Positions 1 through 64,000 of a stretch of 64,000 nt of DNA are shown piece by piece. The DNA is taken from the NCBI RefSeq assembly GCF_000209655.1, contig NC_015458.1:3782001-3846000 (forward strand), given 5' to 3'. This DNA comes from Pusillimonas sp. T7-7 (GTDB lineage Bacteria > Pseudomonadota > Gammaproteobacteria > Burkholderiales > Burkholderiaceae_B). The translations under genes and the position numbers were made by a program. Numbering within the stretch: position 1 is the stretch's first letter; each line of letters opens with the position of its first letter. Under the pieces are notes generated by a model, which saw only the letters and a program-made list of their open reading frames with translations, made no database searches and was not told where the DNA came from.

Positions 1-176
1 TGGGTTGACATGGAAGGGGTATGTATCGACCCGGTCACTGCACAAGTAATAATGACTTTATTGGATGTTCTCAAGTTGGTCTCCTGTTCGGGGCAGCAGG
101 CATGCTGTACGCCGATAGAGGCTAACTCAGAACGATAGGGGTGGCAAGCTTCGATAAGCCGCCGACATGCTGGTGT

Positions 177-428
177 TCAGAATGTGATTTTTACAGACGG
201 TGCGCTGCGCTGGGCCTTGCCGTGGAACACCGCTTCAATATTGTTGCCATCCGGATCCAGAACAAAGGCGGCATAGTAGTCGGGGTGGTAATCACGGATT
301 CCAGGCGCGCCGTTATCCCGTCCGCCCGCAGCGAGTGCTGCCTTATAAAACGCGTCGACCATGGCCTTGTCCTGTGCCTGAAAGGCCGGATGCTTACATT
401 TGTGGTCACCATTGCCCGAAGAATACAC
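177..428 (-). pseudogene. C-terminal remnant of a VOC (glyoxalase/bleomycin-resistance) family protein
   Basis: The 83-codon frame from a possible GTG start encodes only the second half of a VOC-superfamily protein. It has the typical block VDAFYKAALAAGG, then a dense NGAPG stretch, HPDYYAAF and VLDPDGNNIEAV, whose Glu is the usual metal ligand. The family is normally about 120-130 residues; the first beta-alpha-beta-beta-beta unit, roughly 50 residues, is missing. The homologous part starts right where the upstream sulfatase gene stops, in another frame, and an in-frame TAG lies a few codons upstream, so no longer protein can be read. I infer a gene fragment left by a deletion or recombination. 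It could still be translated as a short peptide, but a working enzyme is unlikely. Confidence 0.72.
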
Positions 429-1968
429 CTGCCTTCTTGTACGCGTTGGTGCCTAGCTCGACAGCTTCGTAGCTGACTGTTGTACGCCGCTTCAGACCTG
501 CAAACCATGTCAGCAGGCGCTCGCGGCATTCGGCCCGTACCGGAGCATAGGCGGGATCCTGGCCCAGGTCGTGGAATTGATCCGGGTCTGCATGCAGATC
601 GTAAAGCTGCTCCGGTTCGTCCAGCCAGTACACATAGCGCCACTGGTCTGTGCGGACGGACCAGGCGCGGGCATTTTGCGGTGTCTTCCTGGTGAGCAAC
701 CTTGAAAGCCGATAGCTGTAATCCAGCTCTGAAAAAACACAATCCCGCCATTCTGTCGGATGCCCATGCAAGATGGGCAGCAAGCTGCGCCCTTCCAGAC
801 GGTGCATGGGCAGGGGTTGCTCCAACCAAGCGAGGATGGTGGGCAGAATATCTACGGACTCCACCATTTTTGACTCGGCTGTGCCCCGGGTAGCGTCAGC
901 TTCCGCGGAAGGATCGACCACGATCATGGGTACCTGCTGTACGGTGTCGTAGAACAGTTCTTTTTCGCCCAGCCAGTGATCCCCAAGGAAGTCGCCATGG
1001 TCAGCCGTGAAGACGATCAGGGTGTCGTCCATGAGCCCGGTGCGTTCCATATGATCGAATAGCCGGCCCAGTTGATCGTCCAGCTGCGTGATGAGCCCCT
1101 GATATGCAGGCCGCACAGTGCGTATGCATTCATCCATTGAAAAACTGATGCTTTCTTCGTGTTGGCGATACGCTGCCAGCACGGGGTGTGCGTTGTGTCG
1201 TTCGGCCTCGTTGCGCACGACAGGCAGGCACTGCTCAGGGCTGTACATGGCGTGGTAAGGGTCGGGAGCAATATAGGGCCAGTGCGGCTTCACATAGCTT
1301 AAATGCATGACCCAGGGCCGGTCACCTTCTTGCTCCATGAAGCGTAAGGCCTGGTCCGTCATGTAGGCGGTTTCGGAATGCTCTTCGCGCACCAGAGACG
1401 GGTATCGGGCATTGCGCATATGCCAGCCGCTTACCGGCATGCCATCGGGGCCTCGCGCGGAAATCACAAAGTCTGTCCAGGGGTCGCTCGATGCATAGCC
1501 ATGGCGGCGCAAATAGGCCGGATAGCCGCTTTCTTCGCCGGGTTCATGGTGACCATCGTAGCGATCAATCTCTTCGAAGCCGCCATTGCTTAGCAGGCGG
1601 CCCAATTCACTGCCGCCATCCAATGCCAGGCGTTCCAGGCCCGCATGGTCTACCATGACATGAGTCTTCCCTGCCAGCACCAGCTTGCGGTCGCTGGCTC
1701 GCAGGTATTCACCCAGTGTTATTTCTCCTACCGACAACGGCACACGGTTCCAGGTTGCCCCGTGCGTAGAGGGGTAGCGGCCGGTGTAGTAGCTCATGCG
1801 TGAGGGTCCGCACACGCCCGAGTTTACAAAGGCGCATTCAAACCGTACTCCTCTTTTTGCCAGAGCGTCGATATTTGGCGTGCGGATATATGGGTGGCCA
1901 TAGCATGCCAGGTGATCCGCACGCAGTTGATCTGCCATGATGAAAAGAACGTTCTTGGCTGAACTCAT
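406..1968 (-). CDS. Sulfatase family hydrolase (choline-sulfatase/phosphonate-monoesterase-like)
   Basis: A 520-residue alkaline-phosphatase-superfamily sulfatase. The N terminus carries the metal-binding start of the fold (IMADQLRADHL), and residues 53-57 read C-G-P-S-R. This is the C/S-x-P-S-R signature whose Cys is oxidised to formylglycine in type I sulfatases. The second metal site is visible in FTADHGDFLGDH. No signal peptide is present, so it should act in the cytoplasm on an imported sulfate or phosphonate ester; the substrate cannot be told. It lies 28 bp downstream of a Bug receptor gene on the same strand, suggesting a receptor-sulfatase transcription unit. Its 3' end overlaps a VOC remnant. 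Confidence 0.87.
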   Translation of the reverse strand: MSSAKNVLFIMADQLRADHLACYGHPYIRTPNIDALAKRGVRFECAFVNSGVCGPSRMSYYTGRYPSTHGATWNRVPLSVGEITLGEYLRASDRKLVLAGKTHVMVDHAGLERLALDGGSELGRLLSNGGFEEIDRYDGHHEPGEESGYPAYLRRHGYASSDPWTDFVISARGPDGMPVSGWHMRNARYPSLVREEHSETAYMTDQALRFMEQEGDRPWVMHLSYVKPHWPYIAPDPYHAMYSPEQCLPVVRNEAERHNAHPVLAAYRQHEESISFSMDECIRTVRPAYQGLITQLDDQLGRLFDHMERTGLMDDTLIVFTADHGDFLGDHWLGEKELFYDTVQQVPMIVVDPSAEADATRGTAESKMVESVDILPTILAWLEQPLPMHRLEGRSLLPILHGHPTEWRDCVFSELDYSYRLSRLLTRKTPQNARAWSVRTDQWRYVYWLDEPEQLYDLHADPDQFHDLGQDPAYAPVRAECRERLLTWFAGLKRRTTVSYEAVELGTNAYKKAGVFFGQW

Positions 1969-1996
1969 CGGTGTTGCCTGATACTTGTTTATTAAT

Positions 1997-2980
1997 CTAT
2001 TTAGTGACGACGAAGCCTGATGCCTTGACCACGGGAGCCCACTGAGCGCGGAATGCGTCCACCAGCTTGCCCGTTTCCTGTGCGTTGGCAGACACTGGAA
2101 TCAAGTCGCCATCCAGCAGCGTTTTGCGTACCGCAGGATCGGCCGTAACCGATTTGATGACCTCGCCCAGCATGCCGGCTTTGTCCTTGGGCATCGATGA
2201 AGAGGCAAAAAAGGTATTCCAGCCTGATGCCTGCAGGTCGATGCCGGCTTGCTTGAAGGTAGGGACATCTGGCAGGTTCGCTTCGCGCTCTTGCCCCGAC
2301 GAGGCCAGGATGCGTATACGCTTGCCCTGATGCTGGCGGGTCAGTACATCCAGCGTGTCGATGGCTACCGGAACGGCGCCGCCAATCAGGTCGGTAATGA
2401 CGGGCGCTGATCCTCGGTAGCCCACGATCTGGCCTTCGACCCCAATTTGCTTGGCAAGCATCAATCCAAAGAAATGCGGCAGGCTGCCGGTTGCGGGAAC
2501 GCCAACATTGAACTGTTCGGGATTGGACTTGGCCCAATCAACCAGACCTTGCATATCCTTGATTTGGCTGTCTGCGGAGACGGCAACGCCAAAACCATAC
2601 TCAGTCACCATGGATACAGGCTGGAAGTCTTTTTCTGCGTCGTAGGCCAGGCTCTCAAAAACAAGGGGCGCCACCACCATCACAGCGGGGTTGCCCAACA
2701 GGAGCATATTGTCATTGGGGCCGGCGTTCTTGACATGCTGCGCGGCAATACGGCCGCCCGCACCTGTTTTATTCTCGACAACGACAGATACGCCCAGCTT
2801 GTCCTGCAAGTTGTTCGCCACGATACGGGCGGCGCGATCAGTGGCGCCGCCGGGCGCGTAACCCACGACTATGGTTAGCGGTTCGGACAGCTTGCTTGCC
2901 GTACCTTGTGCGGCGCCCGCGGTGCAAGCGGCGAACAGGAGGCCGGGCAGCAAGGCTGCCCGGATGGTGCTCTTGATCAT
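1997..2980 (-). CDS. Bug-family tripartite tricarboxylate transporter substrate-binding protein
   Basis: A 327-residue periplasmic receptor with an N-terminal signal peptide (basic start, hydrophobic core, cut near GAAQG). The Bug-family ligand loop VVGYAPGGATDRAAR follows the first strand, and a second typical block is VVVENKTGAGGRIAA. A good ribosome-binding site (AGGAG) precedes the ATG. Such receptors normally work with TctA and TctB membrane proteins; neither is in the window, so this is an orphan receptor, as is common in Burkholderiales. It probably shares a transcript with the sulfatase downstream and is divergent from a MarR regulator. The ligand is unknown; Bug proteins bind carboxylates and other small organic molecules. 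Confidence 0.93.
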   Translation of the reverse strand: MIKSTIRAALLPGLLFAACTAGAAQGTASKLSEPLTIVVGYAPGGATDRAARIVANNLQDKLGVSVVVENKTGAGGRIAAQHVKNAGPNDNMLLLGNPAVMVVAPLVFESLAYDAEKDFQPVSMVTEYGFGVAVSADSQIKDMQGLVDWAKSNPEQFNVGVPATGSLPHFFGLMLAKQIGVEGQIVGYRGSAPVITDLIGGAVPVAIDTLDVLTRQHQGKRIRILASSGQEREANLPDVPTFKQAGIDLQASGWNTFFASSSMPKDKAGMLGEVIKSVTADPAVRKTLLDGDLIPVSANAQETGKLVDAFRAQWAPVVKASGFVVTK

Positions 2981-3036
2981 GATGGGGTCTCCTCAGACTT
3001 GATTTGTCTTAATATTGAGAGGCAGCTTACCAAGCG

Positions 3037-3051
3037 GAACATTAATTGTTC
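3037..3051. promoter_or_regulatory. Candidate MarR operator (imperfect inverted repeat)
   Basis: In the 120 bp between the divergent Bug and MarR genes, GAACA and TGTTC arms flank an AT-rich 5 bp centre. A second short dyad, AGAC-N7-GTCT, lies at about 2995-3010. MarR proteins commonly bind such dyads in their own divergent promoter regions. This rests on position and symmetry only. Confidence 0.3.
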
Positions 3052-3100
3052 TAATCAAGTATCTGGCCGTCAGGGAAAGTTCTGACCTATAGGCACGAAA

Positions 3101-3637
3101 ATGACAGACTCTATACAGGGGGCATTGCGCACCGCTGCTGCGCCGGACGGCCTGCCGACGCTGGGCGAGATGATGATGTTCAGGCTGTACCGCGCATGGT
3201 CGGCGGGCAACCCCATCTTTACGCGCTTGTGTGAGGGGCGCTTTAACATCACTCGCCGCGAGTGGCGCTTGTTGGCGATTGCAGTACAGCATGCCAGTCT
3301 GACTTCTACCCAATTGGCCCACGCGGCCGCGCTGGATGCGCCACGTACGTCGCGTGCAGTGAGCTCTTTATGTGGCAAAGGCCTGCTGGCGCGCAGCCGT
3401 GACCCTGGCGACGCCCGAACCGTACATGTATCCGTCACTGAGCAGGGCTTGGGCCTGTATCAGCAGATTATGCCGGTGGTTGCATCGCTGAATGATGTGA
3501 TCTTTCAGGATCTGGATACCTCAGAGCTACAAGCTCTGGGGTCCATGCTGGATCGTATCGTACGCCGGGCGGAGCAAATGATTGAAGACGACTTGGTCAA
3601 GGAAAGGCCGCACAGAAGCCGCCCGGGCAAGGCATAG
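3101..3637 (+). CDS. MarR-family transcriptional regulator
   Basis: A 178-residue protein with the winged-helix layout of MarR. A dimerisation helix (about residues 20-45) is followed by a helix-turn-helix (LTSTQLAHAAALDAPRTSRA, about 67-87) and a wing containing SRDPGDARTVHVSVT, the usual D-x-R wing tip, then C-terminal dimer helices. It is divergent from the Bug receptor and sulfatase, which makes that pair its likely target; the ligand may be the transported compound or its product. The C terminus is unusually basic (RPHRSRPGKA). Family assignment is firm; target and effector are inference. Confidence 0.9.
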   Translation: MTDSIQGALRTAAAPDGLPTLGEMMMFRLYRAWSAGNPIFTRLCEGRFNITRREWRLLAIAVQHASLTSTQLAHAAALDAPRTSRAVSSLCGKGLLARSRDPGDARTVHVSVTEQGLGLYQQIMPVVASLNDVIFQDLDTSELQALGSMLDRIVRRAEQMIEDDLVKERPHRSRPGKA

Positions 3638-3669
3638 AAGCACGACTCCATACAAAGAGCCGACAAGGC

Positions 3670-4584
3670 TTACCGCTCACCCGCCTCCATATCGCGCACC
3701 AACTGTTTCATGGCGGCAAGTTGTGCAGGCGTCAAGGGCCATGCAGCAGGCGGCCTGGCCGGCCCGCAGTCATTGCCCACCAACTGCAGTGCGGCCTTTA
3801 CGCCGGTAACGTTTGTGCCATTGAACTCTTCAGCGCGTATGGCCTCGAATGCCTCTATACGCCGAATCAATTGCATGGCAAGCGCGTAATCGTTTGCGCG
3901 CAGCGCCTGCAGTATGGCAACCGATTTTTCAGGCCAGATATTGATGAGTCCCGACGTAAAGCCTTGTGCGCCCACCGCACACAGTGCTGGGGCCCAGGTT
4001 TCCGCCAGGCCGCCCACCCAGATGACATCGGGGTTTGCTTGTTGAATGGCTTTGGCCAGATTCATGGCGTTGGGCGTAGCCCATTTTACGCCCGCAACCG
4101 ATGGAATCTGCGTCAGGCTGACAATGGCGTCCGTACCTATGGCGTCATTGCGCAGGTAGAGCATGACTGGCAAACCATCGGCTGCGTCGGCCACACGCTT
4201 GATGTAGTCGACCAGCCCTCGTGGCGATACAAAGGGGTCCGGCGGCTGATGCACCATGATGCCATCCACGCCTGCCCGGCGGGATGCGCGCGCCAGGGCA
4301 CATGCTTCGTGCACGCTGCGTCCTACACCGTTGATGACCGGTACGCGACCTGCCGCCATGTCCTTTACCGCCTCCATCATGGCTTGCGCCTCGGCGGCCT
4401 GCAGTGCATAGAATTCGCTGGTATTGCCGTTGACGACCAGGATGTCCACGTTTGCAGCTATGGCCCGGGTCATAACCGGTTCAAGCCGTTTTGGGTCTAT
4501 CTTGTCGTTGGCGTCGAATGGTGTTACCAGTATTCCGGAGATGCCGGTCAAGGCCTGGCGCAATGAGTTGGGTATGGTGGTCAT
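3670..4584 (-). CDS. Dihydrodipicolinate synthase/N-acetylneuraminate lyase family aldolase or dehydratase
   Basis: A 304-residue class I lyase. The N-terminal strand ISGILVTPFDANDKID, the NGNTSEFYAL substrate-carboxylate loop (T-S-E in place of the usual T-G/T-E), the barrel Tyr in VMLYLRNDA (Y143) and the Schiff-base Lys in VAGVKWATP (K167) are all present. The LYLRNDA form and the ending VGNDCGPARPP resemble 5-dehydro-4-deoxyglucarate dehydratases more than lysine-pathway DapA. The start at 4584 was chosen over an upstream in-frame ATG at 4668 because it matches family length and avoids overlap with the gene upstream. It lies 58 bp downstream of the ThDP enzyme, probably in one operon. With the galactarate-dehydratase homologue nearby, a role in aldarate breakdown is plausible but unproven. 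Confidence 0.85.
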   Translation of the reverse strand: MTTIPNSLRQALTGISGILVTPFDANDKIDPKRLEPVMTRAIAANVDILVVNGNTSEFYALQAAEAQAMMEAVKDMAAGRVPVINGVGRSVHEACALARASRRAGVDGIMVHQPPDPFVSPRGLVDYIKRVADAADGLPVMLYLRNDAIGTDAIVSLTQIPSVAGVKWATPNAMNLAKAIQQANPDVIWVGGLAETWAPALCAVGAQGFTSGLINIWPEKSVAILQALRANDYALAMQLIRRIEAFEAIRAEEFNGTNVTGVKAALQLVGNDCGPARPPAAWPLTPAQLAAMKQLVRDMEAGER

Positions 4585-4642
4585 GGTGCTGCCTTTTAAA
4601 AAATGGTCGTGCGGAACTGCGTGAAACAGAGGCCGCTTGTCG

Positions 4643-6367
4643 TCAGAGGATGACGCTGGTTCGTACATCGGCGTCGTCTGCCAACCTCATGGACGGCGTG
4701 ATTTGGCGCGGATCCACTTGCAGCTCCAGAAGAGCCAGGCCTGCGGCATCCTGGGCCCGTTTGAATGCGGCCGGAAAGTCATTGGCGTGGGTCACGGTTT
4801 CAGCATGAGCGCCAAAAGATCGGGCGAGCGCCGTATAGTCCGGCCCCTTCAAACGGGTTCCGCTGATCCGATCCGGGTGATGGCGTTCCTGGTGCATGCG
4901 TATGGTTCCATACATGCCGTTGTTGACTACCAACACGATGAGCGAGGCGCCATATTCCGCCGCCGTGGACAATTCTTGCGGATACATCAGGAAGCAGCCG
5001 TCGCCGGCAACGCACACTACGCTGCGGTCAGTGTGACGCAGGGCGGCAGCAACAGCGGCAGGCAGGCCGTAGCCCATGGCGCCGCAGGTGCTGGCCAGCT
5101 CTGTCCGGCCAGCCCGATATTGATAAAAACGGTGCAGCCACACGGAATAGTTTCCGGCGCCATTGGTCAGGATGGCGTCGTCAGGCAAGGACTCAGACAG
5201 ATGCTGGACGACCGCAGCCATGTCCACCCCGCTATGCTTGGGCGACAGGGCAGGAGCCATGCAAAAGGCTTCATGATCAGCGCGTGCGCTTTGCGTCTGT
5301 TCTTGCCACGGCAGCTGGACGGGTGCGGCGGTTTGGGCCAGCACCGACACGGCGGACTCAATATCGCACTGTACGGCCACTTTGGCCTGGTAAACCCGAC
5401 CCAGCTCGTTCACGTCGGCATGAATATGGATTAAATCCTGTTTGCTGCGCCCCGGCGTCAGCAGGCTATAGCTGTCGGTGCTGACGTCTCCCAATCGTGT
5501 TCCTATGGCCAGAATCAGGTCTGCTTCGCGGATGCGCTGTGCGAGTTTGGGGTTCATGCCCAGGCTCATATGGCCAACATAATGCGGATCCCGATTGTCC
5601 AGAATATCCTGACGACGGAAGGCGCAGGCAACAGGCAGTTTCCAGCGATGCACGAAGCTGGATAGTGCCGCGCGGCTCGATTCGCTCCAGTTTGAGCCTC
5701 CGACCACCACCAGAGGGCGTTGTGCCTGACCCAAGGCCGCGGTAATTTGTTCTTGAGTCTGCACCGATAGGGCGCAAGCCTGAACGGGGGAGGCAGGGCA
5801 GTCGGGTGCGTGGCAGGGTTCGGTCAGCATGTCCTCTGGCAGGGATACGACCACAGGCCCGGGCCGGCCCGATACGGCCGTATGAAACGCGCGGGCAATG
5901 ATTTCGGGTATGCGGTTGGCGTCTGTGATTTCGACCACCCATTTGGCCAGCGAACCGAACATCGCCTGGTAATCCACTTCCTGAAAGGCTTCACGGCCAG
6001 CTTGATCGCGTGCGATCTGGCCTACGAACAGAATCATCGGGGTGGAGTCTTGTTGTGCGATATGCACGCCAATGCTTGCATGCGTGGCGCCTGGTCCGCG
6101 TGTGACCATGCAGATTCCAGGCCTGCCTGTCAGTTTGCCGTCGGCCTCGGCCATATTGGCGGCCCCGCCCTCGTGCTTGGCCACGACCAACTCTATTTCG
6201 TCCGCATCATGGAGGGCATTCAGCACTTCCAGATAACTTTCGCCTGGCACACAGAAGATGCGATCCACGCCGTGCACGCGCAAGGCGTCAACGATGGCCT
6301 GCCCCCCGCTGCGGGGATTTGTTCCGGTGTCCGTATCCTTATTCATGGATGCAGTCGCACTCTTCAT
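4643..6367 (-). CDS. Acetolactate synthase-like thiamine diphosphate-dependent enzyme
   Basis: A 574-residue ThDP enzyme with the three-domain layout of acetohydroxyacid synthase large subunits. The N-terminal pyrimidine-binding domain has the activating Glu in KHEGGAANMAE (E66), a central domain follows, and the C-terminal pyrophosphate domain carries GDG (455-457) through NN (482-483), the classic ThDP motif. No regulatory small subunit follows, and the gene is not near ilv genes, so a catabolic carboligase or decarboxylase is more likely than branched-chain amino-acid synthesis. A strong AAGGAG precedes the ATG. It is paired with a DHDPS-family lyase downstream and divergent from a Bug receptor. 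The exact reaction is not assigned. Confidence 0.88.
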   Translation of the reverse strand: MKSATASMNKDTDTGTNPRSGGQAIVDALRVHGVDRIFCVPGESYLEVLNALHDADEIELVVAKHEGGAANMAEADGKLTGRPGICMVTRGPGATHASIGVHIAQQDSTPMILFVGQIARDQAGREAFQEVDYQAMFGSLAKWVVEITDANRIPEIIARAFHTAVSGRPGPVVVSLPEDMLTEPCHAPDCPASPVQACALSVQTQEQITAALGQAQRPLVVVGGSNWSESSRAALSSFVHRWKLPVACAFRRQDILDNRDPHYVGHMSLGMNPKLAQRIREADLILAIGTRLGDVSTDSYSLLTPGRSKQDLIHIHADVNELGRVYQAKVAVQCDIESAVSVLAQTAAPVQLPWQEQTQSARADHEAFCMAPALSPKHSGVDMAAVVQHLSESLPDDAILTNGAGNYSVWLHRFYQYRAGRTELASTCGAMGYGLPAAVAAALRHTDRSVVCVAGDGCFLMYPQELSTAAEYGASLIVLVVNNGMYGTIRMHQERHHPDRISGTRLKGPDYTALARSFGAHAETVTHANDFPAAFKRAQDAAGLALLELQVDPRQITPSMRLADDADVRTSVIL

Positions 6368-6591
6368 CTGCCTTCTCCTTGGAAATCAATATGCCTGATG
6401 GATGGCGATGCAGTGTATAGAGGCATTGATGCTTGGGGGTATGGCCGGCCCTTCATTTCTGATATGTAGAAAACACATAGCCCACAGCAGTTGCCTGCAC
6501 CTAGAATCGTCCCGGTCCCTTGCCAGAGGCGTGATTCCGTCGCTGGTGCTCGGGTAGTCATGCAAGATAAAAACTCAGGAGACTTTGATTC

Positions 6592-7581
6592 ATGAAGAAC
6601 ATCAAGAAGCCGTTGTTGACGCTGCTCGGCACGATTGCGCTGGGCGTGGCTTGCGCATCGCCAGCTGTAGCCAACGAGGCATGGCCGGAACAAGCTATAA
6701 CGTACGTTGTGCCGTTCTCACCTGGCGGCGCCACGGATATTATCGGGCGTACATACAGCAGCATCATCGGTAAAACACTGGGTGAGTCTGTGGTGGTCGA
6801 GAACAGGCCGGGTACGGGCGGCAGCCTGGGCTCGGCCTATGCATCCCGTGCCAAGCCCGACGGCTACACCATAGTGGGCGGTACGATCAGCTCGCATTCG
6901 ATCAATGTCAGCATGTACCCGTCGATCGGCTACGATCCGATCACGTCGTTCACGCCAGTCATCCTTACCGGCACTTTGCCCAATGTGGTGGTGGTTCGTG
7001 CCGATAGCGATATCAAGTCGGTGGACGACTTGATCAACAGAGCCAAGACCAAGCAAGACGGCGTGACGTTCGGCTCTTCCGGCGTAGGATCTTCGCAGCA
7101 CCTGGCTGGTGAGTTGTTTGCCAAAACCATAGGCGCCAAGATGCTGCATGTGCCATACAAGGGTAGCGCACCGTCATTGCAGGCTCTGGTTGCCGGCGAT
7201 ATTGACCTGCTGTTCGACAACATCACATCGGCTGTTCCCTTGATCGAATCGGGACAGCTGCGGGCGTTGGCCGTAACATCTTCGACGCCGGCGGAAGCTC
7301 TTCCTGGTGTAAAACCGCTCAAGGAGCTGGGCCTGGACGACTATGAGGTTGTGTCCTGGCAGGCAGTCTTCGCACCGGCAGGAACACCCAAGCCCATAGT
7401 CGACAAGCTCTATAAGGCTATGCATGCCGCCCTGCAAAAACCGGAAGTACAAGAACGCTTCAAGTCGCTGGGGCTGACAATTTCTGGTGCTGGGCCGGAA
7501 GAGCTGGGTGCTTTCCAGAAGGCGGAAGTAGAGAAATGGGCTGCTGTTGTCAAAAGCGCGAATCTCAAGGTGCAGAACTGA
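6592..7581 (+). CDS. Bug-family tripartite tricarboxylate transporter substrate-binding protein
   Basis: A 329-residue periplasmic receptor. It has a clear signal peptide ending near ASPAVANEA, then the Bug motifs VVPFSPGGATDIIGR and VVVENRPGTGGSLG. An AGGAG lies upstream of the ATG. It is a second orphan receptor: no TctA/TctB genes are present. It diverges from the ThDP/DHDPS pair (224 bp shared upstream region) and ends inside the converging LysR gene, with the last 17 bp overlapping. The context suggests uptake of a substrate for the neighbouring catabolic enzymes. The ligand cannot be read from sequence. Confidence 0.93.
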   Translation: MKNIKKPLLTLLGTIALGVACASPAVANEAWPEQAITYVVPFSPGGATDIIGRTYSSIIGKTLGESVVVENRPGTGGSLGSAYASRAKPDGYTIVGGTISSHSINVSMYPSIGYDPITSFTPVILTGTLPNVVVVRADSDIKSVDDLINRAKTKQDGVTFGSSGVGSSQHLAGELFAKTIGAKMLHVPYKGSAPSLQALVAGDIDLLFDNITSAVPLIESGQLRALAVTSSTPAEALPGVKPLKELGLDDYEVVSWQAVFAPAGTPKPIVDKLYKAMHAALQKPEVQERFKSLGLTISGAGPEELGAFQKAEVEKWAAVVKSANLKVQN

Positions 7582-8527
7582 GCTTTTGAGCGTGGGACGA
7601 CTGATATTCCCTGGCACCGGGCCAGCGACCGCTGGATACCCGGTCGCCAACAAGCTGCCGTATTTGCTGCAGGATGTCCCACTGCCCGACCACGGCCGGC
7701 CGGTTTCGGGCGGTGGCAATGGCGACTTCCCGCACGACCTCCGGTTCAACAAGCCGCGCAGCCTGCAGAGTGCCTCGCGCGACTTCGTCGGCTGCGGTGG
7801 CCAGAGGCATAATGGCACAGCCTATGCCGGCCTGGACCAGGTTCTTGGTGATGGCGTTGGACCCGTCCGACTCAACGGCGATCTTCAGGCTGGTGTTGTG
7901 ATCTGCGGCCAGGCTTTGAACCAATCCGCGCACGCCGTGCGGCGTGCTGGGCAAAATCAGTTGCCGCTCCAGCATTTCGGGAACCGTGATGCTGGGTCCC
8001 AGGGCAGGGGAGTCTGGTGGCGCGATCAAATACAGGGGCTCGTGCATCAGGATGTCGACATCGACCAGGGCGGACTGGCTGGGCACATAAAGCAACGCGA
8101 TATCGATTTTCCCTTCAACCAGCCAATTGATGATCTGGTGCCCCATGGTTTCGACCATGCGCAGGCGTGTTCCGGGAAAGCGGGCTTGCAAGGTCCGGGC
8201 AATATCGGCAAAGCTGTATTGGGCCAAGGTGGGTTGTGCGGCAATAACCAATTCAGAAGGGCCTTCGTCGGCCAGTGCCATGGCCAGTCTGCGGGTCTCG
8301 TCCAGGGCGTTGGCGACCGCTCGTGCGCGCGTAAGCAAAAGAGTGCCGGCATGGGTAAGCACCACTCCGCGACCGCTGCGGTGAAACAGCCGCACATTCA
8401 GATCAGCTTCCAGTCGGGCAATATGGCGCGTCATGGTTGATTGCTCGATGCCAAGCTCGATGGCCGTTCGCGAGATGCTGCCCAGCTCGGCTATCCGTAC
8501 GAAGTATTCAAGAGAGGTGGGGTTCAC
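7565..8527 (-). CDS. LysR-family transcriptional regulator
   Basis: A 320-residue LTTR. The N-terminal helix-turn-helix is typical: LEYFVRIAELGSISRTA followed by LGIEQSTMTRHIARLEADL and the RLFHRSGRGVVLT wing. The rest is the two-lobed periplasmic-binding-like effector domain. The gene diverges from the alpha-hydroxyacid oxidase/galactarate dehydratase pair across a 66 bp intergenic space, the standard arrangement for an LTTR and its target. It converges with and overlaps the Bug receptor gene by 17 bp, leaving no room for a separate terminator. The effector is unknown; a sugar acid or hydroxy acid would fit the neighbours. Confidence 0.93.
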   Translation of the reverse strand: MNPTSLEYFVRIAELGSISRTAIELGIEQSTMTRHIARLEADLNVRLFHRSGRGVVLTHAGTLLLTRARAVANALDETRRLAMALADEGPSELVIAAQPTLAQYSFADIARTLQARFPGTRLRMVETMGHQIINWLVEGKIDIALLYVPSQSALVDVDILMHEPLYLIAPPDSPALGPSITVPEMLERQLILPSTPHGVRGLVQSLAADHNTSLKIAVESDGSNAITKNLVQAGIGCAIMPLATAADEVARGTLQAARLVEPEVVREVAIATARNRPAVVGQWDILQQIRQLVGDRVSSGRWPGAREYQSSHAQKLSSAP

Positions 8528-8593
8528 GTAATATCAGGCCTCTTGTTCAATGCTGGTCAAACTTGCTTTTTAACTTAATTACCGTACACCCTT

Positions 8594-9784
8594 ATGCCGA
8601 ACCTCAAGCTTACTCGCGCCTTGCGCCATGTCTTTTCTTTGAACGATTTTGAGCGTTTGGCGCGCAAGAGGCTGCCCAAGCCTATTTTCAGCTATATCTA
8701 CAATGGCGCTGATGATGAGGTGTCGCTTGCGCATAATCGTACAGCATTCAATGACTATCTACTGCTGCCCCGCATGCTCGAAGGGGTGTCGGCGCGCTCT
8801 CAGCAAATAGAGCTGTTTGGTCAAGCCTATAGCTCGCCCTTCGGCATCTCGCCGGTAGGCTTGGGCGCCATGTACGCCTATCGCGGCGATATCGTCTTGG
8901 CCAATGCCGCCGCGCGAGCCAATATTCCGGCCATCTTGAGTGGCGCATCGCTTATCCCCATGGAAGAGGTGGCCCGCCAGGCGCCAAACACCTGGTTTCA
9001 GGCCTATATGCCAGGGGATGTCGACCGTGTGGATGCCTTGCTGGCACGCATCAAGGCGGCCGGGTTCAAGACTCTGGTGGTAACGGTTGACCTTCCCGTA
9101 AGCGTCAATCCTGAAAACTATATTCGCAATGGTTTCAGCTCGCCTTTAAGGCCCAGTGTGCAACTGGCCTGGCAGGGCCTGAGCCATCCGCGCTGGCTGC
9201 TGGGCACCTTCGGACGAACCTTATTGCAGCACGGCATGCCGCATTTTGAGAACTGGCGTGCTGAGCGCGGCGCGCCGATTCTTTCTTCCCGGGTCGAGAA
9301 AGACTTTCAGGCGCGCGATCATTTCAATTGGGGGCATGTGCGCCAAGTGCGCGACCGGTGGGATGGCAAGCTGATCGTCAAGGGGCTGGTGCGCTGGCAG
9401 GACGCCGTACTGGCCAGGGATGCCGGTGTCGACGGCATCATTGTTTCCAACCATGGGGGGCGTCAAATGGACGGGGCTGTTTCCCCTTTGCATGTCTTGC
9501 CGGAAATCGTCAAGGCGGTGCCCGATGTGGTGGTCATGATGGACAGCGGCGTCCGGCGTGGCAGCGATGTAATCAAGGCCTTGTCGCTGGGCGCGCGCTG
9601 TGTGTTTGCAGGACGGCCTTTTAACTATGCATCCAGCGTGGCAGGGGCGGCAGGGGTTGATCACGCCATACGTATCCTGCAAACAGAGCTTCATCGCAAT
9701 ATGGCGTTGCTGGGCCTGAATCGGCTTGAAGAGCTTGATGACACGATGGTGCGCCACGTTGACAGCCTGCGGCCGGCACCGTAG
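8594..9784 (+). CDS. FMN-dependent alpha-hydroxyacid oxidase/dehydrogenase
   Basis: A 396-residue (S)-2-hydroxyacid oxidase family barrel (glycolate oxidase, L-lactate dehydrogenase, mandelate dehydrogenase). It contains the N-terminal FMN-domain opening (FSLNDFERLARKRLP), the FMN-contacting Lys of LIVKGL (K263), and the active-site stretch SNHGGRQMDG with the catalytic His at 287 and substrate Arg at 290. A GRPF phosphate loop follows. It likely oxidises an L-2-hydroxy acid to the 2-oxo acid, passing electrons to O2 or the respiratory chain. It is 73 bp upstream of the galactarate-dehydratase-like gene on the same strand and divergent from LysR, so the two probably form one inducible unit. 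Confidence 0.92.
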   Translation: MPNLKLTRALRHVFSLNDFERLARKRLPKPIFSYIYNGADDEVSLAHNRTAFNDYLLLPRMLEGVSARSQQIELFGQAYSSPFGISPVGLGAMYAYRGDIVLANAAARANIPAILSGASLIPMEEVARQAPNTWFQAYMPGDVDRVDALLARIKAAGFKTLVVTVDLPVSVNPENYIRNGFSSPLRPSVQLAWQGLSHPRWLLGTFGRTLLQHGMPHFENWRAERGAPILSSRVEKDFQARDHFNWGHVRQVRDRWDGKLIVKGLVRWQDAVLARDAGVDGIIVSNHGGRQMDGAVSPLHVLPEIVKAVPDVVVMMDSGVRRGSDVIKALSLGARCVFAGRPFNYASSVAGAAGVDHAIRILQTELHRNMALLGLNRLEELDDTMVRHVDSLRPAP

Positions 9785-9857
9785 CCAGGCCGGCACGCGT
9801 TGCCGGCGCATACAGCAAGAACAGCCTTACTGCCGTACTAAGTAAACAAAGGAAATC

Positions 9858-11423
9858 ATGATGTCACCCACCACGCCGCATATGATCAGGATGCACGAGA
9901 ATGACAACGTGGCTATCGTGGCCAACAATGGCGGGCTGGCCGCCGGCACGCTCTTGCCCGACGGAACCATATTGCTTGAAGGCGTGCCGCAAGGGCATAA
10001 GGTCGCGCTGGCCGACCTTGCCCCCAATGATGCCGTCTATCGCTACAACGTGGTGATAGGCCACGCAAAAGAGGCTTTGGCGCGAGGCAGCTGGGTCAAT
10101 GAACATCGACTGAATATGCCGCCCGCACCAACGCTGGATGACTTGCCCGTTGCCACCCAGGGGGTGACTTTGCCGCCGCTTGAAGGGTACACCTTCCTGG
10201 GTTTCCGGAATAAGGATGGCAGCGCAGGCACACGCAACATACTGGCCATCAGCACGTCGGTGCAGTGTGTGGCCGGCGTGGTCGACCATGCCCTGCGCAA
10301 GATACGTACTGAGTTGCTGCCCAAGTATCCCAATGTCGACAATGTGATCGCGCTGGAGCATGTATACGGCTGCGGTGTGGCGATCAATGCACCGGATGCA
10401 GTAATACCCATACGCACTTTGCGCAATATTGCGCGCAATCCGAACTTTGGCGGGCAGGCCATGGTGGTGAGCCTGGGTTGCGAAAAGCTGCAACCTGACG
10501 TGCTGTTCCCGAAGCAATCCATTCCCATACGCGATATCCGCCAGCAGCCTGATTTGCAGGGTGTCGGTGTTGTGTGCCTGCAGGATGACGAGCACGTGGG
10601 GTTTGAAGCCATGATCGATTCCATTGTCGATATGGCGGAGAGCAGGTTGAAGATTTTGAATCAGCGTCAGCGGGTATCCTGTCCGGTATCGGCTTTGACG
10701 GTGGGTGTGCAGTGCGGCGGCAGTGATGCGTTTTCCGGCGTGTCGGCCAATCCACTGGTTGGCTTTGTTTCTGATCTTCTGGTGCGGGCGGGCGCCAAAG
10801 TCATGTTTTCAGAGGTCACCGAGGTGCGCGACGGTATTGCGCAACTGACTGCGCGTGCAGCCAATCAAGAGGTGGCCGATGCGCTGCTTCGTGAAATGAA
10901 GTGGTACGACAGTTACCTGGGGCGCGGGCAAGCCGATCGCAGCGCCAATACCTCGCCCGGAAACAAAAAGGGCGGGCTTTCGAATATTGTCGAAAAAGCC
11001 ATGGGGTCCATCATCAAGTCGGGCTCGTCACCCATAGTGGGTGTGGTTCCGCCCGGCGAATGGTGCGAACGCCCGGGGCTTAATTTTGCCGCCACGCCAG
11101 CCAGCGACTTTGTATGTGGAACCTTGCAGCTGGCAGCCGGCATGAATCTGCATCTGTTCACTACCGGTCGCGGCACTCCTTACGGTTTGAAGGAGGTGCC
11201 CGTTATCAAGCTGGCCACTCGTAGCGATTTGGCCAGGCGCTGGCATGACTTAATGGATGTCAATGCCGGCCGCATCGTTGACGGCGAGGCCACCCTTGAG
11301 GAAATGGGGTGGGAGCTGTTCGAACTGATGCTCGACATCGCCAGCGGGCGCAAAAAAAGCAAGGCAGAGGCTTTGCAGCTATACAACTCGCTGGCCCTGT
11401 TCAATCCGGCGCCGATAACCTGA
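9858..11423 (+). CDS. garD: Galactarate dehydratase-like enzyme (UxaA/GarD family)
   Basis: A 521-residue protein collinear with galactarate dehydratase as I remember it from E. coli (523 residues). The N-terminal SAF domain ([23 protein letters not shown]) is followed by the GLEGYTF-type linker and the catalytic domain with [15 protein letters not shown], [24 protein letters not shown] and [15 protein letters not shown] motifs, which hold the conserved metal and Cys residues. The family removes water from meso-galactarate to give 5-dehydro-4-deoxyglucarate. Two tandem ATGs open the gene (9858 and 9861). The 5-dehydro-4-deoxyglucarate dehydratase-like lyase at 3670-4584 could be the next step. 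Specificity could instead be altronate or another sugar acid. Confidence 0.85.
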
Positions 11424-11580
11424 TCGTGAATATCGACAGGTCGCCGGACGGCTAGGGCCAAGTATATTGGGCGATAATGCGCAGCAGGCTTTGTGACGGC
11501 GTTCGTACGGAAGCGACTAAAGTCCTGGTCGTGTCTGCTACAGTAAACCTTCTTGCTCGCCCACTATAGGCTTTGCCCCT

Positions 11581-12708
11581 ATGAAAACTTTGTTTTTGGC
11601 CGGCCTGTTTGCTTTTCTGGCTGCATTGTTGATTGCCGGTTTGTTCAAACCCAAGCCGCTGGAAGCGCAGTTGATGCACCTGCAGCTTGAACAGAGCATG
11701 CCAGAGGCGGCTGGCGAACTTGCCGCCGAGTCTGCCGAGATGCAGGCGCTATTTCTTGCCTATGCCGATGCCCCGGTGCTGCTTGCCAAGGCCAGGCTGG
11801 CGCTGCTGCGTTATCCCGATATGGCAAGGCCTGTTTTCAAGGCATTCGGAGCCGGCCGGGAATTCCAGGACGTACTTGCCCGCTATGGTGAAGATGTCAT
11901 TCTGCCCATTCACTATTTCCTTACGCATGAGATCTTCACGTTGGAGCTGATGCGCGGCTTAAGTGATACGGCCAGGACGGCGCTTCATTCAGTTCGACGG
12001 CTATGGAGCCAGAGCCAGTCTGTACAGGCCGATTCCAACGGAGTGCTGTCTGCTGAAGAGCGGGGCAGGTACGCCATTCAGTTCCTCAAGCTGGAGGGCT
12101 ACGATTTTCTTGGGCAGTTTGTCGTTAGCCAGGACGGGCAAGTCGGGTGGGTACAGACCGAACGCGTGCTCGAGGGCATCAACAGCTTTTTTGCGAGCGG
12201 AGTGAAAGGCCTGGAGACCAGGCTGCGACGCGATGAGACCGTTGAACTGGGCGATATAGGCTGGGCTGCCATGGATGTTGCCATCGGTGTCAGTGCGTTC
12301 AAGATATTGCGCATCGGCAGGGTCGGCTCCGCGGGCGTCCGATCCCTGACCTTTTCCCAGCGTACAGCGGCGCTGGGGTCCGGTTTGTGGCGTGGCAGTG
12401 TGGTTGGCGCCAGGCTAGTGAAGTATGGTGCGCCAGCAGTGCTGGCCTACATTGCCGTCCGGCACCCCAGTGTCATCAACTCCATGTTGGGAGCAGCAGC
12501 CGAGAAACTTGGATTGCCGGTACAACTGGTGCAGATAATAGGTTGGACGCTGGTGCTGCTGCCCATTATGTTGTTGCTGCGCTTCATTCTGCGGCCACTG
12601 GTCTGGGTAATAGCTGGACTGGTTCGGTTGCTTGCCGGCTTAGACAGGACGCTACGCGGTCGCACTACAGGCGTGACCTACCGCCCACGGTACGAACGCA
12701 CGCTGTAG
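11581..12708 (+). CDS. Uncharacterised membrane protein with N- and C-terminal transmembrane segments
   Basis: A 375-residue protein I do not recognise. It opens with one strong membrane helix (about residues 3-21), followed by a long soluble, helical, charge-rich part (to about 235). Then come weaker hydrophobic stretches near 240-255 and 275-290, and a strong pair around 315-350. A basic tail ends the protein (RTLRGRTTGVTYRPRYER). The topology suggests a periplasmic domain held between membrane anchors. The gene stands alone: 157 bp after the galactarate-dehydratase-like gene, converging with the patatin gene 10 bp away. No catalytic or binding motif was found. Confidence 0.8.
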   Translation: MKTLFLAGLFAFLAALLIAGLFKPKPLEAQLMHLQLEQSMPEAAGELAAESAEMQALFLAYADAPVLLAKARLALLRYPDMARPVFKAFGAGREFQDVLARYGEDVILPIHYFLTHEIFTLELMRGLSDTARTALHSVRRLWSQSQSVQADSNGVLSAEERGRYAIQFLKLEGYDFLGQFVVSQDGQVGWVQTERVLEGINSFFASGVKGLETRLRRDETVELGDIGWAAMDVAIGVSAFKILRIGRVGSAGVRSLTFSQRTAALGSGLWRGSVVGARLVKYGAPAVLAYIAVRHPSVINSMLGAAAEKLGLPVQLVQIIGWTLVLLPIMLLLRFILRPLVWVIAGLVRLLAGLDRTLRGRTTGVTYRPRYERTL

Positions 12709-12718
12709 CGGCTGATTG

Positions 12719-13651
12719 CTAGCGCAGCCCCACGAGTTCTTTTAGCTCGGCCATCACTTGCTGGGCTGCGCGTTCGCCTTCCTCGATTGCCTGAGCCGCA
12801 CGGTGATAATCCATCAAGGCAAGATCAGCCAGGCGCGGACGGATCAGTATGTCAGCAGGCTCACCAGCCAGGCGGCTGCGGGTAATGCGCACCTGCATGA
12901 TGTTCAGGCTGATGCTCAATACATCGAATATGGACGGCAGAGGAAGCGAAGAAGCTGGCCCGTTTGATGTATCTACGCCGCTTTTGAGTCGCCCCAATTT
13001 CAATGGCAGCTTGTCCAGCATGGTGGACAGGGCGGTCGGTGTGGTTTGCGCCTCGGATGCTTCGGCGGCCTGACCCAAATCGAAGCGGCGTCCGATCAGA
13101 TCGGAGTTCAAGTCCACGGCTATGACGATGTCGGCGCCCATTGCCCGGCAAAGTGATACCGGTACGGGATTGACCAAGGCGCCGTCTACGAGCAGGCGCC
13201 CGTCCATCTGGACTGGTTTGAATAGACCGGGCAGGGCGGCCGAAGCGCGCACAGCGTCGATGACAGGGCCGTCGCGCAGCCATACCTCACGCCCTGTGAC
13301 AAGTTCGGTGGCCACTGCACCGAAGGCCTTGGGTAATGAAGCGATGTCCCGTTCGCTGAAATGCGAGCGCAAATAGGTAAACAGTTTTTCGCCGTGAATC
13401 AGGCCGCCGGTGATGGTGAAGTCAAGCAAGCCCATGACGCTTTGCCATGTCAGGCCGCGCACCCATTTTTCCATGGGTTCGAGTTGTCCGTCGACATAAG
13501 CGGCTCCAACCAAAGAGCCTATCGATGTGCCGCAGACGATGTCGGGAGTGATGCCGGCCTCTTCGAGCACCCGGATGACGCCTATATGCGACCAGCCCCG
13601 CGCTGATCCACTGCCCAGTGCGAGTCCGATTTTGGGTTTGCTCATTTGCAT
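12719..13651 (-). CDS. Patatin-like phospholipase (RssA-type)
   Basis: A 310-residue patatin-domain hydrolase. The oxyanion-hole loop GSGSARGWSHIG (about 13-24) is followed by the nucleophile elbow G-T-S-I-G (Ser43). The catalytic Asp sits in VDGALVNPVP (D156), completing the Ser-Asp dyad. No signal peptide or beta-barrel domain is present, so it resembles the bacterial cytoplasmic/inner-membrane RssA/YchK group rather than secreted PlpD or ExoU. The start may be the second Met, two codons in. It is divergent from the TonB receptor, with 307 bp between them. The physiological lipid substrate is unknown. Confidence 0.92.
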   Translation of the reverse strand: MQMSKPKIGLALGSGSARGWSHIGVIRVLEEAGITPDIVCGTSIGSLVGAAYVDGQLEPMEKWVRGLTWQSVMGLLDFTITGGLIHGEKLFTYLRSHFSERDIASLPKAFGAVATELVTGREVWLRDGPVIDAVRASAALPGLFKPVQMDGRLLVDGALVNPVPVSLCRAMGADIVIAVDLNSDLIGRRFDLGQAAEASEAQTTPTALSTMLDKLPLKLGRLKSGVDTSNGPASSLPLPSIFDVLSISLNIMQVRITRSRLAGEPADILIRPRLADLALMDYHRAAQAIEEGERAAQQVMAELKELVGLR

Positions 13652-13846
13652 ACTGGTTCTCTATGAGGGTGGAAGAGACTTGTTCACTATATTACGGAAT
13701 TCCTGAGTGCCGCGCAGTATGCGCAGCAGTCGCCCATTTTGGCAGAAAACCGTGCCCCTGCAGGCAGCTTTCAGGGCAGTTCTTGCGCGGAGTTGCCGGA
13801 GCCTTGGACGGTGTTGGATCTGTAAAAAGAGCTTGCAATCTATTTT

Positions 13847-13865
13847 GTAAACAAGAATAATTATC
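13847..13865 (+). promoter_or_regulatory. Fur-like operator upstream of TonB receptor
   Basis: Read base by base against the 19 bp Fur consensus GATAATGATAATCATTATC, this stretch matches at 13 positions. Its 3' half carries AATAATTATC apart from one mismatch at the central base. It lies about 95 bp before the receptor start, in the 307 bp gap that also serves the divergent patatin gene. The rest of that gap (13652-13958) shows only AT-rich stretches and no other feature I can name. Confidence 0.5.
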
Positions 13866-13958
13866 GTTTTGACTTGCGGTCTTTATATTGTTTTACAGGC
13901 TTGGCAGTCAACGCAACTGACATCATATTCTTAATTAACCCCGTTACCGGACTGAACT

Positions 13959-16064
13959 ATGCTTAAACGTTTTACGCGCACGCAGACGACGACTGCTTGC
14001 GCATTTGCCTTGGCTGCGCTGGGAGCGCTGGCCAATGCTAATGCGCAATCGACTCAGACGCTTTCCACCATTACCGTACAGGGAGCTGACGACGAGTCAC
14101 TGCCTCCTGTGGCGCCTGGCGGGCAGGCGGCAACCGGTGCGCGGCTGGGCATATTAGGCAATGTCGATATCCTGGATGCGCCCATCAGCATCACTTCATA
14201 TACGGCGGAGCTGATTCAGGATCAACAGGCACGCACACTGGCCGATGTGCTGCAAAGCGATCCGTCGGTCCGTTTCACGACCAACAGCGGCCATATGCTC
14301 GAGCATTTCACGATTCGGGGTCTGGATGTAAGCGGCCCCAGCATCATGCTCAATGGTTTGTATGGAATTGCTCCAAAAGGACACGTGCCCACCGAGTTTC
14401 TGGAGCGCGTGGAGGTGATGCGAGGCCCCAGCGCCTTGCTGAGCGGTATGGCGCCCGTTGATAATATAGGTGGAACAGTCAATCTGGTGACCAAGCGGGC
14501 CACCGCCGAGCCCATTACCAATTTCACCACCTCATACTCGTCAGACAGCTATTTTCAGGGTCATGTTGATGTCGGCCGTCGCTTTGGCGAAGAGCAGCAG
14601 TTGGGCATACGGTTCAATGGGGCTTATGGCTCGGGCGACACGGGTGTGGAGGATCAGAAGAAGCAGCGCCGCTTGGGCGCATTGGCACTGGATTATCAAG
14701 GCAACAATTGGGGTTTGAAGCTTGATGCCTATAGCAGCCGCGAAAAGATCGAGAATGGCAGCCAGGGTATGTATGGCCTGGTGGGCAGGGGCGGTGTGGG
14801 CGAGCTTGTCGATGTGCCTGATGCCAAGAGCAATATGTTCCGGGGCACACACGGGACTTATGACGATGAAGGCTTTTCCTTGCGCGGTGATTTCAAGCTG
14901 AACGACAATCTGAACGCCTATGCTTCAGTTGGCGCGGCCAATAGCACTGGCAAGGGTCTGATGTTTGGTACTCGCGTGGTCGTTACCGATCATGATGGCT
15001 CGGCGGACGGCTATGTTTACAACGTGCATACCATAACGCGTGGCCGAGTTGCCGAGACCGGACTTGATGGACGGTTCAATACGGGGAGTGTGGTCCACAA
15101 CGTCAGGGCATCAGCATCGTGGCTGAACTACAAGGAAGGGACAGCCAACAATCCCTATACGGGATGGCCACAGAATATCTACGACCCGATCTCTCCTCCG
15201 CAGTTTCCTGGCGACCCTGGCGTGCCTGATTTCTCAGTCGACAATATCCTGACCTCGTATGCGCTGGCAGATACTATGGACATGGCTAATGGCAAGGTGT
15301 TGTTGACCCTGGGCGCGCGCCTGCAGCGGGTCAAGCAGAAGCTGCAGGACTACGATGAATCCAAACTGTCACCTTCTATCGGTGTTGTGGTCAAGCCATG
15401 GGGTGAAAACACCTCGCTCTTTGCCAACTACATGGAAGGCTTGTCCCCCGGTGAAACTGTGCCTACCGGTTACGACAATGAGGGCGAGACGTTCAAACCT
15501 TTGACCAGCAAGCAGACGGAAGTTGGCTTCAAGCAGCGCTTGGGCACCTTCACGCACACCGTCAGCGCATTTCAGATCGAACGGCCGACTTTGGTGGATA
15601 GCGACGATGGCTTGAGACTGACCGAGGGCGGCGACCAGCGCCTGCGCGGTGTTGAATGGAGCATGTTCGGCCAGATCACTCCCACTTTGGGCGTGCTGGG
15701 GGGCGTGGCCTATATGGATGCGCAGCAGCGTGATACCGGTCTGGACAGCTACGCCGTGCCCAAGTGGACGGCCAATCTAGGGCTGGACTGGACCACGCCG
15801 ATTACCGGTCTGAATGTGGGCGGACGCGTGGTGTATACCGGCAAGCAATGGGCCGACACCGGCAACACGATCGAATTGCCTTCCTGGCACCGCTTCGACT
15901 TGAATGCGCGCTATGCCACTAAAATTTCGAACACACCGGTGACCTTCAATTTGTATGTTGAAAACGTTACCGGCCGCGAATACTGGTCTGGCCTGTTCAA
16001 CAGCGGCTTCCTGATGCCGGCGTCACCTCGCACAGTACGGCTGGCCGCCACGTTTGAATTCTAA
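13959..16064 (+). CDS. TonB-dependent siderophore receptor
   Basis: A 701-residue outer-membrane receptor. The signal peptide ends near NANAQ, followed by a short TonB-box-like stretch (LSTITVQG), the plug domain (APISITSYTAELIQDQQARTL, then TIRGLDVSG and VEVMRGPSALLSG) and a 22-strand barrel ending in the outer-membrane Phe of ATFEF. The plug most resembles ferric-siderophore receptors of the FhuA/FhuE/FpvA class. A Fur-like box upstream supports iron-repressed expression. The downstream gene converges, so the receptor is probably monocistronic. The siderophore is not identifiable by eye. Confidence 0.93.
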   Translation: MLKRFTRTQTTTACAFALAALGALANANAQSTQTLSTITVQGADDESLPPVAPGGQAATGARLGILGNVDILDAPISITSYTAELIQDQQARTLADVLQSDPSVRFTTNSGHMLEHFTIRGLDVSGPSIMLNGLYGIAPKGHVPTEFLERVEVMRGPSALLSGMAPVDNIGGTVNLVTKRATAEPITNFTTSYSSDSYFQGHVDVGRRFGEEQQLGIRFNGAYGSGDTGVEDQKKQRRLGALALDYQGNNWGLKLDAYSSREKIENGSQGMYGLVGRGGVGELVDVPDAKSNMFRGTHGTYDDEGFSLRGDFKLNDNLNAYASVGAANSTGKGLMFGTRVVVTDHDGSADGYVYNVHTITRGRVAETGLDGRFNTGSVVHNVRASASWLNYKEGTANNPYTGWPQNIYDPISPPQFPGDPGVPDFSVDNILTSYALADTMDMANGKVLLTLGARLQRVKQKLQDYDESKLSPSIGVVVKPWGENTSLFANYMEGLSPGETVPTGYDNEGETFKPLTSKQTEVGFKQRLGTFTHTVSAFQIERPTLVDSDDGLRLTEGGDQRLRGVEWSMFGQITPTLGVLGGVAYMDAQQRDTGLDSYAVPKWTANLGLDWTTPITGLNVGGRVVYTGKQWADTGNTIELPSWHRFDLNARYATKISNTPVTFNLYVENVTGREYWSGLFNSGFLMPASPRTVRLAATFEF

Positions 16065-16135
16065 AGGTGATGCGCAGCCTTGACGGGTTTTCGACGTAGA
16101 CGGCTGCTTGCCCCTTTGCTGCTGGACCTTGCCGC

Positions 16136-16801
16136 CTATGCTTGGCGAGCTTCTTCCAGTCTATACACCAGCGTATCCAGTCTGGTCAGCCCACGTTCTT
16201 TGAACTTGGGTTCTTTGTCGAGAATGGCGCGTTGGTCGATCAATTGGGCATGGCTGTGGCCTGTATACAAGCTTTGCACTTCCGCGTCGTTCACGGCGAA
16301 GGGCGGCCCTTCCATTTCATGCTGGTCATAATCGAGCGTGAGCAGCAGGCCGCGGTACTGTTGCGCCAGCTGGCCATACACATGGGCCACATAGCGTTGA
16401 CGCATGGCGGGGGGCAGAGCGACCAGGGCGGCGCGGTCGTAAACGCCCTGGCATGCGGCCAGGGTTTCCGCACTGATGCCAAAGATATCGCCGCAGATCA
16501 GTTCAATATTGCCGCAGCGGTAGTGAGTACCCTGTAGTGTTTCGTGCACTGTTGCCTGCAGCCCATTCTCGGCAAAAAACTGTTCTATAGGCTGTTGTGC
16601 GAGCTCCACGCCCAGCACCTCATGGCCTTGCTCTGCCAGCCAGATCATGTCCAGTGACTTGCCGCACAAAGGCACCAGCACACGGCTGCCTTTGGGCCGT
16701 TCAAGCGAAGGCCAGTATTTTTGCAGCAACGGCGTGACACGCTGCTGATGAAAGCCTGTTTGCTCGTCGCGCCATCGCGCCAGCCAGAAATCGGGTTCCA
16801 T
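16136..16801 (-). CDS. tpm: Thiopurine S-methyltransferase
   Basis: A 221-residue class I SAM-dependent methyltransferase. The N terminus ([15 protein letters not shown]) and the SAM loop [25 protein letters not shown] are characteristic of bacterial Tpm, whose usual length is about 215-220. Later family blocks ([18 protein letters not shown]) are also present. Bacterial Tpm methylates selenium and tellurium oxyanion-derived compounds and thiopurines. It is 9 bp downstream of the ACMSD gene on the same strand, so it may be co-transcribed with the nba genes although it has no known part in that pathway. Confidence 0.93.
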
Positions 16802-16810
16802 GCTTATCCT

Positions 16811-18817
<2,007 letters not shown>

Positions 18818-18833
18818 GCTTGACCCTTCAAAA

Positions 18834-20297
18834 TTAAACCTTGATGCAGATGGTGCTGATTTCAGAATAGAAGTCCAGCGAGTAGCGGCCACCTTCGCGC
18901 CCCAGACCTGATAGCTTGGCACCCCCGAAAGGGGTGCGCAGATCACGTGTGAACCAGGTATTGACCCAAACTATGCCGGTTTCAAACTGGCTGGCCACCC
19001 GGTGTGCCCGGGAAAGGTGAGTGGTCCAGACGCAGGCGGCCAAGCCATAGGCGCTGTCGTTGACGCGGGCGATAACCTCTGCTTCGGTATCGAAGGGCGA
19101 GAGGTGGCAGACCGGACCGAAGATCTCTTCACGCATACACCGGGCATGGTCGGACAGCCCGGTCAGTATGGTGGGCTGCACGTAAGCGCCCTGGTCGCGT
19201 TCGTCGCCAAAGCCGGGCACACCGCCTCCGGCGACGATGGTGGCGCCTTCTTCGCGCGCCAGTTGGTAATAGGACAAGACCTTGTCGCGGTGCTGCAGTG
19301 ATATCAATGGCCCCATATCGACATTGGGGGCATCCGGGTAACCGACAACCAGCTGTTCGCATCGGCGCTTGAGCTCTGCGACGAAACGATTGAACAGGGG
19401 GCGCTCTATATAGACGCGCTCGGAGCACAGGCAGACCTGGCCGGAATTGGTAAAGCTGGAGCGCATGACGCCGGCGATGGCGGCATCGAAGTCGGCATCG
19501 GCAAAGACGACGGCTGCATTTTTTCCGCCCAGCTCGAAAGAGACTTCCTTGACCCCCTCGGCGGCGGCCTTCATGATGGCCGTGCCAGTGCGCGATTCGC
19601 CCGTAAAAGTGATGGCGGCGATGTCGGGATGAGCGCTCAGGTATTCACCGGCGGAATCAGGGCCAAAGCCGTGCACCAGGTTGAATACCCCATGAGGCAG
19701 CCCCGCAGCCTGTATCACTTCGGCCAGCAGGGTGGCCGAAGACGGTGTTTCTTCTGACGGCTTGGTCACGACGCAGTTGCCCATGGCCAGTGCCGGCGCT
19801 ACTTTCCAGGTAAGCAGCAGCAGGGGCAGGTTCCAGGGGGAAATGATGCCGACAGTGCCCAGAGGCTTGCGTGTGACGTAGTTGATGATCTTGGCGCCAT
19901 CAGGCGAGCTGCCTTCGAACATTTCGCTGGAGCCGGTTTTGATCAGGTCGGCGAAAGTACGGAAGTTGGAGATGCCGCGAGCAACGTCCAGGCTGCGCGC
20001 CTGATGGACGGGGCGACCGGTATCCATGACTTCAGCCTGAACGAAGTCATCGAAGCGCCGTTCTATGCCATCGGCTATGCGATGCAGCAGGGCGGCGCGC
20101 TCGTTGATGTTCAGGTTTTTCCAGGTGTCTTGCGATGCACGGTTGGCGGCCTCTACGGCGCGCTGTACTATTGCCGCATCGGCCTCGCACACCATGCTGA
20201 TCAGCTGCCCGTTGACGGGATTGATATTGGAAAACCGGCGCGGTGTTTCCAGCCATTGGCCGTCAACAAAGCACCGGAGCAACGGTACGTCGGCCAT
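18834..20297 (-). CDS. nbaE: 2-aminomuconic 6-semialdehyde dehydrogenase
   Basis: A 487-residue aldehyde dehydrogenase. The NAD-binding loop ([18 protein letters not shown]), the general base Glu in [10 protein letters not shown] and the nucleophilic Cys in [15 protein letters not shown] are in place, and the C-terminal [15 protein letters not shown] is typical of the AMSDH/HMSDH subgroup. It should oxidise aminomuconate semialdehyde to 2-aminomuconate using NAD. It heads the nbaE-nbaF-nbaC-nbaD run with gaps of 16, 43 and -4 bp. The genes for the final steps from oxalocrotonate to pyruvate and acetyl-CoA are not in the window. Confidence 0.92.
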
Positions 20298-20395
20298 CTT
20301 GTCTCCGGGTTCGTTTTTATTATTCTATTTTATGCTGGATAACGCACAGCGTGCGGCGGCTCGGCCGTTCGGGCAGCCGAGCCGGCTTGTGGGGC

Positions 20396-21835
20396 TTACT
20401 CGACGGCTTTCACCATGTCTTCGATGACCTTCTTGGCATCGCCGAACACCATCATGGTCTTGTCCATATAGAACAGCTCGTTGTCCAGGCCTGCATAGCC
20501 TGCCGCCATCGAGCGTTTGTTGACGATGACGGTGCGCGCCTTGTAGGCTTCGAGGATGGGCATGCCGGCTATGGGCGATTGCGGGTCGTTCTTGGCAGCC
20601 GGGTTGACCACATCGTTCGCACCCAGCACCAGCACCACATCGGTTTGCCCGAATTCGCTGTTGATGTCATCCATTTCAAAGACCTGGTCGTAAGGCACTT
20701 CGGCTTCGGCCAGCAGCACGTTCATGTGGCCGGGCATACGGCCTGCCACAGGGTGTATGGCGTACTTGACGGTCACGCCATTGGCAGTGAGTTTTTCAGC
20801 CAGTTCTTTCAGGGCGTGTTGGGCCCGGGCCACGGCCAGGCCATAGCCCGGCACGATGGTGACCGATTCGGCATTGCTCATCAGGAAGGCTGCGTCGTCG
20901 GGGCTGCCCGACTTGACGTTGCGCTGTACGGCGTCGGCGCCGCCAGCGGCCGCCCCGGGCTCGGCTCCGAAGCCGCCCAGAATCACGTTGAAGAAAGACC
21001 GGTTCATGGCCTTGCACATGATGTAGGACAGAATGGCACCCGAGGAGCCCACCAGCGATCCGGCAATGATGAGCATGGGATTGTTCAGCGAGAAGCCGAT
21101 GCCTGCGGCCGCCCAGCCCGAATAGCTGTTGAGCATGGACACCACTACCGGCATGTCGGCGCCGCCGATGGGGATGATGATGAGCACGCCCAGCACAAAG
21201 GCCAGTACCGTCATGATGATGAAGGGCAGCCAGGCCTGTGTGGCCATGAACCATAGGCCGCAGCCCACCATGGCCAACGCCAGCACCAGATTCACCATGT
21301 GTTGCCCACTGAACACCACGGGTGCGCCCTGGAACAGGCGGAACTTGTATTTGCCCGACAGCTTGCCGAATGCGATCACAGAACCCGAGAAGGTGATGGC
21401 GCCCACAAAGGTTCCGATGAATAGCTCAAGACGGTTGCCTGTGGGTATGAGCGCGTCGGCCGTGGTAATGCCAAAGGCGTGGGGCTCGGCCACAATCGCC
21501 ACGGCGATGGCCACGGCCGCCAGGCCGATCATGCTGTGCATGAAAGCGACCAGTTCCGGCATTTTGGTCATTTCGACCTTTTTGGCCATGATTGTGCCAA
21601 CGCTGCCGCCTATCAGCAGGCCCAATATTACCCAGCCCAGCCCTATGCCGGCCGTGCCGTTTGTGGCCAGGCTGACGATCAGTGCGGCGGTGGTAATGAT
21701 GGCTATGGCCATGCCCGCCATACCGAAGGCATTGCCCCGGCGCGAGGTGGTGGGGTGAGAAAGCCCCTTGAGCGCCTGGATGAAGCAGACCGAGGCGATC
21801 AGATAAAACAGGGTGACCAGGTCGTGCGAGATCAT
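20396..21835 (-). CDS. pntB: NAD(P) transhydrogenase subunit beta
   Basis: A 479-residue protein with about nine membrane helices followed by the NADP-binding dIII domain. The dIII fingerprint is clear: VPGYGLAVARAQ, then IHPVAGRMPGHMNVLLAEA, then DVVLVLGANDVVNPAA and MPILEAYKA. It forms the proton channel and NADP site of the energy-coupled transhydrogenase that makes NADPH from NADH. Its ATG overlaps the pntAB stop (ATGA). It is the last gene of the pntAA-pntAB-pntB operon. Confidence 0.97.
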   Translation of the reverse strand: MISHDLVTLFYLIASVCFIQALKGLSHPTTSRRGNAFGMAGMAIAIITTAALIVSLATNGTAGIGLGWVILGLLIGGSVGTIMAKKVEMTKMPELVAFMHSMIGLAAVAIAVAIVAEPHAFGITTADALIPTGNRLELFIGTFVGAITFSGSVIAFGKLSGKYKFRLFQGAPVVFSGQHMVNLVLALAMVGCGLWFMATQAWLPFIIMTVLAFVLGVLIIIPIGGADMPVVVSMLNSYSGWAAAGIGFSLNNPMLIIAGSLVGSSGAILSYIMCKAMNRSFFNVILGGFGAEPGAAAGGADAVQRNVKSGSPDDAAFLMSNAESVTIVPGYGLAVARAQHALKELAEKLTANGVTVKYAIHPVAGRMPGHMNVLLAEAEVPYDQVFEMDDINSEFGQTDVVLVLGANDVVNPAAKNDPQSPIAGMPILEAYKARTVIVNKRSMAAGYAGLDNELFYMDKTMMVFGDAKKVIEDMVKAVE

Positions 21836-22149
21836 GCTTGGCCTCCGGTGTTGGCTTTCTTTTCTTTTTTCTTGAACATTTCGAGCATGCGTCGGGTAAC
21901 CAGGAAACCGCCAAAGACGTTCACGGCGGCCAGCGCCACGGCAAAAACGCCCATGTAGCGGGCCAGACTGCTTTCGGTCAGTGCGGCGGCCAGCATGGCG
22001 CCCACAATGACGATGGCCGAGATGGCATTGGTGACGGCCATGAGCGGCGTGTGCAGCGCGGGTGTGACGTTCCAGACAACGTGAAAGCCCACGTAGACGG
22101 CCAGCACGAAAATAATAAAGTTGATCAGGGTGGGGCTGACTGCTTCCAT
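21832..22149 (-). CDS. pntAB: NAD(P) transhydrogenase subunit alpha, membrane part
   Basis: A 105-residue membrane protein with three to four helices (FIIFVLAVYVGFHVVW, TNAISAIVIVGAMLAA, FAVALAAVNVFGGFLV). It corresponds to the C-terminal membrane domain of E. coli PntA, here a separate polypeptide as in Rhodospirillum. The start at 22149 shares one base with the pntAA stop (TGATG), and its own stop overlaps pntB by 4 bp, so all three subunits should be translationally coupled. A Lys-rich stretch (FKKKEKKAN) lies near the C terminus. Confidence 0.95.
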   Translation of the reverse strand: MEAVSPTLINFIIFVLAVYVGFHVVWNVTPALHTPLMAVTNAISAIVIVGAMLAAALTESSLARYMGVFAVALAAVNVFGGFLVTRRMLEMFKKKEKKANTGGQA

Positions 22150-23267
22150 CAGGCGCTCCTTAGCACAGTGCCGTCCTTGCACATCAGGCAGGCGGTAACG
22201 ATTTCGTCTTCTTGCTGGATGGCCAGCTCGCCTTCGGCGTTGGCGATCAGCTTCATGAAGTCCAGGATATTGCGGGCATATAGCGCAGATGCGTCGTGGG
22301 GAACCAGCGCGGGCAGATTGCTGTAGCCGATCAGGGCGACCCCATGCTTTTCAACGACCTGGTCTTTTTCCGACAGCGGGCAGTTGCCGCCGCGCTCGAC
22401 GGCCAGGTCGACGATGACCGAGCCGGGTTTCATACCCTGGACGGTTTCGGCGCTGATCAACTGAGGCGCGGGGCGCCCGGGAATCAGCGCCGTGCTGATG
22501 ACGATATCGGCCTGCTTGCAGCGTTCGGCTACCAGCGCGGCCTGGCGTGCCATCCAGGCGGCGGGCATGGGCCGGGCGTAACCGCCCACACCCTGCGCGA
22601 TTTCGCGTTCTTCGTCGGTTTCGAAGGGTACGTCGATGAACTTCGCGCCCAGTGATTCGATTTGCTCTTTGGCCGCCGGGCGTACATCAGAGGCTTCGAC
22701 CACGGCGCCCAGGCGTTTGGCAGTGGCGATGGCCTGCAGCCCTGCAACGCCTGCGCCCAGCACGACAACACGTGCCGCCTTGAGCGTACCGGCGGCGGTC
22801 ATCATCATGGGGAACAGCCGGCCATACTGGTTGGCGGCCAGCAGCACGGCCTTGTAGCCGGCCAGATTGGCCTGCGAGGACAGGACGTCCAGGCTTTGTG
22901 CGCGTGTGATGCGTGGCGCCGCTTCGAGGGCAAAAGCAGTCAAGCCGGCGCCAGCCAGCCGGGCCAGCCCTTCCTGGTCGAAGGGGTCGAGCATGCCGAT
23001 GAGGACGGCGCCGCTTTTCATTTGCGGCAACTCGCTGGCGTCGGGCGACCTGACCTTCAGGACGAGCCCGGCGCCCAGGGCCTGGGCAGCGTCGACGATC
23101 TGGGCGCCCGCCTGAACATAAGCGTCGTCAGGAAAATGGGCGCGTGTACCCGCTCCTGATTCAACCAGGACGGTATGTTTGGCCGCCACATATTTCTTGA
23201 CCGTTTCCGGCGTAGCGGCCACGCGTGTTTCGCCCGTGAGGCGTTCACGTGGAATTCCTATTTGCAT
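22149..23267 (-). CDS. pntAA: NAD(P) transhydrogenase subunit alpha, NAD-binding part
   Basis: A 372-residue soluble dI subunit, which binds NAD(H). Family blocks include IGIPRERLTGETRVAATPET, the Rossmann loop VVVLGAGVAGLQAIATAKRLG with VEASDVRP, and the RQAALVAERCKQADIVI region. The start at 23267 (MQIGIPRE) has GGAG upstream and matches the family; a longer reading to 23339 adds a non-family extension. As a three-subunit enzyme it supplies NADPH at the expense of proton-motive force. Confidence 0.96.
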   Translation of the reverse strand: MQIGIPRERLTGETRVAATPETVKKYVAAKHTVLVESGAGTRAHFPDDAYVQAGAQIVDAAQALGAGLVLKVRSPDASELPQMKSGAVLIGMLDPFDQEGLARLAGAGLTAFALEAAPRITRAQSLDVLSSQANLAGYKAVLLAANQYGRLFPMMMTAAGTLKAARVVVLGAGVAGLQAIATAKRLGAVVEASDVRPAAKEQIESLGAKFIDVPFETDEEREIAQGVGGYARPMPAAWMARQAALVAERCKQADIVISTALIPGRPAPQLISAETVQGMKPGSVIVDLAVERGGNCPLSEKDQVVEKHGVALIGYSNLPALVPHDASALYARNILDFMKLIANAEGELAIQQEDEIVTACLMCKDGTVLRSA

Positions 23268-23395
23268 GTAGCTTCTCCACCTTGGGTGTTCATATTTTCT
23301 GGCAGTTACTATACCTGAACTACTGACAGTTATTTGCAATTCGCCGGTCCGAAATCCGTTAGACTGGCACCACTACTACGTTAAAGGAGGCAGAC

Positions 23396-23809
23396 ATGGG
23401 ACTGCTCGATTCTATTGTTTCCGCCGTGGGCGGCGACAACACTCAGGGTTCCGCACAGGCTGGGCTGCTGCCGGCGCTTATGGAACTGGTCAACAACTAC
23501 CCCGGTGGTTTGTCTGGCTTAATACAAAAGTTCCAGGAAGCCGGCCTGGGCGGTGTGGCGGCTTCGTGGGTCGGTGATGGCCCGAACGAGGCTGTTACGC
23601 CGGGGCAGCTGCAGTCTGTGCTGGGTGAAGATATGGTCAGCCAACTGGCGCAGCGTTCGGGGCAAGACAGTAGTTCAGTACTTGGTGCCTTGTCCGGCCT
23701 GCTGCCTAATCTGGTCGATCAGGCCACGCCCAATGGCGAAGCCAGTTTGCAGTCGGGTCAGAATAACTCCCTTTTGGGGGGCTTGTCTGGCATGCTGGGC
23801 AAGCTGTGA
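23396..23809 (+). CDS. YidB-family (DUF937) protein
   Basis: A 137-residue Gly/Leu/Gln-rich protein. It opens with MGLLDSIVSAVGG and has repeated LLPALMELVNN, GLGGVAASWVG and LGALSGLLPNLVDQATP segments typical of the YidB/DUF937 family, whose function is unknown. There is no signal peptide or membrane helix. A very strong AAAGGAGG precedes the ATG, suggesting efficient translation. It is divergent from pntAA and ends at a 12 bp stem terminator, so it is monocistronic. Confidence 0.88.
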   Translation: MGLLDSIVSAVGGDNTQGSAQAGLLPALMELVNNYPGGLSGLIQKFQEAGLGGVAASWVGDGPNEAVTPGQLQSVLGEDMVSQLAQRSGQDSSSVLGALSGLLPNLVDQATPNGEASLQSGQNNSLLGGLSGMLGKL

Positions 23810-23835
23810 TCTTGCTTCGCTGATACTCGTGTCCT

Positions 23836-23863
23836 AAACAGAGCCCGTTGCCGGGCTCTGTTT
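23836..23863. terminator. Bidirectional intrinsic terminator between yidB-like gene and metY
   Basis: A perfect 12 bp inverted repeat (AAACAGAGCCCG and its complement) with a TTGC loop. The A and T runs at its ends act as the U-tract on either strand. It lies between two convergent genes, 27 bp after one stop and 10 bp after the other. Confidence 0.88.
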
Positions 23864-23872
23864 GCAAGGGGC

Positions 23873-25150
23873 TCAGGCCTTGCTGGCTTCCAGAGCCTGC
23901 GCCAGGTCTGCCAGGATGTCGTCGATGTGCTCCAGGCCTATCGACAGGCGCACCATATCTTCGCCGACGCCCGCGGCAGCGAGCTCTTCGGGGCTGAGTT
24001 GACGGTGGGTGGTTGAGGCAGGGTGGCAGGCCAGAGACTTGGCATCGCCAATGTTGACCAGCCGCAGTATCAGTTGAAGCGCGTCAATGAAGCGCGCGCC
24101 GCCTGCGGCGCCGCCCTTGATGCCAAACGACAGGATGCTGGCCGGCTTGCCGCCCGTGTATTTTTGCGCCAGATGGTGTTCGGGATGGTCTTCCAGGCCC
24201 GCATACAGCACCCACGATACCTGCTCGTGCTGCTTCAGGTATTGTGCAACTTTAATGGCATTTTCGGTGTGGCGCTCCATGCGCAAGGACAGGGTTTCGA
24301 TGCCTTGCAAAACCAGGAAAGCATTGAAGGGCGACAGCGCAGCACCCGTATTGCGCAGAGGCACCACGCGGCAGCGGCCTATAAAAGCGGCTGGCCCAAA
24401 GGCTTCTGTATAGACCACGCCGTGATAAGACGGGTCGGGTTCGTTCAGCATGGGGAAGCGCTCTTTGTGCTCGGCCCAGGGGAATTTGCCGGAATCAACG
24501 ACAGCGCCGGCAATCGTGGTGCCGTGTCCGCCCATGTATTTGGTCAGGGCATGAACCACGATGTCGGCGCCGTGTTCGAATGGGCGGCACAGTGCGGGCG
24601 ATGCTACGGTGTTGTCGACGATCAGGGGTACGCCATGGCGGTGTGCGGCGTCGGCCAGGGCCTGGATATCAATGACATTGCCGGCCGGGTTGCCTATGGT
24701 TTCGCAAAATACGGCTTTTGTGTTTTTGTCGATCAGGGCTTCGAGCGCGGCCACGTCATTGTGCGGAGCAAACTTTACCGTGATGCCCTGGCGGGGAAAG
24801 GTATGCGCAAACAGGTTGTAGGTACCGCCATACAGTTTGGCCACCGACACGATGTTGTCGCCAGCTTGCGCAATGGTCTGGATTGCGTAGCTGATGGCTG
24901 CCATGCCAGAGGCGACCGCCAAGGCAGCCACGCCGCCTTCCAGTGCAGCCACGCGTTCTTCCAGCACTCCATTGGTGGGGTTCATGATGCGGGTATATAT
25001 ATTGCCAGGCACTTTCAGGTCGAACAGGTCGGCGCCGTGCTGGGTGCTGTCGAAAGCATAGGAAGTGGTTTGGTAAATGGGAACCGCAACTGATTTGGTG
25101 TTGGGGTCTGGCTGGTAGCCGGCATGGATGGCAAGTGTCTCGAATTTCAT
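23873..25150 (-). CDS. metY: O-acetylhomoserine aminocarboxypropyltransferase (O-acetylhomoserine sulfhydrylase)
   Basis: A 425-residue PLP enzyme of the Cys/Met metabolism family. The PLP-binding Lys is in HALTKYMGGHG (K204), the cofactor Asp in PLIVDNTVASP, and the C-terminal SIGLEHIDDILADL is diagnostic of the MetY group. It makes homocysteine from O-acetylhomoserine and sulfide by direct sulfhydrylation. The start at 25150 (MKFETLAIHAG) fits the family. The 258 bp upstream, shared with the divergent AsmA gene, was checked for a SAM riboswitch and none was recognised. Confidence 0.95.
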   Translation of the reverse strand: MKFETLAIHAGYQPDPNTKSVAVPIYQTTSYAFDSTQHGADLFDLKVPGNIYTRIMNPTNGVLEERVAALEGGVAALAVASGMAAISYAIQTIAQAGDNIVSVAKLYGGTYNLFAHTFPRQGITVKFAPHNDVAALEALIDKNTKAVFCETIGNPAGNVIDIQALADAAHRHGVPLIVDNTVASPALCRPFEHGADIVVHALTKYMGGHGTTIAGAVVDSGKFPWAEHKERFPMLNEPDPSYHGVVYTEAFGPAAFIGRCRVVPLRNTGAALSPFNAFLVLQGIETLSLRMERHTENAIKVAQYLKQHEQVSWVLYAGLEDHPEHHLAQKYTGGKPASILSFGIKGGAAGGARFIDALQLILRLVNIGDAKSLACHPASTTHRQLSPEELAAAGVGEDMVRLSIGLEHIDDILADLAQALEASKA

Positions 25151-25408
25151 GGCAGATCTTTTTAGTTGGATATAACAGCTTGCTAGCATACCTGCATCAT
25201 GCGAGCGGGCGGGGATCTTTTCTAGAAGATTGTTGTCTTTCTATATATCATTTAGTAATAAGAAGAGTGGGTCAGCTTTTTACTTTTTGTAAGCAAGCAG
25301 GGGCAAAACAGGGCGTGATCTGAATATTGACAGTGACTTGAGTTAGCATATCCAGTTATGCGCCATAAATGGCTTATTGGGGCGCTCCCGCAGTTTTAGA
25401 GGCCGTAA

Positions 25409-28006
25409 ATGAAAGTTTGGTTGAAACGGGTACTGATCAGTCTCGTTGTGGTGTTCCTTGTCGCTTTGGTCGGCATTGCTATTTTCCTCCTGACGTTTGA
25501 CCCAAATGCCTATAAAAACAAGCTGGAAGAGGTTGTCTACAACCGCTATCAGCGCAGTTTGATCATCAAGGGCGATATCGAACTTTCGCTGTTTCCCCGC
25601 ATAGGCTTGTCGGTTGAGGATGTCGCGCTGTCAAACCGCAACAGCACTGATACCTTTGCGTCCATAGATAGCGCACGCTTTGCGGTGGCCATCTGGCCCT
25701 TGATGTTCAATCGTCTGGTCGTTGACCATGTGGCCGTTACCGGCTTCAAAGCCTGGGTAACCCGCGATGAACAGGGGCAGTTCAATTTTCGCGACCTGGT
25801 CGACCGGCCGGGCGCCGCGCTTGGGATGATGGCGCCCGCGCTGGCTGCAAAAAGCCTGCTGCCCTCCGCGCGCGCCGAAACGGTGCCCGCTGATAGGCCG
25901 CCGACAGTCGTTTCGTCCGCTTATGCCGCTGATTCGTCTCAAGGTACAGATTTGCAGATCGATATTGCCGGCCTGGACCTCAAAAATGGCGAAATCCATT
26001 TTTATGACAATGTCAGCGGGGCGGTCGGGCGTATCGAAAAGCTGGAAGTGAATACCGGACGCATGACGGCCAACCAGGCCTTCGATGTTGCCTTGAAAGG
26101 CAAGCTTGTGGGCGAGTACCCAGAGGCAGATGCCAATATCGAAGGGCAGGCGCTGGTCCTGTTCAATCCCGAGCAAAAATCTTACTCAGCTCAAAAGATC
26201 AACGTCGTGGCCAACGGCTTGCTGGGTCCGCTCGTAGCCAAATCGGCGACCTTGCGCGGCAACCTGGCTTACAGCGCCTACTCGCAGATGCTCAGCGCGA
26301 GCAATCTGGAGCTTTTAGTGCAAGGCGATATCGAAGGCGAGACGCCTATTAAAGGGTTCGAAACCTCGCTAAGCGTGCCCCAACTGAAGGTTGATCGCAG
26401 CCAGGCCGAACTCAAGGTTGAAAAGCTGGCCTATCGCGCCAAGGGGACTATGCCTGACCAGGTGTTTGAGCTCGCCTTTGACGCCCCCAATCTGGCCATC
26501 TCGCCCGAATCGGCAACAGGTGCTCCCATTGCCGGTACCGTCAAACTGAGCAAGCCCGACCATGTATTGGGCATCACTCTGGGCATGAATGGGATAGGCG
26601 GCAATGCCAGCAAACTGACCCTGAAAGAACTTAAGATCGATGCCGGGCTCAAGGAAGGCAGCAGGCTGGTTCAGCTCAAGATGAGCTCTCCGGCCAATTG
26701 GGATGTGTTTGGCGAGGTCGGGGGCCTGTCTGCCATGCAGGGGGACGTAAAAATAGAAGATGCCGCCCTGCCGGGCGGAAGTTTCGCGTTTCCTTTCATC
26801 GGGAGCCTGCGTGTCGACCTGATCAAAGATGAGCTGGCCAGTGAAATCAATGCAGTGTTAAGCGGCAGCAAACTGGACTTCAGTTTGAATGCCACGCAGC
26901 TCAAGAACCCCAAGTTTGTCTTTGACCTGACCGCCGACAAGCTGGACTTCAACACGCTGTTTCCTCCGATGCCAGTGCCGCCCGCGCCTGCCGATGCCGC
27001 CAAGTCTGGCGATGCTGCCCAGGCGACATCCAAGCAGCCCGGCAAGGCTGAAGACACGTTCGTCATGCCCAGCCTGTCATTTCTTGACTCGAGTGACTTG
27101 ACCGGAACCATAGCCATAGATGACCTGAAAATACAAGAGATCGAGGCCAAGCAGTTTGCAGCGAAGATTCGCGCTGCGCAGGGCAAGCTGGACATTACCG
27201 GGCTCAAGGCCGCCATGTATGACGGCACGCTCAGTGGTACGCTTGCTGCGAACTCCAAGAATGAAGTGTCGGCCAATGTGACGCTGTCCAAAGTTACATT
27301 AGGACCCTTGCTGCAAGCATTGTTGCAGGAAAGCCGTCTCAAAGGGCAAGGCACCGTCAAGCTTAAGCTGGCTAGCCAGGGTCAGACGGGCGCCGCCCTT
27401 GAAGCCGGTCTGAACGGGACGGCGCAATTGAATATTCGTGATGGGGCCATTACGGGTATAGATGTGGCCCAGACGCTGCGTGAAGTCAACGATGTGGTGC
27501 GCAATATGTTCAGCGGCCAGTTGCCTGATGTTGTCAGCAAGTTCGATACGGGGCGCAAGACGGATTTCACTGCGCTGGATGCCACGGTCAATTTCAACCA
27601 AGGCCAGGGCACCATCAAGCCGCTGAAGATTGCCAGTCCCTTACTGCGTATTACGCAGGGAACGCCGGCCACGCTCGATCTGGTCAATGATCAGCTCGAT
27701 GTCATGGTCAATGTGAATGTGGTCAATACCAGCACAGGGCAAGATGGCAAGGCGCTGGCGGACCTGAAAGGCGTGACAGTACCTGTGCGTATCTCAGGGC
27801 CATTCAGCAAGCCGGGCTATCAGGTGCAATGGAAGGAAGTCAGCAGCGACGCCGTGAAAGATGCCGTCAAGGGTGGGTTGATTGACTTGCTCTCCAATCA
27901 AGTTGCCCCGTCCAGCGCTAAGGGCGAGGCCCAGGCGGCGCCCAAAACATCAGTCGACTCGGTCAAGAGCATAGGCGATGCATTGAAAGGATTGTTGGGC
28001 AAATGA
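25409..28006 (+). CDS. AsmA-family protein
   Basis: An 865-residue protein with one N-terminal membrane anchor (about residues 8-30). A large periplasmic, beta-rich part follows, with the AsmA N-terminal pattern (LEEVVYNRYQRSLIIKGDIE, SLFPRIGLSVEDVALSN, FAVAIWPLMFNRLVVDHV). The C-terminal AsmA_2 region has GIDVAQTLREVNDVVRNMF and RTDFTALDATVNF-like blocks. AsmA-like proteins belong to the bridge-like lipid-transport group and are tied to outer-membrane assembly. An internal Ala/Pro-rich linker is near residues 520-545. The stop overlaps the next start (ATGA), so the MOSC-domain protein is translationally coupled. Confidence 0.93.
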   Translation: MKVWLKRVLISLVVVFLVALVGIAIFLLTFDPNAYKNKLEEVVYNRYQRSLIIKGDIELSLFPRIGLSVEDVALSNRNSTDTFASIDSARFAVAIWPLMFNRLVVDHVAVTGFKAWVTRDEQGQFNFRDLVDRPGAALGMMAPALAAKSLLPSARAETVPADRPPTVVSSAYAADSSQGTDLQIDIAGLDLKNGEIHFYDNVSGAVGRIEKLEVNTGRMTANQAFDVALKGKLVGEYPEADANIEGQALVLFNPEQKSYSAQKINVVANGLLGPLVAKSATLRGNLAYSAYSQMLSASNLELLVQGDIEGETPIKGFETSLSVPQLKVDRSQAELKVEKLAYRAKGTMPDQVFELAFDAPNLAISPESATGAPIAGTVKLSKPDHVLGITLGMNGIGGNASKLTLKELKIDAGLKEGSRLVQLKMSSPANWDVFGEVGGLSAMQGDVKIEDAALPGGSFAFPFIGSLRVDLIKDELASEINAVLSGSKLDFSLNATQLKNPKFVFDLTADKLDFNTLFPPMPVPPAPADAAKSGDAAQATSKQPGKAEDTFVMPSLSFLDSSDLTGTIAIDDLKIQEIEAKQFAAKIRAAQGKLDITGLKAAMYDGTLSGTLAANSKNEVSANVTLSKVTLGPLLQALLQESRLKGQGTVKLKLASQGQTGAALEAGLNGTAQLNIRDGAITGIDVAQTLREVNDVVRNMFSGQLPDVVSKFDTGRKTDFTALDATVNFNQGQGTIKPLKIASPLLRITQGTPATLDLVNDQLDVMVNVNVVNTSTGQDGKALADLKGVTVPVRISGPFSKPGYQVQWKEVSSDAVKDAVKGGLIDLLSNQVAPSSAKGEAQAAPKTSVDSVKSIGDALKGLLGK

Positions 28007-28392
28007 CAAACGTTTTTCATTTTCCGATCGCCGCGTGTGGCGGTACCACGCAGGCAGCGGCTGCGGCTTACGACAAGCGCTGGCTGGTGGTCGATGGAAC
28101 AGGTCGCTGGTTGTCGCAAAGCCACAGTGAGCAGCTGGCCGATATTCAGATCGAGTTGCGTCTGGGCTATCTGGTGCTGCGCGCGCCAGGCATGCTCAGG
28201 CTCGACATTCCCCTTGATGTCATTGAAGACGATGACAGTGTCCGGGGTGCGGCCACCATAGGCGCCCAGCAGGTCGACGTGGTTGACGAAGGCGAGTTGG
28301 CCGCAGCCTGGCTGACCCAGTTCCTTGGGCAGCCCTGTCGGCTGGTCAAGGTGCACCCCGACGCGGGCAGAGTGCTTTGGCCTGAGCTGTAG
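28003..28392 (+). CDS. Stand-alone MOSC N-terminal beta-barrel domain protein
   Basis: A 129-residue protein that resembles only the N-terminal beta-barrel domain found before MOSC domains in YcbX and mARC. The pattern is YDKRWLVVDGTGRWLSQ, then LADIQIELRLGYLVLRAPGM with LDIPL, then AAWLTQFLGQPCRLV. Full YcbX-like proteins run to about 270-370 residues and carry the molybdenum-cofactor-binding MOSC domain with a conserved Cys; that part is absent here. The gene ends with TAG just before a convergent ferredoxin gene, so no frameshifted remainder lies downstream. It overlaps AsmA by 4 bp. Without the MOSC core it probably has no molybdenum activity of its own. Confidence 0.72.
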   Translation: MTNVFHFPIAACGGTTQAAAAAYDKRWLVVDGTGRWLSQSHSEQLADIQIELRLGYLVLRAPGMLRLDIPLDVIEDDDSVRGAATIGAQQVDVVDEGELAAAWLTQFLGQPCRLVKVHPDAGRVLWPEL

Positions 28393-28401
28393 CGCCTGGG
28401 T

Positions 28402-28743
<342 letters not shown>

Positions 28744-28752
28744 TTATTAACC

Positions 28753-29337
<585 letters not shown>

Positions 29338-29348
29338 TTATTGAGCGC

Positions 29349-29948
29349 TTATTCCTGTTGGCTTATTTCAGGATTATTGACTGTTTTTTGCGTTGCAGCA
29401 AATCTTAGCAGATGATAGCGCACATGTCCTGCCTTGCCTTGCCGCAAAATCTCGAATGGCTCGGGTGGCTCTATGAGTGCTTCAGACTCAATATACAACA
29501 AGCCATCGGGTGTGAGAACCGCTGGCAGTCCGGCCCACAGGCGATCCAGCCAAGCCTGGCCAAAAGGCGGGTCCAGCATGATCAAATCGAAGGAGTTCTC
29601 GGTCATGCGTTTGAGTGCCTCTTGGGCGTCGCCCGCATGAATGCGCACGTGGTCGGCCTTGAGTTGTGTGCGTAGCGCCCGCAGGGCGGCGATAGCGGGC
29701 GGATGGGTTTCTACCATTTGCACATGCGCCACACCGCGCGATGCGGCTTCAAAGCCCAGTGCGCCCGTACCCGCAAAAAGGTCCAGTACGCGCTTTTTTG
29801 AGTAATCGCCGTCCCAAAAGTGGTGCAGCCAGTTGAACAGCGTTTCGCGTACCCGGTCGGGCGTTGGGCGCAGCCCGACGGCATCCACAACGGGAATGGG
29901 CGTTTTACGGTAATCACCGCCTACAATACGTACTACGTGTTTCTTCAT
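29349..29948 (-). CDS. rsmD: 16S rRNA (guanine(966)-N2)-methyltransferase
   Basis: A 199-residue methyltransferase that modifies G966 of 16S rRNA during 30S assembly. It opens with HVVRIVGGDYRKTPIPV and LRPTPDRVRETLFNWL, followed by the SAM loop VLDLFAGTGALGFEAASRG and the catalytic LDPPFG. The start at 29948 was chosen because it matches the family; a longer in-frame reading would run back into ftsY. It is divergent from ftsY with 61 bp between starts, the same arrangement as in E. coli. Confidence 0.96.
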   Translation of the reverse strand: MKKHVVRIVGGDYRKTPIPVVDAVGLRPTPDRVRETLFNWLHHFWDGDYSKKRVLDLFAGTGALGFEAASRGVAHVQMVETHPPAIAALRALRTQLKADHVRIHAGDAQEALKRMTENSFDLIMLDPPFGQAWLDRLWAGLPAVLTPDGLLYIESEALIEPPEPFEILRQGKAGHVRYHLLRFAATQKTVNNPEISQQE

Positions 29949-30009
29949 GCAAGATCCGAAGTGTCGGAATTCTGTGTGGGCTAATTCTATTTCGGGTAGT
30001 GTAAATCGT

Positions 30010-31146
30010 ATGTTCAGCTTTTTTAAAAAGAAAACGCAAAAACCGGCTGACGATGCTGGGCAGGCGGCCAAAGAAGATGTCACGGATCAGGACGCCGTCG
30101 ACCAGGCGCTGCCAGCCGCACCGCCTGCCGCTGTAGAAGCGCCGCTGGTTCCCGATGCGCCAGCCGAGTCGACTGAGCCAGCCGAATCCGCCGAATCAGC
30201 AGCTGTGCCGGTTCCCGCCCCTGCCCCTGCCGAAAAAAGCTCCTGGCTTTCCCGCCTGAAAAAAGGCTTGTCGCGTACAGGGCAGAACCTGGGGGGGCTG
30301 TTCGTCGGTGTCAAGGTCGATGAGTCCCTGTTCGAGGAACTCGAAACCGCGCTCATTATGGCGGATGCCGGGGTCGAAGCCACTGAAAAACTGTTGACGG
30401 CGCTGCGTGCCCGTGTCCGCAAAGAAAGGCTCGAAGACGCCGGCCAGGTCAAGACCGCCTTGCGCGATATTCTGGCTGATCACCTGGCACCGCTGGAAAA
30501 GTCGTTTCCTCTAGGCAAGACAGCGCCGCTGGTCGTGATGATTGCGGGCGTGAACGGGGCGGGTAAAACCACGTCCATAGGTAAGCTGGCCAACCACTTC
30601 CAGGCCCAAGGCGCCAAGGTGCTGCTGGCTGCCGGCGATACTTTCCGCGCTGCGGCGCGCGAGCAATTGGTGGAATGGGGCGCACGCAACAATGTTGCGG
30701 TCATTGCACAAGACGGCGGTGATCCGGCAGCGGTGGCCTTTGATGCTGTCAATGCAGGTCGTGCGCGCGAAGCAGGAGTCGTCATGATAGACACCGCCGG
30801 GCGCTTGCCTACGCAGCTGCACCTGATGGAAGAGTTGAAGAAAATTAAAAGAGTCATAGGCAAGGCGGATGGCGCCGCACCCCATGAGGTACTGCTGGTC
30901 ATAGACGGCAATACGGGTCAGAACGCCATTGCGCAAATCCGTGCTTTCGATGCGGCCCTGAGCCTGACAGGCCTGGTGGTGACCAAGCTTGACGGCACGG
31001 CCAAGGGCGGCACGCTCGCCGCAGTGGCGGCGGGCAGCCAAGGGGTGCGTCCTGTGCCGGTCTATTGGATCGGTGTGGGTGAAAGCCTGCACGACCTGCA
31101 GCCCTTTGTAGCCAAAGAGTTTGCGGCTGCCCTGTTGGGTGACTAG
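30010..31146 (+). CDS. ftsY: Signal recognition particle receptor FtsY
   Basis: A 378-residue SRP-receptor GTPase. The N-terminal basic, aromatic peptide (MFSFFKKKTQK) helps bind membrane. An acidic Ala/Pro/Glu-rich A domain follows (about 12-75), then the N helices and the G domain with GVNGAGKTTSIGKLA (G1), DTFRAAAREQL (I-box), DTAGRLPTQ (G3) and TKLDGTAKGG (G4). It takes SRP-ribosome complexes to SecYEG. The start at 30010 was preferred over a further-upstream reading that would overlap the rsmD start. Confidence 0.96.
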   Translation: MFSFFKKKTQKPADDAGQAAKEDVTDQDAVDQALPAAPPAAVEAPLVPDAPAESTEPAESAESAAVPVPAPAPAEKSSWLSRLKKGLSRTGQNLGGLFVGVKVDESLFEELETALIMADAGVEATEKLLTALRARVRKERLEDAGQVKTALRDILADHLAPLEKSFPLGKTAPLVVMIAGVNGAGKTTSIGKLANHFQAQGAKVLLAAGDTFRAAAREQLVEWGARNNVAVIAQDGGDPAAVAFDAVNAGRAREAGVVMIDTAGRLPTQLHLMEELKKIKRVIGKADGAAPHEVLLVIDGNTGQNAIAQIRAFDAALSLTGLVVTKLDGTAKGGTLAAVAAGSQGVRPVPVYWIGVGESLHDLQPFVAKEFAAALLGD

Positions 31147-31164
31147 GGCTGGTCCGGTTTTCGG

Positions 31165-31193
31165 AGGCGCAGCCGTTTAAGCCGGCTGCGCCT
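31165..31193. terminator. Hairpin between ftsY and the CYTH gene
   Basis: A 10 bp inverted repeat (AGGCGCAGCC and its complement) around a 9 bp loop, 18 bp after the ftsY stop and covering the last codons of the convergent CYTH gene. The U-tract is poor, so it may be a processing or pausing hairpin rather than a full terminator. Confidence 0.45.
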
Positions 31194-32193
31194 GTTCTAC
31201 CAGGTGCTTCAGGATTGCCAGCAGGCATGACTGTAACTGTACGCTGGCGGCCGTAGCCACGGCTTCCTGCTTTTGCTGGCGCAGGCATGTGTATGGCCGC
31301 AGTTCTGCGTCCAGTGCTGTTTGATCCATGTTGCTGCGTTTTGAAAGCAGTTTCCAGCATGAGCGCAGACGCCGGATGCCTGCGTGCATGTTCCGGGCAT
31401 ATTCAGCGCGCAACTCCTTGCCCGCATTCAACTCTTCGGCTGCCGCCAGAGGCATGGCGTTGCGAACGATGTGGTTAAGGCATTCGTTGGCGTATAACTG
31501 ATAGGCCTGGTGCAAGCTCATGTCTGCGGTGAGCGTGATTTTCTTTGCCTGTTGCGGTGGGAATACTGGCTCTGGCCTTTGGCCGGCTGCATCTGCAAAC
31601 CGACCGTCTGGCAGACAGGTACGCGACAGCAGGCTGCCACGCTCAGCCTTGCTGCGAAAGTCCAGAATCAATTGATAGCGCTCCAGCCAGTGCCGGCCCA
31701 GCGTAAATAAATGGTCGACGCTGCCCTTGATCTGTTCCAGCTCCAGTTCACACACCGCCAGTTCCTGCTGGCCAGACCGGATGACGCCCTGGTCGTAGGC
31801 GAACTCGACGGCGCCGTCAGGACTGTCCTGGCGCAGAACCAACCGCTCGATGTGGGTTTCGTAGCGCAGCAGAAGGGGTTGGCTTAGACCGCTGAAGAAA
31901 GACTCCAGCGTAGTGTTTTGGTAGGCCGAGAGGTCCAGTTCGGGCTCTATACGTGGGTGGTTGATCTCGATGCGCGTCAACTCGTCGGGGCCGGGTGCTT
32001 TGATGGTCTGCACCCATTGCGAGCCCTCCAGACGCAGGCGCAGGGCCATGCCGGCTTGGGCCAGCTGCTTGTCTTGTGTATCGAAATAGCGGGCCCGTAA
32101 AGTAATAGTGCTTGCGCCGGCGTTGCGCAATTCGGCCTCTAGTGCAGCCCTGCTTGCGGGGGGTACATAAAGTTTCAGTTCGCGTTCAAGCAT
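31177..32193 (-). CDS. CYTH domain protein with a shortened CHAD domain (inorganic triphosphatase-like)
   Basis: A 338-residue protein. Residues 3-7 (E-R-E-L-K) are the ExExK metal/triphosphate signature of CYTH enzymes, followed by ARYFDTQDKQLAQAGMALRLR and paired beta strands with VCELELEQIKG. From about residue 225 a helical CHAD-like part starts (ANECLNHIVRNAM, MHAGIRRLRSCWKLL), but only about 110 residues remain against 200-300 in E. coli YgiF-type proteins. It probably hydrolyses inorganic triphosphate or binds polyphosphate. It converges on ftsY and is downstream of the Phn-type transporter genes. Confidence 0.88.
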   Translation of the reverse strand: MLERELKLYVPPASRAALEAELRNAGASTITLRARYFDTQDKQLAQAGMALRLRLEGSQWVQTIKAPGPDELTRIEINHPRIEPELDLSAYQNTTLESFFSGLSQPLLLRYETHIERLVLRQDSPDGAVEFAYDQGVIRSGQQELAVCELELEQIKGSVDHLFTLGRHWLERYQLILDFRSKAERGSLLSRTCLPDGRFADAAGQRPEPVFPPQQAKKITLTADMSLHQAYQLYANECLNHIVRNAMPLAAAEELNAGKELRAEYARNMHAGIRRLRSCWKLLSKRSNMDQTALDAELRPYTCLRQQKQEAVATAASVQLQSCLLAILKHLVEQAQPA

Positions 32194-32240
32194 CGTCGAT
32201 CCCAGGGTGGCAATGGACGAATATTACCGTGTTATCCCGT

Positions 32241-32270
32241 TCCTAAATCGTGTTCAAGATTGATTTAGGA
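32241..32270. terminator. Hairpin after the second PhnE gene
   Basis: A 9 bp inverted repeat (TCCTAAATC and its complement) with a 12 nt loop, 7 bp past the stop of the last transporter gene. No clear U-tract follows on the minus strand, so transcription may be only partly stopped before the CYTH gene. Confidence 0.4.
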
Positions 32271-32276
32271 GCGGAG

Positions 32277-33086
32277 TTAGAGCAATGTTTTACGGGCTCG
32301 GGTAATGACGACTTCAGCGATGATGACAATGGCAAAGATCAGCAGCAGAATCAGTGCGACCTTGTCCCACTGGAAAAGATCCATGGCGCTATTGAGGGCC
32401 ATGCCTATACCGCCGGCGCCCACCAGGCCCAGGACAGCGGATTCGCGTACGTTGATGTCCCAGCGCAGCAGCACAATAGACCAGAACGCAGGGCGTATCT
32501 GGGGCCAGTAGCCGTAGGCGATGATGGAACCTTTGCTGGCCCCGGTGGCGGTCAGGGCCTCGATGGGGCCGGGTTGCGCATCTTCGATGGCTTCACCAAG
32601 CAGCTTGCCTATGAAGCCGATTGAACGAAAGGCAATAGCGATCGTGCCAGCCAGAGGGCCAGGCCCGAATATGGCAATAAACAGCAGTGCCCAGACCAAA
32701 GAGTTGATGGATCGGCTGGAAACCAGGATGAACCGGGCGATGAAGTTGATGGTTCGGTTGGGGGTGAGGTTATTTGCAACGGCCAAGCCAACCGGAACAG
32801 CCATGATGATGGCCAGAATAGTGCCCATCGTGGCCATGTGCAGGGTTTCGATCAGGGCCTGCTGAATGGAGCCTGGAAAGCTGCGCCACGAAATCGGCCA
32901 CATCCGGTGCAGCAGATCGGCCATTTGCGTGGGCGCGTCGTACAGGAACTCGGGTATGACGTCGATGGTGCGTACGGACTGGACGATGGCCAGCACAAAA
33001 ATCAGGTACAGGGCAAAACGCAGCAGGCGTTGGCCGGGCGTATAGCGTACCCAGCTGCTTGGAAAGGTTTGCGGTCGGGCGCTCAT
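32277..33086 (-). CDS. phnE: Phosphonate-type ABC transporter permease
   Basis: A 269-residue inner-membrane permease with about six helices. The EAA-type loop that docks the ATPase is seen around GEAIEDAQPGPIEALTATGASKGSIIAYGYWPQ, a hallmark of the PhnE family (APG at the end is replaced by WPQ). It overlaps the preceding permease by 4 bp (ATGA). With that paralogue it probably forms a heterodimeric channel. Import substrates of PhnCDE systems include phosphonates, phosphite and phosphate esters. Confidence 0.93.
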   Translation of the reverse strand: MSARPQTFPSSWVRYTPGQRLLRFALYLIFVLAIVQSVRTIDVIPEFLYDAPTQMADLLHRMWPISWRSFPGSIQQALIETLHMATMGTILAIIMAVPVGLAVANNLTPNRTINFIARFILVSSRSINSLVWALLFIAIFGPGPLAGTIAIAFRSIGFIGKLLGEAIEDAQPGPIEALTATGASKGSIIAYGYWPQIRPAFWSIVLLRWDINVRESAVLGLVGAGGIGMALNSAMDLFQWDKVALILLLIFAIVIIAEVVITRARKTLL

Positions 33087-33964
33087 GCATCGTCCTCGAG
33101 GGGGCGCGGCGCGCTGCCTGAGCCATGGGGTTTCTTCCCGAAAAGCGAGGCCAGCGATACGTTGTCGAGCAAGATGGCGCGTACGACGCCGGCCAGCAGC
33201 TCACCCACCATGATGATGGCGATAATGGTGGCCAGTATCGTGCAGACGAAGTCGTAGTCGAAGCGCTGGAAGGCCGAGAACAGAGTGCCGCCTATGCCGC
33301 CTGCGCCCACAATGCCCACCATGGTGGAGTTGCGTAGGTTGGAGTCCATTTGATAGGTGGAAAAGCCAACAAAGCGGGCAAAGACCTGGGGCAGCACAGC
33401 AAAAATGATGACGTTGGCAAACGATGCGCCGGTGGCGCGCACAGCCTCGACCTGTTTGAGCGAGATTTCTTCTATGGACTCGGTAAACAGCTTGCCGATG
33501 AAGCCAATGGAGGCAACCGTGAGCGCCAATACCCCAGCCAGGGCCCCGAAGCCCACGGCCTTGACGAATATGATGGCGACGATGACCGGGTGCAGGGCGC
33601 GGCACAATGACACCACAGTACGGGCGGGCCAGGTAGCCCAGACGGGCATGAGGTTACGCGCGCCCAGAAGGCTTAGCGGCAGCGCCAGGAAAATGCCCAG
33701 TGTGGTGGCCAGTACGGCGATTTCCAGGCTTTCGGCAATACCCTTCCAAAGGACGTCAAGCCGCTCGACGCTAGGTGGAAACATGCGCGCCAGGAACTTT
33801 GCGCCATGGCCCAGTCCGGCTTCGAATCTATCCCATGAAAAACCCAGCTGCGTGGCGGCGAAAATGGTGTACAGCACAAGCAGCAGCACTCCCCACTTGA
33901 CCTTGGGGGACAGCGCAAACGGCTTGGCGATGGGCTGGGATGTAGGCGCAACTACTGGAGCCAC
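33083..33964 (-). CDS. phnE: Phosphonate-type ABC transporter permease
   Basis: A 293-residue permease paralogous to the one downstream. It shares the block [30 protein letters not shown] and the [16 protein letters not shown] strand-helix typical of PhnE. It has about six membrane helices after a hydrophilic start. Its start lies 13 bp inside phnC and its stop overlaps the next permease by 4 bp, so the transporter genes are tightly coupled. Two consecutive phnE genes occur in several known PhnCDE1E2 operons. Confidence 0.93.
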
Positions 33965-34722
33965 GACTCGCCCCCGTAGATCTCCTTGAGTACACCGGTA
34001 CCCAATCCGGCGGCCTGGCCGTCGTAAACGATGTGGCCGCCCGACATGCCGACGATGCGCGAAGCATAGCGCTTGGCCAACTCGACATCGTGAATGTTGA
34101 CAATGACGGGAATGCTGAAGGCGCTGCCTTGTTCGATCAGCAGTTCCATGATTTCGACCGATGTTTTGGGATCGAGAGATGATGTGGGCTCGTCGGCCAG
34201 CAGCAATTGGGGGCGCTGCATCAGGGCGCGGGCAATGCCGACACGCTGGCGCTGGCCGCCAGATAACGCGTCGGCGCGCTGATTGGCAAAACCAGTCAGA
34301 CCGACGGTTTCGAGCAGGCTGTGGGCGTATTGAATATCGGCAGGCTCGAAATGACGCCGCCAGGCATTGAGCGGCGAGGTGTAACCCAGTCGCCCGGTCA
34401 GCAGGTTTTCCATGACGGTCAGGCGCTCGACCAGATTGTATTCCTGGAAGACCATGCCTATGCGTCGGCGGGCCTGCCGCAGCGAGGCTCCTCTGATTTT
34501 GGCCAGATCTATGCAGGCGCCATCTTCTTCAAGAATGATGGAGCCTGCAGTGGGGTCGATGAGCCGGTTTATACAGCGCAATAGCGTGCTTTTGCCCGTG
34601 CCAGACGGGCCGATGATGGCGGTCAGGCCTTCACCGGCGATGTCAAGGTTGATGTTTTTGAGTACCGGTTGGTTGGCTCGGTACTCTTTGACCAGGCTAT
34701 TGATGCTTAGTGTTGCCCCCAT
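33952..34722 (-). CDS. phnC: Phosphonate-type ABC transporter ATP-binding protein
   Basis: A 256-residue ABC ATPase. Walker A is GPSGTGKST, the Q-loop region is [14 protein letters not shown], the signature is [15 protein letters not shown], Walker B is [13 protein letters not shown] and the switch His is in [13 protein letters not shown]. The sequence around the Q loop ([15 protein letters not shown]) is typical of PhnC. It energises the two PhnE permeases. It is 6 bp after phnD and overlaps phnE by 13 bp. Confidence 0.95.
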
Positions 34723-34728
34723 AATGGA

Positions 34729-35721
34729 CTATTTCTTCTTGCTGGCTTTGTCGTAAGCCGAACGGGTAAAGCTTTCGCCGCCTGCTTTGGCTACGTTGCG
34801 CACGATGGCCCAGTCTTTTTTGTAGGTGATCGGGTAGAAACGGTCGGCGCCGTCGAAGGCTTCCTTCATTTCAGCCGGGAAGCGATAGTCGTAAAAGCAC
34901 TTGAGCATTTGGTCGCGGAACTTGGGCTCAAGATCGTAGGCATAGGAGAACGACGATGTGGGAAATTTTTCGCTGGTGTACAGGATGCGGAAGTCGTCTT
35001 CGTTGACCTGTCCGCGCTCGGCCATGCGATGGAAGACGTCGGAGGCCACGGCGGCGGCATCGTAATCGCCCGAGTTCACGCCCATAATGGACTGGTCATG
35101 CTTGCCCGAATACAGAAACTTGTAGTCTTTGCCGGGTACCAGGCCTTCGTCGGGGAAGAGGGCGATAGGCGCCATATTGCCCGAGTTGGACGAGGGCGAT
35201 GTATGTGCGACTTTTTTGCCTTTCAGGTCGGTGAGCTTCTGGAAAGGGCTGTCTTTTTTGACGATGAGGATGAGGTTATAGCCTTGGAAGCCATCGGCAG
35301 TGCCCTTGACCGCGAAGGGCACCGCGCCTGCCAGGTTGACGGCAAAGTTGGTGGGGCCGGTGGAAAAACCGCCCACGTGCAGCCGGTTCGAACGCATGGC
35401 TTCGATTTCGGCCGCATTGCTTTGGACCTGGTAGAAGACGACTTTGCGGTCTACGCATTCGGACAGATATTTGGTGAAAGGAGAAAAGATCTCTGCGTAG
35501 ACGGCTGGGTCTTCGACAGGGGTATAAGTGAATACGACAGTCGAAGGTGTTTTGAGTTTGTCGGGATCGGTGGGGGTGTCGGCAACCAGGTCGTTGTTGG
35601 CGTCGCAATACATGGTGTCGAGATCGCCACGATTAGGGCAATCGTCCTGCGCGTAGGCGGCCTGGGTAGCACCAAAAATAGCGAATAGCGCGCTCAAGAC
35701 GAGCACCTTGGTATGTGTCAT
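34729..35721 (-). CDS. phnD: Phosphate/phosphite/phosphonate ABC transporter substrate-binding protein
   Basis: A 330-residue periplasmic receptor. The signal peptide is cut near AAYAQ. The mature start contains two Cys (DDCPNRGDLDTMYCD) in a long N-terminal extension before the PhnD core (YTPVEDPAVYAEIFSPFTKYLSE). The family block KKVAHTSPSSNSGNMAP gives the Ser/Thr/His ligand-binding loop. It is the first gene of the phnD-phnC-phnE-phnE operon. No C-P lyase, phosphonatase or phosphite dehydrogenase gene is in the window, so the ligand cannot be fixed. Confidence 0.92.
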   Translation of the reverse strand: MTHTKVLVLSALFAIFGATQAAYAQDDCPNRGDLDTMYCDANNDLVADTPTDPDKLKTPSTVVFTYTPVEDPAVYAEIFSPFTKYLSECVDRKVVFYQVQSNAAEIEAMRSNRLHVGGFSTGPTNFAVNLAGAVPFAVKGTADGFQGYNLILIVKKDSPFQKLTDLKGKKVAHTSPSSNSGNMAPIALFPDEGLVPGKDYKFLYSGKHDQSIMGVNSGDYDAAAVASDVFHRMAERGQVNEDDFRILYTSEKFPTSSFSYAYDLEPKFRDQMLKCFYDYRFPAEMKEAFDGADRFYPITYKKDWAIVRNVAKAGGESFTRSAYDKASKKK

Positions 35722-35841
35722 GATCTGTCTCCGGTGTTGGCGCGTTACATGCGCATTATTGTTTAGGCATCAATCATATATGAATGTGACAAGTAAGCAT
35801 ATTGTCATTTTTCTTGATTGTGTTACCGATGTTTTTCTGAT

Positions 35842-36669
35842 TTATTCTTCGACACTATCGTGGATGCGGTGTCCCAACTGCCTGGAAATAGCGGTGGCGC
35901 ATTCTTTCAGTGCGTGGGCAATGGCGCCATCGGGCGATGCATCGAACAGGGTGCTGGGACCCAGGCTGGTCAGGGCCAGTGCAATATTGCCTGAGTGATC
36001 AAATACCGGCACCGACAGGGCATCGATGCCGGGCAGGGGATTGCCCAATGCCGTGGCCAGCCCGGCCTGCCTGACTTCATCCACCATTTTCTGCAGAGCC
36101 TGAGGGCTTGGCTGCAGCGGCGTCGCGCTGGTAACGACCGCCTGATCGTCCAGCTCGCGCTCCATATAGTGCTGGGCTACTTTGGGCGGCAGCCAGGCAA
36201 CGAATACCCGCCCAGTGGCGGTGTGCAGCATGGACATGACAGTGCCATTGCGCATGTTCACATGCACCGGATAGCTGGCCTGGGAAATATGTATCATGGT
36301 CGGACCGTGCGAGCCTAACACGGCCAGGGCCAAAGTGTGACCTATTTGCCCCGCCAACTGGTTCAGGTGCGGTAGGGCCACACGCACCGGATCCAGGCGT
36401 TGCAGGCTGACCAGCCCCATTTGCAGGGCAAACGGCCCGAGCTCGTATCGGCCAGTAGTGCTGTCTTGCTGGACCAGGCCGACACGAATGAAGCTGACCA
36501 GATAAGGGTGTGCCTTGGCCGATGTCATGCCGGCACGGGTTGCCAGGTCCCGCAAATTCAGCGGGATGCCTGCGTCGACCAGCGTCGCCAGTAGTGGAAA
36601 GCCGGTTTCCACCGACTGAATGCTGCGCCGTCCGTCATTCGTATTGGTCGAAGTTTTGTTTCCAGGCAT
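35842..36669 (-). CDS. IclR-family transcriptional regulator
   Basis: A 275-residue regulator. The N-terminal winged helix (SVETGFPLLATLVDAGIPLNLRDLA, GMTSAKAHPYLVSFIRVGLV, YELGPFALQMG) is typical of IclR. The C-terminal GAF-like effector domain contains TATGRVFVAWLP and the conserved DQGE-like end LSVPVFDHSGNIALALTSLGP. The gene lies 120 bp upstream of the phnDCEE operon on the same strand and may control it, although IclR regulation of a Phn-type transporter would be uncommon. Its effector is unknown. Confidence 0.9.
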   Translation of the reverse strand: MPGNKTSTNTNDGRRSIQSVETGFPLLATLVDAGIPLNLRDLATRAGMTSAKAHPYLVSFIRVGLVQQDSTTGRYELGPFALQMGLVSLQRLDPVRVALPHLNQLAGQIGHTLALAVLGSHGPTMIHISQASYPVHVNMRNGTVMSMLHTATGRVFVAWLPPKVAQHYMERELDDQAVVTSATPLQPSPQALQKMVDEVRQAGLATALGNPLPGIDALSVPVFDHSGNIALALTSLGPSTLFDASPDGAIAHALKECATAISRQLGHRIHDSVEE

Positions 36670-36726
36670 AGTGAACCGTCACGTTATAAGGTCTTTCAGC
36701 GCGATATTACTCTGCAGGACGGTTTT

Positions 36727-36837
36727 GGGCAGCAAGCCGCAGGTGCAGCGTGGGGGCCTCCTTTTGCCGCCGGGCCGCCCCAAGGCAAAAAGCGCCCCCT
36801 TGGGGGGCAGCAAGCCGCAGGCGCAGCGTGGGGGCCT
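36727..36837. repeat. Pair of 33 bp G+C-rich direct repeats with internal dyad
   Basis: Two copies of a 33 bp unit, beginning GGGCAGCAAGCCGCAGG and ending GCGTGGGGGCCT, lie at 36727-36759 and 36805-36837. They differ at one base (T versus C) and are 78 bp apart start to start. Between them GCCCCAAGG and CCTTGGGGGGC can pair, giving a hairpin. Elements of this look are, from memory, frequent between genes in Alcaligenaceae. It separates the IclR gene from the riboflavin operon and may act as a terminator or processing site. Confidence 0.75.
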
Positions 36838-36858
36838 TTTTCCTTTTCAGGCGTTAAA

Positions 36859-38058
36859 ATGAATGAACTTTCCATAGGGCCATTAGACATGAGCAACACC
36901 CGCGATGCGGACTTGGATGTAGTGCCATCCTACGATATATCACCTGTTCCCGAGATTGTGGCCGAGCTGCGTGCCGGCCGCATGGTCATATTGGTCGACG
37001 AGGAAGACCGCGAAAACGAGGGCGATCTGGTCATGGCGGCCGAGCACGTCACTCCCGAAGCCATTAACTTCATGGTGACTCATGCGCGGGGCCTGGTGTG
37101 CCTGACGCTTACCGAGGATCGCTGCAAGCAGTTGGAACTGCCGCTGATGGCCAGCCGTAACGGAACCCGCTTCGGCACTAATTTCACGATGTCCATCGAA
37201 GCCGCCGAAGGCGTCGATACCGGTATTTCGGCAGCCGACCGTGCCCGCACCATACAAACGGCGGTGGCGCGCGATGCCCTGCCGTCCGACTTGGTCCAGC
37301 CCGGTCATATCTTCCCGGTGCAAGCCGTGCCCGGCGGCGTGCTCGTGCGTGCCGGTCACACCGAAGCGGGTTGCGACTTGACCGCCCTGGCGGGCCTGAC
37401 TCCGGCCGCCGCCATTTGCGAGATACTGAAGCCCGACGGCACCATGGCCAGATTGCCTGACCTGATGATTTTTGCGCGTGAGCATGGCTTGAAAATCGGC
37501 ACCATCGCCGATCTTATCCAATATCGCAGCGAACACGAGTCCATGGTCGAGCGCATTGCCTCGCGCAATGTGCAAACTCCTTGGGGCGAGTTCCAGGCAG
37601 TGGCCTATCGCGACCTGGCGTCGGGCGCCTTGCACCTGGCTCTGGCGCACGGCAACATTACCCCTGAAACCGAAACACTGGTCAGGGTGCACGAACCTAC
37701 CAGCATGCTCGATATCCTGTTCCAGGACGCCACCGCACATAGCTGGAGCGTGCCTGACGCGCTCAAGGCCATTGTGGCGTCGCCTGCGGGCTTGCTCATC
37801 ATGCTTAATTGCCAAGGTTCTGCCGAGTTGCTGTTTGATCAGTTCGGGGCCTGGAACCAGCAGCCGGCCACGCAAGCCGCCGCTCCCGATCGCGAAAGCC
37901 GCTATGGTTTGCGCACCTATGGCATAGGCGCGCAAATCATGCTCGACCTGAATGTCGGCAAGGCGCGCCTTTTGGCCAAACCCAGAAAAATGCCCAGCAT
38001 GGCGGGCTTTTCTTTAACCATAACAGGTTACGATAGCGAACCACCTTCCACACCCTAA
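36859..38058 (+). CDS. ribB: 3,4-dihydroxy-2-butanone-4-phosphate synthase with a degenerate GTP cyclohydrolase II domain
   Basis: A 399-residue two-domain protein. The N-terminal half is an intact DHBP synthase: [17 protein letters not shown] binds Mg and substrate, then [17 protein letters not shown] and the HTEAGCDL loop. The C-terminal half has the fold-level pattern of GTP cyclohydrolase II, but the zinc cysteines and catalytic block (normally ECLTGD..GSLRCDCG) are replaced ([22 protein letters not shown]). It should therefore supply only the four-carbon unit for lumazine. An alternative start is 36889 (MSNTRDA), with AGGG upstream; both starts have usable ribosome-binding sites. It heads the ribB-ribH-nusB-thiL-pgpA-pncC operon. 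Confidence 0.93.
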
Positions 38059-38073
38059 CAGGAACTATTGATT

Positions 38074-38598
38074 ATGAACCCTTATACCTTGTCTCCCGAT
38101 CTGAACGGGGAAGGCTTGCATATCGGCATCGTGCGGGCTCGTTTCAATGAAGAAATCGGCCTGACCGAGCTTGATGCCTGCCTGGCCGAATTGGCTGAAA
38201 TGGGCGTAGACGAGCGCGACGTGATGGTGGTCTCGGTTCCCGGAGCTCTTGAGCTTGGTGTTACGCTGGCCCAAATGGCCGAAACTTTCGAGTTCGACGC
38301 GCTGATTGCACTGGGGGCGGTCATTCGCGGCGAAACCTACCACTTTGAAATCGTCAGCAACGAGAGCGCATCGGCCATCAGCCGCGTTTCGCTTGAAACC
38401 GGCATTCCGGTTGCCAATGGCGTGCTTACCACCGATACCGACGAGCAGGCGGAAGCCCGTGCCGCAGAAAAAGGCCGTGACTGCGCTCGTGCAGCCATCG
38501 AAATGGCCAATCTGGTCGCAGCGCTTGAGCCAGAGACGGACGACGATGATGAGTACGGCGACGATGAAGACGAGGACGACGATTTTGACGACAAGTAG
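38074..38598 (+). CDS. ribH: 6,7-dimethyl-8-ribityllumazine synthase with an acidic C-terminal tail
   Basis: A 174-residue lumazine synthase condensing the RibB product with the ribityl-pyrimidine. The core has [27 protein letters not shown] (catalytic His90) and [13 protein letters not shown]. After about residue 151, where most RibH proteins end, comes a 20-plus residue tail made almost only of Asp and Glu (about 152-174). The tail function is unknown; it could face the outside of an icosahedral particle. The gene starts 15 bp after ribB and overlaps the likely nusB start. Confidence 0.95.
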
Positions 38599-39085
38599 AA
38601 CACAGGGGGCGCCTGCGGGCGGTTCCGCCCGCAGCAATGCCCGCAGCGCGCGCAGGCGTGCGCGCGAATTCGCCTTGCAGGGTGTTTATGCCTGGTTGTT
38701 GCGAGGCGATGCCGGGCTGCAGGAAGCGGGTGAAATCGACGCGCATATCCGCGACGATGAAGAATTCCACGATGCTGACGCTACGTGGTTCAAAACATTG
38801 CTGCACGGGGTACTGCGCGAGGCGCCCGCCCTGCGCGAGCGCTTCATGCCTCATGTCGACCGGCCGCTCGAAGAGCTTTCGCCCATCGAGCACGGCATTC
38901 TTCTGATTGGCAGCTACGAGCTCGTCCATCATATCGAGGTACCCTACAAAGTGGCCATCAACGAGGCGGTCGAGCTGGCCAAATCATTTGGCGGCACCGA
39001 CGGGTTCAAGTTCGTCAATGGCGTGCTCGATAAAATGGCCGCCGATGTCCGGTCGCAAGAAGTCCAGGCTGCCGCGCGGCGTTAG
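38585..39085 (+). CDS. nusB: Transcription antitermination factor NusB
   Basis: An all-helical rRNA antitermination factor, 166 residues from the chosen start. It contains [54 protein letters not shown] and [34 protein letters not shown], diagnostic of NusB. The start is uncertain. TTG at 38585 gives an N terminus of family length (MTTSRTQG) and has GAGG 9 bp upstream, overlapping ribH by 14 bp. ATG codons at 38549 and 38564 in the same frame lie deeper inside the ribH acidic-tail codons and would add residues dictated by that repeat. Confidence 0.93.
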
Positions 39086-39105
39086 CCAGCACCTGTTCAA
39101 ACCAA

Positions 39106-40074
39106 GTGTCAGCCGGCCCTAACGAATTCGATCTCATTGCCCGCTACTTCACCCGTCCGGCGCCGCCCGGTTTCCTGGGCGTGGGCGATGATTGCGCCTT
39201 ATTGAAGCATGCGCCAGGGTACGAGCTGGCCACCAGCACCGATTTGCTTATCGAAGGTCGCCATTTTTTTTCGGATATCGACCCGAAGGCACTTGGTCAT
39301 AAGGCGCTGGCTGTCAATATTTCCGATTTGGCTGCAATGGGGGCTCAGCCTCTGGCCTGTCTCTTGAGCCTGTCTTTGCCTGATGTGGACGAAAACTGGT
39401 TAAGGGCCTTTGCCGACGGATTTTATGAGCTGGCCGAGCGTACCCAGTGCCCCTTGCTCGGAGGCGACACTACACGCAGCGTTGCGGGCGTGGTCATCAA
39501 TGTTACGGTGCTGGGGCAAGTCAAGTCCGGGCAGGCTTTGCTGCGTTCGGGCGCCAAAGTGGGTGACGATATTTGGGTAAGCGGCACGCTGGGCGCTGCT
39601 GATATCGCCTTGCGTCTGCTGCAAGGCCGCTTGCCTGCCAATAACGATTTACTTAAAACCATCCGGCACGTATTGGAATGGCCCGAGCCGCCATGGGCCT
39701 TTGCCCAGAGCCTGGTGGGTGTGGCTCACGCCGCGCTCGACATTTCCGACGGTCTGATGCAAGATCTTGGGCATATACTCAAAGCCAGTGCTTGCGGGGC
39801 AGAGCTGGACTACACAGCGCTACCCCTGCATCCTGCCTTGCAAGGATTGGATGCCCAGCTTCTACAAGAAGCTGCCTTGGCCGGAGGGGATGTGTATCAA
39901 CTTTGTTTTACGGCATCGCCAGACCAGAGCGCCCGTATACAGGATTTGGCAGATCAGGCACAATGCCGTGTTGCGCGCATAGGCCAAATCGTGGCCGAAC
40001 CTGGCTTGCGCGTACGTGGTGCTGGTGGAGCCCTCATAGAGCTACCAGCCGCTGGTTTCGATCATTTTTCCTGA
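39106..40074 (+). CDS. thiL: Thiamine-monophosphate kinase
   Basis: A 322-residue kinase from a GTG start, making thiamine diphosphate. It has the N-terminal NEFDLIARYF, the metal/nucleotide site GVGDDCALLKH, TDLLIEGRHFFSD, the HKALAVNISDLAAMGAQP block and GGDTTRS, then the C-terminal LDISDGLMQDLGHIL. Length and order are normal for ThiL. It is 20 bp after nusB within the operon. The cofactor it makes is used by the ThDP enzyme encoded at 4643-6367, among others. Confidence 0.95.
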   Translation: MSAGPNEFDLIARYFTRPAPPGFLGVGDDCALLKHAPGYELATSTDLLIEGRHFFSDIDPKALGHKALAVNISDLAAMGAQPLACLLSLSLPDVDENWLRAFADGFYELAERTQCPLLGGDTTRSVAGVVINVTVLGQVKSGQALLRSGAKVGDDIWVSGTLGAADIALRLLQGRLPANNDLLKTIRHVLEWPEPPWAFAQSLVGVAHAALDISDGLMQDLGHILKASACGAELDYTALPLHPALQGLDAQLLQEAALAGGDVYQLCFTASPDQSARIQDLADQAQCRVARIGQIVAEPGLRVRGAGGALIELPAAGFDHFS

Positions 40075-40094
40075 TATACCACAGGCGCTTTCTT

Positions 40095-40619
40095 ATGCCG
40101 GTCATGGACCCTTCCGCTATACACGATGCCGCGCCTGAACCGACCCCGTCCTGGGTGTTCAAGTCGATCCCCCGAGTGATCGCATTTGGTTTGGGCAGCG
40201 GCTTGCTTAGACCCGGGCCCGGTACCTGGGGTACCTTGATGGGCTGGCTGTTGTGGATACTGGTAATCGGACGCCTGTCCGATGCGGTGATCGCTGCCGT
40301 CATCATTGCCGCTTTTGCACTGGGGTGCTGGGCGTGTCAGCGTACAGGAACCGAGATGGGGCGCCCAGACCACGGCGGCATGGTCTGGGACGAAATAGTA
40401 GCCTTCTGGCTGGTCTTGTGGCTTACACCCGACAGCCTGCTGGCCCAGCTGCTGGCATTTATCATTTTTCGTCTTTTCGATATTATTAAACCGCCACCCA
40501 TTCATTTCTTCGATGGCCATTTCAAGAATGGTTTCGGAGTCATGTGGGATGATATTCTGGCGGCGGCCTACAGCTTGCTGGTGATCGCCGTACTGGTCAG
40601 ATTCGAGGTGCTTTCATGA
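40095..40619 (+). CDS. pgpA: Phosphatidylglycerophosphatase A
   Basis: A 174-residue inner-membrane phosphatase. It has the family opening PSWVFKSIPRVIAFGLGSGLLRPGPGTWGT, several membrane helices, and the catalytic acidic cluster GRPDHGGMVWDEIVAFW followed by FRLFDIIKPPPIHFFD. It removes phosphate from phosphatidylglycerophosphate in phospholipid synthesis. The ATG at 40095 matches family length. Its stop overlaps the pncC start by 4 bp. Confidence 0.95.
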   Translation: MPVMDPSAIHDAAPEPTPSWVFKSIPRVIAFGLGSGLLRPGPGTWGTLMGWLLWILVIGRLSDAVIAAVIIAAFALGCWACQRTGTEMGRPDHGGMVWDEIVAFWLVLWLTPDSLLAQLLAFIIFRLFDIIKPPPIHFFDGHFKNGFGVMWDDILAAAYSLLVIAVLVRFEVLS

Positions 40620-41122
40620 ACAATGACGCTGTATCTTTGCATGCGCCCAATCTGGGAAACCTATTGATAGAGCACGGCTGGATGTTCGCTTGTGCCGAAT
40701 CGTGCACCGGCGGTTTGCTGGCTGCCGCCATGACCAATACGCCTGGGTCCAGTGCCTGGTTTGACCGCGGTTTTGTCACCTATAGCAATCAGGCCAAGGT
40801 CGAACAACTGGGCGTCAGCACCGACACGCTAGACCGTTTTGGTGCTGTCAGCGAAGAAACCGCCATGGAGATGGCGGCCGGCGTGTTGGCTGCCACCAAG
40901 TTGTCGCAACTGGCCATATCCACCACCGGCATAGCGGGGCCGGGCGGTGGTACACCGGGCAAACCGGTGGGCATGGTGTGCTTTGGCTTTGCCCAGCGCG
41001 TGGGCAAAGGCGTGGTTACGCGCGCAGCAACCAAAATATTCGAAGGCGACCGCGCTCAGATTCGCAATGCTTCTGTGGCGTTTGCCCTGAAAACCGCCAT
41101 TCAGATTATCGAGCCGCGTTAA
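40616..41122 (+). CDS. pncC: Nicotinamide-nucleotide amidohydrolase (CinA C-terminal domain type)
   Basis: A 168-residue single-domain CinA_C/PncC protein that deamidates NMN to nicotinate mononucleotide. Diagnostic stretches are [14 protein letters not shown] (catalytic Ser), [23 protein letters not shown] and [23 protein letters not shown]. The N-terminal MoCF-like domain of full CinA is absent, as usual in Proteobacteria. It ends the riboflavin operon and runs 17 bp into the converging pyrF gene. Confidence 0.95.
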
Positions 41123-41921
41123 TGGCATCGCGCGTGGCACGCGCCGCAAGGGCGGCTGCTTCGCGCCAATCGTCGCCGCCACTGGCGTACAGGATGGCGC
41201 GTGATGAATTGATCATCATGCCGGTGCCTAGGCTGTTGCTTCCGGCCTTTACTGTGGCCGGAATATCACCGCCTTGCGCACCTATGCCGGGAATCAGCAA
41301 TGGCATATCGCCTACGCGTGCCCGCACCTTGGCAATTTCTTCCGGAAAGGTCGCCCCTACCACCAAGGCGCACTGACCGTTGGTGTTCCATTTTTCGGCA
41401 GCGAGCGATGCCACTTGCAGATACAGCGGCGTGCCGTCAGCGGACTCGATGAACTGCAGATCAGAGCCGCCCTTGTTGGAGGTGCGGCACAAGATAATGA
41501 CGCCTTTGCTTTTCCATGACAGATAAGGTTCCAGTGTATCGAAGCCCATATAGGGGCTGACTGTTACGGCATCGGCCTGATAGCGCTCGAATGCTTCGCG
41601 GGCATACTGTTCGGCGGTTGAGCCAATATCGCCACGCTTGGCATCCAGCACTATGGGCAAGCCCGGATGATGCTCAAGAATATAGCTGCAAAGCGCTTCC
41701 AGCTGGTCTTCAGCACGCTGAGCCGAAAAATAGGCGATTTGCGGCTTGATGGCGCAGGCATAGGGCGCGGTGACATCGATGATGGCACGACAGAACTCAA
41801 AAATGGCATCTGAGCGCCCCTGCAGCTCTGCAGGAAACCGTTGAGGATCAGGGTCCAGGCCCACCGTGAGCATGGAGTCGGACGAGGCCCAGGCTTGCTG
41901 CAGTTTTTGAGTGAAGATCAT
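41106..41921 (-). CDS. pyrF: Orotidine 5'-phosphate decarboxylase, type 2
   Basis: A 271-residue OMP decarboxylase of the longer subfamily 2 found in Mycobacteria and Burkholderiales. The catalytic Asp/Lys tetrad lies in [17 protein letters not shown], the N-terminal strand is [14 protein letters not shown], and [12 protein letters not shown] is the C-terminal phosphate loop. It makes UMP in the cytoplasm. It converges with pncC with a 17 bp overlap. The 126 bp before the next minus-strand gene boundary (41922-42047) shows no other feature. Confidence 0.95.
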
Positions 41922-42047
41922 GTAATGGTCTGTAGAGTAATGCGTATCGGTTTCAGGCTGTGATTATAGGCGCAAGGCTTGTTGCCTCTTTTCTGGTCGC
42001 AAGAGCTCGCCGGCATCATGCGGGGTATATTGTGCGGCGCCTGCCTG

Positions 42048-42434
42048 CTACCAAAAATGCGAGGCAATCACGCCCAGCCAGACGAGCGTGCCAAAAAGAA
42101 TGGATAGCATGACGGCGGCGCTGCCCAGATCCTTGGCGCGACCTATCAAAGGGTGGTCGTCAAGGGTGATGGTGTCGGCAAGTGCCTCTAGGCCAGAGTT
42201 CAGCAATTCGATCACCAGTACGAAGAACAGCGTGCCCAGCAGCATCAGGACTTCATTGAAACTGCGGCCTAGCCAGATCGCAACTGGCGCCAAAACAGCC
42301 ACTAGCAGAAGCTCTTGCCGAAAGGCGGCTTCGTGCCGGAATGCTGCGCCAAGGCCTTGTGCCGAATAGCGCAGGGCGTTGTATAAACGGCCAATACCGC
42401 CTTTGCTTTTGTAGGGGGAGTCAAGCGGGGTCAT
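42048..42434 (-). CDS. dgkA: Diacylglycerol kinase
   Basis: A 128-residue integral-membrane kinase with three helices (LLVAVLAPVAIWLG, VLMLLGTLFFVLVIELLNS, AVMLSILFGTLVWLGVIA). The catalytic signature ELLNSGLEALADTI is complete. It recycles diacylglycerol to phosphatidate. The start at 42434 (MTPLDSPYKSKGG) fits family length; a longer in-frame reading would cross the groEL terminator. It is probably expressed on its own. Confidence 0.94.
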   Translation of the reverse strand: MTPLDSPYKSKGGIGRLYNALRYSAQGLGAAFRHEAAFRQELLLVAVLAPVAIWLGRSFNEVLMLLGTLFFVLVIELLNSGLEALADTITLDDHPLIGRAKDLGSAAVMLSILFGTLVWLGVIASHFW

Positions 42435-42514
42435 GGTTGTCCAGGCAGCAAGTGGACAATCATTATAGGACTCCTTCTTTACAAGTAGACCGGCACGAGG
42501 GCAGAGCGGCCAAT

Positions 42515-42544
42515 AAAAAACCCCCGACGCGAGCCGGAGGTTTT
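42515..42544 (-). terminator. Intrinsic terminator of groES-groEL
   Basis: On the minus strand, AAAACCTCCG pairs (one G-T) with CGGGGGTTTT around an 8 nt loop and runs into TTTTTT. It lies about 50 bp after the groEL stop. A second hairpin precedes it at 42551-42576: a perfect 12 bp stem (CCATCCGGGCGC) with a GG centre. Confidence 0.88.
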
Positions 42545-42550
42545 GTGCAG

Positions 42551-42576
42551 CCATCCGGGCGCGGGCGCCCGGATGG
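42551..42576. other. Perfect 26 bp palindromic hairpin in the groEL 3' untranslated region
   Basis: Twelve-base arms CCATCCGGGCGC and their exact complement flank two bases. It sits between the groEL stop and the terminator hairpin. It could stabilise the abundant groESL mRNA 3' end against exonucleases. Confidence 0.7.
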
Positions 42577-42594
42577 TGGTGTGGCGTAAGAGGC

Positions 42595-44271
<1,677 letters not shown>

Positions 44272-44559
44272 TTACAGAACCACGGCGAGGATCTCTTCCT
44301 CGCGGATGACGAGGACTTCTTCGCCATCAACCTTGACCGTTTGGCCGGCATATTTGCCGAACAGAACCTTGTCGCCTACTTTCAGGTCAACAGGCTGAAC
44401 CTTGCCGTCGTCAGACCGTTTGCCGGGACCGACAGCAATGACTTCACCCTGATCGGGCTTTTCAGTCGCGCTTTCAGGGATGACGATACCCGAGGCGGTA
44501 GTGCGCTCGTTGTCCAGACGCTTGATGATCACGCGATCATGCAAAGGACGCAGTGCCAT
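44272..44559 (-). CDS. groS: Co-chaperonin GroES
   Basis: A 95-residue HSP10. It has [26 protein letters not shown] with the mobile loop, then [11 protein letters not shown] and [34 protein letters not shown]. The start at 44559 (MALRPLHD) has AGGAG upstream. It caps GroEL. It is the first gene of the groES-groEL operon. Confidence 0.99.
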
Positions 44560-44618
44560 GGAGGAACTCCTGTTCAAAAATATTAAGGGTTAACAATAAA
44601 AAAGCAGAGAGGATGATG

Positions 44619-44645
44619 TTAGCACTCAACCCCTTCGAGTGCTAA
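44619..44645 (-). promoter_or_regulatory. CIRCE operator (HrcA binding site) of groES-groEL
   Basis: A perfect TTAGCACTC-N9-GAGTGCTAA inverted repeat, identical to the CIRCE consensus. It overlaps the last base of the -10 box, so HrcA bound here would block transcription. It lies about 60 bp before the groES start codon. Confidence 0.97.
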
Positions 44646-44673
44646 TTATAGGGATGAAGTTGGATTCTTCAAG
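44645..44673 (-). promoter_or_regulatory. groES promoter, overlapping sigma-70 and sigma-32 elements
   Basis: On the minus strand TTGAAG, a 16 bp spacer and TATAAT form a sigma-70-type promoter. The same stretch reads CTTGAAG-N13-CCCTATAA, close to the sigma-32 consensus (CTTGAAA, CCCCATnT). Together with CIRCE this gives double heat-shock control, both positive and negative. Confidence 0.7.
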
Positions 44674-44699
44674 AGGGGGCGAGGGCCTTGTTACAAATT

Positions 44700-45875
44700 T
44701 CAGCGCCTGCGCTGCCAGAACGGATGCTCAGCCCAGCGTGGTTGGGTACGATAGTAGAAGTCTTTATGCGACAGGTATGTTTGCCAAAGTTGCTGCTGTT
44801 GCGCGGCATACTGATGAATGTGCGCGTTGTGGCTCCCCAGTCCTGCTGTGCCCTCAGGGCAGTCTGTCAATGCGTAGTGGATCATATGCCCGGCGTGGCT
44901 GCCTGTTCTGAGCGCCTTGTCGATGCCTTGCGACGACAGCGGGTCGTAGGCCTGGGCGGCATCGCCCACCGCCATCCAGGCGTCACCGCAGAAGTCCTGC
45001 AGTCGCTGGCTGTTGGCTGGTGCTCCTCGGATTGTTCCGCAAGGGAGGTAACCCCGGGCTTTGAGTAATGGCGCAAGATGCGTCGAGCTATCCAGCAGTT
45101 GATCAAAGCCTGGCCCGGTGGCCGCCATTCTTGCCGCCGGCAGATCTTTGTCGGAGTGCCAAACCACCAATCGCCTGGTTTCATTGTTTTCGGCGCCGGG
45201 CAGGCGGTTGCTATACCACCAGCCGTGCGGCGCGGCCTCAATTCGCGTATAGCGGTCGTCATCGTCACCAGAGCAGGAAAACCATTGCGCATAGGCGAAC
45301 AAACAGTCGTGGCGGGTGATCGGAACACCGAGAGCCTTGGCCACGACCGCCCGCCGACCGGAGCAGTCAACCAGGTAACGTGCGTGATGCTGTTGCGTCT
45401 GTGTGTCCGAGCTTAGCTTTAGTTGCCAATTGAAAGGACCGTCAGCGATACGCATGCATGATTCAAAACGGACGCCTTTGAGCAAGGTGGCCCCGGCGGC
45501 AACTGCGCTGGAGCGCAATGCCTCATCGAAAGCCAACCGTTCCACGCATAGCCCGAAGCCGGTCATCGTGAAGAAAAAGTCGGTGATGTCGGCCTGCTCT
45601 GTTGTCCATAGCGAAACGTTGCCAGCTGTTCTGAAAAGGCCCGGAAGGCTTTGTGCTGGATCTTCAAGGTCTCCCAGGAAGTGCTTGACCAGACCGACAG
45701 AGGTTGGCGGCAGTGATTCGCCCAGCTTGAAGCGCGGTGACGTGCGCTCTTCCAGCAAGAGCACACGCTGGCCGAACTTGGCCAGCGTGATTGCGGTTGC
45801 CGTACCTGCGGGCCCGGCGCCGACAATAACAACGTCCCATGTTGTGTTGGTCCGGCCGTGTCCGGTCAGTGGCAA
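44700..45875 (-). CDS. lodB: LodB-type FAD-dependent flavoprotein (quinone-cofactor maturation)
   Basis: A 391-residue flavoprotein of the tryptophan-halogenase/geranylgeranyl-reductase-like class. The FAD fingerprint is VVIVGAGPAGTATAITLAKFG followed by VLLLEE, and the second FAD block is GDAAQAYDPLSSQGIDKAL. A TTG start is preceded by AAAGGAAAG, and the gene begins 3 bp after the lodA stop. Flavoproteins beside LodA/GoxA oxidases are known to be needed for forming the Cys-Trp quinone cofactor, so the same job is inferred here. By sequence alone a free-standing halogenase or hydroxylase would be possible; the adjacent LodA argues against that. Confidence 0.87.
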   Translation of the reverse strand: MPLTGHGRTNTTWDVVIVGAGPAGTATAITLAKFGQRVLLLEERTSPRFKLGESLPPTSVGLVKHFLGDLEDPAQSLPGLFRTAGNVSLWTTEQADITDFFFTMTGFGLCVERLAFDEALRSSAVAAGATLLKGVRFESCMRIADGPFNWQLKLSSDTQTQQHHARYLVDCSGRRAVVAKALGVPITRHDCLFAYAQWFSCSGDDDDRYTRIEAAPHGWWYSNRLPGAENNETRRLVVWHSDKDLPAARMAATGPGFDQLLDSSTHLAPLLKARGYLPCGTIRGAPANSQRLQDFCGDAWMAVGDAAQAYDPLSSQGIDKALRTGSHAGHMIHYALTDCPEGTAGLGSHNAHIHQYAAQQQQLWQTYLSHKDFYYRTQPRWAEHPFWQRRR

Positions 45876-45878
45876 GAA

Positions 45879-47879
45879 TTACTTTCCTTTGGCAGGCGGC
45901 TGGTTCAGTGCCGGGGATCGCTCTTGTTCGACGAACACGGTCGAGCCCTGGTCTTTCACAAAGCTGCCGTCTTCGGCCTTGAGTGGAAGCACCATACCCA
46001 GTTTCGACCACGCATATTCCATCTGATGGAAACCATCGGTGGACGATAGCGGTTCGCCGTCGGCGTCGTATCCGCGGAACCACTCTTTATAGGTTCTGGT
46101 CTGGGTTTTTGGATCGTACTCGAAGACGATATCTGGCCGTTGTGTTGGCCACCATGCCACGTTACACGACCAGAAGTCGCCCTGCCAGGGGCTGGACATA
46201 TAGGCAGAGATGGCGCCGGGCTCGTTGTCTTTGCCCACGCGAAACGCCTCGGCGAAATACTCTCTATAGAGAATCAAGTAGGGGAATTCTATGCCTGGGT
46301 GGAAGCCGCCGCCGATGGTGGGTTGGAGCGCCGAGCTATCGAGGGCGTGGGGCTGTTCGGCTAATGGCAACTGTTCCAGGGATAAGGGGTCTTGTAGAGC
46401 GCCGACTTCAAAATTTCCATCTGCCCAATTCTTCATATGCTTCAGCTGCCAGTCGGTCAAGCTTAAGAATTGGTCTGGGAAATCGTTGCCCAGTTGCTGA
46501 TTCTGCAAGGGTTTGCCCGCTGTGCCCCACAGCTTGGGCATTTTGGAGCTGTCTTCGGCGCGTTGGAACTCTTCGTTCTTCCAGCTGGTGGGCCGCTGCG
46601 GAGGAGCAGGCAACAATGTGTCGACCAGCCGCCCGTTTTTCCCGGGAGCATGCCGCATCAGGCCATAGATTCTTTGCCTTATCGGCTTGCTTTGTTCGCT
46701 TGGGTCGGCCAGCAACGCCATGTACTGGGGCAGGAGCAAGTTGCCCGGTTGCCCTGGGCCGTGGGCGCGATTCTTGGTTTCGGGCAGTGTGCCCGCCGCC
46801 TCGGCGCTTACCCAGCCGTAATTGACCGCATTGGCAAAAATTGGATAGACGTCGCGATAGAAGTTTGTTTTCTGGTCCGTGTAGGGGTAAGCCTCGGGAA
46901 AGGCTTCGTAGACACGATCCAGAATGGACACTACGTGGTACATGTGGGGTGCAAACTTCGGAGGCGCGGTGACGATCCATGCCCCTGCCCGTGGATTCCT
47001 CGTGCCTTCGTCCGTGGCTGATTTCACGTCGTCGCGTGTGCTTAAGACAGTGCCGTCCTTGAGCGTGACGGTGACATCGATCTCACCGCCGCAGGTATCG
47101 TCCCACCAACCTGGAATGTTGAAGTAGGCGAACTGGTTTGTCAGTGGGTTTTTGCCGTTATCAGGGCCATTAGGCGGGGAGACTGTTTCGCTTGGATTGG
47201 ATAGTTCGACTTTAGGCGTTGTGACGCATTCGCCTTTTCCGGGCGCGGGAACGAACAGCAGACGATCCTTGGAATCCAGGCGCAGCTGGCCCAACTCGAT
47301 GTCTTTGGCGGCTTTATAAGTGACCTCGACTTCTTGCGACAGATCTTTTGGCGTGAAACCTTCAAAACGCAATTCGCCTGGCAATGTGCCTTTTTCAATG
47401 CCGGTGAAAACATCGCCTTTCATGACAATGGGGCCTGCTTGCCCGGATGCGATTGTGTGCACGCCGGGATCGATGATGAGTTTATCGCGTTCGATCGGCT
47501 TCTTGCCGGGCTGGATGGATGGGTTGCGCAACGCGTCCGGGTCAAACAAATATGCGCCCTGAAACGCATAATTGGCCGCTTTCATGTTTCTTACATGAAC
47601 CCGCCAGTTCAGGGATTGAACCAGATCCGAATCTGATGTGAGCTCTGCAATGACCTTGTCGTCGGCATCGTAGGCGTATACCCGATACCGCTGCGCCTGG
47701 CGTTTTAATCGCGCCCCGCTGTCGCGGTAGCTTCCTCCGTTCGGCCCCGGGCCATCGTTGCCGCCCGGGTCGACCACGACCCCCGGCGCTTCAGGTCCAA
47801 TGTAAAACTCGTCGCTGTCTCCCAGGCGGGCAATGCCAATACCAGGATGGACACGAATGCTTTTGATTTGTTCGGACAC
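45879..47879 (-). CDS. lodA: LodA/GoxA-type cysteine-tryptophylquinone amino-acid oxidase
   Basis: A 666-residue protein from a GTG start with GGAAGAG upstream. It opens with IRVHPGIGIARLGDS, the mark of LodA-like quinoproteins. Near the C terminus PWQGDFWSCNVAWWPTQRPD supplies the cofactor Cys (C572) with an Asp four residues before it (D568), the spacing I recall for Marinomonas LodA. W624, in MEYAWSKLGMV, is the likely partner Trp. The family oxidises free amino acids (lysine epsilon-amine or glycine) to aldehyde or keto acid, ammonia and hydrogen peroxide. No signal peptide is present although known members act outside the cytoplasm. The substrate is not predictable from the sequence. Confidence 0.88.
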   Translation of the reverse strand: MSEQIKSIRVHPGIGIARLGDSDEFYIGPEAPGVVVDPGGNDGPGPNGGSYRDSGARLKRQAQRYRVYAYDADDKVIAELTSDSDLVQSLNWRVHVRNMKAANYAFQGAYLFDPDALRNPSIQPGKKPIERDKLIIDPGVHTIASGQAGPIVMKGDVFTGIEKGTLPGELRFEGFTPKDLSQEVEVTYKAAKDIELGQLRLDSKDRLLFVPAPGKGECVTTPKVELSNPSETVSPPNGPDNGKNPLTNQFAYFNIPGWWDDTCGGEIDVTVTLKDGTVLSTRDDVKSATDEGTRNPRAGAWIVTAPPKFAPHMYHVVSILDRVYEAFPEAYPYTDQKTNFYRDVYPIFANAVNYGWVSAEAAGTLPETKNRAHGPGQPGNLLLPQYMALLADPSEQSKPIRQRIYGLMRHAPGKNGRLVDTLLPAPPQRPTSWKNEEFQRAEDSSKMPKLWGTAGKPLQNQQLGNDFPDQFLSLTDWQLKHMKNWADGNFEVGALQDPLSLEQLPLAEQPHALDSSALQPTIGGGFHPGIEFPYLILYREYFAEAFRVGKDNEPGAISAYMSSPWQGDFWSCNVAWWPTQRPDIVFEYDPKTQTRTYKEWFRGYDADGEPLSSTDGFHQMEYAWSKLGMVLPLKAEDGSFVKDQGSTVFVEQERSPALNQPPAKGK

Positions 47880-47909
47880 GATTCTCTTCCTTTTTCAGAA
47901 CCTGGTTGC

Positions 47910-48200
47910 TTAGAGAGTGCTCACGATCTTCCAGTTCAGCAAGTCGGCAGAAGTGACCGCGTACCGGTTGCCAAAATGTTCGATGTCGGCGTAGGTCAGG
48001 CCGTTTGATTGGGTATGAGCGCGTACCGAGAAGCCACCGCCGAAGCCCGCCTTGATCGATTTTTGAATATGTAAATCGGCATTTGAGACCGGTGCGCCGT
48101 TCGTGTTCTTGTCTTGCGCGGCACTGGCAACGCCCGGCAACAGAATACAGGCTGATGCCGCTGCGCAGCCCTTGACGAAATCTCTACGCTTGATGTCCAT
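47910..48200 (-). CDS. Small Tat-exported protein in the LodA operon
   Basis: A 96-residue protein with a twin-arginine signal peptide: K-R-R-D-F-V-K, then a hydrophobic stretch with ACILLPGVASA and a likely cut before AQDK. The mature part is about 68 residues, has no Cys, and ends ADLLNWKIVSTL; a Gly-rich piece (KAGFGGGFSVRAH) is central. I do not recognise the mature domain. AAGGAG precedes the ATG. It is 30 bp upstream of lodA on the same strand, so it is the first gene of the three-gene unit. Possible roles are export partner, assembly factor or subunit of the oxidase. Confidence 0.82.
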   Translation of the reverse strand: MDIKRRDFVKGCAAASACILLPGVASAAQDKNTNGAPVSNADLHIQKSIKAGFGGGFSVRAHTQSNGLTYADIEHFGNRYAVTSADLLNWKIVSTL

Positions 48201-48245
48201 TTTTCATCGCTCCTTGGTTTTAGCGCTTGCTGCTTCGGGCGCTGC

Positions 48246-48284
48246 GTTGCACAGATCATCGTACAAATGGCGTTATCGTGCAAC
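48246..48284. promoter_or_regulatory. Spaced inverted repeat upstream of the LodA operon
   Basis: GTTGCAC and GTGCAAC arms lie 25 bp apart, about 45-85 bp before the first gene of the LodA operon. They may be an operator, but no regulator is known. The rest of the 314 bp gap 48201-48514 contains a G-rich run near 48305-48322 and the palindrome described at 48405. Confidence 0.35.
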
Positions 48285-48404
48285 CAAATTTATACAAAAG
48301 ATGGTTTGGGGAGGGGGAGGTGATCCGCATAAAGGTAAGGCCCAACTGCGCAATATTTGGCCACGTGGAGTCATGTCATATTGACAGAACTCGGCAATAA
48401 ATAT

Positions 48405-48414
48405 ATCGTACGAT
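48405..48414. promoter_or_regulatory. Candidate operator of the PadR regulator
   Basis: The perfect palindrome ATCGTACGAT sits in AT-rich flanks (ATAT left, CTAT right) about 100 bp upstream of the PadR start. PadR regulators, including YqjI, bind palindromes in their own promoter regions. Support is position and symmetry only. Confidence 0.4.
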
Positions 48415-48514
48415 CTATCTTTAGACCGTATTTCTATGAAATCCATGGCTGTCATGGTTATCCTTCTCTATTCTGAAACCGAGGGCAATCTTGAACAATT
48501 CCGAGGGCGGGGCG

Positions 48515-49048
48515 ATGCACCGCCGTGGCGATCGCTTGACGAGCGGACGCAAATTCAATACCGAAGAGCTGCAGCTGATGCTGCTTTGCTTGTTGAATGG
48601 TGTGCCCGCGCATGGCTACGAGCTTATAAAACGCCTGGACGATATCTCGCACGGCTATTACAGCCCAAGTCCTGGTGTGCTGTATCCGGCGCTGGGCCAA
48701 TTGGAGTCCCTTGGTTTCGCGCAGGTGGAACTCAGCGGCAAGCGAAAAACCTACCAAATCACCCCAGCGGGGCAGGACCATTTACAGACGCATGCCGAGC
48801 GTGCACAGCGGCTTCATGCCATATTGCAGCACGCAGCCAAAAAAATGCTGTGGATGAAGCAGGCGGAAGAAAGCGAAGCGGACGCGGCACAGGCTACGGG
48901 TTGGCTGCCGGAATTCGTTGATGCGCGCAAGTCGCTTAAAGCGGCCTTGTTGATGCAAAGCCAGGCTGGCCATGCCGAGCAACGCCGTATTGTTGCCATA
49001 TTGCAGCGTGCGACCCAAAAGATCCTGCAAGCATCCGGCAAGCAATAA
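48515..49048 (+). CDS. PadR-family regulator, YqjI-like
   Basis: A 177-residue PadR winged-helix protein. The core (LQLMLLCLLNGVPAHGYELIKRLDD, YYSPSPGVLYPALGQLESLGF, KRKTYQITPAGQDHL) aligns well with E. coli YqjI, a nickel/iron-responsive repressor of the ferric reductase gene yqjH. The long His/Cys-rich metal-binding N terminus of E. coli YqjI is lacking; only MHRRGDRLTSGRK precedes the helix. The ATG at 48515 has GAGG upstream and is preferred over a TTG at 48491. A siderophore-interacting protein follows 29 bp downstream, matching the yqjI-yqjH pairing. Confidence 0.87.
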   Translation: MHRRGDRLTSGRKFNTEELQLMLLCLLNGVPAHGYELIKRLDDISHGYYSPSPGVLYPALGQLESLGFAQVELSGKRKTYQITPAGQDHLQTHAERAQRLHAILQHAAKKMLWMKQAEESEADAAQATGWLPEFVDARKSLKAALLMQSQAGHAEQRRIVAILQRATQKILQASGKQ

Positions 49049-49077
49049 GGCTGCCACAGAAATTTTAAAGGACCCCA

Positions 49078-49890
49078 ATGACCACAGACAGTTTGGAAGT
49101 ACAAAAGGTACAGCATCCCATCAAAGTGCGTGCGCTGACGGTAAAGCGCACGGTCGAATTAAGCCCTTCGATGCGGCGTATCACTTTAACGGGCGATGAC
49201 TTAGCGGGGTTTCTCTCGGCTTCGTTTGATGATCACTTGAAGCTGATGGTGCCGGATACGCAAGGGGCCGAGCTCAATATGCCGGTGGCGGGGCCCGCCG
49301 GCCTGGTCTTTGAAGAGGGCAAACCCAAGCCGGCCATGCGCGATTACACGCCGCGCCGCTATGATCCTGCCACCAATGAGCTGGATATCGATTTTGTGTT
49401 GCATCACGCAGGGCCTGCAACAGATTGGGCGGCTCAGGCAGAGCCGGGGCATGTTGCGGGTATTGCCGGGCCGCGTGGTTCTTTTCTTGTTCCCACGGCT
49501 TTTGACTGGCATTTGCTGATTGGCGACGAAACCGCCATACCGGCGATTGCTCGTCGGCTGGAAGAGCTGCCGGCTGCGTCCAAGGCCATTGTGATCATCA
49601 AGATCAAGTCCGATGCCGCCAAGCTTGAGCTGTCCAGTCAGTGCCAGCTTGATGTCCAATGGGTGAACAAAGCCAGCGCCGCTGGCGAGGGCATGGGGGC
49701 GTTTGAATCTGCGGTTCGCAACATCACTTTGCCGGAAGGTGAAGGCTATGCTTGGGCGGCAGGGGAATACAGTGAAATCAAGGCGGTTCGGCAAGCTCTG
49801 ACGGAAGAGCTCGGTATTGACAAAAGCCGTATTCGTGCGGCCAGTTACTGGCGCAAGGCAGCGTCCAATACGCAAAAGCATTTCGATTGA
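49078..49890 (+). CDS. Siderophore-interacting protein, YqjH/ViuB-type ferric-siderophore reductase
   Basis: A 270-residue flavin reductase of the SIP family. The FAD-binding signature is RDYTPRRYDP, DFVLH follows, and the C-terminal nucleotide domain has LLIGDETAIPAIARRLEELP and the late WAAGEYSEIKAVR block. It reduces ferric siderophores in the cytoplasm, releasing ferrous iron. It shares a transcript with the PadR regulator and lies beside the receptor/PiuC genes, which fits a local iron-acquisition group. Confidence 0.92.
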   Translation: MTTDSLEVQKVQHPIKVRALTVKRTVELSPSMRRITLTGDDLAGFLSASFDDHLKLMVPDTQGAELNMPVAGPAGLVFEEGKPKPAMRDYTPRRYDPATNELDIDFVLHHAGPATDWAAQAEPGHVAGIAGPRGSFLVPTAFDWHLLIGDETAIPAIARRLEELPAASKAIVIIKIKSDAAKLELSSQCQLDVQWVNKASAAGEGMGAFESAVRNITLPEGEGYAWAAGEYSEIKAVRQALTEELGIDKSRIRAASYWRKAASNTQKHFD

Positions 49891-49966
49891 AGCCTGGTCG
49901 GCAGCATTACGGCCGGAAATAGGCTCCAGGGTTCGACTTGCCAGACCATGCCGGTTTTGAAGTGGC

Positions 49967-51052
49967 CTATGCCGCCCACAGAACTGAATGGTCAATGTCG
50001 GCCAATGTTCTGCAGCCGCACTGAACCATGGCCATTTCGAATTCCGTTCTAATAATATGCAAGACATGCGCCACACCCGACGGGCCGTTTACCGCCAGGC
50101 CATGGATGATGGGGCGGCCCAGCATGACGGCTTTGGCGCCCAGCGCCAGTGCCTTCAGCACGTCGGTGCCGCGCCGTATGCCGCCATCGAGCAGCACGGG
50201 CGTGCTGCCGGCAACAGAGATAATCGATGGCAACGCGTTTATGGTTGGCGGCGTCGTGTCCAGCACGCGACCGCCGTGGTTGGAAACAATCAAACCTGCC
50301 GCCCCGGCCAAGATGGCGCGGCTGGCATCATGCGGCGACAGAATGCCTTTGATCAGAACGGGTAGACGCGTTTGTTCAATGGCCCACTCGATGTCGCTCC
50401 AATCGTGCAGGCCGGAAATGTGCGGGCTTTGAAACAGAGACGCTCCGGCGGCAACGGAAAGGCCTTGCGCAGGCATAGGCCGGCCGCACAGGTTGACGGC
50501 CGAGATATGGCTGGGCAGTGCGAAGCCCGCCCGGTGCTCGGCATTGCGGCAGCCATTCAGCGCCGCATCGACGGTAATGACCAAGGCCCGGTAGCCGGCT
50601 GCTTCGGCACGCCGTATCAGGGTCAGGCTGTCGGCTTGATCGGCTTGCAGATAAAGCTGGAACCAAAGAGGTGCGGACGAGGCCTGAGCGATGTGCTCCA
50701 GAGAAAGACTGGACAAGGTACTGACCACCATGCCCGCGCGCATGGCAGAGGCCGCCAGGGCGCTTGCTTGTTCGCCTTCGGGATGAGCTAGCTTCTGATA
50801 GGCGACGGGTGCGATCAGTATGGGGTAGTCCAGCGTGGCGCCAAATAAATCAAGAGCTGTGTTGCCGCCTTGCATGGAGCACAAGTGGCGGGGTGACAGC
50901 TGGATGTCGGCAAACGCTTGCTGGTTGCGGGCAAAAGTGTACTGGTCCGCCGCACCGCTTTGCACATATGCCCATGTTTCGGGGCTTAAGATCTGCTTGG
51001 CCAGCGCCTCGTAATCGGCCAGGCAAGTAGGGGGTGCGGCATCCTTGGTCAT
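49967..51052 (-). CDS. FMN-dependent alpha-hydroxyacid oxidase
   Basis: A 361-residue member of the (S)-2-hydroxyacid oxidase family. It has YPILIAPVAYQKLAHPEGE, the active-site Lys of PVLIKGI (K235) and SNHGGR with the catalytic His (H259), followed by LLDGGIRRGTDVLKALALGA and GRP. The sequence is closer to lactate-2-monooxygenase/hydroxyacid-oxidase forms than the protein encoded at 8594-9784. It is 34 bp downstream of piuC on the same strand, so it may be co-expressed under low iron, when an iron-free flavin enzyme would be useful. Substrate unknown. Confidence 0.9.
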   Translation of the reverse strand: MTKDAAPPTCLADYEALAKQILSPETWAYVQSGAADQYTFARNQQAFADIQLSPRHLCSMQGGNTALDLFGATLDYPILIAPVAYQKLAHPEGEQASALAASAMRAGMVVSTLSSLSLEHIAQASSAPLWFQLYLQADQADSLTLIRRAEAAGYRALVITVDAALNGCRNAEHRAGFALPSHISAVNLCGRPMPAQGLSVAAGASLFQSPHISGLHDWSDIEWAIEQTRLPVLIKGILSPHDASRAILAGAAGLIVSNHGGRVLDTTPPTINALPSIISVAGSTPVLLDGGIRRGTDVLKALALGAKAVMLGRPIIHGLAVNGPSGVAHVLHIIRTEFEMAMVQCGCRTLADIDHSVLWAA

Positions 51053-51086
51053 GGCATTCTTTATGTGTGATTGATGACAGAGGGCG

Positions 51087-51767
51087 TCAGGTGTTGGCCC
51101 AGCGGCGTACCAGGTTGTGATACACGCCAGACAAACGGATGATCTCGCTTGCGTCTGCGTTCTTTGCTGTCAGGGCCTGTATGGAGCCGTCAAGCTCATA
51201 TAGCAAGGCTCTTTGGGCGTCGTCCCTGACCATGCTTTGCACCCAGAAGAAGGCCGCATAACGGACGCCTTTGGAAACGGGGTTGACCCTGTGCAGGCTG
51301 GTGCCCGGGTAGACAACGATGTGGCCGGCGGGCAGCTTGACTGATCGCGGCCCATAGGTGTCGTTGATGACCAGCTCACCCCCCTCGTAATCTTCTGGGT
51401 CAGACAGAAAGACGGTGGCGGAAATATCGGTACGCACGTATTCCTGTGTGGTGGGAATCGTGCGGATGGCGTTGTCGATATGGTCGCCGTAGGTTTCGTT
51501 CTGGGCGTAGCGATTCAGCATGGGCGGCAAGATGCGCAAAGGCAGGGTTGCCGATATAAAAGTCGGGTGCTGTGACAGCTGCGACAGAACCAGGTCGCCA
51601 ATTTGCTGGGCCAGCGGGTCGGCGGCATCGAGCTGGGCATTCCGTTTTTGCAGTACGGCCAGGTGGCCCGCCGTTCCCTTGCCGTCTTTCCAGTTTGCTT
51701 TTTCAAGGCGCTCGACGATCTGCCTGGCGGCCTCTGTCGAGATGATGTCTGGAATGCTCAGCAACAT
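51087..51767 (-). CDS. piuC: PiuC-type Fe(II)/2-oxoglutarate-dependent hydroxylase
   Basis: A 226-residue PKHD-type dioxygenase. It has FLPLRILPPMLNRY-like core strands, the iron motif H-x-D (H96, D98 in YGDHIDNA), the distal His (H159 in GTSLHRVNPV) and the 2-oxoglutarate Arg (R169). Such genes almost always neighbour catecholate-siderophore receptors of the Fiu/PiuA type, as here. Its real substrate is not established. A strong terminator (51812-51838) separates it from the receptor gene, so it may have its own promoter or rely on read-through. Confidence 0.94.
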   Translation of the reverse strand: MLLSIPDIISTEAARQIVERLEKANWKDGKGTAGHLAVLQKRNAQLDAADPLAQQIGDLVLSQLSQHPTFISATLPLRILPPMLNRYAQNETYGDHIDNAIRTIPTTQEYVRTDISATVFLSDPEDYEGGELVINDTYGPRSVKLPAGHIVVYPGTSLHRVNPVSKGVRYAAFFWVQSMVRDDAQRALLYELDGSIQALTAKNADASEIIRLSGVYHNLVRRWANT

Positions 51768-51811
51768 GCTTGCCGCTCCTTATATGGGGTTAACAGGCTT
51801 TGAACGCACAT

Positions 51812-51838
51812 AAAAAAGGCGAGCGGTTATCGCTCGCC
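51812..51838 (-). terminator. Intrinsic terminator after the Fiu/PiuA-like receptor gene
   Basis: On the minus strand a perfect 8 bp stem GGCGAGCG/CGCTCGCC with loop ATAAC is followed by TTTTTT. It lies 20 bp past the receptor stop and 45 bp before the piuC start. Confidence 0.9.
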
Positions 51839-51857
51839 GCTACGTCATTATCGCGTA

Positions 51858-54077
51858 TTAGTCGTAACGGTAGGTAGCCGTCAGCATGTAAGAGCGCCCG
51901 GCGCCCACGTTGGCGAAAATTCCTACGTGCGAAGCGTCGTACAACTCGGTGTCGGAGATGTTGTTGACGTTCAACTGCAGTGCGAACTGTTTGTTGATGT
52001 CGTAACGCGCCATGGCATCGTAGCGTACATGGGACGGCAGGGTCATGGTGTTGGCGTCGTCAACATAGCGCTCGCCCAGGTAGGAAACACCACCGCCCAC
52101 GGTAAACTGCGGGTGGACTTTGTAGGTGGTCCATAGCGTGGCGCTTTGCTTGGCAATGAACTTCATCTGATTGCCATCGTAGTTGTTTCGCCCGTTCTGG
52201 TATTCAAGCGTTTTGGGATCAAGATAGGTATAGCCTGCCCAGATGTCCCATTGCGGGGTAATGGAGCCTGTCAGGCCCAGTTCTATGCCTCGCACCCGGT
52301 TGTTCCCGGCCAGCGTCACGTCTCCGGTAAGGGGGTCGGTGGTGCGTGCATCGGTTTTCTTGGTCTCGAACAAGGCGGCGGTGAACGACAGGCGGTCATT
52401 CAGGAAGTCCCACTTGGTGCCCAGTTCCCAACTTCGGCTTTTTTCAGGTTCCAGGTCGCGCACCGCCGCGCCGCTGGCTGCGCCGTCCGCACCCCCGGCC
52501 TGGCCCAGGTTTTCACCGCTAGGGTTGGACGATGTTGCGTACGACAGATAAATGCTGCCGTTGGGCGCCGGCTTGTAGACCAAGCCCAATTGATAGTTCA
52601 GAAAGTTGTCTTTGCGTGAGTCTTCGGTGTCGTCGACTTTGAAGCTGTCGTAGCGCAAGCCCAGATTGACCGAGAATTGTTCGTTCAAGTCTATGGTGTC
52701 GAGCGCGTAGATGGAGGATGTTTTGATATTGCCCGCGCTTTCCTTGGGGCCGCGCGTAATGTTGTAGTTGTAGTATCGGCCAGGATTCGGGTTGTACAGG
52801 CTATCTCTATCGCTGCCGGGCAGACCCGACATGGATTTCGAATAGATGTCTTCCTTGCTGAACTCGATGCCCGCTGCAAAGTTATGTTTGAGCGTACCGG
52901 TGTTGAAACTGCCGAACAGATCGGTTTGATTGATCAGGGTTTCAGAGCTGCGCCAGCGCGCACGATCGCTGCGGGTGAACTGTACGCCGGGCCCTTCGGT
53001 GCTGCAAGGTGCGCCGTCACCTGCATCGCAGTTATCGAATGATGGGCGGGTCATCAGGTAGTGATTGAGCGTTTTGCCGTAGCGGGTGGTATTGCGCACG
53101 GTAACGTTGCTGCTGATGTCGTGTTCCAGTTGCGCGGTGGCCATGTCGAAGACGTTTTCCCGGAAATCCACGTTGTGGCGGCCATAGAAATTGTCGCGGT
53201 CGACATTGGGTGGCGTTGTGCGGCCGGGGTTGGCATCGTTTTTGAAAGGTATGCCCAGGTCGGGCATGTCGTTATTTTCGATATGCGAGTAGCTCAGTGT
53301 GACCCGCGTTGGCGTGCCCAGCCCAAATGCTATTGAAGGCGCAATACCCCAGCGATCTACGGTAACGCCGTCTCGGCCAGGTACGTCGCCACCCATTTTC
53401 ATCATGTTCAGGCGGAAGGCGCCCGTATCGGAAAAGGCGATGTTGCCGTCGGCGGTGGTGCGCCATTGATCCGCGTTGCCGTAACCGGCCGATACCTCGA
53501 AGAAGTCGTCGGGTTTTGGAGTTTTGGTTTGCAGGTTGATGCTGCCGCCGGTGCCGCCACGGCCGGTATAGGCCGAGCTGGGGCCCTTGATGACTTCGAT
53601 GGATTCCAGGTTGAAGGTTTCGTGGGAGCCGCGGCTATAGTCGCGCAGGCCATCAACGAAGATGTCGGTACTGGCTTCGTAGCCACGAATGAACGGACGG
53701 TCCCCCACTGGCGTGCCGCCTTCGCCCGAGCCCAGGGTAACGCCCGGCGTGGTCCTCAGGACGTCTTGCAGCGAAGTTGCGCCACGGTCCTCAATGAGTT
53801 GTTCCGAAATGACGTTGATCGTGCGGGGTGTGTCCAGCAGGGGAGCTGTAAATTTGGGAGAGCTGATGACGTCGGGAGTTTTATAGTCGCTGGCCTGGCC
53901 CTGAACCGTCACCGGGTCCAGTGTGGTCGCGGTATTCTGCGCGAAAGCGGGGTTGATGGCCAAGGCTCCGCCCATCACCGCTGATGCAAACATGGACTTG
54001 CGAAATGCGCCTTCGAAGGACTCTTTTGGAATCAGGCAATTGGATTCCCGATGGTCTGGCACCGTTCCTGCTGACAT
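51858..54077 (-). CDS. TonB-dependent catecholate-siderophore receptor, Fiu/PiuA-like
   Basis: A 739-residue outer-membrane receptor. A hydrophilic leader of about 27 residues precedes a signal core (MFASAVMGGALAINPAFAQ), so the true start may be the Met at residue 29. The plug follows (LDTPRTINVISEQLIEDRGATSL, DRPFIRGYEASTDIFVDG, IEVIKGPSSAYTGRGGTGG), then a 22-strand barrel ending in TATYRYD. The plug pattern and the piuC neighbour place it with Fiu/PiuA, which take up iron bound to catecholate monomers. A divergent two-component system suggests substrate-dependent control in addition to Fur. Confidence 0.92.
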   Translation of the reverse strand: MSAGTVPDHRESNCLIPKESFEGAFRKSMFASAVMGGALAINPAFAQNTATTLDPVTVQGQASDYKTPDVISSPKFTAPLLDTPRTINVISEQLIEDRGATSLQDVLRTTPGVTLGSGEGGTPVGDRPFIRGYEASTDIFVDGLRDYSRGSHETFNLESIEVIKGPSSAYTGRGGTGGSINLQTKTPKPDDFFEVSAGYGNADQWRTTADGNIAFSDTGAFRLNMMKMGGDVPGRDGVTVDRWGIAPSIAFGLGTPTRVTLSYSHIENNDMPDLGIPFKNDANPGRTTPPNVDRDNFYGRHNVDFRENVFDMATAQLEHDISSNVTVRNTTRYGKTLNHYLMTRPSFDNCDAGDGAPCSTEGPGVQFTRSDRARWRSSETLINQTDLFGSFNTGTLKHNFAAGIEFSKEDIYSKSMSGLPGSDRDSLYNPNPGRYYNYNITRGPKESAGNIKTSSIYALDTIDLNEQFSVNLGLRYDSFKVDDTEDSRKDNFLNYQLGLVYKPAPNGSIYLSYATSSNPSGENLGQAGGADGAASGAAVRDLEPEKSRSWELGTKWDFLNDRLSFTAALFETKKTDARTTDPLTGDVTLAGNNRVRGIELGLTGSITPQWDIWAGYTYLDPKTLEYQNGRNNYDGNQMKFIAKQSATLWTTYKVHPQFTVGGGVSYLGERYVDDANTMTLPSHVRYDAMARYDINKQFALQLNVNNISDTELYDASHVGIFANVGAGRSYMLTATYRYD

Positions 54078-54115
54078 ACACTCTTCCCTTTATTTTCAGA
54101 TCACAGATATAGAAA

Positions 54116-54137
54116 ATGCAGGCCGATCGGTCTGCAT
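54116..54137. promoter_or_regulatory. Near-perfect 22 bp palindrome before the Fiu/PiuA-like gene
   Basis: ATGCAGGCC-GATC-GGTCTGCAT differs from a perfect palindrome at only one base pair. It lies 39 bp upstream of the receptor start and could be an operator, or a stem in the 5' untranslated mRNA. Confidence 0.5.
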
Positions 54138-54257
54138 CATTGGTCAAATTGATGGCCCAAATCCTGGGTGGTGCTGATGGATGCGTGTTGTTGCCACGCA
54201 GTTTATTTCTGGACTCGCGTTGCGAAATCAGGTCAAATCAGCCCTTACCCTAAGAAT

Positions 54258-54276
54258 AAGATTGGTTCGCATTAGT
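54258..54276 (-). promoter_or_regulatory. Possible Fur box between receptor and two-component genes
   Basis: On the minus strand the 19-mer matches the Fur consensus at 11 of 19 positions, with ACTAATGCGAACCAAT as its clearest part. It lies in the 322 bp space between the divergent receptor and response-regulator genes. It is weak by itself; its position before an iron receptor adds support. Confidence 0.35.
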
Positions 54277-54293
54277 ATTCTATGATTGGGCCT

Positions 54294-54310
54294 GTCAAGT
54301 CAGCGTCAAG
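54294..54310 (+). promoter_or_regulatory. Candidate response-regulator binding site (11 bp-spaced direct repeat)
   Basis: GTCAAG occurs twice with an 11 bp period (54294-54299 and 54305-54310), one helical turn apart, as OmpR/PhoB-type regulators prefer. An inverted CTTGA follows at 54316. It is about 90 bp before the response-regulator start, in the shared regulatory gap. Confidence 0.4.
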
Positions 54311-54399
54311 TTTTTCTTGATGTCGGCCAGGTTCCGTTCCGGTATTGCATGTGACAAAGCCACGCTGGTCCGGGGCAATGAATTTTTCTTGAAGTGTTT

Positions 54400-55107
54400 A
54401 TGGATAGAGATAGCGCTTATTACTCTGCGTATTCCATTTTGGTGGTCGAGGACGATGCAGCATTGGCGGGCAATGTACTGACGGCGCTGACTCTGGAAGG
54501 ATTCCTGGTGGATGCCGCCTATGATGGCAATATGGCGATTCATGCGCTGGCCGAAAGGAAATTCGATCTGTTGGTGCTCGACATCGGCCTGCCGGGAAAA
54601 GATGGCTATCAGGTACTGACTCATCTGCGTGAAACACTGCGGTCCGAGGTTCCTGTTATTCTTCTTACTGCAAGGGGGAGCCTGGAAGATAAGAAAACCG
54701 GATTTACCGTGGGGGCGGACGACTATCTGACCAAGCCGTTTGCGCTGGAAGAGCTGGTTTATCGGATCAAGGCTTTGCTGCGCCGCGCTGACAGCACTCC
54801 GGGATTTTGGGTTGAGCTCAGTCATGGGGCGCTGCGTATGTCTATACGCAATCAGCAGGTCTGGATAGATGGCAGAGAAGTGCATCTTCCCAAGAAAGGC
54901 ATGCTGATACTCGAGCTGCTGTTAACGCATCCGGGGCGTTTGATCAGCCGCGAGAGTCTGGAGCGCGCGTTGTGGAGAGACGAAGTTCCGAACTCGGACG
55001 CCTTGCGCAGCCAGGTGCATATTCTTAGGCGCACGCTTGCCGCTCATGGATATACAGGCATAGAAACAGTCAGTGGCAGCGGATGGCGCTTAAGTGATAC
55101 GAAATAG
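54400..55107 (+). CDS. OmpR/PhoB-family response regulator
   Basis: A 235-residue two-domain regulator. The receiver has the acidic pair E-D-D (18-20), the phospho-acceptor in LDIGLPGKDG (D61), the Thr of LLTARG and Lys of LTKPFALEEL. The C-terminal winged helix contains LPKKGMLILELLLTHPGRLISRESLE and a terminal hairpin VSGSGWRLS. The ATG at 54400 was chosen over a GTG two codons earlier. It overlaps the sensor kinase start by 14 bp and diverges from the Fiu/PiuA-like receptor, the most likely target. Confidence 0.93.
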   Translation: MDRDSAYYSAYSILVVEDDAALAGNVLTALTLEGFLVDAAYDGNMAIHALAERKFDLLVLDIGLPGKDGYQVLTHLRETLRSEVPVILLTARGSLEDKKTGFTVGADDYLTKPFALEELVYRIKALLRRADSTPGFWVELSHGALRMSIRNQQVWIDGREVHLPKKGMLILELLLTHPGRLISRESLERALWRDEVPNSDALRSQVHILRRTLAAHGYTGIETVSGSGWRLSDTK

Positions 55108-56455
55108 CGTGCCTAAAAATAAAGGAGCTAGTCAAAGTAAAGGGAACAATCAGCATTCACTGGTGTTTCGCTTTACTTATGCGCTGACGGCATTAGTCTG
55201 GGTTTCCGTCCTTGCAGTGTGTTTTTCTGCTTATGAAGTTCAGAAGAACATGGGCGAACGCATGATCGATCACCTTGTGGAAGCTGAAGCCCTGAGGCTA
55301 CAAACCAAGAAATCACAAGAAGGCGACAACTGGGAGCCGGCTTTCGAACGACAGCTGGGGCCCAATATGCACGCCTGGGGCGAGAGCGATGCGGCGCCTT
55401 CCGCTGTGATGCCTGCTGTATTGCGCACACTGCCTCTGGGCCTGAGTCACCTACACGCACAGGGCGAGGTGTGGCATGTCATGGTCGTGGAAGCCCGGGA
55501 TGGTCGGCTGTACGTGACATACGATGCCCAAGACGCCCAGGCGCTGTCGGGAAAATTCGGCTGGGCCTTGCTGGCTATCGCCGCCTTTTTCATGGTCCTG
55601 TCTTATCTGTGCGCTCGTCTGCTTGCTAGATGGGCTGTGCAACCCATACAGGCGGTTACGGCGCATTTGACGCGCTGGGCGCCAGGGCGTCCGCGCATGC
55701 TTGGCCTGGCATCAAATGAAGGTGCGCAACTCACCGAAGCCTTCAATAGAATGCAGGATCGCATCGATCAGGCCTTGGCCGATCAGAAGGAGTTTTCTTC
55801 CAACTTCAATCACGAGATCAGGAAGCCGCTTTCGCTGATAAGAACGGACGCTGAACTAGGCAAGCTCGAGGTGATGCCGACAGATAAGGTTGTTTTGCGA
55901 TTTGAGCGCATCATGCGCTCGATCGATGAAATGACTGAAAGCCTGGAGGCCACCTATTACCTGGCCCAGTCGGAACATGGTCAAACCGAACTGACGTCCA
56001 TATGCGACTGCGTCAATGATGTGTTTGTCAGTACGGAGTCCGAAGCGGCGTCCAGGGGGCTGATTCTGCATAATCGAGTAGACAAGCAGCACGCCGAAGA
56101 GCTGAATCGCCATATGCTGATGACGGTCATCAGGAATATAGTTCGTAATGCGATTGCGCATGCCGCGCCCGGCACGTTGGAAATTGCTTCTGCCGGCCAT
56201 GGCCTTGTGTTCAGCGACGACGGCCCTGGCGTTAGTCAAGTCGACGCTCCACACTTGTTCGACAGGTACTACAGTACGCGTCGATTCGATGTGACTCCTG
56301 GTGAAGAGCGAGCGCCCCGCCAGGGGGAGGTGGGGCTGGGCCTTGCCATTGCAAAGCGCGTCTGCCTTGTGCAGGGGTGGGGGCTGGAAATCGCCGGCAA
56401 CTCAAAAAAAGGGAAGGGCTTGACTCTGGTTTTGTCGTTTGGGCCGCAAGCCTAG
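55094..56455 (+). CDS. Sensor histidine kinase
   Basis: A 453-residue membrane kinase. The first membrane helix (about 27-47) is followed by a small periplasmic domain of about 100 residues, a second helix (about 154-176), a HAMP-like linker (RWAVQPIQAVTAHL) and the dimerisation helix with phospho-acceptor His240 in FNHEIRKPLSLI. The ATPase part has an N-box (RNIVRNAIAHA), DDGPG and GLGLAI. GTG at 55094 overlaps the response-regulator gene; GTG at 55109 is an alternative start. The short periplasmic domain may sense iron, siderophore or envelope state. Confidence 0.92.
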   Translation: MIRNSVPKNKGASQSKGNNQHSLVFRFTYALTALVWVSVLAVCFSAYEVQKNMGERMIDHLVEAEALRLQTKKSQEGDNWEPAFERQLGPNMHAWGESDAAPSAVMPAVLRTLPLGLSHLHAQGEVWHVMVVEARDGRLYVTYDAQDAQALSGKFGWALLAIAAFFMVLSYLCARLLARWAVQPIQAVTAHLTRWAPGRPRMLGLASNEGAQLTEAFNRMQDRIDQALADQKEFSSNFNHEIRKPLSLIRTDAELGKLEVMPTDKVVLRFERIMRSIDEMTESLEATYYLAQSEHGQTELTSICDCVNDVFVSTESEAASRGLILHNRVDKQHAEELNRHMLMTVIRNIVRNAIAHAAPGTLEIASAGHGLVFSDDGPGVSQVDAPHLFDRYYSTRRFDVTPGEERAPRQGEVGLGLAIAKRVCLVQGWGLEIAGNSKKGKGLTLVLSFGPQA

Positions 56456-56491
56456 GCTTATGGCTTGTTGGTCGCGCCGGACGGTATCTCT

Positions 56492-56815
56492 TTAATGCCG
56501 GTGATGACGGTCATTGCGGCGGTTCCAACGGCGGTCATCGTCGCGCGACCGCCTGTAGTCCCGGTCGCGATAGCTATCGCGGGATCGATAGCTGCGGTCT
56601 TGCGTCAGTATGTTGCCCAGCAGGCCGCCGGCTGCCGCGCCGCCTATTGCATACAAGGGGTCGCCGCCGGAAATCACGGCGCCTGTTGCGGCGCCCAGTC
56701 CGGCGCCTATCATGGTGTTGTTGGCCCTGCGGTCATAAGACGAGGCACAGCCGGCAAGTACGAATGCCATCAGGCCAACGACGATAAGCCGTCCAAATTT
56801 GCCTTGTGCTTGCAT
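56492..56815 (-). CDS. Glycine-zipper lipoprotein
   Basis: A 107-residue protein with a lipoprotein signal: LMAFVLAGC, Cys at about residue 23. A glycine-zipper membrane segment follows (GAGLGAATGAVISGG, GGAAAGGLLGNIL). The C-terminal 35 residues are almost only Arg, Asp, Ser, Tyr and His (RDSYRDRDYRRSRDDD). It resembles OmpA/YMGG-type outer-membrane lipoproteins of unknown role. It is a single gene converging on the sensor kinase; the 309 bp gap upstream (56816-57124) holds no feature I can support. Confidence 0.87.
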   Translation of the reverse strand: MQAQGKFGRLIVVGLMAFVLAGCASSYDRRANNTMIGAGLGAATGAVISGGDPLYAIGGAAAGGLLGNILTQDRSYRSRDSYRDRDYRRSRDDDRRWNRRNDRHHRH

Positions 56816-57124
56816 GATGTCGCTCCTGTTTGAAAGAAATATGGATCAAGCGTAGAGCGGCGGTAAGCGGGCCGCAAGCGCTGAAGGCGGTTTTGAAATG
56901 CATTGAAAAAAACACCGTTTTCATTGCCGTTTTTGTAATGGCTCTGCATTATTCATGGCATGTTTTGGTGACATTTGATGCTGTATGCAACAGCGGCAAG
57001 CGGCTGATTTCGGCTCTTGGCCCAGGTAAGCGATAATGTGCCGCGTGCAGGGAAGCCTTTAGCCTTCTACATGCAAGGCGCCGCAATTTTGTGGCAATTT
57101 TCAATCATTCAACCTGGGCGTGAC

Positions 57125-57682
57125 ATGAGCAAAGAACACTACACCGTCGGCATAATCGTTGGCAGCAATCGCAGTGCATCCATCAACCGTGCGTTGGCGC
57201 AAGGGATCGCAAAGCTGAATGCGCCCACATTGCGCTTTCAAGACATCCGCATCGACGACCTGCCCGTGTACAACGGCGACCTTGAGGCGGCAAGACCTGA
57301 TGTTGTCAATCGTTTCACCGCTGCTGTGGCAGCCGTGGATGCAGTGCTGTTCGTGACGCCTGAACATAACCGTTCCATCCCCGCAGTCCTGAAAAGCGCC
57401 ATCGACTGGGGTTCGAAGCCCGCCGACAAGAATGTCTGGCGCGACAAGCCTGTTGCAATCAGTGGTGCTTCACCGGGCGCCATCGGCACGGCAGTGGGCC
57501 AGCAGCATCTACGTCAGGTCATGGGTATTCTGGGCGCCACGGTGCTGGGAGGCGAAGCTTATATTTCGCTCAAACCGGGACAGCTCGACGAAGACGGCAC
57601 GATAGCGGACGCCTCTTTGCGTGACTTTTTGCAGGCCTATATTGATCGCTTCGCCGTGCTGGTGGGCAAATTGGCGGGGTAG
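57125..57682 (+). CDS. NADPH-dependent FMN reductase (ChrR/YieF-type)
   Basis: A 185-residue flavodoxin-like reductase. FMN phosphate loop GSNRSASINRALA, the second loop FVTPEHNRSIPAVLKSAIDW and the SGASPGAIGT stretch match the chromate/quinone reductase family. It reduces quinones, flavins or chromate with NAD(P)H in the cytoplasm. The ATG at 57125 matches family length; longer in-frame readings lack similarity. It stands alone, converging on the DMT transporter 10 bp away. Confidence 0.92.
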   Translation: MSKEHYTVGIIVGSNRSASINRALAQGIAKLNAPTLRFQDIRIDDLPVYNGDLEAARPDVVNRFTAAVAAVDAVLFVTPEHNRSIPAVLKSAIDWGSKPADKNVWRDKPVAISGASPGAIGTAVGQQHLRQVMGILGATVLGGEAYISLKPGQLDEDGTIADASLRDFLQAYIDRFAVLVGKLAG

Positions 57683-57692
57683 CGTCCAGGAG

Positions 57693-58574
57693 TCAGGATT
57701 TGCGCATGACCAGGTAAATGCCCGCAACGGCCAGCACCATGCCTGGCCAGGCCAGCACGGGAATGGCCTCGCCCAGTATGGGAAAGGCAAGCAGGGCGGT
57801 GGTGGGCGGCACCAGGCAGAATAGGGCGGAAACACGCGATGCCTCGCCGCGCCGGACCATGGCCAGCAGCAAGGAAATGGCAATGATGGAATTGCCTACG
57901 ACCAGATAGGCCAGGGAAGCAAACAGGCCTATGGTCCATTGCACCTGCATGGGTTCCAGCAAAAAAGCCAGGGGTGCGGCAACGGCCAGCCCGACGGTGT
58001 ACTGAATCATATTCGCCGAGATGGGGTGCACCTCGGTGCCGTAGCGTTTTTCCCATAAAGTGCCTCCCGTCATGCAAAGCAGGGCCAGCACGCCGTACAG
58101 CAACCCGGCTGTCGAGGCGACTTCTACCGCAGACTTGGCAAAAATGACGATGCCCGCACCCACGACGCCCATCAACAATCCGGCCCAGCGTATGGCGCCG
58201 ACGCGTTCAGACGCGATGGCGGGAGCAAGCAGACCCACCAACAAAGGTTGCTGGGCGGTGATGATGGCCAGGGCGCCAGCCGATACGCCTTGTTTCAAGC
58301 TCAGATAGGCAAATGAGAAGTAGCCAGCCTGCACCAGCAGCCCCACAATCGACAGATGCATCCAGACTTGGGGCGTGGCCGGCAACGGAGGACGAAGCCA
58401 CAGGCAGGGGATGGCAAGAATCGCCACGACGCAGGCGTAGCGCAGCGCTAAAAATGTAAATGGGTCGGCGTAGGCCAGCCCCAGTTTCAGGAAGATGAAG
58501 CCGAAGGACCATAGCAACAGGAAGAGCGCGGGTGCAGCCGCAAGCCACAGCGGCGTTCCCTGTGAAGTCGGCAT
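57693..58574 (-). CDS. EamA/DMT-superfamily transporter
   Basis: A 293-residue inner-membrane carrier with ten predicted helices in two EamA repeats (first about 8-135, second about 150-290). Typical stretches are LLWSFGFIFLKLGLAYADPFTFLALRY and VGNSIIAISLLLAMVRRGEASRVSALFCLVPPTTALLAF. The start at 58574 (MPTSQGTPLW) was preferred over one at 58652, which would run into the upstream gene. The substrate is unknown; the family exports amino acids, nucleobases and other metabolites. Confidence 0.91.
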   Translation of the reverse strand: MPTSQGTPLWLAAAPALFLLLWSFGFIFLKLGLAYADPFTFLALRYACVVAILAIPCLWLRPPLPATPQVWMHLSIVGLLVQAGYFSFAYLSLKQGVSAGALAIITAQQPLLVGLLAPAIASERVGAIRWAGLLMGVVGAGIVIFAKSAVEVASTAGLLYGVLALLCMTGGTLWEKRYGTEVHPISANMIQYTVGLAVAAPLAFLLEPMQVQWTIGLFASLAYLVVGNSIIAISLLLAMVRRGEASRVSALFCLVPPTTALLAFPILGEAIPVLAWPGMVLAVAGIYLVMRKS

Positions 58575-58611
58575 CAGCTTGGCCGGAATAACGGCAGCCG
58601 GCGTGCTCGGA

Positions 58612-59064
58612 TCAAGCCAGGCTGCCCACGCCGCGCGCCATGAGCGCCGCACAGAGAATCAGTGCCGCCAGGGCGATCAGTTCGAGCTTGATAGTGCGGC
58701 GCAACTGTTGCATTTTTTGGGGTGAGGGGGCAGGCGCCCGGCCGGCTTTGATTTCGGATCGCCACGACAGGAATTCTTTGGTTGGCTGTATGGACAGTAT
58801 GCCGATAAGTACGAACAGAGCCAGTTTCAGCAGGAAAGGAATGTTGCTGAAGTAAAACGCAGCGCCTTTCTCAAAATAGAAAACGCGCAGCAGGCCAATG
58901 ATCAGCACGGCGCCCGCCATTGCGCCAAAAATCATATCGGCAAACACCAGCTTGCGGGCCAGGGAGACGGTCAGGTGCTCACGCGTTAACGTAAACTCGA
59001 CCGCCAGGGCGGCGACCAGGGCAAAAGCGGCAAAGTGGTGCAGGAAAGCAAATAATGAGCTCAA
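58612..59064 (-). CDS. DUF2214-family membrane protein
   Basis: A 150-residue protein with four membrane helices (FAAFALVAALAVEFTL, FGAMAGAVLIIGLLRVFYF, FLLKLALFVLIGILSI, LELIALAALILCAALMA). The block HHFAAFALVAALAVEF and ARKLVFADMIFGAMA place it in DUF2214, whose function is unknown. A conserved His pair lies in the first helix (residues 9-10) and could bind a heme or metal. It is upstream of the DMT transporter on the same strand with a 37 bp gap, perhaps in one transcript. Confidence 0.86.
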   Translation of the reverse strand: MSSLFAFLHHFAAFALVAALAVEFTLTREHLTVSLARKLVFADMIFGAMAGAVLIIGLLRVFYFEKGAAFYFSNIPFLLKLALFVLIGILSIQPTKEFLSWRSEIKAGRAPAPSPQKMQQLRRTIKLELIALAALILCAALMARGVGSLA

Positions 59065-59155
59065 GGTGCTTCCTTTATAACGAGTGCAGGCAAGGGGTTA
59101 TGATCAGGCATTCTGAACCTCGTCGCAAGACATTCAAAGAAAATAAAGCAGCAGG

Positions 59156-60382
59156 ATGGCATCCACACAACCCCGCGCCGAAAGCGTCCCTGTCTCATCG
59201 TCGCCTCGTAGCCGAGTGGCGACGATATTGTTGGGTTTCAGCCTGATGCTGATCGCTTTCAATTTGCGGCCCCTGTTTGCCAGCCTGTCTGTGTTATTGC
59301 CCGATGTGCTGCAACAAACCGGCTTGTCATCCGCCGGCGCTGGCTATCTGACGACATTGCCGGTGCTGTGCCTGGGTGTTTTTGCGCCTTTGGCGCCAAA
59401 AATAGCGGAAAGAATCGGGCCGGAACGCACGCTGCTGCTTGTGTTGCTGGTGCTGATGGCGGGAACGGCGCTGCGTGGGGTGGGGAATATGCCAGCGCTG
59501 TTTCTGGGCTCAGCCTTGGCGGGGGCGGCGATCGCCACGGGCAATGTCTTGCTGCCCAGCGTGGTCAAGCGTGATTTTTCCGGCCAAGCCGCCCTGATGA
59601 CGGGCCTCTACACCATGGCCTTGTGTGGCGGTGCTGCTTCGGCGGCAGCCTTGACGCTGCCTATAGCGCATGTTTTCGATGGTTCCTGGCGGGTGGGCCT
59701 GGCGGTTTGGGCGGTACCCGCCGCGCTGGTGGCATTGATCTGGGCGCCGCAAGCTCTGCGGATGCGCTCAGTGTCCGGGCGAACACGACGTCCGGCAAGC
59801 AGTTTGTGGCGTGATCCGCTGGCCTGGCATGTAACCTTTTTTATGGGCCTGCAGTCTGCCCTGGCGTATTGCGTGATGGGCTGGATGGCGCCCATCCTGC
59901 GGGCTCGTGGCCTGGATGGCATCGAGGCGGGACTGGTTGCATCGGTATCCATCATGGTGCAGGTTGTGACGTGTCTGCTGGTGCCTGCCCTGGCATTGCG
60001 ATTCAAAGATCAGAAATGGATTAATGTGAGCCTGGGCATGGTCGCCGCCATCGGGCTTCTAGGCATGCTGTACGCCCCCTTATCCACCGTCTGGGGATGG
60101 GCGGTATTCCAGGGTATAGGGCAGGGCGGCTTGTTCGCCATGGCCATGATGGTCATTGTGCTGCGATCGCCCGATTCGCACGTGGCGGCGCGTTTGTCCG
60201 GCATGGCCCAGGGGGTCGGCTATGTGCTGGCGGCATTTGGCCCCTTGCTGGTCGGGCTGCTGCACAGCCTGACGGGCAGCTACGATGCAAGCGGGTGGTT
60301 GTTCATGGTGCTGGGGCTATTGGTTGCCTTGAACGGCTGGGGCGCCGGCCGGGCCTTGTTGGTGCAGGACTTGCCCCTGTAA
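59156..60382 (+). CDS. MFS transporter, CynX/NimT family
   Basis: A 408-residue major facilitator carrier with twelve helices. The N-terminal LLGFSLMLIAFNLRPLFASLSVLLPDV is characteristic of the CynX (cyanate)/NimT (2-nitroimidazole) subfamily, and the cytoplasmic loop 2-3 motif is present in the form KIAERIGPERTLL. A Gln/Gly-rich late helix is FQGIGQGGLFAMAMM. Substrate unknown. It is divergent from DUF2214 and ends at a clear terminator. Confidence 0.9.
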   Translation: MASTQPRAESVPVSSSPRSRVATILLGFSLMLIAFNLRPLFASLSVLLPDVLQQTGLSSAGAGYLTTLPVLCLGVFAPLAPKIAERIGPERTLLLVLLVLMAGTALRGVGNMPALFLGSALAGAAIATGNVLLPSVVKRDFSGQAALMTGLYTMALCGGAASAAALTLPIAHVFDGSWRVGLAVWAVPAALVALIWAPQALRMRSVSGRTRRPASSLWRDPLAWHVTFFMGLQSALAYCVMGWMAPILRARGLDGIEAGLVASVSIMVQVVTCLLVPALALRFKDQKWINVSLGMVAAIGLLGMLYAPLSTVWGWAVFQGIGQGGLFAMAMMVIVLRSPDSHVAARLSGMAQGVGYVLAAFGPLLVGLLHSLTGSYDASGWLFMVLGLLVALNGWGAGRALLVQDLPL

Positions 60383-60480
60383 TGTAGGGGTTGTAAACTA
60401 TCTTGGTCGTCTATGTTTTGGCGGCGCGTATTCGGCTGAAGCAGCTTGATGTTATTTTGCTCTTGGCCCCATACAGCAAG

Positions 60481-60504
60481 CACGGAGTCGCCTCCGTGTT
60501 TTTT
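60481..60504 (+). terminator. Intrinsic terminator after the MFS gene
   Basis: CACGGAG and CTCCGTG pair around a TCGC loop and are followed directly by TTTTTT. It lies about 100 bp after the MFS stop and isolates the ahpC promoter from upstream transcription. Confidence 0.9.
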
Positions 60505-60516
60505 CGGGTCTACGTA

Positions 60517-60553
60517 ATAGAGTAAGGCTATTGGATTAATAATATTAATCAAT
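60517..60553 (+). promoter_or_regulatory. OxyR binding site of ahpC
   Basis: Four half-sites with exact 7 bp spacing are visible: ATAG-N7-CTAT-N7-ATAA-N7-CAAT, against the OxyR consensus ATAG-N7-CTAT-N7-ATAG-N7-CTAT. It ends immediately before the -35 box, the usual position for activation by oxidised OxyR. An extra ATAG-N7-CTAT pair occurs at 60565-60579. Confidence 0.8.
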
Positions 60554-60582
60554 TTTACAAATCAATAGTGAGTGCCTATACT
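60554..60582 (+). promoter_or_regulatory. Sigma-70 promoter of ahpC
   Basis: TTTACA at 60554-60559 and TATACT at 60577-60582 are separated by exactly 17 bp, close to consensus at both boxes. Transcription would start near 60589, about 40 bp before the ahpC start codon. Confidence 0.75.
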
Positions 60583-60627
60583 GATGACTTGTACAGATTT
60601 TTCAACCCTTTCAGACAAGGAAACGCA

Positions 60628-61191
60628 ATGTCCCTGATCAACACCAAAATCAAACCATTTAAAGCAACCGCATACCACAATGGCAAGTTCGTTGACGTCA
60701 GCGACGAATCCGTAGCGGGAAAATGGTCGGTTTTCGTTTTCTACCCTGCCGACTTTACATTCGTGTGCCCAACCGAACTGGAAGACTTGGCCGAGCAATA
60801 CGCTGAATTCCAGAAGCACGGCGTCGAAATCTACAGCGTTTCGACCGATACGCATTTCTCGCACAAAGCATGGCACGACACTTCCGATGCTATCGGCAAA
60901 GTGACTTACCCCATGATCGCCGACCCCACCCATGTTCTGGCCAAGAACTTCGAAGTTCTGATTGAAGAAGAAGGCGTGGCTCTGCGCGGTACTTTCGTGG
61001 TCAACCCAGAAGGCGAAATCAAGGTCATGGAAGTCCACGACAACGGTATTGGCCGCGTTGCGTCCGAACTGCTGCGCAAGGTCAAGGCCGCTCAATACAT
61101 CGCCGCTCATCCCGGTGAAGTTTGCCCCGCCAAATGGGAAGAAGGCGCCAAGACCCTGACTCCTTCGCTCGACCTGGTCGGCAAAATCTAA
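60628..61191 (+). CDS. ahpC: Alkyl hydroperoxide reductase subunit C
   Basis: A 187-residue typical 2-Cys peroxiredoxin, the same length as E. coli AhpC. The peroxidatic Cys is in [12 protein letters not shown] and the resolving Cys in [20 protein letters not shown] and [14 protein letters not shown] blocks complete the family picture. AAGGAAA precedes the ATG at 60628. It reduces hydrogen peroxide, organic peroxides and peroxynitrite. It is followed 108 bp later by its reductase ahpF. Confidence 0.98.
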
Positions 61192-61299
61192 GTAAACGCT
61201 CGCTTGCGATAAGCGGGTACGTTATATAGCCGCTGCGTACGGGCCATGAGCTTGTATGCAGCTCTCCAGAAATTCCTCTTATCATGAAGGTGACTCGTT

Positions 61300-62898
61300 A
61301 TGTTGGATGCAAATCTTAAAACCCAGTTGAAATCCTATATGGAAATGGTCTCGCAACCCATCGAGATCGTGGCGTGCCTGGACGATGGCGCCAAGTCCCG
61401 TGAATTGCGTGAACTGCTCCAGGAAATCGAAGGGATGTCGGACAAGATTTCGCTGACCGAACGTAACGACAGCGACGAGCGCAAGCCATCGTTCACCATC
61501 AACCGCAGCGGCACCGACATCAGTGTGCGCTTTGCGGGCATCCCCATGGGTCACGAATTTACATCGCTGGTGCTGGCATTGCTGCAAGTTGGCGGCCATG
61601 CCATCAAGCTGGACGAGTCCGTGATCGAACAAATTCGCAATCTTGATGGCGACTTCAAGTTTGAAACCTATTTTTCCTTGTCCTGCCAGAACTGCCCTGA
61701 CGTGGTTCAGGCACTGAACGTCATGTCCATCATCAACCCGCGTATTCAGCACGTGGCCATCGATGGCGCCTTGTTCCAGGACGAAGTCGACGCGCGACAA
61801 ATCATGTCTGTGCCGACCATGTTCCTGAATGGCGAAGTGTTCGGGCAAGGCCGCTCCAGCGTCGAGGAAATCCTGGCCAGGCTGGATACTGGCGCCGCAG
61901 CACGCCGGGCTGAAGAAATCAGCGCCAAGGAAGCCTACGATGTACTGATTGTCGGTGGCGGTCCCGCCGGCGCGGCGGCAGCCGTTTATGCCGCTCGCAA
62001 GGGCATACGCACAGGTATCGTGGCTGAACGTTTTGGCGGGCAGGTGCTCGACACCATGGCCATCGAAAACTTCATTTCGGTGAAAGAAACTGAAGGGCCC
62101 AAGTTCGCGGCAGCGCTGGAGCAGCACGTCAAGGATTACGACGTTGACATCATGAACCTGCAAAAGGCCCAGGCGCTGGTGCCTGGCAAGGGCTTGACCG
62201 AAGTCCGTCTGGCCGATGGCGGTGTCGTGAAAGGCAAGACTGTCATTCTGGCAACCGGCGCGCGCTGGCGCGAAATCAACGTGCCCGGCGAGCGCGAATA
62301 CCGCAACAACGGTGTGGCCTACTGCCCGCACTGCGATGGTCCTTTGTTCAAGGGCAAGCGTGTGGCAGTTATTGGCGGTGGCAACTCCGGTGTTGAAGCG
62401 GCCATTGATCTGGCCGGCCTGGTCGCGCATGTAACGCTTATTGAGTTTGGCGATGCCTTGCGTGCCGATGCCGTGTTGCAGCGCAAGCTGCGCAGCCTGT
62501 CCAACGTGACCGTCATCATGTCGGCCCAAACCACCGAAATCCATGGCGATGGCAAGAAGGTCAATGGTCTGTCTTATAAAGACCGGACCACTGGCGAAAC
62601 GCTTAAAGTCGAACTGGAGGGTGTTTTCGTCCAGATCGGTCTGGTGCCCAATACCGAATGGCTGAAAGACACGCTGGCCTTGTCGCGTCATGGTGAAATC
62701 GAAATCGACGCCAAGGGGAAGACCTCCTTGCCCGGCGTATTTGCCGCCGGCGATTGCACCACCGTGCCTTACAAGCAGATCGTGATTTCGGCTGGCGACG
62801 GCGCCAAGGCGGCGCTCAGTGCCTTTGATCATCTGATACGCACTTCGGTGTCGGATGTTGACGAAACCGAGACAGTTCTTGAAACCGTGTCAGCCTGA
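61300..62898 (+). CDS. ahpF: Alkyl hydroperoxide reductase subunit F
   Basis: A 532-residue flavoprotein that passes electrons from NADH to AhpC. Its N-terminal double thioredoxin fold carries CxxC in [12 protein letters not shown]. The C-terminal thioredoxin-reductase part has FAD loop [21 protein letters not shown], the second CxxC in YCPHCDG, NAD loop [19 protein letters not shown] and a terminal FAADCT-like block ([13 protein letters not shown]). AAGG lies 9 bp before the ATG. It ends before a strong terminator. Confidence 0.98.
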
Positions 62899-62931
62899 GG
62901 CCCCGCAGCCTAAGGCTTTGTCCTGACCCTG

Positions 62932-62967
62932 ATCCCCGCAAGGCGTGCGCCTTTGCGGGGATTTTTC
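62932..62967 (+). terminator. Intrinsic terminator after ahpF
   Basis: ATCCCCGCAA and TTGCGGGGAT pair around an inner GGC/GCC extension and GTGC loop, followed by TTTTTC. It lies about 35 bp after the ahpF stop. Confidence 0.9.
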
Positions 62968-63083
62968 TTTCTGCTGATTGCTGCTGGCGCAAAGCCTGCC
63001 GGCGACGGATACGCCGGCTGCTGTGTTCATACATTAAAATCGGTCATCACTTTGATTAAATGAATGAAAAGGACCCACCGGAC

Positions 63084-64000
63084 ATGGATGAAAAAATCAG
63101 AATTGGAATCGTCGGTTACGGAAACCTCGGGCGTGGCGTGGAACATGCCATTGCACAAAATCCCGACATGGCGCTGGTGGGTGTTTTCAGCCGCCGTGAT
63201 CCAGCCAGTGTGCAAACCTTGAAGGGTGTTCCGGTCCATCCGCTGGCGAATATTGGTGATTTCAAGAACGATATCGATGTCCTGATTTTGTGCGGCGGTT
63301 CCAAGAACGACTTGCCCGAGCAGGGGCCTGCTCTGGCTGCGCTGTTCAATACGGTAGACAGCTACGATACCCACGCCAAAATTCCTGAATATTTCGATGC
63401 GGTCAATAAATCTGCCGAGTCGGGCGACAACATTGCACTGATTTCGGTAGGCTGGGATCCGGGCCTGTTTTCATTGAACCGTTTGTTTGGCGAAGCGGTG
63501 CTGCCGCAGGGCGCTACCTATACCTTTTGGGGCAAGGGGCTGAGCCAGGGGCATTCCGATGCCGTGCGCCGGGTAGCGGGGGTCAAGGCGGCTGTGCAAT
63601 ACACCATACCTGCGGCCGATGCCGTCGAGCAGGTGCGCAGCGGGTCACTGCCCAGCCTGTCGACGCGTCAGAAGCATACGCGTGAATGCTTTGTTGTTCT
63701 TGAATCAGGTGCGGATGCGGTCCAGGTCGAGCAGGCTATTGTGACCATGCCGGATTACTTTGCCGACTACGATACCAGCGTCAACTTCATCAGCGAAGCA
63801 GAACTGAAGCGTGATCATGCGGCCATGCCTCACGGCGGCTTCGTGATCCGCAGCGGTAAAACCGGCCAGGGTTCAACCCAGGTCATTGAGTATTCGCTGA
63901 AACTGGAAAGCAATCCGGAGTTCACCTCCAGTGTGTTGGTGGCGTATGCCCGTGCGGTGTTCCGGCTGAGTGGTCAGGGGCAGACTGGCGCCAGAACCGT
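63084..64000 (+). CDS. ddh: meso-Diaminopimelate D-dehydrogenase (3' end cut by window)
   Basis: The first 305 codons of a dehydrogenase whose known relatives are about 320-330 residues, so only the last 15-25 are missing. The N-terminal NADP loop is IGIVGYGNLGRGVEHAI, followed by GVFSRRDP. Substrate-binding stretches VDSYDTHAKIPEYFDAV, SVGWDPGLFSLNRLFGEAVL, FWGKGLSQGHSDAVRR and MPDYFADYD...MPHGGFVI match meso-DAP dehydrogenases. It makes or consumes meso-diaminopimelate in one step with NADPH and ammonia. AGGA precedes the ATG at 63084; an in-frame ATG at 63060 is an alternative. No transcription partner is visible upstream. Confidence 0.93.
   Translation, partial: MDEKIRIGIVGYGNLGRGVEHAIAQNPDMALVGVFSRRDPASVQTLKGVPVHPLANIGDFKNDIDVLILCGGSKNDLPEQGPALAALFNTVDSYDTHAKIPEYFDAVNKSAESGDNIALISVGWDPGLFSLNRLFGEAVLPQGATYTFWGKGLSQGHSDAVRRVAGVKAAVQYTIPAADAVEQVRSGSLPSLSTRQKHTRECFVVLESGADAVQVEQAIVTMPDYFADYDTSVNFISEAELKRDHAAMPHGGFVIRSGKTGQGSTQVIEYSLKLESNPEFTSSVLVAYARAVFRLSGQGQTGART

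Follow-up and report, generated by a model that had tools for sequence, protein, structure and literature searches.

Small proteins that carry a Tat signal and lie next to a redox enzyme have been described before, and the closest cases differ from the locus analysed here in instructive ways. In Streptomyces, a small Tat-signal gene, melC1, is located just upstream of the gene of a leaderless oxidase, the tyrosinase MelC2, and hitchhiking secretion of MelC2 with MelC1 is reported in the available portions of PMC2758597; the enzyme there is a copper enzyme, however, whereas the one considered here is a predicted CTQ oxidase. Likewise, according to the accessible part of PMC6719666, secretion of a redox enzyme, the FAD-glucose dehydrogenase (FAD-GDH) alpha subunit, requires a small gamma subunit with an RR signal. 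In contrast to the one helix and four strands modelled for our small protein, that gamma subunit is described in the same part as having five helices, and it belongs to a flavoenzyme with a heme c partner and not to a CTQ oxidase. The glycine oxidase GoxA and the group II LodA-like proteins (available parts of PMC3948610 and PMC4417212) are alike in superfamily, in having a LodB-like partner and in having a Tat signal, but carry this signal on the enzyme, while here it resides on a separate protein. Finally, group ID lod operons also possess a third small gene. When compared by its description in the available parts of PMC4417212, this gene is larger than ours (138-142 amino acids), lies between lodA and lodB, and is presented with no mention of Tat; those same parts of the published LodA survey do not mention an upstream Tat-bearing gene. 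The kind of mechanism proposed below, that is, a Tat hitchhiker, is already known from these comparisons, and the pairing with a CTQ oxidase would constitute the new part. In the titles and abstract openings of the literature searched, no description was found of such a pairing for a tryptophylquinone oxidase or of the small-protein family.

Within the window, by which we mean the whole 64,000-nucleotide stretch of Pusillimonas sp. T7-7 DNA that was analysed, ORF calls on the minus strand delineate the gene of a small protein with a Tat signal (48200-47910, 96 amino acids, ATG start), the gene of a LodA-like CTQ oxidase (47879-45879, 666 amino acids, GTG start), and the gene of a LodB/GoxB-like FAD maturase (45875-44700, 391 amino acids, TTG start). 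A gap of 30 bp (47880..47909, minus strand) separates the small gene from lodA, the two being in the same frame with the TAA and one further in-frame TGA between them, and 3 bp separate lodA from lodB. Purine-rich ribosome-binding sites are recognisable by eye ahead of all three starts (AAGGAGCGATGAAAA-ATG, AAAAAGGAAGAGAATC-GTG and CAAAGGAAAGTAATTC-TTG). The tight cassette that the earlier note had described, with its ATG, GTG and TTG starts and a ribosome-binding site for each, is thus borne out by the ORFs and by inspection of the sequence. The order of the three genes is kept in 24/24 loci of the window's LodA clade (five genome draws), and the cassette is therefore not a chance arrangement. 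We consider it probable that the small protein represents an in-trans Tat signal, or hitchhiker escort, for the leaderless CTQ oxidase.

The LodA-like protein is recognised by both Pfam LodA models, with 139.3 bits for LodA_N (cut-off 26.3) and 89.4 bits for LodA_C (cut-off 25), and a PDB search matches it to the structures of LodA and GoxA. Its scores against the NCBIfam equivalogs NF038172 (107.3 of 600 bits) and NF038173 (199.6 of 750 bits) are below the cut-offs for LodA and GoxA, so that a substrate cannot be carried over from these enzymes. The 391-residue flavoprotein reaches 204 bits with the NCBIfam LodB model and 187.7 bits with that of GoxB, both under the equivalog cut-offs of 400, and on these scores is LodB-like and not LodB proper. 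Inspection by eye reveals a signal peptide in neither of the two proteins. In the phmmer alignment to LodA (2ymw), the WWP motif of LodA falls on W576-W577, which implies that W581 of LodA corresponds to W577; C572 and W577 align with C516 and W581 of LodA (LodA numbering from PMC4417212), and W577 is present in 54 of the 55 LodA rows, the 55th (L013) being a fragment. The cofactor residues of the LodA-like protein are, from this alignment, predicted to be C572 and W577, with D568. The earlier note had placed C572 and D568 as we find them, but had taken W624 for the quinone-forming Trp. This assignment is ruled out by the alignment to 2ymw, which points to W577 instead, and by the Phe that occupies column 624 in 8 of the 55 rows. 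The spacing between C572 and W577 is 5 residues throughout the window's LodA clade, and ranges from 9 to 35 in the other aligned rows having both residues, with the single exception of L044 (5 residues).

The small protein, which begins with MDIKRRDFVKGCAAASACILLPGVASAAQ, comprises an RR signal (residues 1 to about 27), a linker, and a conserved domain at about residues 40-95. The twin-arginine signal MDIKRRDFVKGCAAASACILLPGVASA, with its ASA cleavage-like site, is located at 48120..48200 on the minus strand; it scores over the cut-off of NCBIfam TIGR01409 (19.8 vs 16.7 bits) and under that of Pfam PF10518 (16.1 vs 22.7 bits). The RR is found in 19/19 family homologues and, among the matches listed (342 found), in 119 of 120 homologues, with P0111 exhibiting RG in its place. 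With an RR, a hydrophobic stretch and a cleavage-like site in the protein, and with TatC found in the window's genome, the small protein is predicted to be a Tat substrate. AlphaFold2 models one helix (residues 40-53) and four strands, with block means of 89-95 pLDDT from residue 41 on and low confidence over the signal and the linker. Alignment A1, which contains 18 of the 19 family sequences (L026, one of the 19 family loci, was left out), exhibits 18 invariant columns, 14 of them in the mature domain (K47, S48, I49, A51, F53, G54, G55, F57, A71, I73, Y80, V82, S84 and W90), and such conservation would seem to be more than a mere signal carrier needs. The mature part has no Pfam match, the TAT_signal model being the only one at E <= 1; this holds likewise for the MelC1 family, which we take to be PF06236, and for the gluconate/FAD-GDH gamma family, presumably PF13618. 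No clear structural relative of the small protein is found among the listed matches. One match, to L008 (E 6.9e-4), covers the signal only (residues 2-41) and lies in a 388-residue frame.

The association of this protein with lodA was read from a Pfam LodA_N search of five genome draws, namely the GTDB family (268 genomes), class (369) and phylum (398), the order of G975 (390) and the family of G754 (391), which overlap slightly. This yielded 121 LodA loci (28 + 8 + 9 + 14 + 62 new), including incomplete ones and fragments such as L013, L132, L159 and L160; L048 and L065, whose contigs stop after the small gene, as well as L046 (24 bits) and G1580 (22.1 bits), both below the cut-off, were not counted. 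The small protein of the window, used as query, detects a homologue immediately ahead of lodA in 19 of 28 family-draw loci, and an HMM built from 19 family and 120 database homologues is positive at 20 loci in the first four draws and at 4 in the fifth. The small gene adjoins lodA in 24/24 loci of the window's clade and, as judged by this HMM, in 0/97 of the others. The association of the small protein with the lodA of one group, as predicted in the earlier note, holds in the clade loci read, and the absence from most such neighbourhoods that would have spoken against it is, as far as sequence can tell, not what we find. A search for an upstream RR gene of any family, covering 45 loci (4 without the LodA motif being unscored), yielded beside non-clade LodAs the matches at L016, L018 and L042, which looked spurious by eye; to the later non-clade loci the small-protein HMM alone was applied. 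A quick tree of 54 LodA rows groups all 30 that have the small gene into a single clade with a long stem (SH-aLRT 100); long-branch warnings make the clade's place among the LodA groups unsure. Consistently, the four small-gene LodAs of the fifth draw score above 1200 bits against the window's LodA, and the remaining ones at most 177. L080, the most divergent member, is 59% identical to the window's proteins in LodA and 32% in the mature small protein; its small gene is detected at 8e-13 by the HMM, of which L080 is not part. Since the protein is recognisable there at this identity, and 14 residues of the mature part are invariant in A1, an artefactual ORF can be dismissed.

The reverse search, a pattern scan of genome contigs starting from the small-protein alignment, which can miss distant members, yields 25 loci; lodA and lodB lie directly behind the small gene in all 23 that are readable, the other 2 ending at a contig edge. 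From residue 21 onward, 13 of these 23 LodAs match a first-draw LodA exactly. The LodA of G001, a genome from the window's genus, likewise agrees over this part with the protein of Pollutimonas harenae, which makes Pollutimonas the probable genus. Two copies of the cassette, each with its own small gene, are present in G021. Altogether 31 distinct cassettes were obtained (19, L080, 10 named ones and L128, which is from the fifth draw and differs from the earlier loci; L129, L130 and L131 of the same draw, whose contigs are as long as those of named loci, were not counted again), and the named hosts are alpha-, beta- and gammaproteobacteria. In the flanks covered, which reach at most 5 kb on the upstream side and some 1.6 kb beyond lodB, no other neighbour is common to more than 4 of 26 loci, and a larger operon with further conserved neighbours is rejected. 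An exception to the pairing is provided by the Nitrobacter hamburgensis plasmid NC_007959.1, which contains two truncated small genes and, when searched, gave no LodA match; one of the two has annotated transposase genes nearby, and the available part of the published survey (PMC4417212) lists two LodA genes for the strain.

The lack of the small gene at the 97 non-clade loci rejects the small protein as a general LodA partner, and indicates that the family does not in general depend on the small gene to form CTQ. This bears on a reading in which the protein would primarily be a folding or maturation chaperone, or an active-site cap, serving quinone formation or silence of the enzyme in the cytoplasm, with the Tat signal being a secondary exit route. 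Conservation of the mature domain beyond the need of a signal carrier is in line with such a role, and so is MelC1, which is required for copper loading and activation besides secretion (available portions of PMC2758597). We regard this reading as unlikely, however, in view of the 97 LodA loci without the gene and of an RR that is kept in all but one of the 120 homologues listed.

A Tat signal encoded in trans is best seen against those encoded in cis. The 121 loci divide into 41 in which the enzyme itself bears a Tat-type signal, 24 with the small gene and 56 without either, no locus combining the two, and the cis-signal loci are all outside the window's clade (a script flags 42 of 121, with L083 being dropped by eye; an earlier count by eye likewise gave 41). 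Cis signals occur in more than one lineage, as judged by Cys-Trp spacing and N-terminal sequence, and the six cis-signal LodAs in the tree form one clade. The window's LodA is 36-38% identical to L018 and L014, the two cis-signal LodAs compared; the signal of L018 contains KR, not RR. According to the available parts of the published work, the twin-arginine motif is present in GoxA and all but three members of its group (PMC3948610, PMC4417212), and GoxA, for which a Tat signal is predicted, was found in the culture supernatant (PMC3948610). The earlier note had held that LodA and GoxA enzymes lack signals; this is so for some, 56 of the 121 loci having neither kind, but does not apply to the GoxA group or to the 41 loci with a cis signal. 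The latter suggest, at the level of sequence, that related enzymes commonly leave by Tat. The 56 loci, in turn, imply that a leaderless LodA by itself does not demand an escort and need not be exported by Tat, and they indicate that another route or site may exist for some members, as would be required if the small protein were exported alone, as a periplasmic subunit, inhibitor or protective partner, with LodA remaining cytoplasmic or leaving by another route. Yet the strict operon pairing (23/23 readable small genes) and the mutual exclusion of small gene and cis signals across the 121 loci make this quite unlikely, and it is hard to see why a domain of ~60 residues, apparently free of any cofactor, should use Tat other than to carry a folded partner.

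In each intact case read, a single leaderless enzyme is accompanied by a small domain with a retained Tat signal and no evident cofactor, which is the appearance expected of a hitchhiker escort. Tat is a route for folded proteins, and we propose that LodA would be synthesised without a signal and would fold in the cytoplasm, with the LodB-like flavoprotein, itself leaderless, helping there to form the Cys572-Trp577 quinone. The helix-plus-four-strand domain of the small protein would then bind folded LodA and offer its own twin-arginine signal, and the two would cross the Tat translocase as a pair. After export, cleavage at the ASA site would take off the signal, and outside the cytoplasm LodA would oxidise an amine or amino acid, with ammonia and hydrogen peroxide as products; binding, co-export, its timing after maturation, cleavage and activity are steps that we infer. 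That the signal instead stays uncleaved and holds LodA at the inner membrane is highly improbable, as nothing specific favours it beyond the fact that some Tat substrates remain anchored, and a small-or-aliphatic-x-Ala site, albeit a loose pattern counted without a chance control, is found in the expected stretch in 18/19 family and 117/120 listed homologues. Since the flavoprotein QhpG, which belongs to another CTQ enzyme, works in the cytoplasm (available part of PMC7876137) and the LodB-like protein is leaderless, LodA should be folded and modified prior to export.

The in-trans Tat escort had been put forward in the earlier note, and the association predicted from it is found (24/24 clade loci, 0/97 others), which supports the proposal but does not show escort as such. 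Against it we count the RG of P0111, the truncated genes of Nitrobacter hamburgensis and the 56 of 121 loci with neither signal, as well as a single-chain read-through model of small protein and LodA with a pLDDT of 39.9 and a pTM of 0.36, and the lack of a natural fusion of the two (17 candidates, none at E <= 10).

If the small protein indeed acts as an in-trans Tat signal, this would provide a testable export route for an uncharacterised branch of CTQ oxidases, and the known Tat hitchhiker pairs would gain a family of small proteins for which Pfam has no model. Within one enzyme superfamily, the same Tat address would then be found in some members on the enzyme and in others on its partner, and a portable escort of ~60 residues for a folded, cofactor-bearing enzyme of 666 residues may turn out to be a compact model of Tat cargo proofreading. 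It is tempting, if rather doubtful at present, to speculate that the domain is also a checkpoint, which would recognise only quinone-complete LodA, silence the enzyme in the cytoplasm and couple cofactor biogenesis to export; if true, this would be, within the literature searched, the first case of a tryptophylquinone enzyme with its Tat signal in trans.

Comparison of the LodA-like sequences across loci of the sampled genomes indicates that a spacing of only 5 residues between the predicted cofactor cysteine and tryptophan (C572 and W577) characterizes the clade to which the window's LodA belongs, that is, the one whose members have the small Tat-signal gene beside lodA; in most LodA sequences outside this clade having both residues the distance is 9–37, and in a few it is likewise 5. 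The stretch carrying the two residues in the window (LodA residues 568–577; 46149–46178) weakly matches the quinohemoprotein amine dehydrogenase gamma model (E-value 0.026), the match falling short of the model's cut-off.

The cassette is present twice in genome G021 (loci L023 and L037), each copy with a separate small gene. On the Nitrobacter hamburgensis plasmid NC_007959.1 (L096, L097, L098) the small gene likewise occurs twice, both copies being truncated and one lying close to transposase genes, and a search of this plasmid for a LodA match found none. The truncated genes are probably remnants of decayed cassettes.

Downstream of the minus-strand lod cassette, a putative groES-groEL pair (44577–42595, minus strand; assigned by eye) is preceded by a CIRCE-like inverted repeat, TTAGCACTC-N9-GAGTGCTAA (44619–44645, position checked). 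The cassette is thus located immediately upstream of a chaperonin operon that appears to be under HrcA control.

Divergent from the cassette (feature span 48405–49890) are plus-strand genes for a PadR-like regulator (48491–49048) and a siderophore-interacting-type protein (49078–49890), both recognized by eye and together resembling the YqjI-YqjH pair, with the palindrome ATCGTACGAT (48405–48414) located between cassette and pair. Translations inspected by eye further suggest FMN hydroxy-acid-dehydrogenase-like, PiuC-like oxygenase and TonB siderophore-receptor-like genes at 49967–54077, a set that looks like an iron-uptake neighbourhood.
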